A DNA stretch of 42,079 nt from Thermoleophilia bacterium (lineage in GTDB: Bacteria; Actinomycetota; Thermoleophilia; Gaiellales; Gaiellaceae): assembly GCA_029865325.1 (NCBI GenBank), contig JAOUHF010000009.1:1-42079 (forward strand), in the 5' to 3' direction. Below are positions 1-42,079 of this stretch, piece after piece. The notes beneath the pieces were generated by a model. It did no database searches and was not told the origin of the DNA. It worked only from the letters and a program-made list of their open reading frames with translations. Position 1 is the first letter of the stretch. Each line of letters opens with the position of its first letter. Both the position numbers and the translations under genes were made by a program.

Positions 1-1572
1 GAGAGCACGACCCGCATCAAGCCGGAGATCGGTGCGCCCGGCGCCTCGGTCTCGGCCATCGCGGGAACCGGCACCGGCGAGGGGCCGTTCGGCGGAACGT
101 CGGGCGCTGCGCCGATGGTGACGGGCTCGGCAGCCCTGCTGCTCGAGGGCTTCGGCGGTGTCAAGACGACGGCCAAGGGCACCGCGTCGGGCAAGGCGAT
201 CGGGCTCGGTCTGAAGCCGATCGAGGTCAAGGCGCTGCTCATGAACAACGCCGAGACGAACATCATCAGCAATCCGCTGACGGGAGCCCTCGCCGAGATC
301 ACGCGCATCGGCGGCGGCGAGGTCAGGGTCAACCAGGCGTTCGACGCACCGGTCGCGGCCTGGGACGACGGCGCACCGACCGGCGCGCTTGGGTTCGGCT
401 TCGTCGACGTCGACGGCACCGTGACGCTGAAGAAGACCGTGCGCATCCGTAACTACGAGAACAAGGCGCGGACGTACACGATCACGCCCACGTTCCGCTT
501 CGCCGGCGACGAATCGAATGGGGCAGTGTCGGTGAGCGCACCGGCGAAGGTCGACGTGAAGCCGGGTCTCGGACGTGACGCGACGTTCGACATCACGATG
601 ACCATCGACGGCTCGAAGCTGCGCGGGAACTTCATGAACTCGGGCAGCACGGCTGGAACCGGTGCGGCGCTGACCACCAACGAGTACGACGGCTACGTCG
701 TGCTGAACGACGGTGGGGACACGGTGAACATCCCGTGGCACGTCCTTCCGCGGAAGGCGGCGAAGGTCGTCCCGAGCACCACCGACCTGATCCCGGGAAG
801 CTTCCCTCAGATCATCGGACTCGACAATCAGGGTGTGGGAACGGCACAGAACGACGCATACGCCCTGATCGCGACGAGCCCGGACATCCCTGAGGGCAGT
901 CGTGGCGGACAGTCGCCGACGCCGGATCTCCGCGCCGTGGGCATCAACACGTTCCCGGTGCCGGCCGGGTTCTGCTCGGCGAACCCGTCGTTCCTGTGGG
1001 CGTTCGCGGTCAACACGTGGGAGCGGCAGGAGCACCTCCTGCCCGTCTCGCACCAGGTGATCCTGGACACGAACCAGGACGGCACGGCCGACTACATCGT
1101 GCTGAACCGCGACGCCTCGGGCCCGACGACGATCACCGACGGGAGGCAGCTCACGTGGGTGCTGAACCTGTCGACGAGCTCCCTCTCGGCGTTCTTCTTC
1201 GCCGAGCACTCGATGAACACAGGGAACACCGTCCTCTACATCTGCGGTGAGCAGATCGGCATGAACGCGGCCAATCTGCTGGCGACGAACGTCGACATGT
1301 CCGTGTTCGCACAGGACTTCTACTACGGAGGTCCCGGCGACGAGATCGACGGTCTCACGGTGACCCCGTTGGGTGAGCGGTTCTTCGGCCTGCCCAACGA
1401 CGTGCCGGGCAAGACCAATGACGCCGCCGGGTTGTCGGTGTACGACTACGGGCTCTTCCCGGGCAACACGCCCGAGCTCGGCCTCATGCTCGTCACGAAC
1501 GGCGATCGGGGTGCTGGAGCCCGAGGTGGTGCCACCAAGGACACCGAGGCGCTTCTGTTCAGGACGCCGTAA
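1..1572 (+). CDS. Subtilisin-like S8 serine peptidase, C-terminal part (cut by window start)
   Basis: This is the last 523 residues of a secreted subtilase; the reading frame is open from base 1 and the start lies outside the window. The segment KPEIGAPG followed by GGTSGAAPMVTG (about residues 9-43) is the region around the catalytic serine of the S8 family (GTSxAxP). The Asp and His of the triad must lie upstream. After the catalytic block come about 450 residues of beta-rich sequence with Fn3-like segments, typical of large exported actinobacterial S8 proteases. It ends at TAA just before a strong hairpin. Family assignment is firm; substrate unknown. Confidence 0.9.
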   Translation, partial: ESTTRIKPEIGAPGASVSAIAGTGTGEGPFGGTSGAAPMVTGSAALLLEGFGGVKTTAKGTASGKAIGLGLKPIEVKALLMNNAETNIISNPLTGALAEITRIGGGEVRVNQAFDAPVAAWDDGAPTGALGFGFVDVDGTVTLKKTVRIRNYENKARTYTITPTFRFAGDESNGAVSVSAPAKVDVKPGLGRDATFDITMTIDGSKLRGNFMNSGSTAGTGAALTTNEYDGYVVLNDGGDTVNIPWHVLPRKAAKVVPSTTDLIPGSFPQIIGLDNQGVGTAQNDAYALIATSPDIPEGSRGGQSPTPDLRAVGINTFPVPAGFCSANPSFLWAFAVNTWERQEHLLPVSHQVILDTNQDGTADYIVLNRDASGPTTITDGRQLTWVLNLSTSSLSAFFFAEHSMNTGNTVLYICGEQIGMNAANLLATNVDMSVFAQDFYYGGPGDEIDGLTVTPLGERFFGLPNDVPGKTNDAAGLSVYDYGLFPGNTPELGLMLVTNGDRGAGARGGATKDTEALLFRTP

Positions 1573-1595
1573 CGAGGCGATCCAGTTCGACCTGA

Positions 1596-1623
1596 CGAGG
1601 GGCCGGCGCAAGCCGGCCCCTCG
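1596..1623 (+). terminator. Hairpin terminator after the S8 peptidase
   Basis: A perfect stem of GAGGGGCCGGC and GCCGGCCCCTC closes a GCAA loop, 24 bases after the peptidase stop; one more C-G pair extends it. There is no long T run, only CGCTCTTGC, so it is a GC-type terminator. Confidence 0.75.
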
Positions 1624-1638
1624 CTCTTGCGGCAGGAG

Positions 1639-1652
1639 TAGGCTTCGCCGCC
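1639..1652 (+). promoter_or_regulatory. Putative leaderless promoter of the first permease
   Basis: TAGGCT (1639-1644) sits 8 nt before the GTG at 1653, so the transcript would begin at or next to the start codon. The same spacing recurs upstream of other genes in this window. No clear -35 box is seen. Confidence 0.4.
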
Positions 1653-3548
1653 GTGCCCGGACGCCGCCGCAGGCGGGAGATCGAGATGGAGCGGGTGCTC
1701 GGCACGCCCGCGCTCTTCGCAACGGCGTACGGCAACGTCGGCTCCTCGATCTACTACGCACTCGGCCTCACCGCGGTCTACGCGCTAGGCCTCACACCGC
1801 TCGTCTTCGTCCTCGCCGGTATCGTCTTCGCGGCGACGGCCGCCACCTACGCCGAGGGCACGGCTCGCTTCCCCGAGGCGGGCGGCTCGGCGAGCTTCTC
1901 GCGCCACGCGTTCGACGAGCTCGTGAGCTTCACGGCCGGCTGGGCGCAGATGCTCGTCTACGTCGTCACCGTCGCCGTCTCGGCGTTCTTCGTCCCCCAT
2001 TACCTGTCGATCTTCTGGGAGCCGCTGCGGACGAACCCGTGGGACATCATCGGCGGCGTCATCGTGATCGTGGTGCTCGTCGCTCTGAACATCGTCGGCG
2101 TGCAGGAGGCGGCGAAGCTCTCGATCTCCCTCGCAGTCGTCGACTTCGCGACGCAGATCATGCTCGTGGGGGTCGGCTTCGTTCTTGTCCTCAGCCCTGA
2201 GATCCTCGTCGACAACGTCCACTGGGGTGTCGCGCCGACCTGGTCGAACCTCGCAATCTCGATCCCCGTCGCGATGCTCGCCTATACCGGTGTCGAGACC
2301 GTCTCGAACCTCGCCGAGGAAGCCCGTGATCCGGTCCGGACTGTCCCGAACGCGTACAAGCTCGTGGCCGGCGCCGTGTTCGCCATCTACTTCACGCTTC
2401 CGCTGGTCGCCCTCTCGGCGCTTCCAGTGAAAGAGATCGACGGCCAGCTGACGACGTTGCTCGCGCTGCCGCCCGAGGACGGGGGGTATGCCAACGATCC
2501 GATTCTCGGCGTCGTCAAGAACATCGGCCTCGAAGGGTTCCCGCTCGACGCGGCCGAGATCTACGTCGGCGTGCTGGCTGCGACGATCCTGTTCATCGCG
2601 ACGAACGCCGGCGTCATCGGCGCGTCGCGGATCACGTACTCGATGGCGACCTACCGGCAGCTCCCGGAGGCCCTGCGACGACTCCATCCGCGTTTCAAGA
2701 CTCCCTGGCTCTCGCTCGTCCTGTTCGCGGGTATCGCGCCGATCCTGGTGATCCTGCCCGGCGACGTGAACTTCGTCGGCACGCTGTACGCGCTGGGGGC
2801 CACGCTGTCGTTCACCGTGGCGCACGGGTCGATGGTGCGGTTGCGAATGCTGGATGGCCGCGGCGCCGAGATTCCGTACCTGGCACGTCCGAATCTTCGC
2901 CTCGGCGGCGTTGCGTGGCCGCTGTTCGCGATCCTGGGCGGGATCGCGACGGGGGCATCGTTCGCCGTCCTCGTCTACCAGAACCCCGCGACGCGCTGGG
3001 TCGGGCTCGGCTGGATGGCCCTCGGACTCGCTGGCTACGTCATCTACCGAAGGCGGCTGCACGTTCCGCTTCGCGCGATCGCAAAGGCGCCGCCGGCGTT
3101 CGGCCCCGCGCTCGCGCTCGAGTACCGCCGTCTCGTCGTTCCGGTGATCTCGGGTCAGCCGTCGAACGACGCGATGGACGTGGCGTGTCGCCTCGCCGCG
3201 GAGCGCGGCGCTCGCATCGTCGCTCTCAGCGTCATCGAGGTTCCTCTCGACCGCCAGCTCGGGGAGAGCCAGCCCGAGCTCGAGGTGGAGGCGAATCGCG
3301 AGCTGGACGAAGCCGTCGCCATCGGTGACTCGTACGGCTTGAAGGTCGTCGGTCGACTGGAGCGCGCACGCTCTGCCGCGAAGGCGATCGTGGACGAGGC
3401 CGAGGCGCGCGACGCCGAGATCATCGTGATCGGGTCGCCTCGTCGTCGCCTGACGAGCTCGCAGGCGGCCGTTTTCGGCAAGACGGTCGACTACGTTCTC
3501 AAGCACGCGCCGTGTCGCGTCCTCGTGACCGCGTCGGGGGCGTCGTGA
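1653..3548 (+). CDS. APC-superfamily permease with C-terminal universal stress (USP) domain, copy 1
   Basis: A 631-residue membrane transporter. About 12 hydrophobic segments fill residues 15-470 and a soluble USP-fold domain of about 140 residues closes the protein. TM1 reads AYGNVGSSIYYALG and TM6 carries YTGVETVSNLAEE, which are APC hallmarks. Annotation pipelines would probably call it an amino-acid permease. The APC-plus-USP architecture, the length, and the trkA/trkH neighbours also fit KimA-type potassium importers; the TM6 T..E pair matches the KimA ion-binding pair as I recall it. The USP domain lacks a clean G-2x-G-9x-G nucleotide loop. GTG 1653 is preferred because it aligns best with copy 2; ATG 1686, with GGGAGA before it, is the alternative. 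Its last bases overlap the next gene (GTGA). Confidence 0.8.
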   Translation: MPGRRRRREIEMERVLGTPALFATAYGNVGSSIYYALGLTAVYALGLTPLVFVLAGIVFAATAATYAEGTARFPEAGGSASFSRHAFDELVSFTAGWAQMLVYVVTVAVSAFFVPHYLSIFWEPLRTNPWDIIGGVIVIVVLVALNIVGVQEAAKLSISLAVVDFATQIMLVGVGFVLVLSPEILVDNVHWGVAPTWSNLAISIPVAMLAYTGVETVSNLAEEARDPVRTVPNAYKLVAGAVFAIYFTLPLVALSALPVKEIDGQLTTLLALPPEDGGYANDPILGVVKNIGLEGFPLDAAEIYVGVLAATILFIATNAGVIGASRITYSMATYRQLPEALRRLHPRFKTPWLSLVLFAGIAPILVILPGDVNFVGTLYALGATLSFTVAHGSMVRLRMLDGRGAEIPYLARPNLRLGGVAWPLFAILGGIATGASFAVLVYQNPATRWVGLGWMALGLAGYVIYRRRLHVPLRAIAKAPPAFGPALALEYRRLVVPVISGQPSNDAMDVACRLAAERGARIVALSVIEVPLDRQLGESQPELEVEANRELDEAVAIGDSYGLKVVGRLERARSAAKAIVDEAEARDAEIIVIGSPRRRLTSSQAAVFGKTVDYVLKHAPCRVLVTASGAS

Positions 3549-3724
3549 GCTTCTATCGCTGGTCCGTCGTGATCTTCTCGCTGATCTTCGTCGGGATGGG
3601 CATCGCGCTGCTCGTCCGCACCGCGGCAGAAGGAGGTGGAGTCGTGGGATTCCTCCTCGGCGGTCTCTTCATCGCCCTCGGCGTCGGGCGTTTCACGCTC
3701 GAACGCAAGCGCCATGGCTCGTAA
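3545..3724 (+). CDS. Small two-helix membrane protein between the permeases
   Basis: A 59-residue protein starting at GTG in a GTGA overlap with the upstream permease and ending 11 bases inside the downstream permease. Two hydrophobic stretches (about residues 4-22 and 32-50) are joined by a short Gly-rich loop, with a basic C-terminus (ERKRHGS). The tight overlaps on both sides imply translational coupling and co-expression with both transporters. No family is recognised. A small accessory subunit of the permeases is possible, but that is inferred from position only. Confidence 0.65.
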   Translation: MSFYRWSVVIFSLIFVGMGIALLVRTAAEGGGVVGFLLGGLFIALGVGRFTLERKRHGS

Positions 3725-5597
3725 GCTCCGCGGCTTCGAGCGCGTCCTCGACGCCCCCGCGCTCTTTGCGATCGCGTACGGGGAGATCGCGTCGTCCCTC
3801 TACATCGCGCTCGGGATCGTCGCCGCGCAGGCCCTTGGCCTCACGCCGCTCGTCCTGCTGCTCACGGGAGCGCTCTTCTTCGTGGTCTCGCTCTCCTACG
3901 CGGAGGGGACAGCGGCACTACCCGAGACGGGCGGGGCGGCGACGTTCGTCCGGCGTGCGTTCAACGATCTCGCCGGGTTCGTCACGGGATGGGTGCTCTT
4001 CCTCGACTTCCTGATCGTGATGGCGCTGTCCGCGCTCTTCGCTCCCCACTATCTGGGCGCGGCGATCTCCGCGCCATCGCTTCGCGACGATCCCTGGGAC
4101 GCACTCATAGGTTGCGGACTCATCGCTGCTATCGCCGGCGTCCGGCTCGTGCGGCGGACGCAGCTGCGCCTGGGATCGCTGGCGATCGCCCTCCTCGACC
4201 TTCTCGTCCAGGGAATCCTCGTCGTGCTGGGAATGGCGTTTCTCGTCTCTCCGAACGTCCTGGAGCAGGGATTCGGCTTCGAGGCCGGTCAGAGCTGGAG
4301 CGACCTGGCGTTTGCGCTTCCGCTTGCCATGCTCGCCTACACAGGTCTGGAGACGGTTTCCAATCTCGCGGAGGAGACTCGTGAGCCCGGTCGCACGCTG
4401 CCTCGCAGCATGTTCTCCGGAATCGGTCTCGTCGTCGTCGTAACCGTCGCGATCGCCCTGATCGGACTCTCTGCCTATCCGGTGGAGGCGGGACAGACCG
4501 CGCTGGGAGACGAGTGGCTTGAGGCCCCGCTCGTCGGCATTGCCGCGGCTTTCGACGGCTCGCTGCCCGATGTCGTGGTCGATCTCCTCCGCATCGCAGT
4601 GGGCATCTCGGGCGCGCTGATCCTGCTCGTGGCGGCGACGACTTCGGTGTCGGGAATCACCCGTCTGGCCCATTCGCTGGCCGAGCACGGGGCGCTGCCG
4701 CGTGAGTTGGCCCGTCTCGAACGTCGAGCGCTCGTTTCCCGCGAGGCGATCCTGATTGCGGCAGGCCTCGCGATCGGCCTCATCGTGCTCACGGAGGTCG
4801 TTGCCGAGGGCGACCCGGCTTTCCTCGCGAGCCTCTATTCGTTCGGCGTGCTCATCGCGTTCACCGCGGCACAACTGGCCGTGATCCGCCTCCGCATGCG
4901 CGAGCCAGATCTGGAGCGTCCTTTTCGCGCGCGCCCGAACGTACGCTTTCGGGGAATCTCGGTGCCCCTGCCGGCAGTCATCGGCATCCCGTTCACCTCA
5001 GGCATCTGGGTGCTGGCGATGCTGACCCATTCGGGGGCTCGGTATGCCGGCCCGCTGTGGTTGGGGGCGGGCCTCGTCGTCTTCGTTGCCGTCCGGCGGA
5101 AGCAGGAACGCGGTCTGCTCGAGCACGTCGAAGCGGTCACGGAGCTTCCAGCTGGAGCGCAGTTCGAGCGCATCCTCGTCCCAATCAAGCTCGGCGACAT
5201 CGGTGACGAGATGATCGCGACCGCGATCGCGCTCGCCAAGGAGCACGGCGGCTCGATCGAGGTGATCACCGTCGTTCGCGTGCCTCGGCGGTTCGAGCTT
5301 GCCGGGCCTCTGCCAAGCGATGTCGCGGCGAGGGTCGATGCGGCGCTCGAGGAAGCTCGCCTGCTCGGCGAGGAGCACGGTGTCACCGTGCAGACGGACG
5401 CCGTGCGCGCGCGATCGATCGGCCATGCGATCGTCGCCGAGGCTGCGGCTCGGGGTGCGGACGTTGTCGTCCTCGGCTCGTCGTCCCGCTGGCGACGCCA
5501 ATCGAGGTTCTTCTCACCGACGGTCGACTTCGTGCTCCGCAATGCGCACTGCGAAGTCCTTGTGGTTGCGTTCCCCGGCGGAGTCTTCGAGGAGTAG
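3714..5597 (+). CDS. APC-superfamily permease with C-terminal USP domain, copy 2
   Basis: A 627-residue paralogue of the permease at 1653, with the same layout: about 12 membrane helices and then a USP-like domain from about residue 480. TM1 reads AYGEIASSLYIALG and TM6 YTGLETVSNLAEE. Where copy 1 has Asn in TM1 this copy has Glu, so the two may differ in substrate or ion handling. ATG 3714 is chosen because the protein then begins MARKLRGFERVL, collinear with copy 1; the frame is open further upstream only over the small membrane gene. The USP part lacks a clear Gly-rich ATP loop. Next to K+ regulatory genes it may be a KimA-like K+ importer rather than an amino-acid permease; this is not settled. 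Confidence 0.8.
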   Translation: MARKLRGFERVLDAPALFAIAYGEIASSLYIALGIVAAQALGLTPLVLLLTGALFFVVSLSYAEGTAALPETGGAATFVRRAFNDLAGFVTGWVLFLDFLIVMALSALFAPHYLGAAISAPSLRDDPWDALIGCGLIAAIAGVRLVRRTQLRLGSLAIALLDLLVQGILVVLGMAFLVSPNVLEQGFGFEAGQSWSDLAFALPLAMLAYTGLETVSNLAEETREPGRTLPRSMFSGIGLVVVVTVAIALIGLSAYPVEAGQTALGDEWLEAPLVGIAAAFDGSLPDVVVDLLRIAVGISGALILLVAATTSVSGITRLAHSLAEHGALPRELARLERRALVSREAILIAAGLAIGLIVLTEVVAEGDPAFLASLYSFGVLIAFTAAQLAVIRLRMREPDLERPFRARPNVRFRGISVPLPAVIGIPFTSGIWVLAMLTHSGARYAGPLWLGAGLVVFVAVRRKQERGLLEHVEAVTELPAGAQFERILVPIKLGDIGDEMIATAIALAKEHGGSIEVITVVRVPRRFELAGPLPSDVAARVDAALEEARLLGEEHGVTVQTDAVRARSIGHAIVAEAAARGADVVVLGSSSRWRRQSRFFSPTVDFVLRNAHCEVLVVAFPGGVFEE

Positions 5598-5608
5598 GCT
5601 GACGCGCC

Positions 5609-6031
5609 GTGAAGGGGGTTGTCATCGGATGCGGGCGCGTGGGGTCTGCCGTCGCGCAAGGGCTCGCCACGGAGGGTTGGGACGTCACCGTGATCGACGA
5701 GAACGAGGACGCGCTTGCCCGCCTCGGGCTGGCCTGGCGTGGAGGATTCGTGATCGGGCACGGGATGGACACGACCGTGCTCGAGAGCGCAGGCGTGCGG
5801 GAAGCTGATGCCGCAGTCGTCGCGACCGACGGCGACAACACCAACATCGTCATCGGCCAGGTGCTCACGCAGCGGTACGAGATCGCGACGGTCGTCGTCA
5901 GGATCCTCGATCCCGCCAGGGCGAAGTTCTACTCGGATCGTGGCATGCAGACTGTCTGTCCCACTCAGACGGCGATCTCTGGTCTTCTGGAGACCGTACG
6001 CAGGACCACTCCTGAACCGGCGGCGTCCTGA
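5609..6031 (+). CDS. KTN (TrkA N-terminal) NAD-binding protein without RCK_C domain
   Basis: A 140-residue Rossmann protein. The N-terminus VIGCGRVGSAVAQ is the GxGxxG dinucleotide loop, and VTVIDEN ends strand 2 with an acidic residue, as in NAD(H)-binding TrkA domains. The usual RCK_C (TrkA_C) ligand domain is missing; the protein ends shortly after the KTN fold. GTG 5609 lies 8 nt after TAGGCT (5595-5600), whose TAG is also the stop codon of the upstream permease, so this gene may be transcribed leaderless as well as from the permease promoter. It overlaps the next gene by one base (TGATG). It probably pairs with the TrkA encoded downstream. Confidence 0.85.
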   Translation: MKGVVIGCGRVGSAVAQGLATEGWDVTVIDENEDALARLGLAWRGGFVIGHGMDTTVLESAGVREADAAVVATDGDNTNIVIGQVLTQRYEIATVVVRILDPARAKFYSDRGMQTVCPTQTAISGLLETVRRTTPEPAAS

Positions 6032-6699
6032 TGTACGTCATCGTCGCGGGCGGAGGAATGGTCGGATCGAATTCCACCCGCTCGCTGCTCGAGATGGGCC
6101 ATGAAGTGACGCTCGTCGAGCAACGTCCGGACCGGTTTGCCCGACTCGAGGAGGAGTTCGGCCCTGTCGCCATGCGCGGTGACGCCACAGAGATCATCGT
6201 GCTCGAGCGAGCCGGGATCGCCCGGCCCCCAGACCTCGTGCTCGCGGTGACGGGCGATGACGAGGACAACCTCGTCATCTCGCAGATCGCAAAGGAGGGC
6301 TACGGCGTCCGCAAGGCGATCGCGAGAGTGAACAACCCGCGCAACCAGCAGCACTTCGACCTGCTCGGGATCACGCAAACGGTATGCGCGACGACGAGCA
6401 TTCTCGGGCTCGTCGAGCACGAGATGCCAGAGCACGGTCTCGTCCGCCTGCTCGAGCTCCAGAAGGAAGGGCTCATCGTCGCCGAGGTGCAGGTCGAAGG
6501 TGGGTCTCCGGCGGCCGGGAAACGGGCCGGCGGGCTCGGCGTCCCTGCCGGTTCACGGTTGATCTCGGTCTTTCGCCACGGCCGGACGGAACTCGTGGAG
6601 GAGTCCACTGTCATTCGTCCGGGCGATCAGGTGCTTGCGGTCGTACCGACGGGTTCGGCTCCCGAGCTTCGCCGTGCTCTTCTCGGCGGTTCGAAGTAG
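6031..6699 (+). CDS. trkA: TrkA-family potassium channel regulator (KTN + RCK_C)
   Basis: A 222-residue cytoplasmic regulator of K+ uptake. VAGGGMVGS (residues 4-12) is the NAD-binding loop and VTLVEQ follows strand 2; the last 85 or so residues form an RCK_C domain. TrkA rings of this kind gate TrkH/KtrB channels in response to nucleotides. ATG overlaps the stop of the lone-KTN gene, so the two are translationally coupled. It is the last gene of the + operon with the permeases and faces the two trkH genes on the other strand; a 90-bp gap separates the ends. I see no convincing terminator hairpin there. Confidence 0.88.
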   Translation: MYVIVAGGGMVGSNSTRSLLEMGHEVTLVEQRPDRFARLEEEFGPVAMRGDATEIIVLERAGIARPPDLVLAVTGDDEDNLVISQIAKEGYGVRKAIARVNNPRNQQHFDLLGITQTVCATTSILGLVEHEMPEHGLVRLLELQKEGLIVAEVQVEGGSPAAGKRAGGLGVPAGSRLISVFRHGRTELVEESTVIRPGDQVLAVVPTGSAPELRRALLGGSK

Positions 6700-6788
6700 C
6701 ACTTCTCTGCCGAGCGGCGACCGTGACGGCAAAACCGGCCGCAGAAGGGCGAGGTGTGAATGCCGAGAAGGATCTTCCGCGTACTCGT

Positions 6789-8345
6789 TCAGGGCTTCCA
6801 GTACTGGCGGGTGAAGAGCAGGACGACGGGAATGATTTCGAGACGCCCGAGCCACATCAGCGCGATCATCGCCCCAGTCGAGATGTCGCTGAACTCGGAG
6901 AACGACGCCAGCGGGCCCGCATGGCCGAACGCCGGGCCCACGTTGCCGAGCGTCGTGGCGGCGACGGCCATCACCGTGATCGGCCGGAGGTCGGGCCCCT
7001 GGAGCGCGGTGTCGAAGGCGATGATCCCGGCGCCCACGACGAAGGCGCCGACGTAGAGAAGAACGAACGCGACGGCCGCCCGGAGCGTCCGCTCATCGAC
7101 GGCGATCCGGTTCAACCGGATGGGCGCGACGAGCTCGGGGTGCACGGTCGTGCGCAGATCGCGCCGGAGCACGCGACCGAGGAGGAGGTGGCGCACTACC
7201 TTGATCGAGCCTCCGGTCGAGCCCGCCGAGCCGCCGACGAACATCAGGGCGACGATCGTCATCAGCGCCAGCGTCGTCCAGCCGGTGAAGTCCACTGTCG
7301 CAAACCCCGTGGTGGTGAGGATCGAGACCGCTTGGAAGATGCCGTTGCGGAACGCGGCGTCGCTGCCGGTGAGCTCTCGCTCGAGGAGCTGGAGAATGAG
7401 GAGCCCCGAACCGAGAACCAGCAGCCCCGCGTAGAGACGGAGCTCCTCGTCCCGCAGCGCCGAGCGCACGCGACGGCGGACGAACGTGCGGTAGAGCAGC
7501 GCGAAGTTGACCCCAGCGAGGATCATGAACGCGATCAGCACCCATTGGGTCGCCGGTGCGAAGTCGGCGATCGAGTGCGGCTGCGTCGAGAAGCCGCCGG
7601 TCGGCATCGTCGAGAAGGCGTGAGCTACCGCCTCGTAGAGGCTCAACTGGTCGTCGACGCCTGTCCAGCCGAGTGTCGCCAGGATGACCACGAGCATCAC
7701 CGTCAGGGCGACATAAAGGCTCCACAGTCGTTGTGCGGTTTGGCGGATTCGCGTTCCGAGATCGTCGATCTCCGGCCCTGGAAGCTCCGACTCCATGAGC
7801 TGCCTTCCGCCGATACGAAGGCGCGGCAGCACTGCCAGCGCGAGCACGATGATCCCCATGCCGCCGATCCACTGCGTGAACTGCCTCCACATGGCCATCG
7901 AGCGGTTGAGCGCCTCGACGTCGGTGAGGATCGAGGAGCCGGTCGTCGTGAATCCCGACATCGACTCGAAGAAGGCGTCAATGGGCCGCTCGAGCTCGGG
8001 GTTGCCCGAGAGGAGATACGGGATCGTGCCCACCGCGGCCGCGAGCACCCAGGTGAGGGACACGACGAGGAAGCCCTCACGAAAGCCGACGACCTCGGAC
8101 CGATCGCCGCCGATCCGCTCGAGCGCGATGCCGAGCGCGGCGGTACCCGCTGCGGCGGCGACGAAGGGCCACGGCGACTCCCCGTAGCCAAGGGCCAGTG
8201 CGAGCGGAAGCAGCGGTGCCAGCGCGAGCCACTTGACGAGCGTGCCCACGAGCCCGAGCGCGCCGCGGATGTTGACCCCGATCCGTCTCGGCGGGGCTAT
8301 CGAGGGGTGGGCGTCAGGTCGCGTCGGCGCAGGTGCCGAGCTCAT
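6789..8345 (-). CDS. trkH: TrkH-family potassium uptake channel, copy 1
   Basis: A 518-residue membrane protein of the Trk/Ktr/HKT superfamily. The four pore loops are visible: SGFTTTGSS, MPTGGFST, TTTGFATV and GNVGPAFG, each with the filter glycine. It starts at ATG 8345, which overlaps the TGA of the upstream trkH (ATGA), and this decides the start; the frame is open further upstream only inside that gene. It is the third gene of a trkA-trkH-trkH operon. TrkH forms the K+ pathway and needs TrkA for gating. The N-terminal 25 residues are Pro/Ala-rich and variable. Confidence 0.92.
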   Translation of the reverse strand: MSSAPAPTRPDAHPSIAPPRRIGVNIRGALGLVGTLVKWLALAPLLPLALALGYGESPWPFVAAAAGTAALGIALERIGGDRSEVVGFREGFLVVSLTWVLAAAVGTIPYLLSGNPELERPIDAFFESMSGFTTTGSSILTDVEALNRSMAMWRQFTQWIGGMGIIVLALAVLPRLRIGGRQLMESELPGPEIDDLGTRIRQTAQRLWSLYVALTVMLVVILATLGWTGVDDQLSLYEAVAHAFSTMPTGGFSTQPHSIADFAPATQWVLIAFMILAGVNFALLYRTFVRRRVRSALRDEELRLYAGLLVLGSGLLILQLLERELTGSDAAFRNGIFQAVSILTTTGFATVDFTGWTTLALMTIVALMFVGGSAGSTGGSIKVVRHLLLGRVLRRDLRTTVHPELVAPIRLNRIAVDERTLRAAVAFVLLYVGAFVVGAGIIAFDTALQGPDLRPITVMAVAATTLGNVGPAFGHAGPLASFSEFSDISTGAMIALMWLGRLEIIPVVLLFTRQYWKP

Positions 8346-9892
8346 GCGCGCCAGTAGCTCCTCGTGAGAAGCACGATGATCGGCAGTACCTCGAGCCGTC
8401 CGAGCCACATGAGCGCGATCATGGTCGCGCTCGAGACGTCGCTGAAGGGCGCGTACGAATCCAGCGGACCGGCTGGACCGGCCGCAGGCCCCACGTTTCC
8501 GAGGGTCGCGGCAGCCGCTGAGATGGCATCGATCGGGAGCACGTCCGGTCCCTGTACGGCGGCGTCGACAGCGATCACACCGGCCCCCACGACGAACAGG
8601 CCGACATAGAGCAGGACGAACGAAACGATCGCGCGGAGCGTCCGCTCGTCGACCACGATCCCGCTCAGCCTGATCGGCATCACGACCTCCGGACGAAGGG
8701 TCTGCGTCAGCTCGCGGCGGAGCATGCGTCCGACGAGCAGGTGCCGCATGACCTTCACCGAGCCGGTCGTCGAGCCCGCGGCGCCGCCGACGAACATCAG
8801 CAAGACGAGCGTCATCAGCGCGAGCGTGGGCCAGGCTGCGAAGTCGACCGTCGCATAGCCCGTTCCGGTCATGATCGCGACGGCCTGGAACACGCCGTTG
8901 CGCAGAGGCGCTTCACTGCCCTCGATGGCCTTTGTGGCGAGCTCGGTGATGAGGACGGCGGAGGCCGCGACGAGAAGAATCGCGTACAGGCGGCTCTCTT
9001 CGTCGCGGAACGCGAGGCCCGGACGGCGACGTGCGAAGCTGCGGAAAAGCAGCGCGTAGTTCAGGCCTGCGATCACCATGAACCCAACGACCACCCACTG
9101 GGTGACGGCGGCGAACGCGCCGATCGACCCCGCCTGCGTGGAGAAGCCGCCTGTGGGCATCGTCGTGAACGCATGCGCGACCGCCTCGAAGAGGTTCATC
9201 CGGTCGTCGAGCCCCGTCCAGCCGATCAGCGCCAGGATTGCTACCTCGAGCGCCGTGAGTGAGACATAGAGAACCCACAGGCGCCGGACTGTCTGCCTGA
9301 TGCGCTCGCCGAGCTGGTCGACCTCGGGTCCGGGTAGCTCCGACTCCAGCAGCTGCCGGCCGCCGACGCGAAGCCGTGGTAGCACCGCGAGTGCGAGCAC
9401 GATGATCCCCAGCCCGCCCAGCCATTGCGTGAACTGGCGCCACATCGCGAGCGAGTGGGAGAGCGCGTCGAAGTCGGTGACCACGGTCGCGCCCGTCGTC
9501 GTGAATCCGGACATCGCCTCGAAGTACGCATCGAGGGGCCTGCCGAGCTGCTCGCCTCCGACGAACAGATACGGCAAAGAGCCGAACCCTGCGGCGAGGA
9601 GCCAGGTCAGCGAGACGACGAGGAATCCTTCGCGTGCGCCGACGCTCGACGCCGATCCGGGAGAGATCCGCTCGAGCGCAAGCCCGAACCCGCTCGTGAT
9701 CGCGCCTGCAGCGAGGAACGGCCAGACGGGCTCGTGGTACCAGAGCGCCACCAGTGCCGGGAAGAGCGCCACGAGGCCGAGGTACTTGCTGAGCGTTCCT
9801 AAGAGGTTGACCGAGGCCGCGATGTCGACGGCGATGAGTCGTCGTGGGCCGATCTGCGGAGGCGGGAGGACGACCTCCGACGTTGGGCTCAC
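8342..9892 (-). CDS. trkH: TrkH-family potassium uptake channel, copy 2
   Basis: A 516-residue paralogue of the adjacent TrkH. Pore loops read SGFTTTGAT, MPTGGFSTQ, MTGTGYATV and GNVGPAAGP. Pore 3 differs from copy 1 (GTGYAT against TTGFAT), which could alter ion preference or kinetics. GTG 9892 overlaps the TGA of the upstream trkA by four bases (GTGA). Two TrkH genes in one operon behind one TrkA suggest channels of different affinity sharing a regulator, or simple duplication; the sequences have diverged too far for a recent copy. Confidence 0.92.
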   Translation of the reverse strand: MSPTSEVVLPPPQIGPRRLIAVDIAASVNLLGTLSKYLGLVALFPALVALWYHEPVWPFLAAGAITSGFGLALERISPGSASSVGAREGFLVVSLTWLLAAGFGSLPYLFVGGEQLGRPLDAYFEAMSGFTTTGATVVTDFDALSHSLAMWRQFTQWLGGLGIIVLALAVLPRLRVGGRQLLESELPGPEVDQLGERIRQTVRRLWVLYVSLTALEVAILALIGWTGLDDRMNLFEAVAHAFTTMPTGGFSTQAGSIGAFAAVTQWVVVGFMVIAGLNYALLFRSFARRRPGLAFRDEESRLYAILLVAASAVLITELATKAIEGSEAPLRNGVFQAVAIMTGTGYATVDFAAWPTLALMTLVLLMFVGGAAGSTTGSVKVMRHLLVGRMLRRELTQTLRPEVVMPIRLSGIVVDERTLRAIVSFVLLYVGLFVVGAGVIAVDAAVQGPDVLPIDAISAAAATLGNVGPAAGPAGPLDSYAPFSDVSSATMIALMWLGRLEVLPIIVLLTRSYWRA

Positions 9893-11214
9893 AGAGCCTC
9901 GATCACCCAGGGCGCGTTCGAGGCCTCCGTGAAGACAATGACCCGATCGCCGATCTCGAGCACGTCGTCGCCGTGCGGGAAGATGGCAGATCCGTTTCGC
10001 ACGATCGCTCCGATCATCGCGCCGTGCACTGGCATGTCGCGGAACTTCGCCCCGATGTACCGGCTCGAGTCGCGCGTCGTCACGTCGAGCACCTCGTAGC
10101 GATTGCCCTCGAGCATCGCGACCTGCTGCGTGCGGGGGTCGTGTGCGAAGCGGACGATCTCTTCGGCCGTGACCGCGCGTGGATTGACGGCCACGTCGAT
10201 GCCTGCCTGGTCGAACGCGGCCAGCGATACGGCGTCGTGGGCGACCGCGATCGTGAACGGGACGCCGTGAACCCTTGCGAGCGACGCTGCGTAGAGGTTT
10301 CTGGCGTCGTCCCGCATGGCGAAGATCGCCGCTTGTGCGAGGCCGATGCGCTCGCGCTCGAGGAAGTCTGCCTCGAGTCCGGTCGCGTTGTAGACCCGCA
10401 CCTTCGAGAACGTCTCGGCGGCGGCCAGGGCTCGCTCGCGGGACGCCTCGATCATGCGAACGCCGATCCGCTGGTCGAGGAGGACTCGAGCGATCGCCGA
10501 GCCGACGCGGCCGGCGCCGAAGATCACGACGTCCTGCACCGCCGCGTCACCAGGAACGAGGAGCGCGCTCCATTCCTTCGCCGCCCGCGGCGAGCCGATG
10601 ACGACGACCCGGGAGCCTGGCTCGATCACGTCGTCGCCTCCCGGAAGCGTCATCTCGTTCTTGCGGATGATCGCCATGACCTTCGAGTCGCGCGGGAACT
10701 GCGCATGGCGGAGCGGAACTCCCGCGAGCTCCGCGGATGCACCCTCCTCGACGTCGAACTCGACGATCTGGACCTGCCCCTCGGCGAACACGTCAGTCTG
10801 GCGCGCGGCAGGAACGCCGATGATGCGGCTGATCGCGTGCGCGGTCTCGAGCTCGGGGCAGACGACGAAATCGACATCGAGTTGACCTTCCCGCCACAGG
10901 TCCACGTACTCGATCTCCGAGGTGCGGATGATCGTCTTCGCCTTCGGAGCTTCGCGGCGCGCGAACATCCCGGCGACGAGATTCACCTCGTTGCGCGACG
11001 TGCACGCGATGACGAGATCGGCGGTGCCGACGCCTGCCTGCGCGAGATCGCGCCTGCTCGTCCCGTCCCCCTCGAACGTGGCGACGTCGTAGCGGTACGC
11101 GATGGCCGAAAGCCGGGACAGCTCCGTGTCGAGCACTGTCAGCTCATGCTCGCCGTGGAGGGCGTCGACGACCGTGGATCCGACCTGGCCCGCACCGATG
11201 ATGAAGACCTTCAC
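9889..11214 (-). CDS. trkA: TrkA potassium uptake regulator, two-repeat form
   Basis: A 441-residue protein with two KTN-RCK_C units in tandem. GxGxxG loops occur at the N-terminus (IIGAGQVGSTVV) and about residue 225 (IFGAGRVGSAIA); each half ends in an RCK_C domain (GDDVIEPGSRVVV and GDDVLEIGDRVIV mark their last strands). This is the classic E. coli-type TrkA layout. It is the first gene of the - strand trkA-trkH-trkH operon. GTG 11214 lies 8 nt after TACGCT on its strand, so the mRNA is probably leaderless. It shares a 56-bp divergent promoter region with the sugar dehydrogenase gene. Confidence 0.92.
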   Translation of the reverse strand: MKVFIIGAGQVGSTVVDALHGEHELTVLDTELSRLSAIAYRYDVATFEGDGTSRRDLAQAGVGTADLVIACTSRNEVNLVAGMFARREAPKAKTIIRTSEIEYVDLWREGQLDVDFVVCPELETAHAISRIIGVPAARQTDVFAEGQVQIVEFDVEEGASAELAGVPLRHAQFPRDSKVMAIIRKNEMTLPGGDDVIEPGSRVVVIGSPRAAKEWSALLVPGDAAVQDVVIFGAGRVGSAIARVLLDQRIGVRMIEASRERALAAAETFSKVRVYNATGLEADFLERERIGLAQAAIFAMRDDARNLYAASLARVHGVPFTIAVAHDAVSLAAFDQAGIDVAVNPRAVTAEEIVRFAHDPRTQQVAMLEGNRYEVLDVTTRDSSRYIGAKFRDMPVHGAMIGAIVRNGSAIFPHGDDVLEIGDRVIVFTEASNAPWVIEAL

Positions 11215-11270
11215 GAGCGCGTAGCGTACTCCCGTCGCAGGCGCTCACAGCGGTTGGCTACCGTGAACAC
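11215..11270. promoter_or_regulatory. Divergent leaderless promoters (trkA and sugar dehydrogenase)
   Basis: On the - strand, TACGCT (11228-11223) stands 8 nt before the trkA GTG; on the + strand, TACCGT (11259-11264) stands 6 nt before the dehydrogenase GTG. Both fit -10 boxes of leaderless genes. No obvious -35 boxes are seen. Confidence 0.45.
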
Positions 11271-12350
11271 GTGCGAGTCGTTCCGGTCCTCGCCGTCCTG
11301 CTCTTCGTCGCGATCCTCGGCGCTGTTTCGGGTTCCGCGGTCGCAGCGGACAGCGCCTTTCGTCTCGTTGTCGTCGCGCGTGGCTTCGATTCGCCCGTGG
11401 GCTTCGCTCACGCGAAGAACGAGCCGCGCCGGCTCTTCGTCGTCGAGCAACGTGGGACGGTTCGCGTGATCGACAAAGGGAAGGTCAGGAGCGGGTTCTT
11501 CCTCGACGTTCGCGGCCGAGTTCAGGCGGGCGGTGAGCAGGGGCTCCTTGGTCTCGCGTTCGATCCGAAGTACAGGACGAATCGCTTCATCTACGTCAAC
11601 TACACGGATGCGAGCGGCGATACGCGGGTAGTTCGCTTCAAGACCAGAGGGAGCCGTGCGCTGCTTTCCAGTGCCCGGGTACTGCTTCGGGTCGACCAGC
11701 CGTACGGCAATCACAACGGAGGGGGGCTCGCCTTCGGGCCCGACGGATTCTTGTACGTGGGCCTCGGCGACGGCGGCTCGGGCGGCGATCCAGAGAATCG
11801 CGCACAGGACATGAGCACGCTGCTCGGGAAGATGCTGCGGCTCGACGTACGCAAGCCGGGCTCGCCTCCTGGGATCGTCGGGCTCGGCCTGCGCAACCCG
11901 TGGCGCTATTCGTTCGACCGTCAGACGGGGGACCTCTATATCGGGGACGTCGGTCAGGGCAAAGTGGAGGAGGTCGACTTCACGCCGCACTCCAGCGCAG
12001 GGCTCGAGAACTACGGCTGGGACCTGTTCGAGGGCTCGCGTCGCTACGAAGAGAAGGCCGCGGGTCCGGGCGAGCTCGTCCTCCCAGTATTCGAGTACGG
12101 GCACGATCGAGGCTGCTCGGTCGTCGGCGGCTTCGTCTATCGGGGGAAGTCTCGACCCGCCGAACGAGGTCGATACGTCGTCGGCGACTACTGCAGCGGG
12201 TCGATCTGGAGCTTCAAGGTCGTCTCGGGCGAGGCGCGCGCATTTCGCACCGAGCCCTTCAAGGTCGGCAGCCTGACGTCGTTCGGCGAGGACGCTGCAG
12301 GCGAGCTGTACGCGGTCTCGCAGAACGGGGCGGTCTATCGCCTCACTTAG
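11271..12350 (+). CDS. PQQ-dependent sugar dehydrogenase (GSDH family)
   Basis: A 359-residue exported beta-propeller enzyme. A signal peptide occupies about residues 1-25 (hydrophobic run ending SGSAVAA). GNHNGGGLAFGPDG holds the His that acts as base in soluble glucose dehydrogenase, and GLRNPWRYSFD with YIGDVGQ are family hallmarks that line the PQQ and calcium site. It would oxidise aldose sugars outside the cell and pass electrons to an unknown acceptor; no PQQ synthesis genes are in the window. Its TAG stop overlaps the stop of the convergent small gene by two to three bases. The GTG start follows a -10-like box by six bases. Confidence 0.88.
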   Translation: MRVVPVLAVLLFVAILGAVSGSAVAADSAFRLVVVARGFDSPVGFAHAKNEPRRLFVVEQRGTVRVIDKGKVRSGFFLDVRGRVQAGGEQGLLGLAFDPKYRTNRFIYVNYTDASGDTRVVRFKTRGSRALLSSARVLLRVDQPYGNHNGGGLAFGPDGFLYVGLGDGGSGGDPENRAQDMSTLLGKMLRLDVRKPGSPPGIVGLGLRNPWRYSFDRQTGDLYIGDVGQGKVEEVDFTPHSSAGLENYGWDLFEGSRRYEEKAAGPGELVLPVFEYGHDRGCSVVGGFVYRGKSRPAERGRYVVGDYCSGSIWSFKVVSGEARAFRTEPFKVGSLTSFGEDAAGELYAVSQNGAVYRLT

Positions 12351-12565
12351 CCGGCGCGCCGACGAACGCGCGGTGGCGCCTGGCCGAGGGCGGCATAGGC
12401 GAGTGCGTTCATCGACTCGGTGAGCTCGCGAATCTCGCGCGCGACGAGGGTGAGCCCGTCCTGCTTCTCCGTCGTCCGGTTCAGACGCTCGAGCTCGTCG
12501 GCGATGCGATCGAGCCGCTCGAGGAGCGCGTCGAGTTGGCGGTCTGCGATGTCCTTCTGATCCAC
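12347..12565 (-). CDS. Small coiled-coil protein
   Basis: A 72-residue soluble protein rich in Leu, Glu and Arg heptads (LLERLDRIADELERLN), so a short coiled coil is likely; the C-terminus is basic (PPRVRRRAG). GTG 12565 is selected because TAGAAT lies 7 nt upstream on this strand, another leaderless arrangement. The frame is open further upstream, but only across the antisense face of the HAD-like gene. No named family is recognised. Confidence 0.6.
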   Translation of the reverse strand: MDQKDIADRQLDALLERLDRIADELERLNRTTEKQDGLTLVAREIRELTESMNALAYAALGQAPPRVRRRAG

Positions 12566-12575
12566 GCGCGGGATT

Positions 12576-13037
12576 CTACGTCGCGAGCTCGAGCAGCTCG
12601 ATGCGGCCGTGGATGACGACGGCGTTGGCTCCGAGCGCTGCCAGCAGCCGGTCGAGGGCCCCCGCGCCGGTCTCGAGCATCGAGGCTCGCCTCTCGGCGC
12701 CCGCCTGAGCGAGCGCGACGCGCGCCAGTGACTCCGGAGCATCGGTGAAGAAGCCGATCGCGTGTTCAGCTGAGGCCAGCGCGCGCAGCGCGGCGCTCGT
12801 CTCCGCGTCTCTGCGGAGATAGACGGGGGCGCGTTCTTCGCAGTAGCGCGCGAGCAGCACTCTCCAGTTGCCCGCTCCGAGGCGGTCGAGCTCCGCGGCT
12901 GCCTCACCGCGATCGGCCGGAAGGTCATCCGGGTTGAGGCCGAGCACCGTTCCGGTTGAGGCAAGCCAGTCGTTCCACAGCGGGCGCGTGTCGCCGAGAG
13001 CGTCGAGATCGATCGCAACGGCGCGAACCTCCGTCAT
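12576..13037 (-). CDS. HAD-like hydrolase fold protein
   Basis: A 153-residue cytoplasmic protein. VAIDLDALGDT near the N-terminus resembles HAD motif I (DxDxT/V), and FFTDAPE resembles motif II; the acidic motif IV is not clear, so activity is uncertain. It is short for a HAD phosphatase and may be a minimal or degenerate member. ATG 13037 overlaps the TGA of the upstream VanZ-like gene (ATGA), which fixes the start and shows coupling. Confidence 0.6.
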   Translation of the reverse strand: MTEVRAVAIDLDALGDTRPLWNDWLASTGTVLGLNPDDLPADRGEAAAELDRLGAGNWRVLLARYCEERAPVYLRRDAETSAALRALASAEHAIGFFTDAPESLARVALAQAGAERRASMLETGAGALDRLLAALGANAVVIHGRIELLELAT

Positions 13038-13384
13038 GCGAGGCGACGTGCTCGAACGGCCTGCCAGAGGACAACACCGCAAGCTACGCCGACGGCGTCG
13101 ATCGCGACGTCGACGGGAGAGCCCATGCGACCGGAAACGAAGGTCTGATGCCACTCGTCGCTTATCGCATAGAGCGCTCCGAGCGCAAACGCGAGCCCGC
13201 TTCGCCCGGTCGCGCGTACGAGGAGGGCGCCGAGCACCGCGTACTCCGTCGCGTGGGCGAGCTTGCGCAGCACGAGGTCCCAGCCGCCCAGGCCCGTCCC
13301 GAGATCCGGCACCGACGAGAAGGTGAAGATGAGGGCTGCCCAGGCAAGGACGGGGAGCCACAGTCGCGCGAAGGAAGCGGACAC
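13034..13384 (-). CDS. VanZ-like family membrane protein
   Basis: A 116-residue membrane protein with four hydrophobic segments. FTFSSVPD, RKLAHATEYAVLGALL and ISDEWHQTFVSGRMGSPVDVA (split here as I-S-D-E-W-H-Q then G-R-x-G-S-P-V-D) are VanZ/teicoplanin-resistance family signatures. Most members have no known role in antibiotic resistance. GTG 13384 is chosen because TATCAT (13396-13391) lies 6 nt upstream on this strand, giving a leaderless start that abuts the cobalamin riboswitch region on the other strand. It is the first gene of a two-gene operon with the HAD-like gene. Confidence 0.82.
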   Translation of the reverse strand: MSASFARLWLPVLAWAALIFTFSSVPDLGTGLGGWDLVLRKLAHATEYAVLGALLVRATGRSGLAFALGALYAISDEWHQTFVSGRMGSPVDVAIDAVGVACGVVLWQAVRARRLA

Positions 13385-13396
13385 CGTCCGATGATA
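13385..13396 (-). promoter_or_regulatory. Putative leaderless promoter of the VanZ-like gene
   Basis: TATCAT on the - strand (13396-13391) is followed by six bases and then the GTG start codon. Confidence 0.45.
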
Positions 13397-13411
13397 GGCT
13401 CGCCCTCCAAT

Positions 13412-13560
13412 CAAGGAGCACGGTGAGGGAACCCGGTGCAAGTCCGGGACGGTCCCGCCGCTGTAAGGGGAGTAGCTCCCCCGCCACGAAGCCACTGGCG
13501 CAAGCCGGGAAGGCGGCGAGGGAGGGAGCCCCGAGTCAGAAGACCTGTCGCGCTCCTCAT
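13412..13560 (+). promoter_or_regulatory. Cobalamin (B12) riboswitch
   Basis: The region has the adenosylcobalamin riboswitch elements in order: GGTGCAAGTCCGGGACGGTC with CCGCCGCTGTAA, then GCCACTG (13491), GGGAAGG, and the B12 box AGTCAGAAGACCTG (13534-13547). AGGAGC (13414-13419) and GCTCCT (13552-13557) can close helix P1. It lies 35 bases before the start of a cobalamin transporter operon, so bound B12 should repress that operon. Confidence 0.95.
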
Positions 13561-13594
13561 AACCGGCTGACCCCTCGCGGAAGGGAGGATTCAG

Positions 13595-14509
13595 GTGCTT
13601 CGCTTCACAGCTCTCGTCACCGGCGCGTTGGTGGCGGCGTTCTCCCTGCTCGTCGCCGGAGCGGCAGGTGGCGGCTCGTCTCCGGACTCGTTCCCCGTGA
13701 CGATCGTTGCTTCGAACGGCAAGGTCACTGTTGGGAAGAGGCCGCGCCGGATCGTGTCTCTCTCGCCCACGGCGACGGAATCGCTGTTCGCTATCGGTGC
13801 CGGCTCGCAAGTCGTCGCGGTCGACGACCAGTCCGACGTCCCGAAGGCCGCCCCGAGGACGTCGCTCTCCGGCTACACCCCGAACGTCGAGGCCATCGCC
13901 GGCTATCGACCCGATCTGGTCGTCATCGCGTACGACCCCAAGGGGCTCTCGGGGGCATTGCGGAAGCTCGGGATCACCGTCATCCACCACGACGGCGCCG
14001 CGACGTTCAAGGGCGCGTACCAGCAGATGAGGCAACTCGGTCTCGTCACCGGGCATGAGGCCGAAGCGACGCGGCTGATCGACCGCATGAAGTCGAAGAT
14101 CGCCGGCATCGTCTCCACGGCGCGCAAGGCCGGCGGCGGGCTCTCCGTGTACCACGAGCTGACGCCCGACCTCTACTCCGCGACCTCGAAGACGTTCGTC
14201 GGCAAGGTCTACCTCTCACTGGGCCTCCGGAACATCGCCGACGAGGCCGACTCGGTCGGCGCCGGCTATCCGCAGCTCTCCGCCGAGTACGTCGTGTCGA
14301 CGAGCCCCGACGTCATCGTGCTGGCCGACACCGTGTGCTGCGGGCAGAAACCCTCGACCGTCGCCTCACGGCCAGGTTGGGATCACATACGCGCCGTGCG
14401 CACCGGGTCGATCGTCCGCATCGACGACTCGATCGCATCGCGCTGGGGCCCGCGGCTCGTGAACTTCTTCCGGGCGATGTCCTCGGCGCTCGCGCGACTT
14501 CGCCAGTAA
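13595..14509 (+). CDS. btuF: Cobalamin ABC transporter substrate-binding protein
   Basis: A 304-residue exported binding protein of the helical-backbone metal/cobalamin receptor family. The first 26 or so residues are a signal peptide. RRIVSLSPTATESLFAIG and ASRPGWDHIRAVRTGSI are typical of BtuF/FecB proteins. GTG 13595 is preceded by AAGGGAGGA at good spacing. The upstream B12 riboswitch identifies the ligand as a corrinoid. No lipobox cysteine is apparent, so membrane attachment is unclear. Confidence 0.93.
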   Translation: MLRFTALVTGALVAAFSLLVAGAAGGGSSPDSFPVTIVASNGKVTVGKRPRRIVSLSPTATESLFAIGAGSQVVAVDDQSDVPKAAPRTSLSGYTPNVEAIAGYRPDLVVIAYDPKGLSGALRKLGITVIHHDGAATFKGAYQQMRQLGLVTGHEAEATRLIDRMKSKIAGIVSTARKAGGGLSVYHELTPDLYSATSKTFVGKVYLSLGLRNIADEADSVGAGYPQLSAEYVVSTSPDVIVLADTVCCGQKPSTVASRPGWDHIRAVRTGSIVRIDDSIASRWGPRLVNFFRAMSSALARLRQ

Positions 14510-14513
14510 GCGA

Positions 14514-15578
14514 ATGAGCGTCGCTGCGGAGCGGGCGAGTAGCGTTCGGGCGCGCGGGCTCACGCCCGCGTGGGCCTGCTCCGCGGTGGCGTTCCTTCTC
14601 CTCTCGCTCGCAATCGGAGTTCTCGCCGGCCCCATCGACCTCGGGTTCGGCGCGGTGCTCGAGTCGGCAGCCGCGCGCCTGCACGTACCGGGTGCCTCCA
14701 CGTCTCTCACGCCGACCGAGGAGGCGATCCTGTGGGAGATTCGCGTTCCACGAGTGATCCTTGCGGCGCTCGTCGGCGCGATGCTGGCGTCGGCCGGTGC
14801 GACCTATCAAGGCGTCTTCCGCAATCCCCTGGCCGATCCGTACCTTCTCGGCGTCGCTGCAGGTGCAGGTCTCGGAGCGACGATCGCGATCGCGTATCTT
14901 CCCGAGGGGTTGCGTGGACAGCGTGCGCTCCCGATCGCGGCTTTCGTCGGCGGATCGGTGGCAGTCATGCTCACCTACGCGGTCGGCCGTTCGGCGAAGC
15001 GCGAACGCGACGCGGCAACGCTCGTCCTTGCGGGCGTCACTGTGGCGGCGTTCTTCACGGCCTGGCAGACGTTCGTCCAGCAGCAAAACGCCGAGACGTT
15101 GCAGCAGGTGTACTCCTGGATCCTCGGGAACATTCCGAGCACGGGCTGGGCCGACGTGTGGCTGATCCTTCCGTACGTCGCCGTCGCGATCGTCGTCATC
15201 CTCGCGCTGCGACGCGTCGTCGACGTCCTGAGCCTCGGCGACGACGAGGCGGCCAGCCTCGGTGTCAACGTCCGGCGAGTGCGGCTCGCTCTCGTCATCG
15301 CGGCGACACTCGGCACCGCAGCCGCAGTCGCTGTGAGCGGACTCATCGGCTTCGTCGGAATCATCGTCCCGCACGCGATCCGCCTCGTGTCTGGCGTCGG
15401 TTATCGGGCCCTCCTTCCGCTGTCCGTGATCATCGGTGCCGGGTTCCTCGTGCTCGCCGACGTGGTCGCCCGCACCGCGCTCTCGCCCGCCGAGATCCCG
15501 CTCGGCGTCGTGACCGCGTTTTTCGGCGCGCCGTTCTTCGCACTCGTGCTGCGGACGACGCGGGGAGGAAGCTCGTGA
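14514..15578 (+). CDS. btuC: Cobalamin ABC transporter permease (FecCD family)
   Basis: A 354-residue inner-membrane permease with about ten helices. IRVPRVILAALVGAMLASAG and GVFRNPLADPYLLGVAAGAG (residues about 70-125) and FVGIIVPHAIRLVSG near residue 285 are FecCD hallmarks; the last contacts the ATPase. ATG 14514 follows the btuF stop by four bases and the end overlaps the ATPase start. It moves B12 delivered by the binding protein encoded upstream. Confidence 0.94.
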   Translation: MSVAAERASSVRARGLTPAWACSAVAFLLLSLAIGVLAGPIDLGFGAVLESAAARLHVPGASTSLTPTEEAILWEIRVPRVILAALVGAMLASAGATYQGVFRNPLADPYLLGVAAGAGLGATIAIAYLPEGLRGQRALPIAAFVGGSVAVMLTYAVGRSAKRERDAATLVLAGVTVAAFFTAWQTFVQQQNAETLQQVYSWILGNIPSTGWADVWLILPYVAVAIVVILALRRVVDVLSLGDDEAASLGVNVRRVRLALVIAATLGTAAAVAVSGLIGFVGIIVPHAIRLVSGVGYRALLPLSVIIGAGFLVLADVVARTALSPAEIPLGVVTAFFGAPFFALVLRTTRGGSS

Positions 15579-16354
15579 CGGCGATCGAGCTGAAGGACGT
15601 CACCGTCGTCCTCGGCGGGCGCCCGGTCGTCGACGGGATCGACGCGTCGGTGGCCGAGGGAGAGTGGCTCGCGCTCATCGGCCCGAACGGCGCCGGGAAG
15701 ACAACGCTCCTGCGAGCGATCGCGCGGCTCGTCTCGTTCTCCGGTCTCATCGCGCTCGGAGGCCGCTCGGTCAGAGAGGTGCCCCGCGTCGAACTCGCCC
15801 GCCTCATCGCGGTCGTGCCGCAGGAGCCGTCGACGCCTGCCTGGATGACGGTCGGCGAATACGTGCTCCTCGGCCGTACTCCACATCTCGGCCCGCTGGC
15901 GAAAGAGGGTAGGCGCGACCGTGAAGCCGCCGCCCGCGCGGTCGCTCGCCTGGACCTGATCGGCTACGAGGAGCGCCGTCTCGGCACGCTCTCCGGGGGG
16001 GAGAAGCAGCGAGCGGTCGTCGCCCGAGCGCTTGCCCAGGAGGCGCGCATCATCCTTCTCGACGAGCCCACAGCGGCGCTCGACATCGGCCATCAACAGC
16101 AGGCCTTCGACCTGCTCGACGCCCTGCGCGCGGAATCGGGGCTGACCCTCGTCGCGGCCATGCACGACCTCACCCTGGCGGCGCAGTACGCCGGTCGCAT
16201 GGTCCTCCTCGACGGCGGGCGGGTCGTGGCCGAAGGGGTCCCGCGCGATGTTCTCACCGAGAAGCTGATCGCAAGCCACTATGGCGCGTCGATCGCTGTC
16301 GTTCCCGTCGGCGACCGGATCGCCGTGATTCCGCGCCGCGAACGAGCCTCATAA
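15575..16354 (+). CDS. btuD: Cobalamin ABC transporter ATP-binding protein
   Basis: A 259-residue ABC ATPase. Walker A is GPNGAGKT (residues 36-43), the signature LSGGEKQR, Walker B IILLDEP and the H-loop AAMHDL. The GTG start overlaps the permease stop (GTGA), so the three genes are one riboswitch-controlled operon. The protein powers corrinoid import. Confidence 0.94.
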   Translation: MTAIELKDVTVVLGGRPVVDGIDASVAEGEWLALIGPNGAGKTTLLRAIARLVSFSGLIALGGRSVREVPRVELARLIAVVPQEPSTPAWMTVGEYVLLGRTPHLGPLAKEGRRDREAAARAVARLDLIGYEERRLGTLSGGEKQRAVVARALAQEARIILLDEPTAALDIGHQQQAFDLLDALRAESGLTLVAAMHDLTLAAQYAGRMVLLDGGRVVAEGVPRDVLTEKLIASHYGASIAVVPVGDRIAVIPRRERAS

Positions 16355-16356
16355 AG

Positions 16357-16372
16357 CCGTGGTGGGCCACGG
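16357..16372 (+). terminator. Weak hairpin after btuD
   Basis: CCGTGG and CCACGG pair around a TGGG loop five bases after the btuD stop. No T run follows and the hairpin abuts the pcrA promoter box, so it may be only partly effective. Confidence 0.4.
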
Positions 16373-16373
16373 G

Positions 16374-16385
16374 TAGCATCGGCTG
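16374..16385 (+). promoter_or_regulatory. Putative leaderless promoter of pcrA
   Basis: TAGCAT (16374-16379) lies six bases before the GTG at 16386. Confidence 0.45.
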
Positions 16386-18539
16386 GTGGCAGTCGCGACC
16401 CCTGAGAGCTACCTCGCCGACCTGAACGAGGCCCAGCGCGAGGCTGTCCTTGCCACCGAGGGCCCGCTTCTCGTCGTGGCGGGAGCGGGATCTGGCAAGA
16501 CGCGCGTCCTCACCTATCGCGTGGCGCACCTCATCCGCGCGTGCGGCGTCAAGCCGAACGAGATCCTCGCGATCACGTTCACGAACAAGGCGGCCGGAGA
16601 GATGCGCGAGCGCCTCGAGCGGATGCTCGGCACGACCGCGCGGGCGATCTGGATCCTGACGTTCCACGCCGCCTGTGGCCGGATGCTCCGCCGCGAGGCC
16701 GAACGGCTCGGCTACCGGTCGACGTTCACGATCTACGACGACCAGGACCAGGTACGCCTCACGAAGGCTTGCCTCGAGCAGCTCGGGAAGGACCCGAAGC
16801 GCTTCTCGCCCCGCGGGATCCACGCGCAGATCTCGCGCGCGAAGAACGAGCTCGTCTCACCCGAGGAGTACTCCAACCGCGTCGCCTCGTTCTGGGACCA
16901 GACGGTCGCAGAGACGTACGAGCTCTACCAGCGCCGCCTCCACGCCTCGAACGCCGTCGACTTCGACGATCTCTTGATGCTCACGGTGCAGGTCTTCGAG
17001 CGCTTCCCGGAGGCGCTCGAGCGCTGGCGCAAGGCGTTTCGCTATGTCCTCGTCGATGAGTACCAGGACACGAACCACGCGCAGTACCGGCTGCTCCAGC
17101 TCCTCGGCGGCGAGCACGGAAACGTGTGCGCCGTCGGGGACCCGGATCAATCGATCTACGCCTTCCGTGGCGCGGACATCCGCAACATCATGGAGTTCGA
17201 GCGCGACTTCCCCGGGACGCAGATCATCCCGCTCGAGCAGAATTACCGCTCGACGAACATGATCCTGCGCGCGGCCAATTCGCTCATCGAGCAGAACAGC
17301 GAGCGGAAGCCCAAGAACCTCTTCTCCGAGCTCGGCGAGGGGGATCCGGTTCGCGTGATCGAAGTCGAGGACGAGCACGCGGAGGCACGGTTCGTCGCGG
17401 CAGAGATCGCCGTGCTCATCGACGGGGGCCTGTCGGCAAGCGAGATCGGCGTCTTCTATCGCACGAACGCGCAGTCGCGGGTGCTCGAGGATGTGCTCGT
17501 CCGCCAGGACGTCCCGTACCAGGTGATCGGCGGGCCGCGCTTCTACGAGCGCGCGGAGATACGCGACGCGACCGCGTACCTGAGCGTGCTCGTCAATCCC
17601 CAGGACGCGACTTCGCTCCTCCGAATTGCGAACCGTCCACGTCGTGGGATCGGAGACACGTCGCTCCAGCGACTCGTCACCCATGCGGAGAACACCGGCC
17701 GCACGCTCTTCGGTGCGATGGCCGATCCGGAGGCGGCCGGCGTGACCGCCGCTTCATGTCGAGCGATCCGCGGCTTCCACGCGACCATGGAGTCGCTCAT
17801 GGCGCTCTCGCAGGAGCTTCCGGTGGACGAGATTCTCGAGCGCGTGCTCGTGAAGACGGGGACGCTCGACGCTCTCGAGGCCGAGCGGACGATCGAGGCG
17901 AGGGGGAGGATCGAAAACCTGCAGGAGCTCGTCGGGGTCGCCCGCGAGTATCGTCAGCAGACCGCCGACGCCGCGCTCGCCGGCTTCCTCCAGGACATTG
18001 CCCTCGTCTCCGACCAGGACACGATCTCCGACGACCGCGGTCTCGTCACGCTGATGACGCTGCACAACGCGAAGGGCCTCGAGTTCCGCGCAGTTTTCGT
18101 CATCGGGATGGAGGAAGGCGTCTTTCCGCACGTCCGCTCGATCGAGGAACAGGGGGTGGAGGAGGAGCGTCGCCTCTGCTACGTCGGGATGACCCGTGCG
18201 ATGGAGCGTCTGACGCTCACGCACACGCTGTCCCGCTCGCTCTTCGGTCGGAGGAGCTACAACCTCTCGTCCCGGTTCCTCGACGAGTTGCCGCGCGAGG
18301 TCGAGCGCGAGCGTCTGCGACTGTCTTCCTGGAGCGGCTACGGCACCCAGCCGGGCGCCGTGGTCGAGCCGCGCCCGGGCATCGCGCTGTCCACCGGCGA
18401 CACCGTCCGACACGGGTCTTTGGGCGAGGGAATCGTGACCGGGATGGAGCCGGGCGGTGTCGTTACGATCCGCTTCGCGGAAGATGGGACGGAGCGGAGA
18501 CTGATGGTCGAGTACGCGCCTCTGGAGAAGGTCTCCTGA
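16386..18539 (+). CDS. pcrA: ATP-dependent 3'-5' DNA helicase, UvrD/PcrA type
   Basis: A 717-residue superfamily 1A helicase for repair and replication restart. Motifs in order: Q motif LNEAQREAV, Walker A AGAGSGKT (about residue 37), ITFTNKAA, Walker B VLVDEYQDTN, GDPDQSIYAFRGA, QNYRST, LMTLHNAKGLEF and YVGMTRA. The last 45 residues (GDTVRHGSLGEGIV onward) form the Tudor-like PcrA C-terminal domain that contacts RNA polymerase. The length is normal. The GTG start is close behind a -10-like box. It overlaps the following acetyltransferase gene by four bases. Confidence 0.97.
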   Translation: MAVATPESYLADLNEAQREAVLATEGPLLVVAGAGSGKTRVLTYRVAHLIRACGVKPNEILAITFTNKAAGEMRERLERMLGTTARAIWILTFHAACGRMLRREAERLGYRSTFTIYDDQDQVRLTKACLEQLGKDPKRFSPRGIHAQISRAKNELVSPEEYSNRVASFWDQTVAETYELYQRRLHASNAVDFDDLLMLTVQVFERFPEALERWRKAFRYVLVDEYQDTNHAQYRLLQLLGGEHGNVCAVGDPDQSIYAFRGADIRNIMEFERDFPGTQIIPLEQNYRSTNMILRAANSLIEQNSERKPKNLFSELGEGDPVRVIEVEDEHAEARFVAAEIAVLIDGGLSASEIGVFYRTNAQSRVLEDVLVRQDVPYQVIGGPRFYERAEIRDATAYLSVLVNPQDATSLLRIANRPRRGIGDTSLQRLVTHAENTGRTLFGAMADPEAAGVTAASCRAIRGFHATMESLMALSQELPVDEILERVLVKTGTLDALEAERTIEARGRIENLQELVGVAREYRQQTADAALAGFLQDIALVSDQDTISDDRGLVTLMTLHNAKGLEFRAVFVIGMEEGVFPHVRSIEEQGVEEERRLCYVGMTRAMERLTLTHTLSRSLFGRRSYNLSSRFLDELPREVERERLRLSSWSGYGTQPGAVVEPRPGIALSTGDTVRHGSLGEGIVTGMEPGGVVTIRFAEDGTERRLMVEYAPLEKVS

Positions 18540-19750
18540 AGCTCACGATCGCGCCCTGCACGAACCTCGACGAGTTCGGCCAGGCGGTCTTTGCGATCGG
18601 GCAGTACTTCGGCCTGGAGCCGACCGAGGAGCGCATGGAGCGCTTCTCGAAGAACCTCCCGATCGAGCGCATGCACGCTGCGAGAGAGGGCGGCAAGACC
18701 GTCGGCGGCGCAGGCGCTTTCCCCTTCGAGCTGACCGTGCCGGGCGGAGTCGTGCCGACTGCGGGCGTCACCGTCGTCGGAACGTTCCCGACGCATCGCC
18801 GGCGCGGAGTCCTGCGTTCGTTGATGCGCGCACAGCTCGACGACGTCCACGAGCGGGGCGAGCCCCTGGCGCTCCTGTGGGCCTCCGAGGACACGATCTA
18901 CGGAAGATTCGGCTACGGGATGGCGTCACGGACCGGGAGCGTCTCGATCCCGAAGGAGCACTCGGCCTACGCGCAGCCCAACGAGCGTCGGGCGGCGCTG
19001 CGGATCGTCGACGCGGGGGAAGCCCTCACACTCTTCCCGCGTGTGTGGAACAGAGTTCGCCTGAAGACGCCGGGGATGATTGCTCGGACGCGCAACTGGT
19101 GGGAGTACCGGGTCCTGTTCGAGCCGCCGGCCGGCGGGGGAGAAGGGGGACCGAAGCGCTTCGTGGTGCTCGAGAGCGAGGGGAGGCCGGAGGGATACGC
19201 GATCTACCGGCACAAGCCCAAGTGGGACGAAGGAGAGTCGGACGCGGAACTCGAGGTCGTCGAGGCGATCGCGCTCGACGGGCGCCCGACCGCGGAGATC
19301 TGGCGCTACCTGCTCGACATCGACTGGTCGGCGCGGACGACCGCAGGCCTGCTGCCGTCGGATCATCCGCTCTGGTGGCTCCTCGCAACCCCGAGGCGCA
19401 TGCGGCTCAAGATCGGTGACGGGCTGTGGGTTCGGCTCGTCGACGTCGGCGCGGCTCTGTCCGCGCGCACGTACGCGACCGACGGCGCGATCGTCTTCGA
19501 CGTGCTCGATGAGTTCTGCCCTTGGAATGAAGGTCGATGGCGGCTCGCTGACGGGCGCGCGAAGAGGACGACGGCCGCGGCGCAGCTCCGCTGCGACGTC
19601 ACCATGCTCGGCTCGGTCTATCTCGGCGGCTTCACGTTCTCCCAGCTCGTCCGGGGTGGAAGAGTCGAGGAGTTGCGGCGTGGCGCGGCGGTGAGAGCGG
19701 ACGCGATCTTCGCGACCGATCGCGCACCCTGGTGCCCCGAGATCTTCTGA
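18536..19750 (+). CDS. Eis-like GNAT N-acetyltransferase, probable CTG start
   Basis: A protein of about 404 residues with the three-part Eis layout: GNAT domain (VTVVGTFPTHRRRGVLRSLM is the acetyl-CoA loop), a second GNAT-like half, and a C-terminal sterol-carrier-like domain. Members acetylate amines; aminoglycosides and polyamines are known substrates in relatives, the substrate here is unknown. No ATG, GTG or TTG is available near the expected N-terminus. CTG 18536 overlaps the pcrA stop (CTGA) and GGAGAAGG lies eight bases before it, giving the expected family length. An internal ATG would remove about 30 conserved residues. It is therefore likely translated by coupling to pcrA. Confidence 0.82.
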   Translation: MKLTIAPCTNLDEFGQAVFAIGQYFGLEPTEERMERFSKNLPIERMHAAREGGKTVGGAGAFPFELTVPGGVVPTAGVTVVGTFPTHRRRGVLRSLMRAQLDDVHERGEPLALLWASEDTIYGRFGYGMASRTGSVSIPKEHSAYAQPNERRAALRIVDAGEALTLFPRVWNRVRLKTPGMIARTRNWWEYRVLFEPPAGGGEGGPKRFVVLESEGRPEGYAIYRHKPKWDEGESDAELEVVEAIALDGRPTAEIWRYLLDIDWSARTTAGLLPSDHPLWWLLATPRRMRLKIGDGLWVRLVDVGAALSARTYATDGAIVFDVLDEFCPWNEGRWRLADGRAKRTTAAAQLRCDVTMLGSVYLGGFTFSQLVRGGRVEELRRGAAVRADAIFATDRAPWCPEIF

Positions 19751-19771
19751 GGGGCTGCGCAGACAAGCCGC

Positions 19772-19777
19772 TACCAT
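19772..19777 (+). promoter_or_regulatory. Putative -10 box of the former tRNA-Val gene
   Basis: TACCAT lies ten bases before the tRNA fragment at 19788. It may be what remains of the original tRNA promoter on the left side of the accessory region. Confidence 0.35.
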
Positions 19778-19786
19778 CGGCTGCCC

Positions 19787-19813
19787 GGGGCGGTTAGCTC
19801 AGTTGGGAGAGCA
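19787..19813 (+). repeat. Left copy of 27-nt direct repeat bounding the accessory region
   Basis: These 27 bases are identical to 42001-42027 in the same orientation, 22.2 kb away. They comprise one G plus the 5' third of tRNA-Val. They resemble an attachment-site duplication. Confidence 0.85.
19788..19813 (+). pseudogene. 5' fragment of a tRNA-Val gene
   Basis: The acceptor strand GGGCGGT, the D-arm GCTCAGTTGGGAGAGC and base 26 are identical to the intact tRNA-Val(GAC) at 42002. After base 19813 the sequence departs completely: no anticodon stem, T-arm or 3' acceptor strand can be found downstream. It is therefore a truncated tRNA and marks the left edge of the accessory region. Confidence 0.88.
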
Positions 19814-19874
19814 GGCACTCAACCCCAGCAACGAGAGTCCTCTTGCAGTGTCTTCTGCGCCACTCCATGAGCCT

Positions 19875-19899
19875 ATAACCCTCATGAACAAAGGGATTC
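19875..19899 (+). repeat. Dispersed 25-nt repeat, copy 1
   Basis: Shares the frame AACCC-x-CATGAA then AAAGGGA-x-TC with the copies at 20075 and 20362 at the same length, without gaps. Confidence 0.6.
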
Positions 19900-20074
19900 T
19901 GGCGCTTCGTGAGCGCGAGAGTCCTCTTTCTCGATCTCCCAAGTGGTCGTAGGGCACGAACCGGAGGCTCATCACTGAAGCTCCCGTGCTCCTGGACGAC
20001 AAGTGGCTCGAACGGGTGGAGTGGTGACTGCTACACGAAGGTGTCCGAGCGCGCATCGCAGCACCGCGTAGCTT

Positions 20075-20099
20075 CAAACCCGCATGAATACAGGGAATC
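20075..20099 (+). repeat. Dispersed 25-nt repeat, copy 2
   Basis: Reads AAACCCGCATGAAT then ACAGGGAATC; closest to the consensus of the three copies. Confidence 0.6.
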
Positions 20100-20361
20100 A
20101 GGGTGACACGAGTCCTGATCACGGGCGAGCAGAGATACTGTCACGACCAACGTGAAGCTCCCCGTCACCAGGGTACGAGTAGGTGTTGGGAGTGGGGAGT
20201 GGGCGGGATGTCCCCCGAAGACGGGTCCGGCAGCGTGGGAGAGGGCGTTAGGAGGGCGATCGGGGCAGGTCGTTTCAGAACGGGCGATGAAACGCACGTT
20301 CCGCAGCGCTCAGAGGGCCTGTGTCAGCGCGTGCTCGCGCGTCATCTCGCCCAGCAGACGG

Positions 20362-20386
20362 CAAACCCGCATCGATAAAGGGGATC
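20362..20386 (+). repeat. Dispersed 25-nt repeat, copy 3
   Basis: Reads AAACCCGCATCGAT then AAAGGGGATC; same length as the other two copies, with only a few substitutions relative to copy 2. Confidence 0.6.
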
Positions 20387-20510
20387 CGTGCGTCTGCCTG
20401 TACGGGTGCATCGTTTCGTTTGGGCATAACAAGAGGCGGCGGTTTCGCGGGTGGAAGCGGACTCTTGGTGGCGGGGACGTGACGGCGCCTGTGCGGAGAC
20501 CGTGGCAGGA

Positions 20511-21398
20511 TCAGGGCTCGCGCCGCCAGGTACGGACCTCGGGCGACCACGCTCCCGCAATCGTCGTGCCGTCGAGGATCGGATCGAGGAGTGCAGCTGC
20601 AGCTACGTAGCCGTCGTGGAGATCCGTCGACACCTCGACGGGCACGGCGAGTTCGCGGTAGGGGACGGCCCACTCGGCTGGGGGCGCGGGAAGCTCTCGC
20701 GGGGGTTCGTGTTCCGCACGGATGGAGAACGTCGTGGAGATCGCCTCGCGGAGGCTCGCCGCGTCGAGCGCGAACAGGCTGGCGATGATCGCGAGGTCGA
20801 TGAGATCTTTGACTCGGGTACTCGGACGCGAGCCTTGGTAGCGACGCGTGTAGGCGTGCAGCTTCTCGGCAACCTGAAGCTCGAGCGGCATTGTCGGCAC
20901 AGAGACAGGCTCGATCCCCGCGAATGTCAGGAGGTCCGAGGTCAGTACCGTCTCTGGATCCGTGATCGGATCGCTGCGGACACCGACGTCGAGAACGAAT
21001 GTATCGAAGGTTCGGCCGGCGAGAGCGGCGGTCACGCGAAAGCGACGGCTCCCACCGGGTCGATCGGGCGGCGTCCCGCTCCGCTCGACCGGGAACGAGA
21101 AGAAGTCGCCCGCGTCTGTGGATGCGGCATCAAGCAGGGTATCGAGCAGTTCTTCTTCAGCTGCTTGCCAGTCGAGGTCGATGTCGCGGGTGGTGCGCGC
21201 ACGTCCTGCGAGCCGCAGGTCGAGGGCGAATCCTCCTTTGAGCACCCACAGGCCCGGGGCGCTGATGATCAGCCGAGCGAGGAAGCGATCAAAGACGACA
21301 CGCTTGCGGTCGCGAGCGGTGTCGGCTCCAGCGGGCGCACGGTTACTTAGCCGCTCCTCGAGCGCCTGTCGGAACGCGGTCGCGTCCGGGTATCTCAC
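20511..21398 (-). CDS. abiEii: AbiEii/AbiGii-type nucleotidyltransferase toxin
   Basis: A 295-residue toxin of the type IV AbiE toxin-antitoxin family. KGGFALDLRL (residues 54-63) followed by RDIDLD (71-76) gives the GG and DxD of a DNA polymerase-beta-like nucleotidyltransferase; ELQVAEKLHAY and RVKDLIDL are the later conserved Lys and Asp motifs. AbiEii proteins arrest growth and can abort phage infection. GTG 21398 overlaps the antitoxin stop (GTGA); the longer open frame upstream is antisense to nothing and lies inside the antitoxin gene. The order antitoxin then toxin is the family norm. Confidence 0.9.
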   Translation of the reverse strand: MRYPDATAFRQALEERLSNRAPAGADTARDRKRVVFDRFLARLIISAPGLWVLKGGFALDLRLAGRARTTRDIDLDWQAAEEELLDTLLDAASTDAGDFFSFPVERSGTPPDRPGGSRRFRVTAALAGRTFDTFVLDVGVRSDPITDPETVLTSDLLTFAGIEPVSVPTMPLELQVAEKLHAYTRRYQGSRPSTRVKDLIDLAIIASLFALDAASLREAISTTFSIRAEHEPPRELPAPPAEWAVPYRELAVPVEVSTDLHDGYVAAAALLDPILDGTTIAGAWSPEVRTWRREP

Positions 21399-22000
21399 GC
21401 AGCCACACGATCGAGCACACGATCGATGAAGTGCCGCACGCGTGCCGGACGGCCAGCAGCCGCGGCGCGAAGTCGGCGCGGAGTCGTCAGGCCACGCTCG
21501 AGGGCCTGGTCGGCGGCGAGCTCGATCTGGTCCGGCCCGGTTCCAGCTTCGAGTGAGTCCACGATGCTGTCCTCCGGACTTGTCACCGGCATTCCGTTCA
21601 CGGTGCGGATCGCTCCCGGCTCTGCCGGTCGCGCGGGCGTATGGAGTCGAACCCCTAGGCGCGGACGCTGCCCGCGTCGGGATCGGGGAACGGTCAGATG
21701 GATCGCGCGCGGTATCACGTCCGAGAGCTCGTAGAGCTCGAGCGCGCTCTCGTGGGAGACGACGGCTGGTACGTCTCGGAGTGGAAGCCAAGCGGCCATG
21801 ACATGCTCGTGTGGGGTGGAGGGGAAGTGGCGTATCCGATAGAGACCGGGGCGAACGCGGGCGAAGCGCCCGTGCGGGCGGGCATGGTGACGAAGGGTGG
21901 TTCGTGCCATGCCCGCGTCGAGCGCCTGTTTGGCCGTGAAGTAGCCAGCTTGTGCCTCAGCGAGTCGGTAGAGCGTATCGTGGTCAATAGCGTCAGACAT
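21395..22000 (-). CDS. abiEi: AbiEi-type antitoxin / autorepressor
   Basis: A 201-residue antitoxin. The N-terminal winged-helix region (LAEAQAGYFTAKQALDAGM) is the AbiEi_4 type that binds the promoter; RVRPGLYRI follows, and the C-terminal part includes GVRLHTPARP and the SPEDSIVDSLE segment found in AbiEi proteins. ATG 22000 is chosen over a TTG seven codons upstream because a palindrome occupies the bases just before it. By analogy with known AbiEi it should repress its own operon. Little or no leader would remain if the -10 box at 22010-22015 is used. Confidence 0.88.
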   Translation of the reverse strand: MSDAIDHDTLYRLAEAQAGYFTAKQALDAGMARTTLRHHARPHGRFARVRPGLYRIRHFPSTPHEHVMAAWLPLRDVPAVVSHESALELYELSDVIPRAIHLTVPRSRRGQRPRLGVRLHTPARPAEPGAIRTVNGMPVTSPEDSIVDSLEAGTGPDQIELAADQALERGLTTPRRLRAAAAGRPARVRHFIDRVLDRVAA

Positions 22001-22002
22001 AT

Positions 22003-22019
22003 GAGCTATACAGTAGCTC
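22003..22019 (-). promoter_or_regulatory. Palindromic operator of the AbiE operon
   Basis: GAGCTA and TAGCTC flank five bases immediately upstream of the antitoxin ATG. Repression by binding of AbiEi to inverted repeats is the known family mode, so this is the likely operator. Confidence 0.65.
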
Positions 22020-22037
22020 AAAAGTCGGACTAATCAA
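22010..22037 (-). promoter_or_regulatory. Putative AbiE promoter
   Basis: On the - strand, TTGATT (22037-22032) and TACTGT (22015-22010) are spaced by 16 bases. The -10 box lies inside the palindrome, so operator occupancy would block polymerase. The transcription start would fall within a few bases of the ATG. Confidence 0.5.
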
Positions 22038-22091
22038 GATTTGGGTTGGCGTCCGGTGCGGGGCCAAGCTTGAGAGAGCCGTGGCTCACCC

Positions 22092-23258
22092 TTACCGCGT
22101 CGGGCGGGGTGTGCGCTCCGACGCCCCGAGGTCACGCTCGAACTGATCTAGGAGGGCGAAGAGACCGACGCTCTCCCAGGCGCGGTTGCGCCGGCCGACG
22201 CTCGTCTGTCGAACAACGTCGGCTCCTTCAAGACGAACGAGGGCCTGTCGGGCTTGCTCATCGCTGCCGCCGAGGAGCTCTGTGGCAACACGGACGTTGA
22301 TGATCGGATAAGAGGGGAGGAGCTCGATCAGGCGCCGGGCACCCGAGCCTCGGCGAGGGTTGCCGGCCGAGTCGATCCACTTGTCTTGTAGTTCGGCGAC
22401 GCGATCGGCGAACTGGCGCGCTCCGGTCGCCGCCTTGTACACGGCATCGACGAACACGCGGTACCAGTCGTCTTCGTTGCCGGTGCGAAAGCTCGTCAGG
22501 CCTGCGACGTAGCGGTCGGCCTCACCGGCGAGGACGAGGCTGACCGGCGGCAGATACGTCGGAGCCAGACCTCTCCGCCTCAGCACCGCAAGGACGAGCG
22601 CTCGTCCGACGCGGCCGTTGCCGTCGGGGAAGGGGTGGATCGTCTCGAACTGAACGTGCGCGATTGCCGCCTGAAGCACAGCAGGAACGTCCTCGCGATT
22701 CAGAAAGGCGCAGAGGTCGTCCAAGAGCTCGGGAACGACTTCTGGCGGCGGCGGTACGAACTCGGCGTTGCGAGGGCTTGTGGCCTCGCCGCCGATCCAG
22801 TTCTGCTCGTCGCGTACGACTCCACCAAGGTGGGCATCCCGCGTTCCCTCGAGGAGAAAATGGTGGATCTCGACGATGTGGGCGCTCGCGAACTCGTCAA
22901 CTTCGCTCGCGAGTTCGACCGCGCGCTCGAGTGCTCTGATGTTGGCGAGGACGCTCTGCGCGGTGATGTCGGTTGCCTCGGGCGTGAATGCGGCTTTCGC
23001 GAGACGCCGGTGGGAGAGCACGAGTCCTTCGATGCGTGACGAGGCAACCGACTCGACCCGAAGCAGCTGGCGAGCAAGTGACTCGAAGTTGAGTCCACCG
23101 GGAGGCACCTCGTTGAGTTGCCTCGTCGCCTGCTCCGCGTTCACAGCCGCTGCGGCGATCTGCGAGGTGAGTTGGAACTCCTCCTCGCCGATGGGGTTCG
23201 GGACATATGCGTGATAAGAGAAGCTCCGCCGTGCCGAACGGCCACCGAGCGCGTCCAT
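22092..23258 (-). CDS. Fic-family protein (AMP transferase), class II
   Basis: A 388-residue Fic protein. HPFPDGNGRVGR (residues 208-219) is the complete catalytic motif HxFxxGNGRxxR. SSRIEG (73-78) is the inhibitory helix motif (S/T)xxxE(G/N), placed before the Fic core as in class II proteins, so the enzyme should be self-inhibited. A winged-helix-like C-terminus (TELLGGSDEQARQALVRLEGADVV in two parts) may bind DNA. Fic enzymes usually AMPylate target proteins. ATG 23258 is preferred; GTG 23324 (410 residues) is possible and sits next to a palindrome. It lies beside the AbiE pair in a defence-like segment. Confidence 0.9.
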   Translation of the reverse strand: MDALGGRSARRSFSYHAYVPNPIGEEEFQLTSQIAAAAVNAEQATRQLNEVPPGGLNFESLARQLLRVESVASSRIEGLVLSHRRLAKAAFTPEATDITAQSVLANIRALERAVELASEVDEFASAHIVEIHHFLLEGTRDAHLGGVVRDEQNWIGGEATSPRNAEFVPPPPEVVPELLDDLCAFLNREDVPAVLQAAIAHVQFETIHPFPDGNGRVGRALVLAVLRRRGLAPTYLPPVSLVLAGEADRYVAGLTSFRTGNEDDWYRVFVDAVYKAATGARQFADRVAELQDKWIDSAGNPRRGSGARRLIELLPSYPIINVRVATELLGGSDEQARQALVRLEGADVVRQTSVGRRNRAWESVGLFALLDQFERDLGASERTPRPTR

Positions 23259-23336
23259 CTGCAGAGGCCACTGCCGTCGTACTTGCTTGCCTCGTGGGCG
23301 ACGTTTAGGTTCTGGACGAGTCACTCTATGGCCAAG

Positions 23337-23350
23337 GTTATCACGATAAC
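23337..23350 (-). promoter_or_regulatory. Perfect 14-bp palindrome upstream of the Fic gene
   Basis: GTTATC and GATAAC flank AC. The symmetry extends, with one mismatch, to 20 bp. It lies 79 bases before the ATG and 13 before the alternative GTG, suitable for an operator. Confidence 0.45.
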
Positions 23351-23369
23351 TTTGGATAAGAGACCGCTG

Positions 23370-23383
23370 ACCCAAAGTTGGGT
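23370..23383 (-). promoter_or_regulatory. Second palindrome upstream of the Fic gene
   Basis: ACCCAA and TTGGGT flank AG, 19 bases beyond the first palindrome. It is a different word, so two regulators or a promoter-overlapping site are possible. Confidence 0.4.
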
Positions 23384-23522
23384 GGCGGGCAGCTCTACCC
23401 GCTCGTGCACCTGTGCCCAAACCTCCTTGCGCAACTCTGGGTAACAGCCGAGATCGCCCGACTTTGTGCACCTCTGGGTGGCTGCGGTCAGGTGAGATTG
23501 ACCGCGTAGAGCCGGCGTCCCG

Positions 23523-23822
23523 TCAGGGCAGCTGCCTGATCACCGTGGCCCTGAACGGCACGGCCAGCATCTCGAGCAGAGGTGCATAGGCGCCGGTGGC
23601 CGCAGCCTCTGCCATGTGCGCTGCCCGCGCCTCGGCCGACTCCCACTCGGCAATCTCGATCAGCATGTCGGGGTTATCGAGCACCTCGTAGCGCGTGCTG
23701 CCCAGGAAACCGCGCTGGCTCGGTACCTCGTTCGAGACGATGGTCGCGAGCACACGCTGCAGCTCATCCCGTCTTCCTGGTTCAGCCTGCAGTTCGACGA
23801 TCACCTTGATGGCCAACTTCAT
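23523..23822 (-). CDS. Antibiotic biosynthesis monooxygenase (ABM) domain protein
   Basis: A 99-residue single-domain protein of the dimeric alpha/beta-barrel ABM family (YgiN-like). VIVELQAEPGRRDELQRVL starts the fold and YEVLDNPDMLIEIAEWES carries the central strand and conserved W. Many members are quinol or small aromatic monooxygenases without cofactors. ATG 23822 follows GAGGAGAGG at good spacing. It appears monocistronic. The substrate cannot be read from the sequence. Confidence 0.85.
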   Translation of the reverse strand: MKLAIKVIVELQAEPGRRDELQRVLATIVSNEVPSQRGFLGSTRYEVLDNPDMLIEIAEWESAEARAAHMAEAAATGAYAPLLEMLAVPFRATVIRQLP

Positions 23823-24009
23823 CCTCTCCTCTCCACGACACTCCCTCTGCGGACAGCCGGCTCACCCCCGCCTTCTATCTACCATCCGTGCCTCCGGGAG
23901 CGCTGCCAGAGAAGGGACGGTGTCTGCGCGAGTGCGCAGGAACGAGAGCCGGAAGCCCCGAGCGCCGCACGAAGACCCCGCTTAGGCCGCGAGGACGCGC
24001 GGTGGGGGA

Positions 24010-24069
24010 GTAGGTCGGCGGGGCAGCGGTCACGCCTGGCGACGGCGGTCTTGCTGCCTGCCGACCTAC
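24010..24069. repeat. 10-bp inverted repeat at the integrase remnant
   Basis: GTAGGTCGGC (24010-24019) and GCCGACCTAC (24060-24069) are perfect inverted copies about 40 bases apart. They could form a large hairpin or be a trace of a mobile element end. Confidence 0.4.
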
Positions 24070-24243
24070 GTACCCTTCGAGGCGTTTCTCGCCAATCTTC
24101 GACGGCGCGCCAAGGCGCCCCGCACGATCAAACGCTGGTCTGTCGAGCTCTATCGTTTCGTCGCATGGGTATGGTTTCCGGTGTTCACTCGCACGATGCG
24201 GGGGCCGTGGCCCTTGAAGTATCGAAGAACTCGGAACCGCTGA
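24058..24243 (+). pseudogene. Remnant of a tyrosine recombinase (integrase) N-terminal domain
   Basis: In the frame of base 24058 the translation includes YVPFEAFLANLRRRAK followed by APRTIKRWSVELYRFVAW, which matches the core-binding (SAM-like) domain of XerC/phage integrases, where the pattern is F-x-x-x-L-x-x-R then APxTIxxYxxxLxxFxxW. No start codon precedes it in frame and the frame stops at 24243 without any catalytic domain. Similarity fades after about 24171. It is a decayed fragment that fits an old insertion at the neighbouring tRNA gene. Confidence 0.6.
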
Positions 24244-24410
24244 ACGCCCGTCGCGGTAGGCCTCTAGAGAGCGACTGCATCGAAGATGACGTCGGCTCGA
24301 GCGCGTTGTTCGGCGGCCGTCATGGGAATACACGACGCGCTCGCCACTGCCGCGATGACCAGGAATGCGCCCATGACGGCGACGGACAGGAGCACTGTTC
24401 GTTTGCTCAT
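24150..24410 (-). pseudogene. Disrupted lipoprotein gene with in-frame TAG
   Basis: Starting from ATG 24410 the product begins MSKRTVLLSVAVMGAF and has a lipobox ending ASASC at residue 27. The frame meets TAG at codon 49 (24266-24264) but continues in the same frame with TATGVQRFRVLRYFKGHGPR and VRVNTG, which reads as a genuine continuation of a small secreted family. It stops again at codon 87, close to where integrase similarity begins on the other strand. This looks like a lipoprotein gene killed by a nonsense mutation and truncated at its 3' end by the same rearrangement. Confidence 0.6.
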
Positions 24411-24490
24411 GACCTCACTACGTCGCTGGTCGAGCCTTCGTCACATTCTCATCGATCGAATTGGATCCGTGGTGTCGACAATGTGAGGCT

Positions 24491-25423
24491 CTATGGCCTC
24501 GAGCGCACTCGCCACGTCACACCGCCGTCGGTCGAACGCTTGATCGTCCCGTCATGGAGAGCGACGAAGAGCTCTTCGACGCCAACTGCGACGAGCGCCG
24601 CAGGCTCGCCACCGATCGAGCCGCGCCGTTCGAGGACTCGCCCGCCGTCTCGACTCCGAGATAGCCGGCCTCCCCCGTCCACGACGTAGAGCTGTTCTGG
24701 CGACGGCCAAGCGAGAAGACCGACCGCCGCATTGACCCGACTCCAGGTTTGACCGACATCTCGCGACTCGAAGAGACCGTCGCCCGTGGCCACGACGAGT
24801 CGCCCGCTGTCTTCCGGATCAACCGCGATGTCGACGATCGAGCCCGGCTTGTGTAGCTCACTCCAGGTCTGCCCGCGATCTGCGCTCACGAGCACGCGGT
24901 CGCCGGACGAGTCGTAGCCGTAGAGCCGCTCTCCTACGAAGCGAAGGACGTGGAAGTCGGCCTCGCCGAGTAGGGAGACGGGCGTCCAGCTCTTCCCGGC
25001 GTCCTTCGATTCGATCAGGCCCAGCAGGGGTGGCTGGTCGGTTCGGAGGTCGGGATGGCCTGAGCCATAGAAGCGGCTCGGACCGGCGACCGTGAAGCCC
25101 ATTGTGTCCTGGAAGCTGTCGCCGACTCGCTCTGCGTTCTCGCGCGCCAGGTCGAGACGATAGAGCCCGGTGTGCGTCGCAATGAAAAGCGCGCCGTCGG
25201 CAGGGTTCAAGCCGAGACCATGCACGTGCACGGGGCCTGGATCGCCTGCGCCGCGCCCGCCCTTCCTGTCGTCCGCCTGCCACAGGATGACGATCGCCAC
25301 GGCGGCTGCGAGCACGACCGGAAGCACAAGCCAAGCACGCGCATGGCCGCGAGGGTGGGGCGGCGGCAGCTCTTGGCGCTGGCGCCGCCTCGTTCCGCCC
25401 TTCGATGTTCGTGCCGTTCGCAC
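24491..25423 (-). CDS. Membrane-anchored BNR/sialidase-like repeat protein (F510_1955 type)
   Basis: A 310-residue protein with one membrane anchor (about residues 30-48) and an outside beta-propeller. The propeller repeats show the Asp-box pattern: SKDAGKSW, SADRGQTW, SRDVGQTW, STDGGVTW. The segment VHVHGLGLNPADGALFIATH is typical of the proteins NCBI calls F510_1955 family glycosylhydrolase; enzymatic activity is unproven. The GTG start shares one base with the stop of the upstream NlpC gene, so the two are one operon. It may act on or read the cell wall or bind metal outside the membrane; this is open. Confidence 0.78.
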   Translation of the reverse strand: MRTARTSKGGTRRRQRQELPPPHPRGHARAWLVLPVVLAAAVAIVILWQADDRKGGRGAGDPGPVHVHGLGLNPADGALFIATHTGLYRLDLARENAERVGDSFQDTMGFTVAGPSRFYGSGHPDLRTDQPPLLGLIESKDAGKSWTPVSLLGEADFHVLRFVGERLYGYDSSGDRVLVSADRGQTWSELHKPGSIVDIAVDPEDSGRLVVATGDGLFESRDVGQTWSRVNAAVGLLAWPSPEQLYVVDGGGRLSRSRDGGRVLERRGSIGGEPAALVAVGVEELFVALHDGTIKRSTDGGVTWRVRSRP

Positions 25424-26631
25424 TAGAGCACTCGACGTGCTCCTACCCAGTTTGCGACGTAGTACGACTCCGACAAGCTCGAGATCTTCACGACGTCGCC
25501 TGTCCGCGGCGCGTGGATGAAGTTGCCACCTCCGATGTACATGCCCATATGGCCGAGCCCACGGAAGAAGACGAGGTCTCCGGGCTCGAGCTGGTCCCTA
25601 GAGACAGGAGCGCCCATCTGATACTGCGCGGCCGCGTAGTGGGGGAGAGACACTCCCACCTGGGCGAACACGTACATCGTGAGCCCCGAGCAGTCGAAGC
25701 CGGTGGCGGGTGATGCGCCGCCCCACACGTACGGGATGCCGAGGTACTGCATCGCGATCGCGACGACCTGCGCACCCTTGCTCGCATCTGCGGGGGGTGG
25801 GGCATAGACCGGCGCATCCGGCACCAGCCCCGAGATCCCGCCGCTGCCGCTGGGTGACGTGTCTGCCGGGGCGGCTGCCTGCTCGACTGCGTCTATCGCC
25901 CGAGCTGCCTGCTTTGCGACCGCCTGGCGCTGACGTTCGAGCTCGAGCCCCGCCTGTCGCCGTAGCTCCGCCTGGCGGCGCTGCTCGATCTCCTGCAGGC
26001 GCGCGACCTCATCTTGCACCGAGGCGAGCAAGCGCTGCCGCTCCGCGAGCTTGCCCTCGATTGCCTGCTTTTCGGCAGCCAGTTGCTCGACGATCACGAC
26101 CTGGCCCGCCTTCTCCTCGCTCAATTCCCTCTCGCGCACGACGACGCGGGTGCGGAGAGCCTTCGCCTGGCGTGTGATCTGCGCATCCTGTGCAGCGATC
26201 CGCTGAGTTGCATCGAGCCCGACGACGATCTCATCGAGGCTTCGCGCGCCCAGAAGCACGTCCAGGGTCGAGTCCGGAGTGCCGTTCACGTACAGGTCGC
26301 GGAGCCGCTTGGCAACCCGTGCTTGCGACACCTTGTACAGGCTTCTGGCCCGCACGAGATCCTCTCGCGTTTCCTCCAGCTCGGCGGTGAGCGACTGGAG
26401 CTCGTAGTTCGCTCCGTTCCAGCGCTCGGCCGCTGCGCCGACTTCCTCGTCGATCCGCTGAACCTCGGCCAGGATGGCTTGCGCCTGCGCTTGCTTGTCC
26501 TTTAGGGACGGATCGGCGCTGGCGCTGACGGTCGAACCGAGCATGATGCCCAAGCTGGCACCGGCGACGATGACGAGACGGGCAACAACTGATCGTGTCG
26601 GTGGTTGAACGTGACGAGTTCGTAGACGCAC
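25423..26631 (-). CDS. Secreted NlpC/P60 peptidoglycan hydrolase with long coiled coil
   Basis: A 402-residue exported hydrolase of the RipA/PcsB type. A signal sequence ends near residue 40 (STVSASA), a coiled coil fills about 45-250 (repeated E, R, Q and A heptads), a Pro-rich linker follows, and the NlpC/P60 domain ends the protein. FDCSGL gives the catalytic Cys 314; GHMGMYIG and FIHAPRT give His 361 and His 373. It should cut stem peptides, with the coiled coil controlling access. GTG 26631 is chosen for the GAGGGAG ribosome site just before it; the frame runs on upstream without a signal peptide layout. Confidence 0.92.
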   Translation of the reverse strand: MRLRTRHVQPPTRSVVARLVIVAGASLGIMLGSTVSASADPSLKDKQAQAQAILAEVQRIDEEVGAAAERWNGANYELQSLTAELEETREDLVRARSLYKVSQARVAKRLRDLYVNGTPDSTLDVLLGARSLDEIVVGLDATQRIAAQDAQITRQAKALRTRVVVRERELSEEKAGQVVIVEQLAAEKQAIEGKLAERQRLLASVQDEVARLQEIEQRRQAELRRQAGLELERQRQAVAKQAARAIDAVEQAAAPADTSPSGSGGISGLVPDAPVYAPPPADASKGAQVVAIAMQYLGIPYVWGGASPATGFDCSGLTMYVFAQVGVSLPHYAAAQYQMGAPVSRDQLEPGDLVFFRGLGHMGMYIGGGNFIHAPRTGDVVKISSLSESYYVANWVGARRVL

Positions 26632-26689
26632 GGCTTCTCCCTCTTCGATTGCGCGGGACCGGGTGTGCGCCCTCGCGGGCGCTCGCCGG

Positions 26690-27013
26690 TCAACGTCGAA
26701 GTGGGACGAACAAGAGGCCTGGCATCCCAGCAAGCCTCCGAGGTACGTCTCCGGAAGCCCTCGGTGGTGCTCGGTCGCGCGACCTCAGTGCCAGCTGCGC
26801 GGAAAGGATGGGGCGCAGCCGATTCGTTACGAGCAGTCCGAGTGCTGCCGCAACGCCGACGCATATTGCTCCCATCCCGGCTGCGACGTCGATGCCCTCG
26901 TGTGCGACGTGCAGGAACACCATCGCGAGCAGGACGATTAGCAAGACCAGGAGCACTGGGCCGAGAATCGGATGAGCGCGGCCGCGCTCGAACATGCCCC
27001 GAAGCCGGATCAC
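26690..27013 (-). CDS. Two-helix membrane protein of unknown function
   Basis: A 107-residue protein with two strongly hydrophobic helices (about 18-38 and 42-62) and an Arg-rich tail. It starts at GTG 27013; an ATG seven codons later is possible. It lies between the NlpC gene and a small anchored protein on the same strand. No family is recognised. Confidence 0.6.
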   Translation of the reverse strand: MIRLRGMFERGRAHPILGPVLLVLLIVLLAMVFLHVAHEGIDVAAGMGAICVGVAAALGLLVTNRLRPILSAQLALRSRDRAPPRASGDVPRRLAGMPGLLFVPLRR

Positions 27014-27063
27014 GAGCGCGGGATGCTACCGGATTTGCCTGCTCGCACGAACATATGGGCGCG

Positions 27064-27276
27064 CTACGGCGTCGTGTCAGTGTCGTTTGTCATCGTCATT
27101 CCGTCATCGTCCCCGGTGGTGTCGCCGGACGGCAGCTCGCCGGTGTGGATCTGTCCTCCGGGCAGCGTATGCACGGGCTCGTCGGAGCCACCGTTCGTAA
27201 ACGCAAGCGTGCCGACGAGGACGCCCACGAAGAGCACGATCGCTCCGAGAACGATCGCAAGTGTCTGCTTCTGCAC
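27064..27276 (-). CDS. Small anchored protein with acidic, Thr-rich outer tail
   Basis: A 70-residue protein: one N-terminal membrane helix (residues 6-26) and an outside tail rich in Asp, Thr and Gly with two His and two Met (VHTLPGGQIHTGE, GMTMTND). AAAGGAG precedes the GTG start. It follows the multicopper oxidase gene by 22 bases and is likely in the same transcript; the His/Met content would suit weak copper binding, but that is a guess. Confidence 0.65.
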   Translation of the reverse strand: MQKQTLAIVLGAIVLFVGVLVGTLAFTNGGSDEPVHTLPGGQIHTGELPSGDTTGDDDGMTMTNDTDTTP

Positions 27277-27298
27277 GTAGGAGCTCCTTTCTGGCTTG

Positions 27299-28369
27299 CT
27301 AGCCGACGACGTCGACGACGAGGATCAGGCCTCCTGGGTCGTCGCCGTCGTTCGTCAGGTGGTGGCCGATGTGACAGTGGAAGACCCACTTCCCGGGCTC
27401 GGTTGCGGTAAAGGCGACGTCGTAGCGCTCGCCGGGGGCCACCTGGACGACATCGGCGGCGGGCGGCTGCTCGGCGGGATGTCCGTCCTTCGCGACGATG
27501 CGGAAGTCGGTGCCGTGCAGGTGCATGGGGTGCTCGAACTGGCCGGCCCCGACGAGGCGGAGCAGCACGCGGTCGCCGCGCTTCGCCTCGATCGTCTCGG
27601 TCGCGGGGAAGCTCTTCCCGTTGAGCGTGAAGAAGTTTGGAAGCGAGCCCTCCATCTCCATGGGCGGGCGCGTCTCACCGGTTGCCGTGTCGAGCGCCCA
27701 CTCGCTGATCATGATCGTCCGCTCGACGTCGTAGCGGACGGGGTTGGGCTCCTCGATCACGAACGCTCCCGCCAGCCCCAGTCCGACCTGGCGGTCCTCC
27801 TCGAAGTGCGAGTGGTAAAGGAACGTGCCTCCCTTCGAGTCGCGGCCGGCAGGGATCGCGTCGAACTCGTACGTGAACGTCTCGCCGGGCTCGATCGGGT
27901 CCTGGGTCACGCCGGGGACTCCGTCCATTGCGTTCGGAACGGCGATCCCATGCCAGTGCACGGTCGTCGGATCGGGGAGGTCGTTCTTCACGAGGAATCG
28001 GACGCGCTGCCCGTACGGCACCCGGATCTCAGGGCCCGGCACGGTCCCGTTGTAGGTGTATGCCGTGACCTTCGTGCCTAGGAGGATCTCCCAGCGCACC
28101 GGCCTCGTCTGGAGCTCGTACACCCAGACGCCGTTCTCGATCCGGGGCTCGAGCACCCCGCCGCCCCGCGTGGCGGTCGCGTCGGGCACGCCCTCCGTCA
28201 GCGCGGGTGCGCCGTGCTCCCCGGCCGCGCCGTGCCCCATGTCCGCCTCGGCCGCCCCCGCCGGCTCGTCGTCGGAGACACGCACGGTGGCGACGACGGC
28301 GAGCGCGAGTGCGAGTGCCGCCGTGAAGAGTGCGGCGATCGCGATCCAGGATGTCGAGCGCTCGTTCAT
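27299..28369 (-). CDS. Multicopper oxidase (laccase-like), membrane-anchored
   Basis: A 356-residue oxidase with an N-terminal hydrophobic anchor or signal (residues 8-28). All copper motifs are present: HWHG (138-141), HSH (186-188), HPMHLH (280-285) and HCHIGHH (331-337). Enzymes of this kind oxidise Cu(I), Fe(II) or phenols with O2 and protect the envelope from copper. A linker with MGHGAAGEHG (44-53) may also bind metal. A direct-repeat operator lies at 28417-28433, 47 bases before the start, and a terminator beyond it separates the gene from the cupredoxin gene upstream. Confidence 0.93.
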   Translation of the reverse strand: MNERSTSWIAIAALFTAALALALAVVATVRVSDDEPAGAAEADMGHGAAGEHGAPALTEGVPDATATRGGGVLEPRIENGVWVYELQTRPVRWEILLGTKVTAYTYNGTVPGPEIRVPYGQRVRFLVKNDLPDPTTVHWHGIAVPNAMDGVPGVTQDPIEPGETFTYEFDAIPAGRDSKGGTFLYHSHFEEDRQVGLGLAGAFVIEEPNPVRYDVERTIMISEWALDTATGETRPPMEMEGSLPNFFTLNGKSFPATETIEAKRGDRVLLRLVGAGQFEHPMHLHGTDFRIVAKDGHPAEQPPAADVVQVAPGERYDVAFTATEPGKWVFHCHIGHHLTNDGDDPGGLILVVDVVG

Positions 28370-28416
28370 GTTGGCGAGCTCCGGGTCGGAGCCGCCGGCG
28401 ACGCTAGCGACGTAGC

Positions 28417-28433
28417 GTGAAGGACCTGTGAAC
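28417..28433 (-). promoter_or_regulatory. Direct-repeat operator, site d (multicopper oxidase)
   Basis: On the - strand GTTCACAGGTCCTTCAC: two TTCAC words with an 11-bp period, the spacing expected of an OmpR/PhoB-type dimer. Upstream of the multicopper oxidase. Confidence 0.6.
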
Positions 28434-28452
28434 CCGCATGCCTTCAGAAGAG

Positions 28453-28483
28453 CTCGAAAAGCCCGCAGTGCGGGCTTTTCGAG
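28453..28483 (-). terminator. Strong bidirectional hairpin terminator
   Basis: CTCGAAAAGCCCGC and GCGGGCTTTTCGAG form a perfect 14-bp stem with a three-base loop. The T4 runs in both directions allow it to work on either strand; it ends the - strand transcript of the cupredoxin-like gene, 21 bases after its stop. Confidence 0.9.
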
Positions 28484-28504
28484 GGTGGTCGATCGCGCTC
28501 GCCT

Positions 28505-28990
28505 CTAGCGCACCACGACCAGCATGGCGAGGATGTTGTCTGCGCCCATCGTCTCGACCTCGGGCATTCCGGGCGTCTCCATCTTCTTGGTGCGGAGCTT
28601 GTAGACGCCGGGCTTTCGGAAGGCAACGGTCACGCGGTCGTTCATCGACAGCGCCTTGCCGAGCGCTACCTTGGGGCCGGCCAGCCTGACGAGCTTGTGC
28701 GTATCGAGGTCCTGGTTGAGCACGGTCAGGCGCTGACCGCGCTTGAGAACGACCTTGACGCCGGCCGACGGCGTCCCTTTGCCGCTGGATGACCAGACGT
28801 GGCAGCCCTTCTGGACGTGGATGATCGTGAGGCGAGCGCTGCCCTTCACGACGAGGGGATTCTTGAGTGCCTTGGCGATCGCCATTGCGGCGTCATCGGG
28901 CTCGTCCCCATGCGCTGCGGTTGTAGCCGGGAACGCGCTGGCAGCGACGGCCGCCAGTGTCCCGAGGATGATGAGGGCTGTCTTCTTCAT
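28505..28990 (-). CDS. Secreted cupredoxin-like protein
   Basis: A 161-residue exported protein with a clear signal peptide (residues 1-25, ending PATTAA). The rest is beta-rich with candidate metal ligands: GCHVWS in the middle, THKLVRL, and a Met-rich loop METPGMPEVETMG near the end, the order seen in plastocyanin-like folds. The ligand set is not standard, so copper binding is likely but unproven. ATG 28990 is preceded by ACGGAGGAC. The gene has its own terminator and lies next to the multicopper oxidase, to which it might pass electrons or copper. Confidence 0.7.
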   Translation of the reverse strand: MKKTALIILGTLAAVAASAFPATTAAHGDEPDDAAMAIAKALKNPLVVKGSARLTIIHVQKGCHVWSSSGKGTPSAGVKVVLKRGQRLTVLNQDLDTHKLVRLAGPKVALGKALSMNDRVTVAFRKPGVYKLRTKKMETPGMPEVETMGADNILAMLVVVR

Positions 28991-29122
28991 GATCGTCCTC
29001 CGTCTCTTCGCTTTCGCTGTCCACAGTCATCATCAACCCACGAGCACGCCGGCGTAACGCGGGAACTAGTTGTTTAGGGGCCGCGTGAGCTGGCGGTTCT
29101 CCGACCTACTAGGTCTGGCAGG

Positions 29123-29779
29123 TCAGGCGTCCTCTGCCGGCGTGACGAGCCCGGTGCGAATCGCATAGGCAACGGCTTGCGCGCGGTTGCGGAGGTGGAG
29201 CTTGGAGAAGATGTTCTTCATGTGGAAGTTGACGGTGTGCTCCGAGAGATAGAGCGACGCCGCGATCTCTTTGTTCGTCGCACCCTCCGCGACGAGTTCG
29301 AGCACCTGGTGTTCCCGGGGGGTCAGGTCATCGCGCCGCTCCTCCTTCGTCGCCGGTTCACTACTCAGCCGGGCGAACTCATCGAGGATCTTCGCGGCCA
29401 GCCGAGGTGACAGCGCCGGCTCGCCGGCCGCGAAAGCGTTCAGCGTCCGCTCTAGCTCAGCCTCTGCCATGTCCTTCAGCAGGTATCCCTCGGCGCCGCT
29501 CTTGATCGCCTCGAAGAGGTCCGCGTCGTGGTCGGAAACCGTGACGATCGCGATCCGGGTGTCGGGTAACTCGGCTTTGATCAGCCGTGTCGCCTCGAGG
29601 CCGTTGCACTCGGGCATCGTGATGTCCATCAAAACCAGGTCGGGATGCAGCCTGCGGACCAGCTCGAGCGCCTCGAGGCCGTTGCTGGCCTCGCCCACGA
29701 CCTCGTGCCCCCAGGCCCGCAGCAAGCTCGCGATTCCGGCGCGGAAGAGCGCATGGTCGTCAGCGAGCACCAGACGCAA
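29123..29779 (-). CDS. NarL/FixJ-type response regulator
   Basis: A 218-residue regulator. The receiver domain has VLADDH near the start and the phospho-acceptor Asp in LVLMDITMP (residue 52); the C-terminal LuxR-type HTH reads LTPREHQVLELVAEGATNKEIA. Its start overlaps the upstream kinase gene by 20 bases, so the pair is co-translated. Targets are unknown; neighbouring redox and copper genes are likely candidates. Confidence 0.93.
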   Translation of the reverse strand: MRLVLADDHALFRAGIASLLRAWGHEVVGEASNGLEALELVRRLHPDLVLMDITMPECNGLEATRLIKAELPDTRIAIVTVSDHDADLFEAIKSGAEGYLLKDMAEAELERTLNAFAAGEPALSPRLAAKILDEFARLSSEPATKEERRDDLTPREHQVLELVAEGATNKEIAASLYLSEHTVNFHMKNIFSKLHLRNRAQAVAYAIRTGLVTPAEDA

Positions 29780-31151
29780 GCGCCACCTCCTCGGGGGCCG
29801 CTGGCAGCGTCACTTTGAGTCGTGTCCCTGCGCCCGGCTTCGACTCGATCTCGAAACGCCCACCGACCGCCTGGACCCGCTCGCGCATCGTCTGCAGGCC
29901 GAAGCGGGGCCAGCCCGTCCGCGCCTCGAGACCAGGGTCGAAACCCTGCCCATCGTCCGCGACCTCGATTGCCAGGATGCCGTCGTCGACCGTGATACGA
30001 ACCGTGGCGTGTGCCGCATGCGCGTGTTTGCGGACGTTCGCCAACGCTTCCTGCACGACCCGCATGAGTTGGATCTCGACCTCGGGTTGTAGTTTGAGCG
30101 TCTCAGCGTGCTCGCCGGCATCGAGTTTCAGAGTGACGCCGGACATCGGCGAATACTCCTCGAGGTATCTGCGCAGCGCGGGTATGAGCCCTTGTCGCGG
30201 AAGCGACATACGCAGTCCCAGGATTGCCTCGCGGACGTCGCCGTAGACATTGCGCGCCGCACGTTCCATCGCATCGAGTTCGTCCCGAGCTTCCCTGGCC
30301 CTTCCGGTTGCGAGTAGTCGTTTGACGGCGAGCGTCTGCGTGTTGATGTAGCCGAGCACCTGAGCCAGCCCGTCGTGCAGCTCGCGTGCGATTCGGATCC
30401 GCTCCTCGAGCACGGCTCCGTCGAGCACTCGTTCGTGCAGGCGCGCGTTCGCAATGGCAAGGGCGACCGCCTCACCAATGCCCGCAAGCAGCCTGAGGTC
30501 GCGATCGCTCGAAAGCCTTCCCGGTTCCTTCGAGGCGACTCCGAGCACGCCGACGATCTCGTCGCGGTGTCGCAACGGCAGTCCGCAGTAGGTCTGGAAG
30601 CCTCGCTCGACTATCAGGGGACGAACGAAGCGGCTCTCGTTCGGGAGGTCGTGTACCACGATCGTGGCTGCCTGCGCTGCGGTGAGGCCGGGGAGACCCT
30701 CACCGTCCCGAAGTCGTGTTCGCTCCGTGAACGCATCCTCGTCCGCGCCGCGGTGGCGGGTGAGAACGAGCTCGCCCGGGGTCGAGCGCAGCCAGACCTC
30801 GGCAGCGTCGGTCTTCGTGGCCTCGAGGATCGCGTCCATCGCCGCGTCGAGCAGTTCCCCGAGCTCGAGCGACGAGGATGCTGCGCGGCCGACGGTGAGA
30901 AGGGTCTCAAGCTCTTGTGTTCGTTGCTCGAGCTCCTTGTTTTGGACGAGGATCCGCTGCTCGAGGCGGTTGACGACGGCGAACACAGCGAAGGCGAACA
31001 GCGCTGTCCCGGCGACGGTTCCACCGAGGATGAAGAGCACATCGGGGAACTCGTGCAACTCGAAGAACACGCTGTGCAGAAGCGCCCAGAACCCAGATAG
31101 GAGTGCGATCGGGACGATGATCGCGAGCCACTTCAGTTGTCCGAGTGTCAT
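29760..31151 (-). CDS. GAF-domain sensor histidine kinase (NarX/LiaS type)
   Basis: A 463-residue kinase. Two membrane helices (about 8-28 and 38-60) are followed by a short coiled coil, a GAF domain (about 85-225), a HisKA_3 dimerisation helix with the phospho-His in RIARELHDGLAQ, and an HATPase_c domain (ALANVRKHAHA, DDGQGFDP). The outer loop between the helices is very short, so sensing is probably within the membrane or by the GAF domain, for example of redox state or a cofactor. It forms a pair with the response regulator overlapping its 3' end. Confidence 0.93.
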   Translation of the reverse strand: MTLGQLKWLAIIVPIALLSGFWALLHSVFFELHEFPDVLFILGGTVAGTALFAFAVFAVVNRLEQRILVQNKELEQRTQELETLLTVGRAASSSLELGELLDAAMDAILEATKTDAAEVWLRSTPGELVLTRHRGADEDAFTERTRLRDGEGLPGLTAAQAATIVVHDLPNESRFVRPLIVERGFQTYCGLPLRHRDEIVGVLGVASKEPGRLSSDRDLRLLAGIGEAVALAIANARLHERVLDGAVLEERIRIARELHDGLAQVLGYINTQTLAVKRLLATGRAREARDELDAMERAARNVYGDVREAILGLRMSLPRQGLIPALRRYLEEYSPMSGVTLKLDAGEHAETLKLQPEVEIQLMRVVQEALANVRKHAHAAHATVRITVDDGILAIEVADDGQGFDPGLEARTGWPRFGLQTMRERVQAVGGRFEIESKPGAGTRLKVTLPAAPEEVALASGAR

Positions 31152-31251
31152 CGGGGCTAGACCTCACCCAGAGTGTAAGACGCGGCGACCACAGCGCCTT
31201 CGCAGCTTCGCGTACGTTCGACCTGCCCTGCCTTGGGTCGGTGATGATGGA

Positions 31252-31500
31252 CTAGCCGTGCATGTCCTGCATGTGCCGCACCATGCCGCCGAACGTGGCG
31301 AAGGTCATCGTCATTCCATCGTGTGCACAGGTCAGAGCTGGCGATGCCTCCCGTTGTCCGAGATGCGCCTGTGCGCATATCGCGACGTGTCGGCCGAAGT
31401 CCGCCGAGTCACCGGGTGCGGCGGCCGCGCTGCCGCCGAGGGTGAGTGCGAGACCTGCGGCTACGGTCAGCGCTGCCGAGGCCAAACCAGGACGGAACAT
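31252..31500 (-). CDS. Small secreted Cys/His/Met-rich protein
   Basis: An 82-residue exported protein: signal peptide to about residue 28 (LGGSAAAAPG), then a short domain with two Cys (ICAQAHLGQ, TCAHDGMTM) and a His/Met end (GGMVRHMQDMHG). The pattern suggests a metal or disulfide site. AAAGGAG lies before ATG 31500, which fixes the start. It follows the redoxin gene by 26 bases and closes that operon. No family name is known to me. Confidence 0.7.
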   Translation of the reverse strand: MFRPGLASAALTVAAGLALTLGGSAAAAPGDSADFGRHVAICAQAHLGQREASPALTCAHDGMTMTFATFGGMVRHMQDMHG

Positions 31501-31526
31501 GACGTTCTCCTTTCGGTTGGTGGTCA

Positions 31527-32201
31527 TCAGGCGCCGGTGGCAGCGGCGAGGTCTGCGAGCAGCGTCGCCGGCTCGACGTACATCGTTCGGTAGGGCTCGA
31601 GCCAGTAGTCGCGCTGCCAGAGGACCTTGCCGGTCTCGTCGACGAGCACGAAGGCATGCCCAGGCGTGTCGGAGTGCATCCCCTGGCCGAGCGTGTCGAA
31701 CGCTGCGGACATGTCGCGATCGTCGTCCGCGATCATCGGCGTTCGGATCCCGTACTGGTCGATCGCCTGCTTCAGGGCCTCTGTCGAGTCCGGGGTGATC
31801 GAGACGAGACCGATGCCCTTCTTCTCGAGCTGAGCGCCGACCTCTTCCACATCGCGGATCTGGACGAAGCACGCCTGGCACATCACGCCCTCGGAAAAGA
31901 AGAGCAGCATCTTCTTGCCGCGCAGCGTCTGCGACGAGATCTCGCTTCCGGTGACGACGTCGCGCTCAGAAAACGGAATTCTGCTGCCAAGATCGGGGCC
32001 GTCGCCGATGCCCATGCGGTGCCCCTCGGCGCTCGATGTGTCACGCTCGCTTTCGAACAAGGGCGGGACGACGAAGCTTGCTCCGACGAGAGCAAGGACC
32101 GCGCCTGCGATCGCCGCCCGCTTCCACGGGAGCCGCTTGGGATCCTCGCGCCTCTTGGGCGCTTTCACGGGAAGCGGTCCCTGGTGTTCAGGCTTGCTCA
32201 C
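31527..32201 (-). CDS. Membrane-anchored redoxin (AhpC/TSA-like) with CxxC
   Basis: A 224-residue protein with an N-terminal cytoplasmic tail, one membrane helix (about 26-46) and an outside thioredoxin-fold domain. FFSEGVMCQAC gives a CxxC at about residues 108-111. Redoxins of this type reduce peroxides or disulfides in the envelope and take electrons from CcdA. GTG 32201 is preferred over GTG 32210 because GGAAAGGA then has a usable spacing. The start lies within the end of the ccdA gene, so it is coupled to the membrane electron carrier. Confidence 0.8.
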   Translation of the reverse strand: MSKPEHQGPLPVKAPKRREDPKRLPWKRAAIAGAVLALVGASFVVPPLFESERDTSSAEGHRMGIGDGPDLGSRIPFSERDVVTGSEISSQTLRGKKMLLFFSEGVMCQACFVQIRDVEEVGAQLEKKGIGLVSITPDSTEALKQAIDQYGIRTPMIADDDRDMSAAFDTLGQGMHSDTPGHAFVLVDETGKVLWQRDYWLEPYRTMYVEPATLLADLAAATGA

Positions 32202-33027
32202 GTGTCTCACGTCCTTTCCGGATAGCCGCGAAAACGAATGCCGCGAAGAGAGCGGTCAGAACGGGCAAGGCAACGAGGTTCGGAACACCGTCGAGGTAGG
32301 CGCCCAGACGCCTCGCCCAGAGGCCAAGCGTCTCCTGGAACGCTGGAGCCGTCTCGGAGTTCCCGGTCAGGGCGAGACCGATGAAGAGGAAGCCGAAGCC
32401 GGCGAACAGAGCGCTGCCCGCGAGGCGCGAGGCGGTCAGGTGCTTCGTGTAGACGCCGAGACGCAGTGTCAGCCTGCGGTCGGGAACGCGCCCTCGGACA
32501 CGACCGGCGAACAGGGCGAGCGGCACGAGCGGGGCGACGAGGCCGGCGATGTAGGCGGTGCCGAGGAGGAGTCCGCCCGCGACGTCCGCGCTCGTCGCCG
32601 ACAGTGCGACCGCGCCGGCGAGGACCGGCGCGCAACACGCGGTCGCTGCTCCCGAGAAAGCACCGAGCGCGAAGACAGAGCCCGCCGAGCCGGTGAGGGC
32701 GGGTTTCGGCACCTTGACCGGCAGCATCGTGCCGCGCCAGAGGCCTGCGGCGACGAACAGCATCATCACCCCGCCCAGGACGAAGAGCTGCGCATGCCAG
32801 TCGCTGACGAAGGCGGCGAGAGCGCTTGCGCCCAGCGTGATCGGGAGCACGACGACGGCAACGCCAGCGACATAGAGCGCCGACAGCCGCGCGACCCGGA
32901 AACGGTTGCCCCCGGAGACGGCGGCCAGATAGGTCGGCAGCATCACGCCCGCACAACAAGGGGCGAAGAAGGCCACGAGGCCAGCGGCGAAGGCGGCGGC
33001 GAGCGAGCCGGCGAGGAGGACATCCAT
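32188..33027 (-). CDS. ccdA: CcdA/DsbD-type transmembrane thiol transporter
   Basis: A 279-residue membrane protein with six to eight helices. FFAPCCAGVMLP (helix 1) and ATACCAPVLAG (near residue 125) supply the Cys pairs that carry reducing power across the membrane. It moves electrons from cytoplasmic thioredoxin or glutaredoxin to outside partners, here most likely the redoxin encoded next. Its ATG overlaps the last base of the glutaredoxin-like gene. Cytochrome c maturation genes are absent, so the role is probably metal or oxidative defence rather than haem attachment. Confidence 0.88.
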   Translation of the reverse strand: MDVLLAGSLAAAFAAGLVAFFAPCCAGVMLPTYLAAVSGGNRFRVARLSALYVAGVAVVVLPITLGASALAAFVSDWHAQLFVLGGVMMLFVAAGLWRGTMLPVKVPKPALTGSAGSVFALGAFSGAATACCAPVLAGAVALSATSADVAGGLLLGTAYIAGLVAPLVPLALFAGRVRGRVPDRRLTLRLGVYTKHLTASRLAGSALFAGFGFLFIGLALTGNSETAPAFQETLGLWARRLGAYLDGVPNLVALPVLTALFAAFVFAAIRKGRETREQA

Positions 33028-33293
33028 CAGGCGACGATCTCCAACGGCAGGGCGCGACGGAGCTCCATTTCCGTGATGTCTCCGTACGAAATCACCTGCT
33101 CGCCGTCGACGAGGACGGGAAAGAAGACGACCGGAACTCCGCGGCCCGCGAGCTCGCCCGCCTCGTCGTCTTCGAGGTCAACCTCGCGAAACGGCAAGCA
33201 CAGCCGCGACAGCAGCGCGCGTGCCTCGTCGCAAAGGTGGCAGTCCGCGCTGACGACCAGGACGAGGTCTCGCACATCCAGAGGGTCGGCCAC
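33027..33293 (-). CDS. Glutaredoxin-like protein
   Basis: A small thioredoxin-fold protein (88 residues from GTG 33293; 82 from GTG 33275). VVSADCHLCDEARALL holds the CxxC redox site and GVPVVFFPVLVDGEQV is the cis-Pro strand of glutaredoxins. It shares one base with the ccdA start and would reduce CcdA from the cytoplasm. An operator repeat ends only five bases before GTG 33293, which makes the shorter form starting at 33275 worth considering. Confidence 0.82.
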   Translation of the reverse strand: MADPLDVRDLVLVVSADCHLCDEARALLSRLCLPFREVDLEDDEAGELAGRGVPVVFFPVLVDGEQVISYGDITEMELRRALPLEIVA

Positions 33294-33297
33294 CGAT

Positions 33298-33314
33298 ATG
33301 AAGGGGCCGTGAAT
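33298..33314 (-). promoter_or_regulatory. Direct-repeat operator, site e (glutaredoxin-ccdA-redoxin operon)
   Basis: On the - strand ATTCACGGCCCCTTCAT: TTCA words with an 11-bp period. It lies just upstream of the glutaredoxin start. Confidence 0.55.
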
Positions 33315-33354
33315 CTCGCGACGAGGCGCGAGAAGACCAGTGGTTTCTACGGAG

Positions 33355-34464
33355 CTACGGGCGCGACGCGCGAGCCGGCAGCGCGATGACGAAGCGCGCT
33401 CCGCGGCCTGAACCGTCGTTCTCGGCCTGCAGAGTGCCTCCGTGGGCCTCGACGATCGCGCGGGCGATCGCCAGTCCGATCCCGCTTCCGCCGGTGGCAC
33501 GGCTGCGCGCCGGGTCGGCCCGGAAGAAGCGCTCGAACACGCGCTCGAGGTGCTCGGGTGCAATCCCCTCGCCGGTGTCGGAGACCGAGAGTTCGACGTC
33601 GCTTGCCCGCCGCTCTGCGCGGACCTCCACCCGGCCGCCCGCCGACGTATGGCGAAGCGCGTTGTCCAGGAGATTCGTCAGGACCTCGCCCAGGCGCTCG
33701 GGATCGACGTGGATCGAGGGAAGGCGTTGCTCGGCCGACCTCTCGAGCTGCACACCCTTGGCTTCGAACGCCGGTGCAGCGCTGCGGACGGCGCTCTCGA
33801 CGAGTGAACGAGGCTCCACTTCGACGATCCGGAGGTCCAGCTGGCGCGCTTCTGCCCGTGAGACCTTGTGCAAATCGTCCACGAGCCGACGCAGGCGTCG
33901 CGTCTCCGTCCCGAGGAGCGTCCAGGTCGACGCGTCCGGCGCCACGACGCCGTCTCGAAGGCCCTCGACGTAGCCCTCGATCGTCGCCAGCGGAGTGCGG
34001 AGCTCGTGGGCAACATCCGAGATGAGCTCGCCCCGGCGGCCCTCTGCGGACTCGAGCGAGGCTGCCATCTCGTTGAACGACGCGGCCAGCACCGCGAGCT
34101 CATCCGATCCGCCGACGGGAACGCGGGCGGCGTACGCCCCTCGTGCTATTCGCTGCGACGCCGCCGCGAGACCGCGGATGGGTCGCACGATACGAACCGC
34201 GAGAAAGGCGCTGGCCACCGCAGCGGTGGCCGCCGCCGCGCCGATCGCGATCGCGAGTGAGACGAGCACCGCGTCCTCGAACGCCTCGTCGAGATGGCGG
34301 GAGACGTCCTCGGGCACGATGCCGAGCGCGTCGCGCACATGCGCGTGAAAGAGGCTCGGAGCGAGCGCAAGCGCGACGAGCGCGAGCGTCACGCTGCCCG
34401 CGAAGATGACGAGGATCTGCGCCGCGAACAGCTTCGCGGTCAGGCTTCGGCGCAGGCGCCTCAC
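33355..34464 (-). CDS. HAMP-type sensor histidine kinase (BaeS/CpxA-like)
   Basis: A 369-residue kinase. Two membrane helices (about 10-32 and 65-88) flank a short outside loop, then HAMP, HisKA with DVAHELRTP, and HATPase_c with NLLDNALRHT, DTGEGI and GSGIGLAIA. The short sensor loop contains little more than 30 residues. GTG overlaps the stop of the response-regulator gene (GTGA). It forms the second half of the - strand operon SHOCT-PepSY-regulator-kinase. Confidence 0.93.
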   Translation of the reverse strand: MRRLRRSLTAKLFAAQILVIFAGSVTLALVALALAPSLFHAHVRDALGIVPEDVSRHLDEAFEDAVLVSLAIAIGAAAATAAVASAFLAVRIVRPIRGLAAASQRIARGAYAARVPVGGSDELAVLAASFNEMAASLESAEGRRGELISDVAHELRTPLATIEGYVEGLRDGVVAPDASTWTLLGTETRRLRRLVDDLHKVSRAEARQLDLRIVEVEPRSLVESAVRSAAPAFEAKGVQLERSAEQRLPSIHVDPERLGEVLTNLLDNALRHTSAGGRVEVRAERRASDVELSVSDTGEGIAPEHLERVFERFFRADPARSRATGGSGIGLAIARAIVEAHGGTLQAENDGSGRGARFVIALPARASRP

Positions 34465-35162
34465 TCGCCGGTGCCCATCCGGTAGCCGACGCCTCGGACG
34501 GTTCGGATGTACCGGCCCGCGCGCGCGTCATCTCCCAGCTTCCGCCGAAGGTTGGCGAGGTGGACGTCGACGACATGCTCGTCGCCGAACCACGATCCCC
34601 ACACGCGCTCGAGCAGCTGCTGGCGGCTGAAGGCGACCCGCGGCTGCTCGGAGAGCGCTTCTAGGAGCGCAAACTCCAGCCGCGTCAGCTCGACGGACGC
34701 TCCGCCCTTCCGTACCTCGCGGGCAAGTGGATCGACCTCGAGGTCGCCGAAGTGGCGGACTGCGATCGCCGGAGCGGCCGCTTCACGCGGACGGCGCATG
34801 AGCGCACGGACGCGGGCGACGAGCTCGCCGGGCGAGAAGGGCTTCGTGACGTAGTCGTCGGCTCCGGTCGACAAGCCGATGATCTTGTCCACCTCTTCGG
34901 CCTTCGCCGTGAGCATGAGGATGTATGCGTCGCTGAAGGTCCGGATCTGACGGCATGCCTCGATCCCGTCGAGCCCGGGCAGCATGAGGTCGAGGACGAT
35001 GACGTCGGGCAGGCGCTCGCGGGCGACCCGAACACCAGTCTCGCCGTCGCCGGCGGTCTCGACCTCGAAGCCCTCGCGCTCGAGGTAGGAGCGGACGAGA
35101 GCGGCGAGTGGGGCCTCGTCGTCAACGACGAGCGCCAACGGACGAGGCCCGCTCGCGATCAC
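34461..35162 (-). CDS. OmpR-type response regulator, left system
   Basis: A 233-residue regulator: receiver domain with VVDDE and phospho-Asp in VIVLDLMLPG (about residue 53), Lys in VTKPFSP, and a C-terminal winged helix (VELTRLEFALLEAL, VDVHLANLRRKLG, RTVRGVGYRMG). GTG 35162 overlaps the stop of the Met-rich gene (GTGA), which rules out the longer frame. It is one of two OmpR regulators that could bind the TTCA repeats described here. Confidence 0.94.
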   Translation of the reverse strand: MIASGPRPLALVVDDEAPLAALVRSYLEREGFEVETAGDGETGVRVARERLPDVIVLDLMLPGLDGIEACRQIRTFSDAYILMLTAKAEEVDKIIGLSTGADDYVTKPFSPGELVARVRALMRRPREAAAPAIAVRHFGDLEVDPLAREVRKGGASVELTRLEFALLEALSEQPRVAFSRQQLLERVWGSWFGDEHVVDVHLANLRRKLGDDARAGRYIRTVRGVGYRMGTGE

Positions 35163-35935
35163 TCCTCCAGCATCGAGACGAACCTGCCGTGCCACCAGTG
35201 GCTCCACACGGCACCGGTCGAGGCGTTGACAGACAGCATCCCCGCGATCCGACCGTTCTTAAGGACGTGCAACGTGTAGTAGCCGGGAAAGACGTCCGGC
35301 TCACCGATGGTCGCCTCGCTGCTCTGGCCCGCAAGCCACCGGGTCGCAAGGGCGCGTGCCTTCTGAGGCGAGACGGCGCCCGTCGCAATGCCGGGCGTCC
35401 ACGTCGGGTCAGCGGAACCATCCATCATGCCGCCTCCCATCATGCCTCCGGTCGAGCCGCCCATCATCCCGCCGTTGGAGCCTCCGCCCATCATGCCGCC
35501 GTTGGAACCGCCCATCATGCCGCCGCCGGAGCCCCGAAGGCGGAAGTCGCTCATCATCCCGTAGCGCGTGTTCCACATCATCGCCGGCCCGTACTCGAGA
35601 AAGACCGTGCCGGTTTCGGGCTCGACGAGCACCTCGGTCGCGAGACGACCATCCCGCTCCTCGAGCTCGGCGTAGTACTGGTTCGAGAAGCGCATGACCT
35701 CCCCGACCTTCAGGTCGAGGCGGTCGGCGAAGCGCTGCGCCTGCCGCTTCGCATCGGCGAGACCGCGAACGCGCTCACCGCCGTTGGCGGAGTAGCCCAT
35801 CATCCCTGCACCGGAGCGCTGCATCATCCAGCCGCCGGCGCCATCGCGCGTGGCCGCCCAGCCGACGCTGGCGACGAGGCCCGCGATAGCGGCGACCAGC
35901 ACGAGCAGCGGAAGCGTCTTCGAGCGCATCGCCAT
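35159..35935 (-). CDS. Exported Met-rich PepSY-like protein
   Basis: A 258-residue envelope protein with a signal or anchor (residues 7-28). An N-terminal domain (VRGLADAKRQAQRFADRLDLKVGEVM in two helices) is followed by a strand-rich part, a low-complexity stretch of GGMMG units, and a C-terminal PepSY-like domain (GYYTLHVLKNGRIAGMLSVN in two strands). Met pairs favour Cu(I). ATG 35935 overlaps the SHOCT stop (TGATG). The gene is co-transcribed with the left OmpR system, so it could be its sensor partner or a copper chaperone. Confidence 0.78.
   Translation of the reverse strand: MAMRSKTLPLLVLVAAIAGLVASVGWAATRDGAGGWMMQRSGAGMMGYSANGGERVRGLADAKRQAQRFADRLDLKVGEVMRFSNQYYAELEERDGRLATEVLVEPETGTVFLEYGPAMMWNTRYGMMSDFRLRGSGGGMMGGSNGGMMGGGSNGGMMGGSTGGMMGGGMMDGSADPTWTPGIATGAVSPQKARALATRWLAGQSSEATIGEPDVFPGYYTLHVLKNGRIAGMLSVNASTGAVWSHWWHGRFVSMLEE
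35424..35528 (-). repeat. Short in-frame repeat coding Gly-Gly-Met-Met-Gly units
   Basis: About five near-copies of a CATCATGCC/CCGCC word on the + strand encode repeated GGMMGGS units with few changes. Repeats of this kind can vary in copy number by slippage. Confidence 0.7.
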
Positions 35936-36183
35936 CACATCCTCTCCATGCGGGCGGCGGTGAGCTTGCCCCGCAGCTCGTCGTAGGTTGCCGGGTCGAT
36001 CTCGCCGCGCACGAGGCGCCGGTCGAGGATCTCCTCGGGCCGCTCGCGCACATCCTCCCCGCCGGCGCTGCGGGTCGGGAAGAGGCTGGCGACAGCCCAG
36101 ACGATGCCGATGATCAGCAGACCCCAGAAGACGGGCATGAGGAGCCACCAGCCTCCTCCCATTCCTCCGTCCCAATCCATCAT
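35935..36183 (-). CDS. SHOCT-domain small membrane protein
   Basis: An 82-residue protein: Met/Gly-rich start (MMDWDGGMGGGWW), one membrane helix (about 13-35) and a C-terminal SHOCT domain (EEILDRRLVRGEIDPATYDEL). ATG 36183 is chosen for AAGGGG upstream; an earlier ATG lacks this. SHOCT proteins often accompany copper and stress operons, function unclear. It is the first gene of the - strand operon and faces the right two-component system across a 170-bp shared control region. Confidence 0.8.
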   Translation of the reverse strand: MMDWDGGMGGGWWLLMPVFWGLLIIGIVWAVASLFPTRSAGGEDVRERPEEILDRRLVRGEIDPATYDELRGKLTAARMERM

Positions 36184-36256
36184 CGCAAGCCCCTTTTCGT
36201 CCGTGATTTCCGACTCCACGGTAGGGGCACGGCCTCAAGTTTCCACCAGGAGCACG

Positions 36257-36273
36257 ATCAAGATCCTGTGAAG
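36257..36273 (-). promoter_or_regulatory. Direct-repeat operator, site a (SHOCT operon)
   Basis: On the - strand CTTCACAGGATCTTGAT, the second half being CTTGA instead of CTTCA, with the same 11-bp period. It lies 74 bases before the SHOCT start. Confidence 0.6.
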
Positions 36274-36327
36274 CCGGCTCCGTACTTTCTCCGGAGAGGA
36301 TGCGCGGTCGGCGGCCGATGCGCTGGC

Positions 36328-36344
36328 CTTCATGCCGTCTTCAC
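36328..36344 (+). promoter_or_regulatory. Direct-repeat operator, site f (right two-component system)
   Basis: CTTCATGCCGTCTTCAC: CTTCA words with an 11-bp period, ending 11 bases before the regulator ATG. Its position over the ribosome-binding region suggests negative autoregulation or a very short leader. Confidence 0.5.
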
Positions 36345-36355
36345 ACTGAGGAGCG

Positions 36356-37066
36356 ATGGTCGCTTGGATGGAGCCGAACAAGAAGATCGTCGTCATCGAC
36401 GACGAGCCCTCCGTGCAGGAGGTTGTCCGCGGCTATCTCGAGAAGGACGGTTACCTCGTCTACGTGGCGGGCAACGGACGTGAGGGGCTCGCGCTCGCCG
36501 AGCGGGCGAAGCCGGGTCTGATCGTCCTCGACCTGATGCTCCCGGACGTGAGCGGCGAGGAGATCTGCCGCGAGATCCGCAGCCGTTCCGACGTCCCGAT
36601 CCTGATGCTGACTGCGAAGGCGAGCGAGGACGAGCGCGTCGGCGGTCTCGCGCTCGGCGCCGACGACTACCTGACGAAGCCCTTCTCTCCACGGGAGCTC
36701 GTCGCCCGCGTCCGCGCGGTGCTGAGAAGGACACAGGGGGCTGAGATGCCTCTCGTCGAGGTGCTCTCCTTCGACGAGGGTGCGCTCGAGATCGACACCG
36801 TGCAGCACGAGGTCCGGCGCGACGGGGAGCTCGTCGAGCTGACCCCGAACGAGTACCGCTTGCTCGTGACCCTCGCCCGCTATCCCGGTCGCGTGTACTC
36901 GCGCTTCGAGCTCATCAACCACGTGCAGGGGTACGACTTCGAGGGCTACGAGCGCACGATCGACGCCCACGTGAAGAACCTGCGGAAGAAGATCGAGCCC
37001 GATCCGAAGCATCCGCGGTACGTCGAGACGGTCTTCGGGGTGGGCTACCGGCTCACCAAGCGGTGA
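36356..37066 (+). CDS. OmpR-type response regulator, right system
   Basis: A 236-residue regulator: VVIDDE, phospho-Asp in LIVLDLMLPD (about residue 56), LTKPFSP, and the winged helix (VELTPNEYRLLVTLA, TIDAHVKNLRKKIE, VFGVGYRLT). The start is ATG 36356 with GAGGAG before it; ATG 36368 is possible. It overlaps the kinase gene (GTGA). It transcribes away from the SHOCT operon, and sites a and f lie between the two operons. Confidence 0.94.
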   Translation: MVAWMEPNKKIVVIDDEPSVQEVVRGYLEKDGYLVYVAGNGREGLALAERAKPGLIVLDLMLPDVSGEEICREIRSRSDVPILMLTAKASEDERVGGLALGADDYLTKPFSPRELVARVRAVLRRTQGAEMPLVEVLSFDEGALEIDTVQHEVRRDGELVELTPNEYRLLVTLARYPGRVYSRFELINHVQGYDFEGYERTIDAHVKNLRKKIEPDPKHPRYVETVFGVGYRLTKR

Positions 37067-38370
37067 ACATGCTGGGCCGGCTGGGCTTGCGGACGCGGCT
37101 GGCGATCGCCTTCGTGAGCGTCGCCGTGCTCGCGGTGGGTTTCGCGACGTTCCTCTCGAACCGCGGCTTGCATCCACGCGTCACCGCCTCCGCCGAGGGA
37201 CGACTCGAGCGCTCGGCCGAGCACTTCGCCGATGTCGCCGCGGCGGTGTACCGCGAAGAGGGAGGATGGACACCGCAGGCGAAGCGCACGCTCGGCCATC
37301 TCGCTCTCCTCGACGGCTTGCGTTTCCGCCTCGACGGCGCTCTTCCAGAGCCTGCGGCGAGCGCTCCGGTGCTCGTATCCGACCGGCGGGTCGGCACGAT
37401 CGCGGTCGCACCGGCGGGCGGTGGTCTGCTCACACCCGAGGAAGAGCACCTGCGGTCCTCCGTCAACCGCCTCCATCTCGCCGCCGGCGCAGCATCTGTC
37501 GTGGCCGCACTGCTGCTCGCATTCCTCCTTGCCGAGACGCTGTCGAGGCCGCTCCGCCGCATTCGGGATGCCGCGCAGCAGATCGAGGAGGGCGACCTGA
37601 CTGCGCGTGTGGAGCCGAGCGGCGATTCGGAGATGCGGGCAGTCGGACATGCCCTGAACCGCCTCGCCGAGACGCTCGAGCACGAGGAGGAGATCCGCAA
37701 GGCGAGCGTCGCGGACCTCGCGCACGAGGTGCGCACGCCGGTGTCGGCGCTCCTCTCGCGAATCGAGGCCGCTCAGGACGGCGTGCTCGCCGACGAGGCG
37801 GCCAACCTCGAGGCGATGCACGCCGAGACGCTTCGGCTAGCCCGGCTGCTCGATGATTTGGCGAGGCTCGCGGAGGCCGAGCAGCCCGGACTGTTGATCG
37901 AGAAGCGTGTTCTCGACCTGGCCGAGGTCGGCCTGCGCGAAGCCGACGCCCTCGGTCCCCTCTTCGCGACGAAGGGCGTGGCCTTCGCCACCGAGCTCGA
38001 GCCCGTCGCCGTCCGGGGCGACGCCCACCGGCTCGGCCAGGTGACGTCCAACCTCCTCTCCAATGCCCTGCGCTACACCGCACTCGGCGGCCGCGTCGAC
38101 CTCCGCGTCGGGCGCGAGGACGGCTGGGCGGTGCTCGAGGTCGCGGACACCGGCGTCGGAATCGCGCCGGAGGATCTCAAGCACGTGTTCACGCGCTTCT
38201 GGCGTGGCGAGAAGTCGCGTTCGCGAGCGACCGGCGGGGCCGGGATCGGGCTCGCGATCGTGCACGAGCTCGTGCGCGCGCACGATGGGCGGATCGACGT
38301 CGAGAGCCGGCCGGGCACCGGTTCGACGTTTCGGGTCTCTCTTCCTGCGCTCGACGCACGCGCTTCATGA
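37063..38370 (+). CDS. HAMP-type sensor histidine kinase, right system
   Basis: A 435-residue kinase with a larger outside domain (about residues 35-140) between two membrane helices (12-32 and 145-166), then HAMP, HisKA with DLAHEVRTP, and HATPase_c with NLLSNALRYT, DTGVGIAP and GAGIGLAIV. The sensor domain has few His, Cys or Met residues, so a direct copper site is not obvious. GTG 37063 is in a GTGA overlap with the regulator stop; ATG 37069 also fits. Confidence 0.93.
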   Translation: MNMLGRLGLRTRLAIAFVSVAVLAVGFATFLSNRGLHPRVTASAEGRLERSAEHFADVAAAVYREEGGWTPQAKRTLGHLALLDGLRFRLDGALPEPAASAPVLVSDRRVGTIAVAPAGGGLLTPEEEHLRSSVNRLHLAAGAASVVAALLLAFLLAETLSRPLRRIRDAAQQIEEGDLTARVEPSGDSEMRAVGHALNRLAETLEHEEEIRKASVADLAHEVRTPVSALLSRIEAAQDGVLADEAANLEAMHAETLRLARLLDDLARLAEAEQPGLLIEKRVLDLAEVGLREADALGPLFATKGVAFATELEPVAVRGDAHRLGQVTSNLLSNALRYTALGGRVDLRVGREDGWAVLEVADTGVGIAPEDLKHVFTRFWRGEKSRSRATGGAGIGLAIVHELVRAHDGRIDVESRPGTGSTFRVSLPALDARAS

Positions 38371-38384
38371 GAACGGCAGAGGAG

Positions 38385-38401
38385 CTTCACCGGATCTTCA
38401 G
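38385..38401 (+). promoter_or_regulatory. Direct-repeat operator, site b (His-rich protein/cupredoxin operon)
   Basis: CTTCACCGGATCTTCAG: perfect CTTCA words with an 11-bp period in the gap after the kinase gene, 45 to 61 bases before the next start. Confidence 0.65.
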
Positions 38402-38445
38402 ACGCGAGCGCGACCCTGAGCTCCTAACGAGCGAAGGAGGTCGTG

Positions 38446-38697
38446 ATGGAACTCGGAACTCTGCTCATCCTGCTCCTCGTGCTGGCCTGCCCGCTGATGA
38501 TGGTCTTCATGCACCGCGGCGGCCACGAGGGTCATGCGTCGCACGGGGAAGGCCACGGCCACATGCAGTGCGCCGTGGACGAGGTTTCGGACACGGGCTC
38601 GCTGGATGAGCTTCGCAGCAGGAGGGCCGAGCTCGACACCGAGATAGAGCAGCTCGAGCAGTCGGAGACCGAGACCAAGACACCGGCTGTGGTCTGA
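38446..38697 (+). CDS. Small His-rich membrane protein with coiled-coil tail
   Basis: An 83-residue protein: one membrane helix (residues 4-22), a His cluster (MHRGGHEGHASHGEGHGHM), then a short helical tail (SLDELRSRRAELDTEIEQLE). The cluster has eight His and should bind a metal such as copper or zinc. AAGGAGG lies five bases before ATG 38446, which is preferred over GTG 38443. It resembles DUF2933-type small proteins of copper operons in layout only. It follows operator b. Confidence 0.7.
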   Translation: MELGTLLILLLVLACPLMMVFMHRGGHEGHASHGEGHGHMQCAVDEVSDTGSLDELRSRRAELDTEIEQLEQSETETKTPAVV

Positions 38698-38702
38698 GGC
38701 AA

Positions 38703-39344
38703 GTGGAGGCAACCGCCGTGACGCAGGCACAGCGTCTCAGATCGTCGTCAGGCCGACAGGTCCGGACGGTTCGTGTTCGCGTGAAGGGTGGCTACGAGCC
38801 GCCGGTGGTGCACGGGCGGGTCGGCGAGCCGCTCCGCATCGTCTTCTCGCGGAAGGAGACGGCGTCGTGCTCCGAGCACGTCGTCTTCCCCGCTTTCGGC
38901 AAGAGCGCGATGCTGCCGCCCTTCGAGGACGTCGCGCTCGAGCTCGTGCCCGAGCAGGCAGGGGAGTTCGAGTTCACGTGCCAGCTGGGAATGCTGCGGG
39001 GCCGGCTCGTTGTTGGCGACAACCCCGAACCATCAGCCGTCGGAGACCTGAGCCCGAGAGCGAGAACCCGCTTCGGGCGGAGCCTCACCGGAGAGCGAAG
39101 CGACACGCTCCTCCTCGCTCTCGTCTCGTGGGTCTGCAGCGTTCCCTTTCTGCTCCTCCTCGCTGTGCCGTTCCTCGGCTGGAAGGCCGGCGGCATGCTC
39201 GCGCTTGCCTGGCTCGGCCTCGTCGTCGCTGCCTGCTTCGCCGTCTGTGCATGGCGCGGGCCGCTCTTCACACGATCGGCACGCGGACTTCACGGGATCT
39301 TCAGCGGCGTTCGCGAGGGTCGAAGCGAGAGGAGCCCGACATGA
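38703..39344 (+). CDS. Cupredoxin-domain membrane protein
   Basis: A 213-residue protein with a cupredoxin_1 domain (about 20-105) and then two membrane helices (about 130-150 and 155-178). The ligands are apparent: Cys and His in TASCSEHVVFP and Cys with Met in FTCQLGML, close to the plastocyanin type-1 pattern. No signal peptide precedes the cupredoxin part, so either the N-terminus is moved out by the helices or the domain is cytoplasmic. The GTG start follows the His-rich gene by five bases. The stop overlaps the next ATG (ATGA). Confidence 0.75.
   Translation: MEATAVTQAQRLRSSSGRQVRTVRVRVKGGYEPPVVHGRVGEPLRIVFSRKETASCSEHVVFPAFGKSAMLPPFEDVALELVPEQAGEFEFTCQLGMLRGRLVVGDNPEPSAVGDLSPRARTRFGRSLTGERSDTLLLALVSWVCSVPFLLLLAVPFLGWKAGGMLALAWLGLVVAACFAVCAWRGPLFTRSARGLHGIFSGVREGRSERSPT
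39288..39304 (+). promoter_or_regulatory. Direct-repeat operator, site c (inside the cupredoxin gene end)
   Basis: CTTCACGGGATCTTCAG differs from site b by one base and lies inside the last codons of the cupredoxin gene, 37 bases before the next start. It could give the downstream genes a promoter of their own. Confidence 0.55.
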
Positions 39345-39709
39345 CGAGCATCGCGCTCGAACCGAGATCGCTGGCAGGGCGCGCATGGAGCGGCCTGCTC
39401 GCGGCCTGGGGCGCCTTCCTCGGCTTGCTTCCGCACGTACTGCATCACGTCGGCCCGCTGGCGGGCGCGGCGCTTCTCGCCGGAGCTACGGGGCGCGTTC
39501 TGTTTGCGGCGATCGGCTCTGTCGCCGCTATCCCCTTCCTCCGCCGTCTGCATCGCCGGTTCGGGACCTGGAGAGCGCCCGCAATCGCGCTCGCGCTCTT
39601 CGCCGCGATGTTCTCGCTCTCGTCGTTCGTGATCGGGCCAGCCATCTCCGGCGGCGATGCCCCGGCTCAGCCGGGGATCGAGCAGGACGGTCATGAGCAG
39701 CACCACTGA
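39341..39709 (+). CDS. Three-helix membrane protein of unknown function
   Basis: A 122-residue membrane protein with about three hydrophobic segments (15-35, 38-62, 80-105) and a His-ended tail (EQDGHEQHH). The segment LLPHVLHHVGPLAGAALL has paired His in a helix, as seen in small metal-related membrane proteins. ATG 39341 is in an ATGA overlap with the cupredoxin gene. No family name is recognised. Confidence 0.7.
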   Translation: MTSIALEPRSLAGRAWSGLLAAWGAFLGLLPHVLHHVGPLAGAALLAGATGRVLFAAIGSVAAIPFLRRLHRRFGTWRAPAIALALFAAMFSLSSFVIGPAISGGDAPAQPGIEQDGHEQHH

Positions 39710-40940
39710 GGCCTCTTCGAGGGGCAGCGCGAAGGTCGATGGCGTCAGTCGAGCCGCCGGCCGCTCCCGCCGCATCGTGCAGTTGCGCGTCGTCGGCTTT
39801 CGCAGCATCGTCGATGCCACGCTCGCACCGGGGCGGCTGTGCGCACTCGTCGGCGAGGCGCAGGTCGGCAAGTCGAACCTGCTCGCGGCCATATACGCCC
39901 TTCTCGACGAGTTCGCCGTCCTCGAGCCGACCTCGACCACCTTTGCCGAGGGCCCGATTCTGATCGAGGCGACGCTCGAGACGGGCGAGCAGCTTGCTCT
40001 CGAAACCTCCGATTTCGAGGTGTCGCGCACGGGCGAGCCGCCACCGGTCCTCTACCTGCCCGCGTTGGAGCGCGCAGCGAATCTCGTCGCCGCGGAGCCC
40101 GACGATCCGCTCGCCGAGCGTGCGCTCGGACTGTTCCGTGAGGCACTCGACGAGCAGGGGCGCGGCATGTCCGCGCCGTCGGGGGCGCTGCCGGCGGCGT
40201 CGCTCGTCGATGGGCTCGAGGACTGCTGCGTACAGGGCATCACCGGGCTCGTCCTCCTCATCGAGGAGCCGGAGCTCTTCCTGCGACCTCAGGCGCAGCG
40301 CTACGTCTACCGCCTGCTGCGGACCTTCGCGCAGGGCGGCAACCAGGTCTTCTACACGACCCACTCGCCAAACCTGCTGAACGTCGCCCGCCTCGACGAG
40401 CTCGCGATCGTCAGGCTCACCGAGCACGGGACGCGCGCGTTCCAGCCCGAGGCGCTGACGCCGGGCGAGGACTTCCGCCTCATGACCGAGTTCGACGCCG
40501 AGCGAAGCGAGCTCTTTCTCGCACGCGCTGCGCTGCTCGTGGAGGGGCAGACGGAACGGCTCGCGCTCCCGTTCGGGTTCGCCGCCTGCGGCTACGACGC
40601 CGACCGGGAGGGCATCTCGATCGTCGAGTGCGGCGGGAAGCCGAACATCCTCCTCTTCGCCCGCGTCTGCCGGGCGGCGGGCATCCCTTTCGTCGTTCTG
40701 CACGACCGCGACCGGCGGGACCAAGTACTGAACACGGCGATTCGCGAGCTCGCGGGAGACAGTCGTACGGTCGTCCTCCGTCCGGACTTCGAGCATGTCG
40801 CCGGGCTCCGCGGTGGCAGCCACAAGCCGGAGCGCGCGTGGCATCACTTTGCACGAATGAGCCGTGACGAGCTACCGGAGCCGCTTCGCGACGCGGTCGA
40901 GTTGGTCGTCGAGCTGGCTCGGGAAGGAGGCAGCGAATGA
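39693..40940 (+). CDS. OLD-like ATPase with C-terminal TOPRIM domain
   Basis: A 415-residue protein. Walker A GEAQVGKSN (54-62), Walker B LLIEEPELFL (188-197) and the H-loop TTHSPNLL (222-229) form an OLD/RecF-type ATPase; no LSxG signature is seen between A and B, and the ATPase is shorter than usual. The TOPRIM domain has LLVEGQTE (281-288) and HDRD (337-340), as in OLD nucleases of phage and defence systems. ATG 39693 lies in the end of the previous gene (17-base overlap) and the stop overlaps the next ATG. Its place in a copper operon is unusual. ATP-dependent nuclease activity is inferred. Confidence 0.8.
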   Translation: MSSTTEASSRGSAKVDGVSRAAGRSRRIVQLRVVGFRSIVDATLAPGRLCALVGEAQVGKSNLLAAIYALLDEFAVLEPTSTTFAEGPILIEATLETGEQLALETSDFEVSRTGEPPPVLYLPALERAANLVAAEPDDPLAERALGLFREALDEQGRGMSAPSGALPAASLVDGLEDCCVQGITGLVLLIEEPELFLRPQAQRYVYRLLRTFAQGGNQVFYTTHSPNLLNVARLDELAIVRLTEHGTRAFQPEALTPGEDFRLMTEFDAERSELFLARAALLVEGQTERLALPFGFAACGYDADREGISIVECGGKPNILLFARVCRAAGIPFVVLHDRDRRDQVLNTAIRELAGDSRTVVLRPDFEHVAGLRGGSHKPERAWHHFARMSRDELPEPLRDAVELVVELAREGGSE

Positions 40941-41323
40941 ACGACGAGTACGGCTACGGGCTCTGGGTGCTGGTGGTGGTGAATTCGCTGATCTTCATCG
41001 CGTTTGCCGCGAGCTTCTTCCACCCCCGCTCGAGCCGCGACTGGCGCGTACTGGGCGGGTTCTCGGCCTTCATCGTCGCGCTCTTCACCGAGATGTTCGG
41101 CTATCCCCTGACCGTCTACCTGCTCACGGGGCCACTCGGCGGAATCGTCCCCGGAGTCGATCTCAGCCACAACGCAGGTCACCTGTGGACCGATCTCATC
41201 GGCTGGAAGGGCGATCCGCACGTGAGCCCGTTCCACCTCGCGAGCTACGCCTTCATCATCGGGGGCTTCTGGCTGATCGCCGCCGGCTGGCGGGGCTCCT
41301 TGGCGTTTCTGAGGCCACCATGA
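40937..41323 (+). CDS. Isoprenylcysteine carboxyl methyltransferase-like protein, truncated
   Basis: A 128-residue membrane protein with about four helices. YGLWVLVVVNSLIFIAF, FIVALFTEMFGYPLTVYL and SHNAGHLW are the N-terminal part of the ICMT-like family common beside copper genes in actinobacteria. Full members are near 200 residues and carry the SAM-binding RHPxYxG part at the end; here the homologous sequence ends near base 41295 and is replaced by other DNA. The catalytic half is therefore missing. The start overlaps the OLD-like stop (ATGA). Confidence 0.78.
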   Translation: MNDEYGYGLWVLVVVNSLIFIAFAASFFHPRSSRDWRVLGGFSAFIVALFTEMFGYPLTVYLLTGPLGGIVPGVDLSHNAGHLWTDLIGWKGDPHVSPFHLASYAFIIGGFWLIAAGWRGSLAFLRPP

Positions 41324-41520
41324 GCTCCTGGATGAACGGGAAGTCGACGCCCTCGCTCGCGAAGGCAATCGACATTGCTGGCCTCTTCCAGATCAGCACT
41401 GATCGATTGATGGGCGCGGAATTCGCCGACCTGCTCGCAAACGAGCTCGCCAATCCTGAGCGTTTCGAAAAGGTCGAGACCCGTGTCAAGCGTGGAAGGT
41501 CGAAGCTGAAATCCGTGTGA
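41320..41520 (+). pseudogene. Truncated XRE-family regulator (second half of HTH retained)
   Basis: The 66-residue frame from ATG 41320 and the residues just upstream (LLGVSEATMSSWMNGKSTPSL) give helix 3 of a Cro/CI-type HTH and the following helix (AKAIDIAGLFQISTDRLMG). The first half of the HTH is absent: upstream the DNA is the ICMT-like gene in another frame. The break lies near 41295-41305. The new ATG overlaps the ICMT-like stop, so the fragment may still be translated but should not bind DNA normally. Confidence 0.65.
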
Positions 41521-41882
41521 CGAACGGCAGTCCCAACGATCGATGGGAAGACTGGTTCGCGGACCCACCGCAGGACGACCCAGATACGGAGCGCTTCAAG
41601 TGGGGATGGAACAGCGCCGACGGCGAAGTCATATGGAGGGTCGGTGGTCCTGGGGACGGTTTTCCAGCCCATGTCGAAGAGCTGAAATCGGCGTGGGGGA
41701 GGGAACCGAGTCTGGCAGCCGGGGATGCCATCGGCGCCGCCACCTACGTGCCCGCTCGAGCACCTGAAGCCGCCGTCGTTGTCGTCGATGTCTACTACGA
41801 AGGCACGGTCCCGGCTCGAATCGTCGACTGGTTTCGATCCGCGTTCCCAGACGCTCAACTTCGCGTCGCGGGGGGAGAATAA
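41517..41882 (+). CDS. Hypothetical protein downstream of the XRE fragment
   Basis: A 121-residue soluble acidic protein starting at GTG in a GTGA overlap with the XRE fragment. WEDWFADPPQDDPDTERFKW, IWRVGGPGDGFPAHVEEL and AAVVVVDVYY are visible; the DGFPAHVEEL segment reads like a conserved motif of a small family but I cannot name it. Coupling to an XRE gene suggests a toxin-antitoxin-like partner originally; this is not shown. Confidence 0.55.
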   Translation: MTNGSPNDRWEDWFADPPQDDPDTERFKWGWNSADGEVIWRVGGPGDGFPAHVEELKSAWGREPSLAAGDAIGAATYVPARAPEAAVVVVDVYYEGTVPARIVDWFRSAFPDAQLRVAGGE

Positions 41883-41941
41883 GAGGCGACAGACCGGTCG
41901 CACAGTGGGGTAGAATCACGCCGAATTACGCGCTTTTCCAA

Positions 41942-41954
41942 CAGTTGGGAGAGC
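41942..41954 (+). repeat. Extra copy of the tRNA-Val D-arm
   Basis: CAGTTGGGAGAGC is identical to positions 42014-42026 and 19800-19812, without any other tRNA part around it. Confidence 0.55.
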
Positions 41955-42000
41955 GTAGAATGTTAAGAATGCGTTAAAGTGCCTGCAAATCGGCACAATT

Positions 42001-42027
42001 GGGGCGGTTAGCTCAGTTGGGAGAGCA
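42001..42027 (+). repeat. Right copy of 27-nt direct repeat
   Basis: Identical to 19787-19813; forms the 5' part of the intact tRNA-Val. Confidence 0.85.
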
Positions 42028-42074
42028 CCAGCTCGACAAGCTGGGGGTCACTGGTTCGAGCCCAGTACCGCCCA
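42002..42074 (+). tRNA. tRNA-Val (anticodon GAC)
   Basis: A complete 73-nt cloverleaf: acceptor GGGCGGT pairs with ACCGCCC, D-arm GCTC/GAGC, anticodon stem CCAGC/GCTGG with loop TCGACAA (anticodon GAC), T-arm ACTGG/CCAGT with loop TTCGAGC, discriminator A. No CCA is encoded; ATTTTG follows. GAC reads GUC and GUU valine codons. Confidence 0.97.
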
Positions 42075-42079
42075 TTTTG

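Follow-up and report, generated by a model that had tools for sequence, protein, structure and literature searches.

What do two paralogous APC-superfamily permeases carry when each ends in a USP domain and their genes are packed together with KTN proteins, facing a Trk potassium system? The question arises from a 42,079-nucleotide stretch of contig JAOUHF010000009.1 (assembly GCA_029865325.1) from a Thermoleophilia bacterium, the whole of which we refer to as the window. A sequence-only reading had proposed that the pair are KimA-like K+ importers and that calling them amino-acid permeases may be wrong. From neighbourhood, ion-site residues and the distribution of other importers we infer K+ transport, and consider it probable that the five genes on the + strand encode a KUP-like K+ importer with split KTN (RCK-type) regulators; in our best reading this module works like KimA, but it is not a member of the KimA family. 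The genes concerned are as follows.

1653-3548, + strand: APC1, a 12-TM APC-superfamily permease with a C-terminal USP domain (AA_permease_2 and Usp matches)
3545-3724, + strand: microprotein gene of 59 codons with a GTG start, encoding a two-helix protein without a family match above cut-off
3714-5597, + strand: APC2, an APC-USP permease of 627 aa counted from its ATG (AA_permease_2 and Usp matches)
5609-6031, + strand: KTNs, 140 aa, TrkA_N only, with a GxGxxG nucleotide loop, in a CeoB-like position
6031-6699, + strand: KTNl, 222 aa, TrkA_N and TrkA_C, in a CeoC-like position
6789-8408, - strand: TrkH copy 1, part of a separate, convergent Trk system
8342-9892, - strand: TrkH copy 2
9889-11214, - strand: full-length TrkA, 441 aa, with two TrkA_N and two TrkA_C stretches

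The five + strand genes from APC1 to KTNl are closely packed into a single unit, in which the microprotein GTG start overlaps the APC1 stop (GTGA) and the first base of KTNl overlaps the KTNs stop; APC1 has an alternative ATG start at 1686. Pfam scans match APC1 and APC2 each to PF13520 at about 1e-36 and to PF00582 at about 1e-18, with a PF00324 match also present, and no further PF13520 protein was found in their own genome. Every gene named in the sequence-only reading is there, except that what it called TrkA on the + strand has only half the size of one and a single KTN stretch. The two + strand KTN proteins, both with intact GxGxxG loops, thus look jointly like a TrkA divided between two genes. 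The full-length TrkA on the - strand is the probable partner of the TrkH pair, which accounts for all PF02386 matches in the genome. No sigma-70-like promoter was found in the region, and neither a significant RNA fold nor a convincing terminator turned up between KTNl and TrkH. Across the window, the structured RNAs above Rfam gathering thresholds are one cobalamin riboswitch and one tRNA.

Relatives of APC1 and APC2 were found within Thermoleophilia, in the Gaiellales and their neighbours and in the Solirubrobacterales. Sixty-six loci have enough sequence downstream of APC1 to be scored: 50 carry APC1 followed by APC2, KTNs and KTNl on the same strand, all but one partner was detected at four, and at the remaining 12, which belong to other lineages, APC1 is solo. 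Dozens of species-level genomes share this gene order, which is thus not a product of chance. Some APC1 homologues stand alone, beside MFS or metabolic genes; the neighbours of solo APC1 (MFS, HypD/AIRS, LacI-type and histidine-biosynthesis genes), considered as a clue to function, gave no hint. A true KimA gene lies inside the APC1/APC2 cluster at 11 loci, and in actinobacterial genomes of other families a true KimA, recognised by its Asp36...Tyr43 motif, adjoins a homologous KTNs-KTNl pair at 11 of the 15 loci examined. A KTN-pair neighbourhood is therefore common to actinobacterial KimA and to APC1/APC2, and in many actinobacterial genomes with the KimA-KTN pair no TrkH/KtrB (PF02386) was found. 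Our literature search returned no paper describing an APC-USP/KTN module.

The gene between the two permeases encodes a hydrophobic protein of 59 aa, MSFYRWSVVIFSLIFVGMGIALLVRTAAEGGGVVGFLLGGLFIALGVGRFTLERKRHGS (GTG start written as M), whose two helices were counted by eye from the sequence. Of 59 APC1-APC2 gaps, 53 contain a recognisable ORF of this kind, and 41 of the 53 share the four-base overlap of its start with the APC1 stop. Codon changes number 4/3/24 at positions 1/2/3 against the nearest relative (24 of 31 at third positions) and 9/9/38 against the next. A profile of the family matches every examined locus with an APC1-APC2 gap, including loci outside the profile build, and matches none of the solo-APC1 or KimA loci examined; against Pfam and NCBIfam the microprotein gives sub-threshold matches only. 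It is a conserved membrane protein, previously unannotated. Since 3545-3724 is a separate conserved gene, APC2 most likely starts at ATG 3714 and not at GTG 3636.

KimA (YdaO), the K+/H+ symporter of Bacillus subtilis (PDB 6s3k, 8b70, 8b71), resembles APC1 and APC2 in its 12-helix LeuT fold and its C-terminal Rossmann-like cytosolic domain, although the cytosolic domain of APC1 and APC2 matches Pfam Usp and that of KimA does not. It also differs in being neither a set of two paralogous chains nor accompanied by a microprotein. In IQ-TREE and FastTree phylogenies APC1 and APC2 make up a separate clade outside that of KimA; in the unrooted trees APC1, APC2 and APC3 fall together, with KimA and KUP to one side of them and the amino-acid carriers to the other, and lie outside all of the roughly 56 carriers sampled. 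A placement within a clade of characterised amino-acid carriers was not seen. By profile, the nearest solved structures are the cationic amino-acid carriers GkApcT and plant CAT4, with a membrane-domain match of 6.6e-28 to 5oqt versus 2.4e-14 to KimA. Given the separate clade and the nearer sequence of amino-acid carriers, membership of APC1 and APC2 in the KimA family is not supported. The Pfam label decides nothing here: Bacillus KimA itself matches the PF13520 amino-acid-permease model at 1.3e-41, as strongly as APC1 and APC2 do, which means that the label carries no substrate information and that "amino-acid permease" is an unsafe name for the pair.

Predicted structures divide in a similar way. 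The AlphaFold2 models have mean pLDDT values of 90 (APC1) and 87 (APC2), and c-di-AMP-bound KimA, with both domains matched, ranks first in Foldseek for APC2 and third for APC1. KimA is top-tied by Z for both models, a comparison in which it gains from having a second domain; for the membrane domain alone, rmsd is about 2.5 to CAT, ApcT and BasC, lower than to KimA. Comparison with KimA, which the sequence-only reading had put forward as a check, thus agrees in full-length fold and at three of the four K+ ligands; the membrane domain taken by itself is nearer to amino-acid carriers. Escherichia coli Kup offers a further likeness in its TM6 TG-x-E and in a shared TM1 pattern, YG[D/N/E]-[IV]-[GA]-[ST]-S, the string YG[N/D/E]-[V/I]-[G/A]-S-S of our family resembling the YGDIGTS of KUP. 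The C-terminus of KUP is different, however, PF02705 gives no match, and the profile-profile comparison is not significant (hhalign probability under 1%), so the TM1 pattern is a resemblance of sites and not evidence of homology.

In published studies of KimA (PMC6994465, PMC10284832), the K+ ligands are Asp36, Tyr43, Thr230 and Tyr377, Glu233 is essential and proton-coupling, and Asp117, Tyr118, Thr121, Ser125 and Asn237 are further functional residues; the essential residues and the c-di-AMP binding named in the sequence-only reading agree with these studies. We compared these positions in an alignment of 121 membrane domains, with an amino-acid-carrier sample of about 56 sequences and a KimA reference checked against PDB 6s3k. 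Taken in the order D36, Y43, D117, Y118, T121, S125, T230, E233, N237, Y377, and with the caveat that site matches hinge on how a one-residue gap against KimA is aligned in TM1, the equivalents are Asn28, Tyr34, Val102, Tyr103, Thr106, Ser110, Thr212, Glu215, Asn219 and Tyr379 in APC1, and Glu24, Tyr30, Asp98, Phe99, Val102, Ser106, Thr210, Glu213, Asn217 and Tyr375 in APC2 (ATG numbering). Tyr43, Thr230 and Tyr377 are thus kept in both proteins, as are Ser125, Glu233 and Asn237, while Asp36 is replaced by Asn in APC1 and by Glu in APC2; the Asp117 equivalent is missing from APC1 and the Thr121 equivalent from APC2. The Tyr377 position is Phe in 7 of 22 APC2 sequences, and one solo APC1 lineage has Asp at the position of Asp36.

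The TM6 T-G-x-E motif and the TM1 Asn or Glu pointed out earlier are real and conserved across the APC1/APC2 family. The TM6 Glu is present in all aligned APC1 and APC2 but also in many amino-acid carriers, and is not diagnostic alone; because Gly and an acidic residue are common to many such carriers, TGxE by itself is weak evidence, and the Thr is, judging from the alignment, its informative residue. Scoring each column as a KimA-like versus amino-acid-carrier-like log-ratio gives a mean of -1.2 over the membrane domain, that is, amino-acid-carrier-like, whereas the four K+-ligand columns score +1.9 in APC1 (permutation p 0.00175) and +2.15 in APC2 (p 0.0003). For the ten functional positions together, the observed value was reached by none of 20,000 permutations. 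CAT-type carriers, used as a control, score negative at nearly all ten.

The search for other K+ importers went by family and covered PF02386 (TrkH/KtrB), PF02705 (KUP), PF03814 (KdpA) and KimA. In the window's own genome it returned no KUP and no KdpA, and the KimA search gave only APC1 and APC2. We surveyed 37 genomes, selected for their KTN-pair clusters (nearly all have one of the two kinds), and obtained no PF02386 match in 24. Six of these 24, module-bearing genomes of the window's own family (G015, G016, G024, G028, G031 and G035) match none of PF02386, PF02705 and PF03814 and have no KimA beyond the APC-USP proteins, although they are 86-94% complete and the genomes are mostly MAGs, which weakens arguments from absence. 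In several related bacteria, then, the module is the only candidate K+ importer found among the families searched. The congener G007, assembled as a single contig, served as a control against the possibility that genomes of this kind have no recognisable importers in any case: no APC-USP pair was found in it, and the first 1.2 of its 2.6 Mb carry TrkA-TrkH-TrkH at 85, 76 and 76% identity. With Trk-less relatives that bear the module on one side and G007 on the other, the module can be present without Trk, and Trk without the module.

These observations bear on what else the locus might be. The strongest competitor, which we regard as unlikely, holds that APC1 and APC2 are CAT-like carriers of amino acids (or of polyamines or osmolytes) under K+-responsive KTN control, bringing in with K+, for example, glutamate as a counter-ion, or else a compatible solute. 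GkApcT and plant CAT4 as closest solved sequences, the negative mean log-ratio and the PF13520 and PF00324 matches all lean this way, and GkApcT/CAT-type carriers (5oqt, 6f34) are indeed closest in overall membrane-domain sequence, with a low-rmsd fold. In APC-family amino-acid carriers, however, a GxG loop holds the substrate carboxylate, and in nearly all aligned APC1/APC2 members this motif is replaced by GSS or ASS; Ser takes the place of its third Gly in APC1 and in nearly all APC2 sequences, whereas 40 of 56 amino-acid carriers have the Gly. Neither this motif nor the substrate-site residues of CAT-type carriers are conserved, the KimA ion ligands are present, the PF13520 match is shared by KimA, and the six relatives above would be left without a recognised K+ importer.

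Transport of some other monovalent or organic cation (Na+, NH4+ or a small amine), with the KTN proteins as sensors of redox or nucleotide state, seems to us improbable. Asn or Glu in place of the TM1 Asp could shift selectivity, and the D36N variant of KimA is dead for K+ uptake (PMC6994465; Glu is not among the position-36 variants named in the text examined); against this stand the KTN/TrkA and KimA neighbourhood and the complementary occurrence with Trk. That the KTN proteins instead belong to the convergent TrkH pair, the permease-USP genes being mere operon passengers, is hardly credible. TrkH does adjoin the unit in the window, but it accompanies only 13 of the loci; a full-length TrkA already goes with the TrkH pair, genomes with no TrkH match still keep the APC-KTN order, and the Trk genes of G007 occur without APC1/APC2. 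A potassium role for APC1 and APC2, as first proposed, is thus supported by the KTN/KimA linkage, the ion-site residues and the absence of the other importers sought from six relatives; the proposed kinship with KimA is what the trees do not bear out.

A K+ importer built on this module might operate as follows. APC2, and perhaps APC1, would provide a LeuT-fold core with a KUP/KimA-type ion site made of a TM1 carboxylate or carboxamide, the TM1 Tyr, the TM6 Thr-Gly-x-Glu and the TM10 Tyr. By analogy with KimA, K+ would bind between TM1, TM6 and TM10 and enter the cell together with protons, to which the TM6 Glu would couple its transport. Glu24 points to APC2 as the chain that is active. With Asn28, APC1 should by itself handle K+ poorly, given that the corresponding KimA variant is dead, and the role of a partner or regulator is favoured for it. 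APC1 would probably act as such a protomer through the USP domains, a pairing modelled on KimA, which dimerises through its cytosolic domains. The microprotein may be a small membrane subunit, and KTNs and KTNl would be nucleotide-sensing (NAD(H)/ATP-type) gating subunits of the APC carrier, not of TrkH, their GxGxxG loops reporting NAD(H)/ATP state. We infer each of these elements: K+ as substrate, H+ coupling, the heteromer and KTN gating.

Regulation through c-di-AMP fits this organism less well. The cytosolic domain of KimA binds c-di-AMP (PMC6994465, PMC10284832), but the diadenylate cyclase domain PF02457, present in most of the wider family, went undetected in all 11 genomes of the window's genus, a further difference from KimA. 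Unless a divergent enzyme exists, c-di-AMP is therefore an unlikely ligand here; no c-di-AMP riboswitch exceeds Rfam gathering thresholds within the window. Control of the APC-USP proteins by c-di-AMP, an idea carried over from KimA, is unsupported in this genus, and binding by the USP domains of APC1 and APC2 is doubtful.

K+ uptake is essential, yet in several of these actinobacteria the families searched yielded no recognised importer; according to a Streptomyces review, S. venezuelae has KimA-like proteins and no TrkH or KtrB (PMC10117811). In Mycobacterium tuberculosis the split KTN pair CeoB/CeoC also adjoins an APC-type permease, whereas the pair described here adjoins two APC-USP proteins and a microprotein. 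That permease, Rv2690c, is encoded next to ceoB (PMC12216072), an adjacency matched by the actinobacterial KimA genes beside KTN pairs, and we expect it to be a true KimA homologue. CeoB/CeoC are called a Trk system, yet the CeoBC papers examined describe an uptake system of CeoB and CeoC and name no membrane partner, with no mention of TrkH or Rv2690c where these were looked for. Where CeoB/CeoC-type pairs stand beside KimA in other actinobacteria, KimA is probably the transporter that they serve. More tentatively, and at somewhat less than even odds, the APC-USP heteromer with its microprotein would constitute a new KUP-like family gated by an RCK pair, and actinobacterial RCK proteins including CeoB/CeoC would regulate an APC-fold transporter in place of a TrkH/KtrB channel. 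If KTN pairs do gate APC-fold symporters, the partner question of CeoB/CeoC would be answered and RCK/KTN control would extend beyond channel-like transporters; proteins labelled amino-acid permeases could then be K+ importers.

Two order-level relatives have a third APC-USP paralogue, APC3, adjoining a true KUP gene:

L066, 9927-11942: APC3, beside a true KUP gene
L067, 299-2224: APC3, beside a true KUP gene

The TM1 of APC3 (AYPGVGSGVY) retains a likeness to GxG, the carboxylate-binding motif of amino-acid carriers, and most KimA ligands are missing, so its substrate may be a different one. Solo APC1 genes at loci L186-L188 and L191 carry Asp at the position of KimA Asp36 (AYGDVGSSIYY); these loci lack APC2, the microprotein and the KTN pair. 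Contigs labelled Acidobacteriota or Bifidobacterium breve (L157, L199, L202, L205) bear the Thermoleophilia-type APC-USP family, and are probably mislabelled or misbinned MAGs.

Within the window, two further arrangements were observed:

6789-9892, minus strand: TrkH duplicated in tandem, the genes overlapping; the same pair is present in the congener G007 (L374) and in L149
13595-16354: periplasmic-binding-protein, permease and ATPase operon, with a Cobalamin riboswitch (13404-13566, 98 bits) immediately 5'

The operon and its riboswitch are consistent with an importer of B12 or a related metal chelate.

The diadenylate cyclase domain PF02457 is present in most other genera of the window's family and was found in none of the 11 genomes of its own genus, g1 (G000-G010); c-di-AMP signalling may have been lost in this genus.
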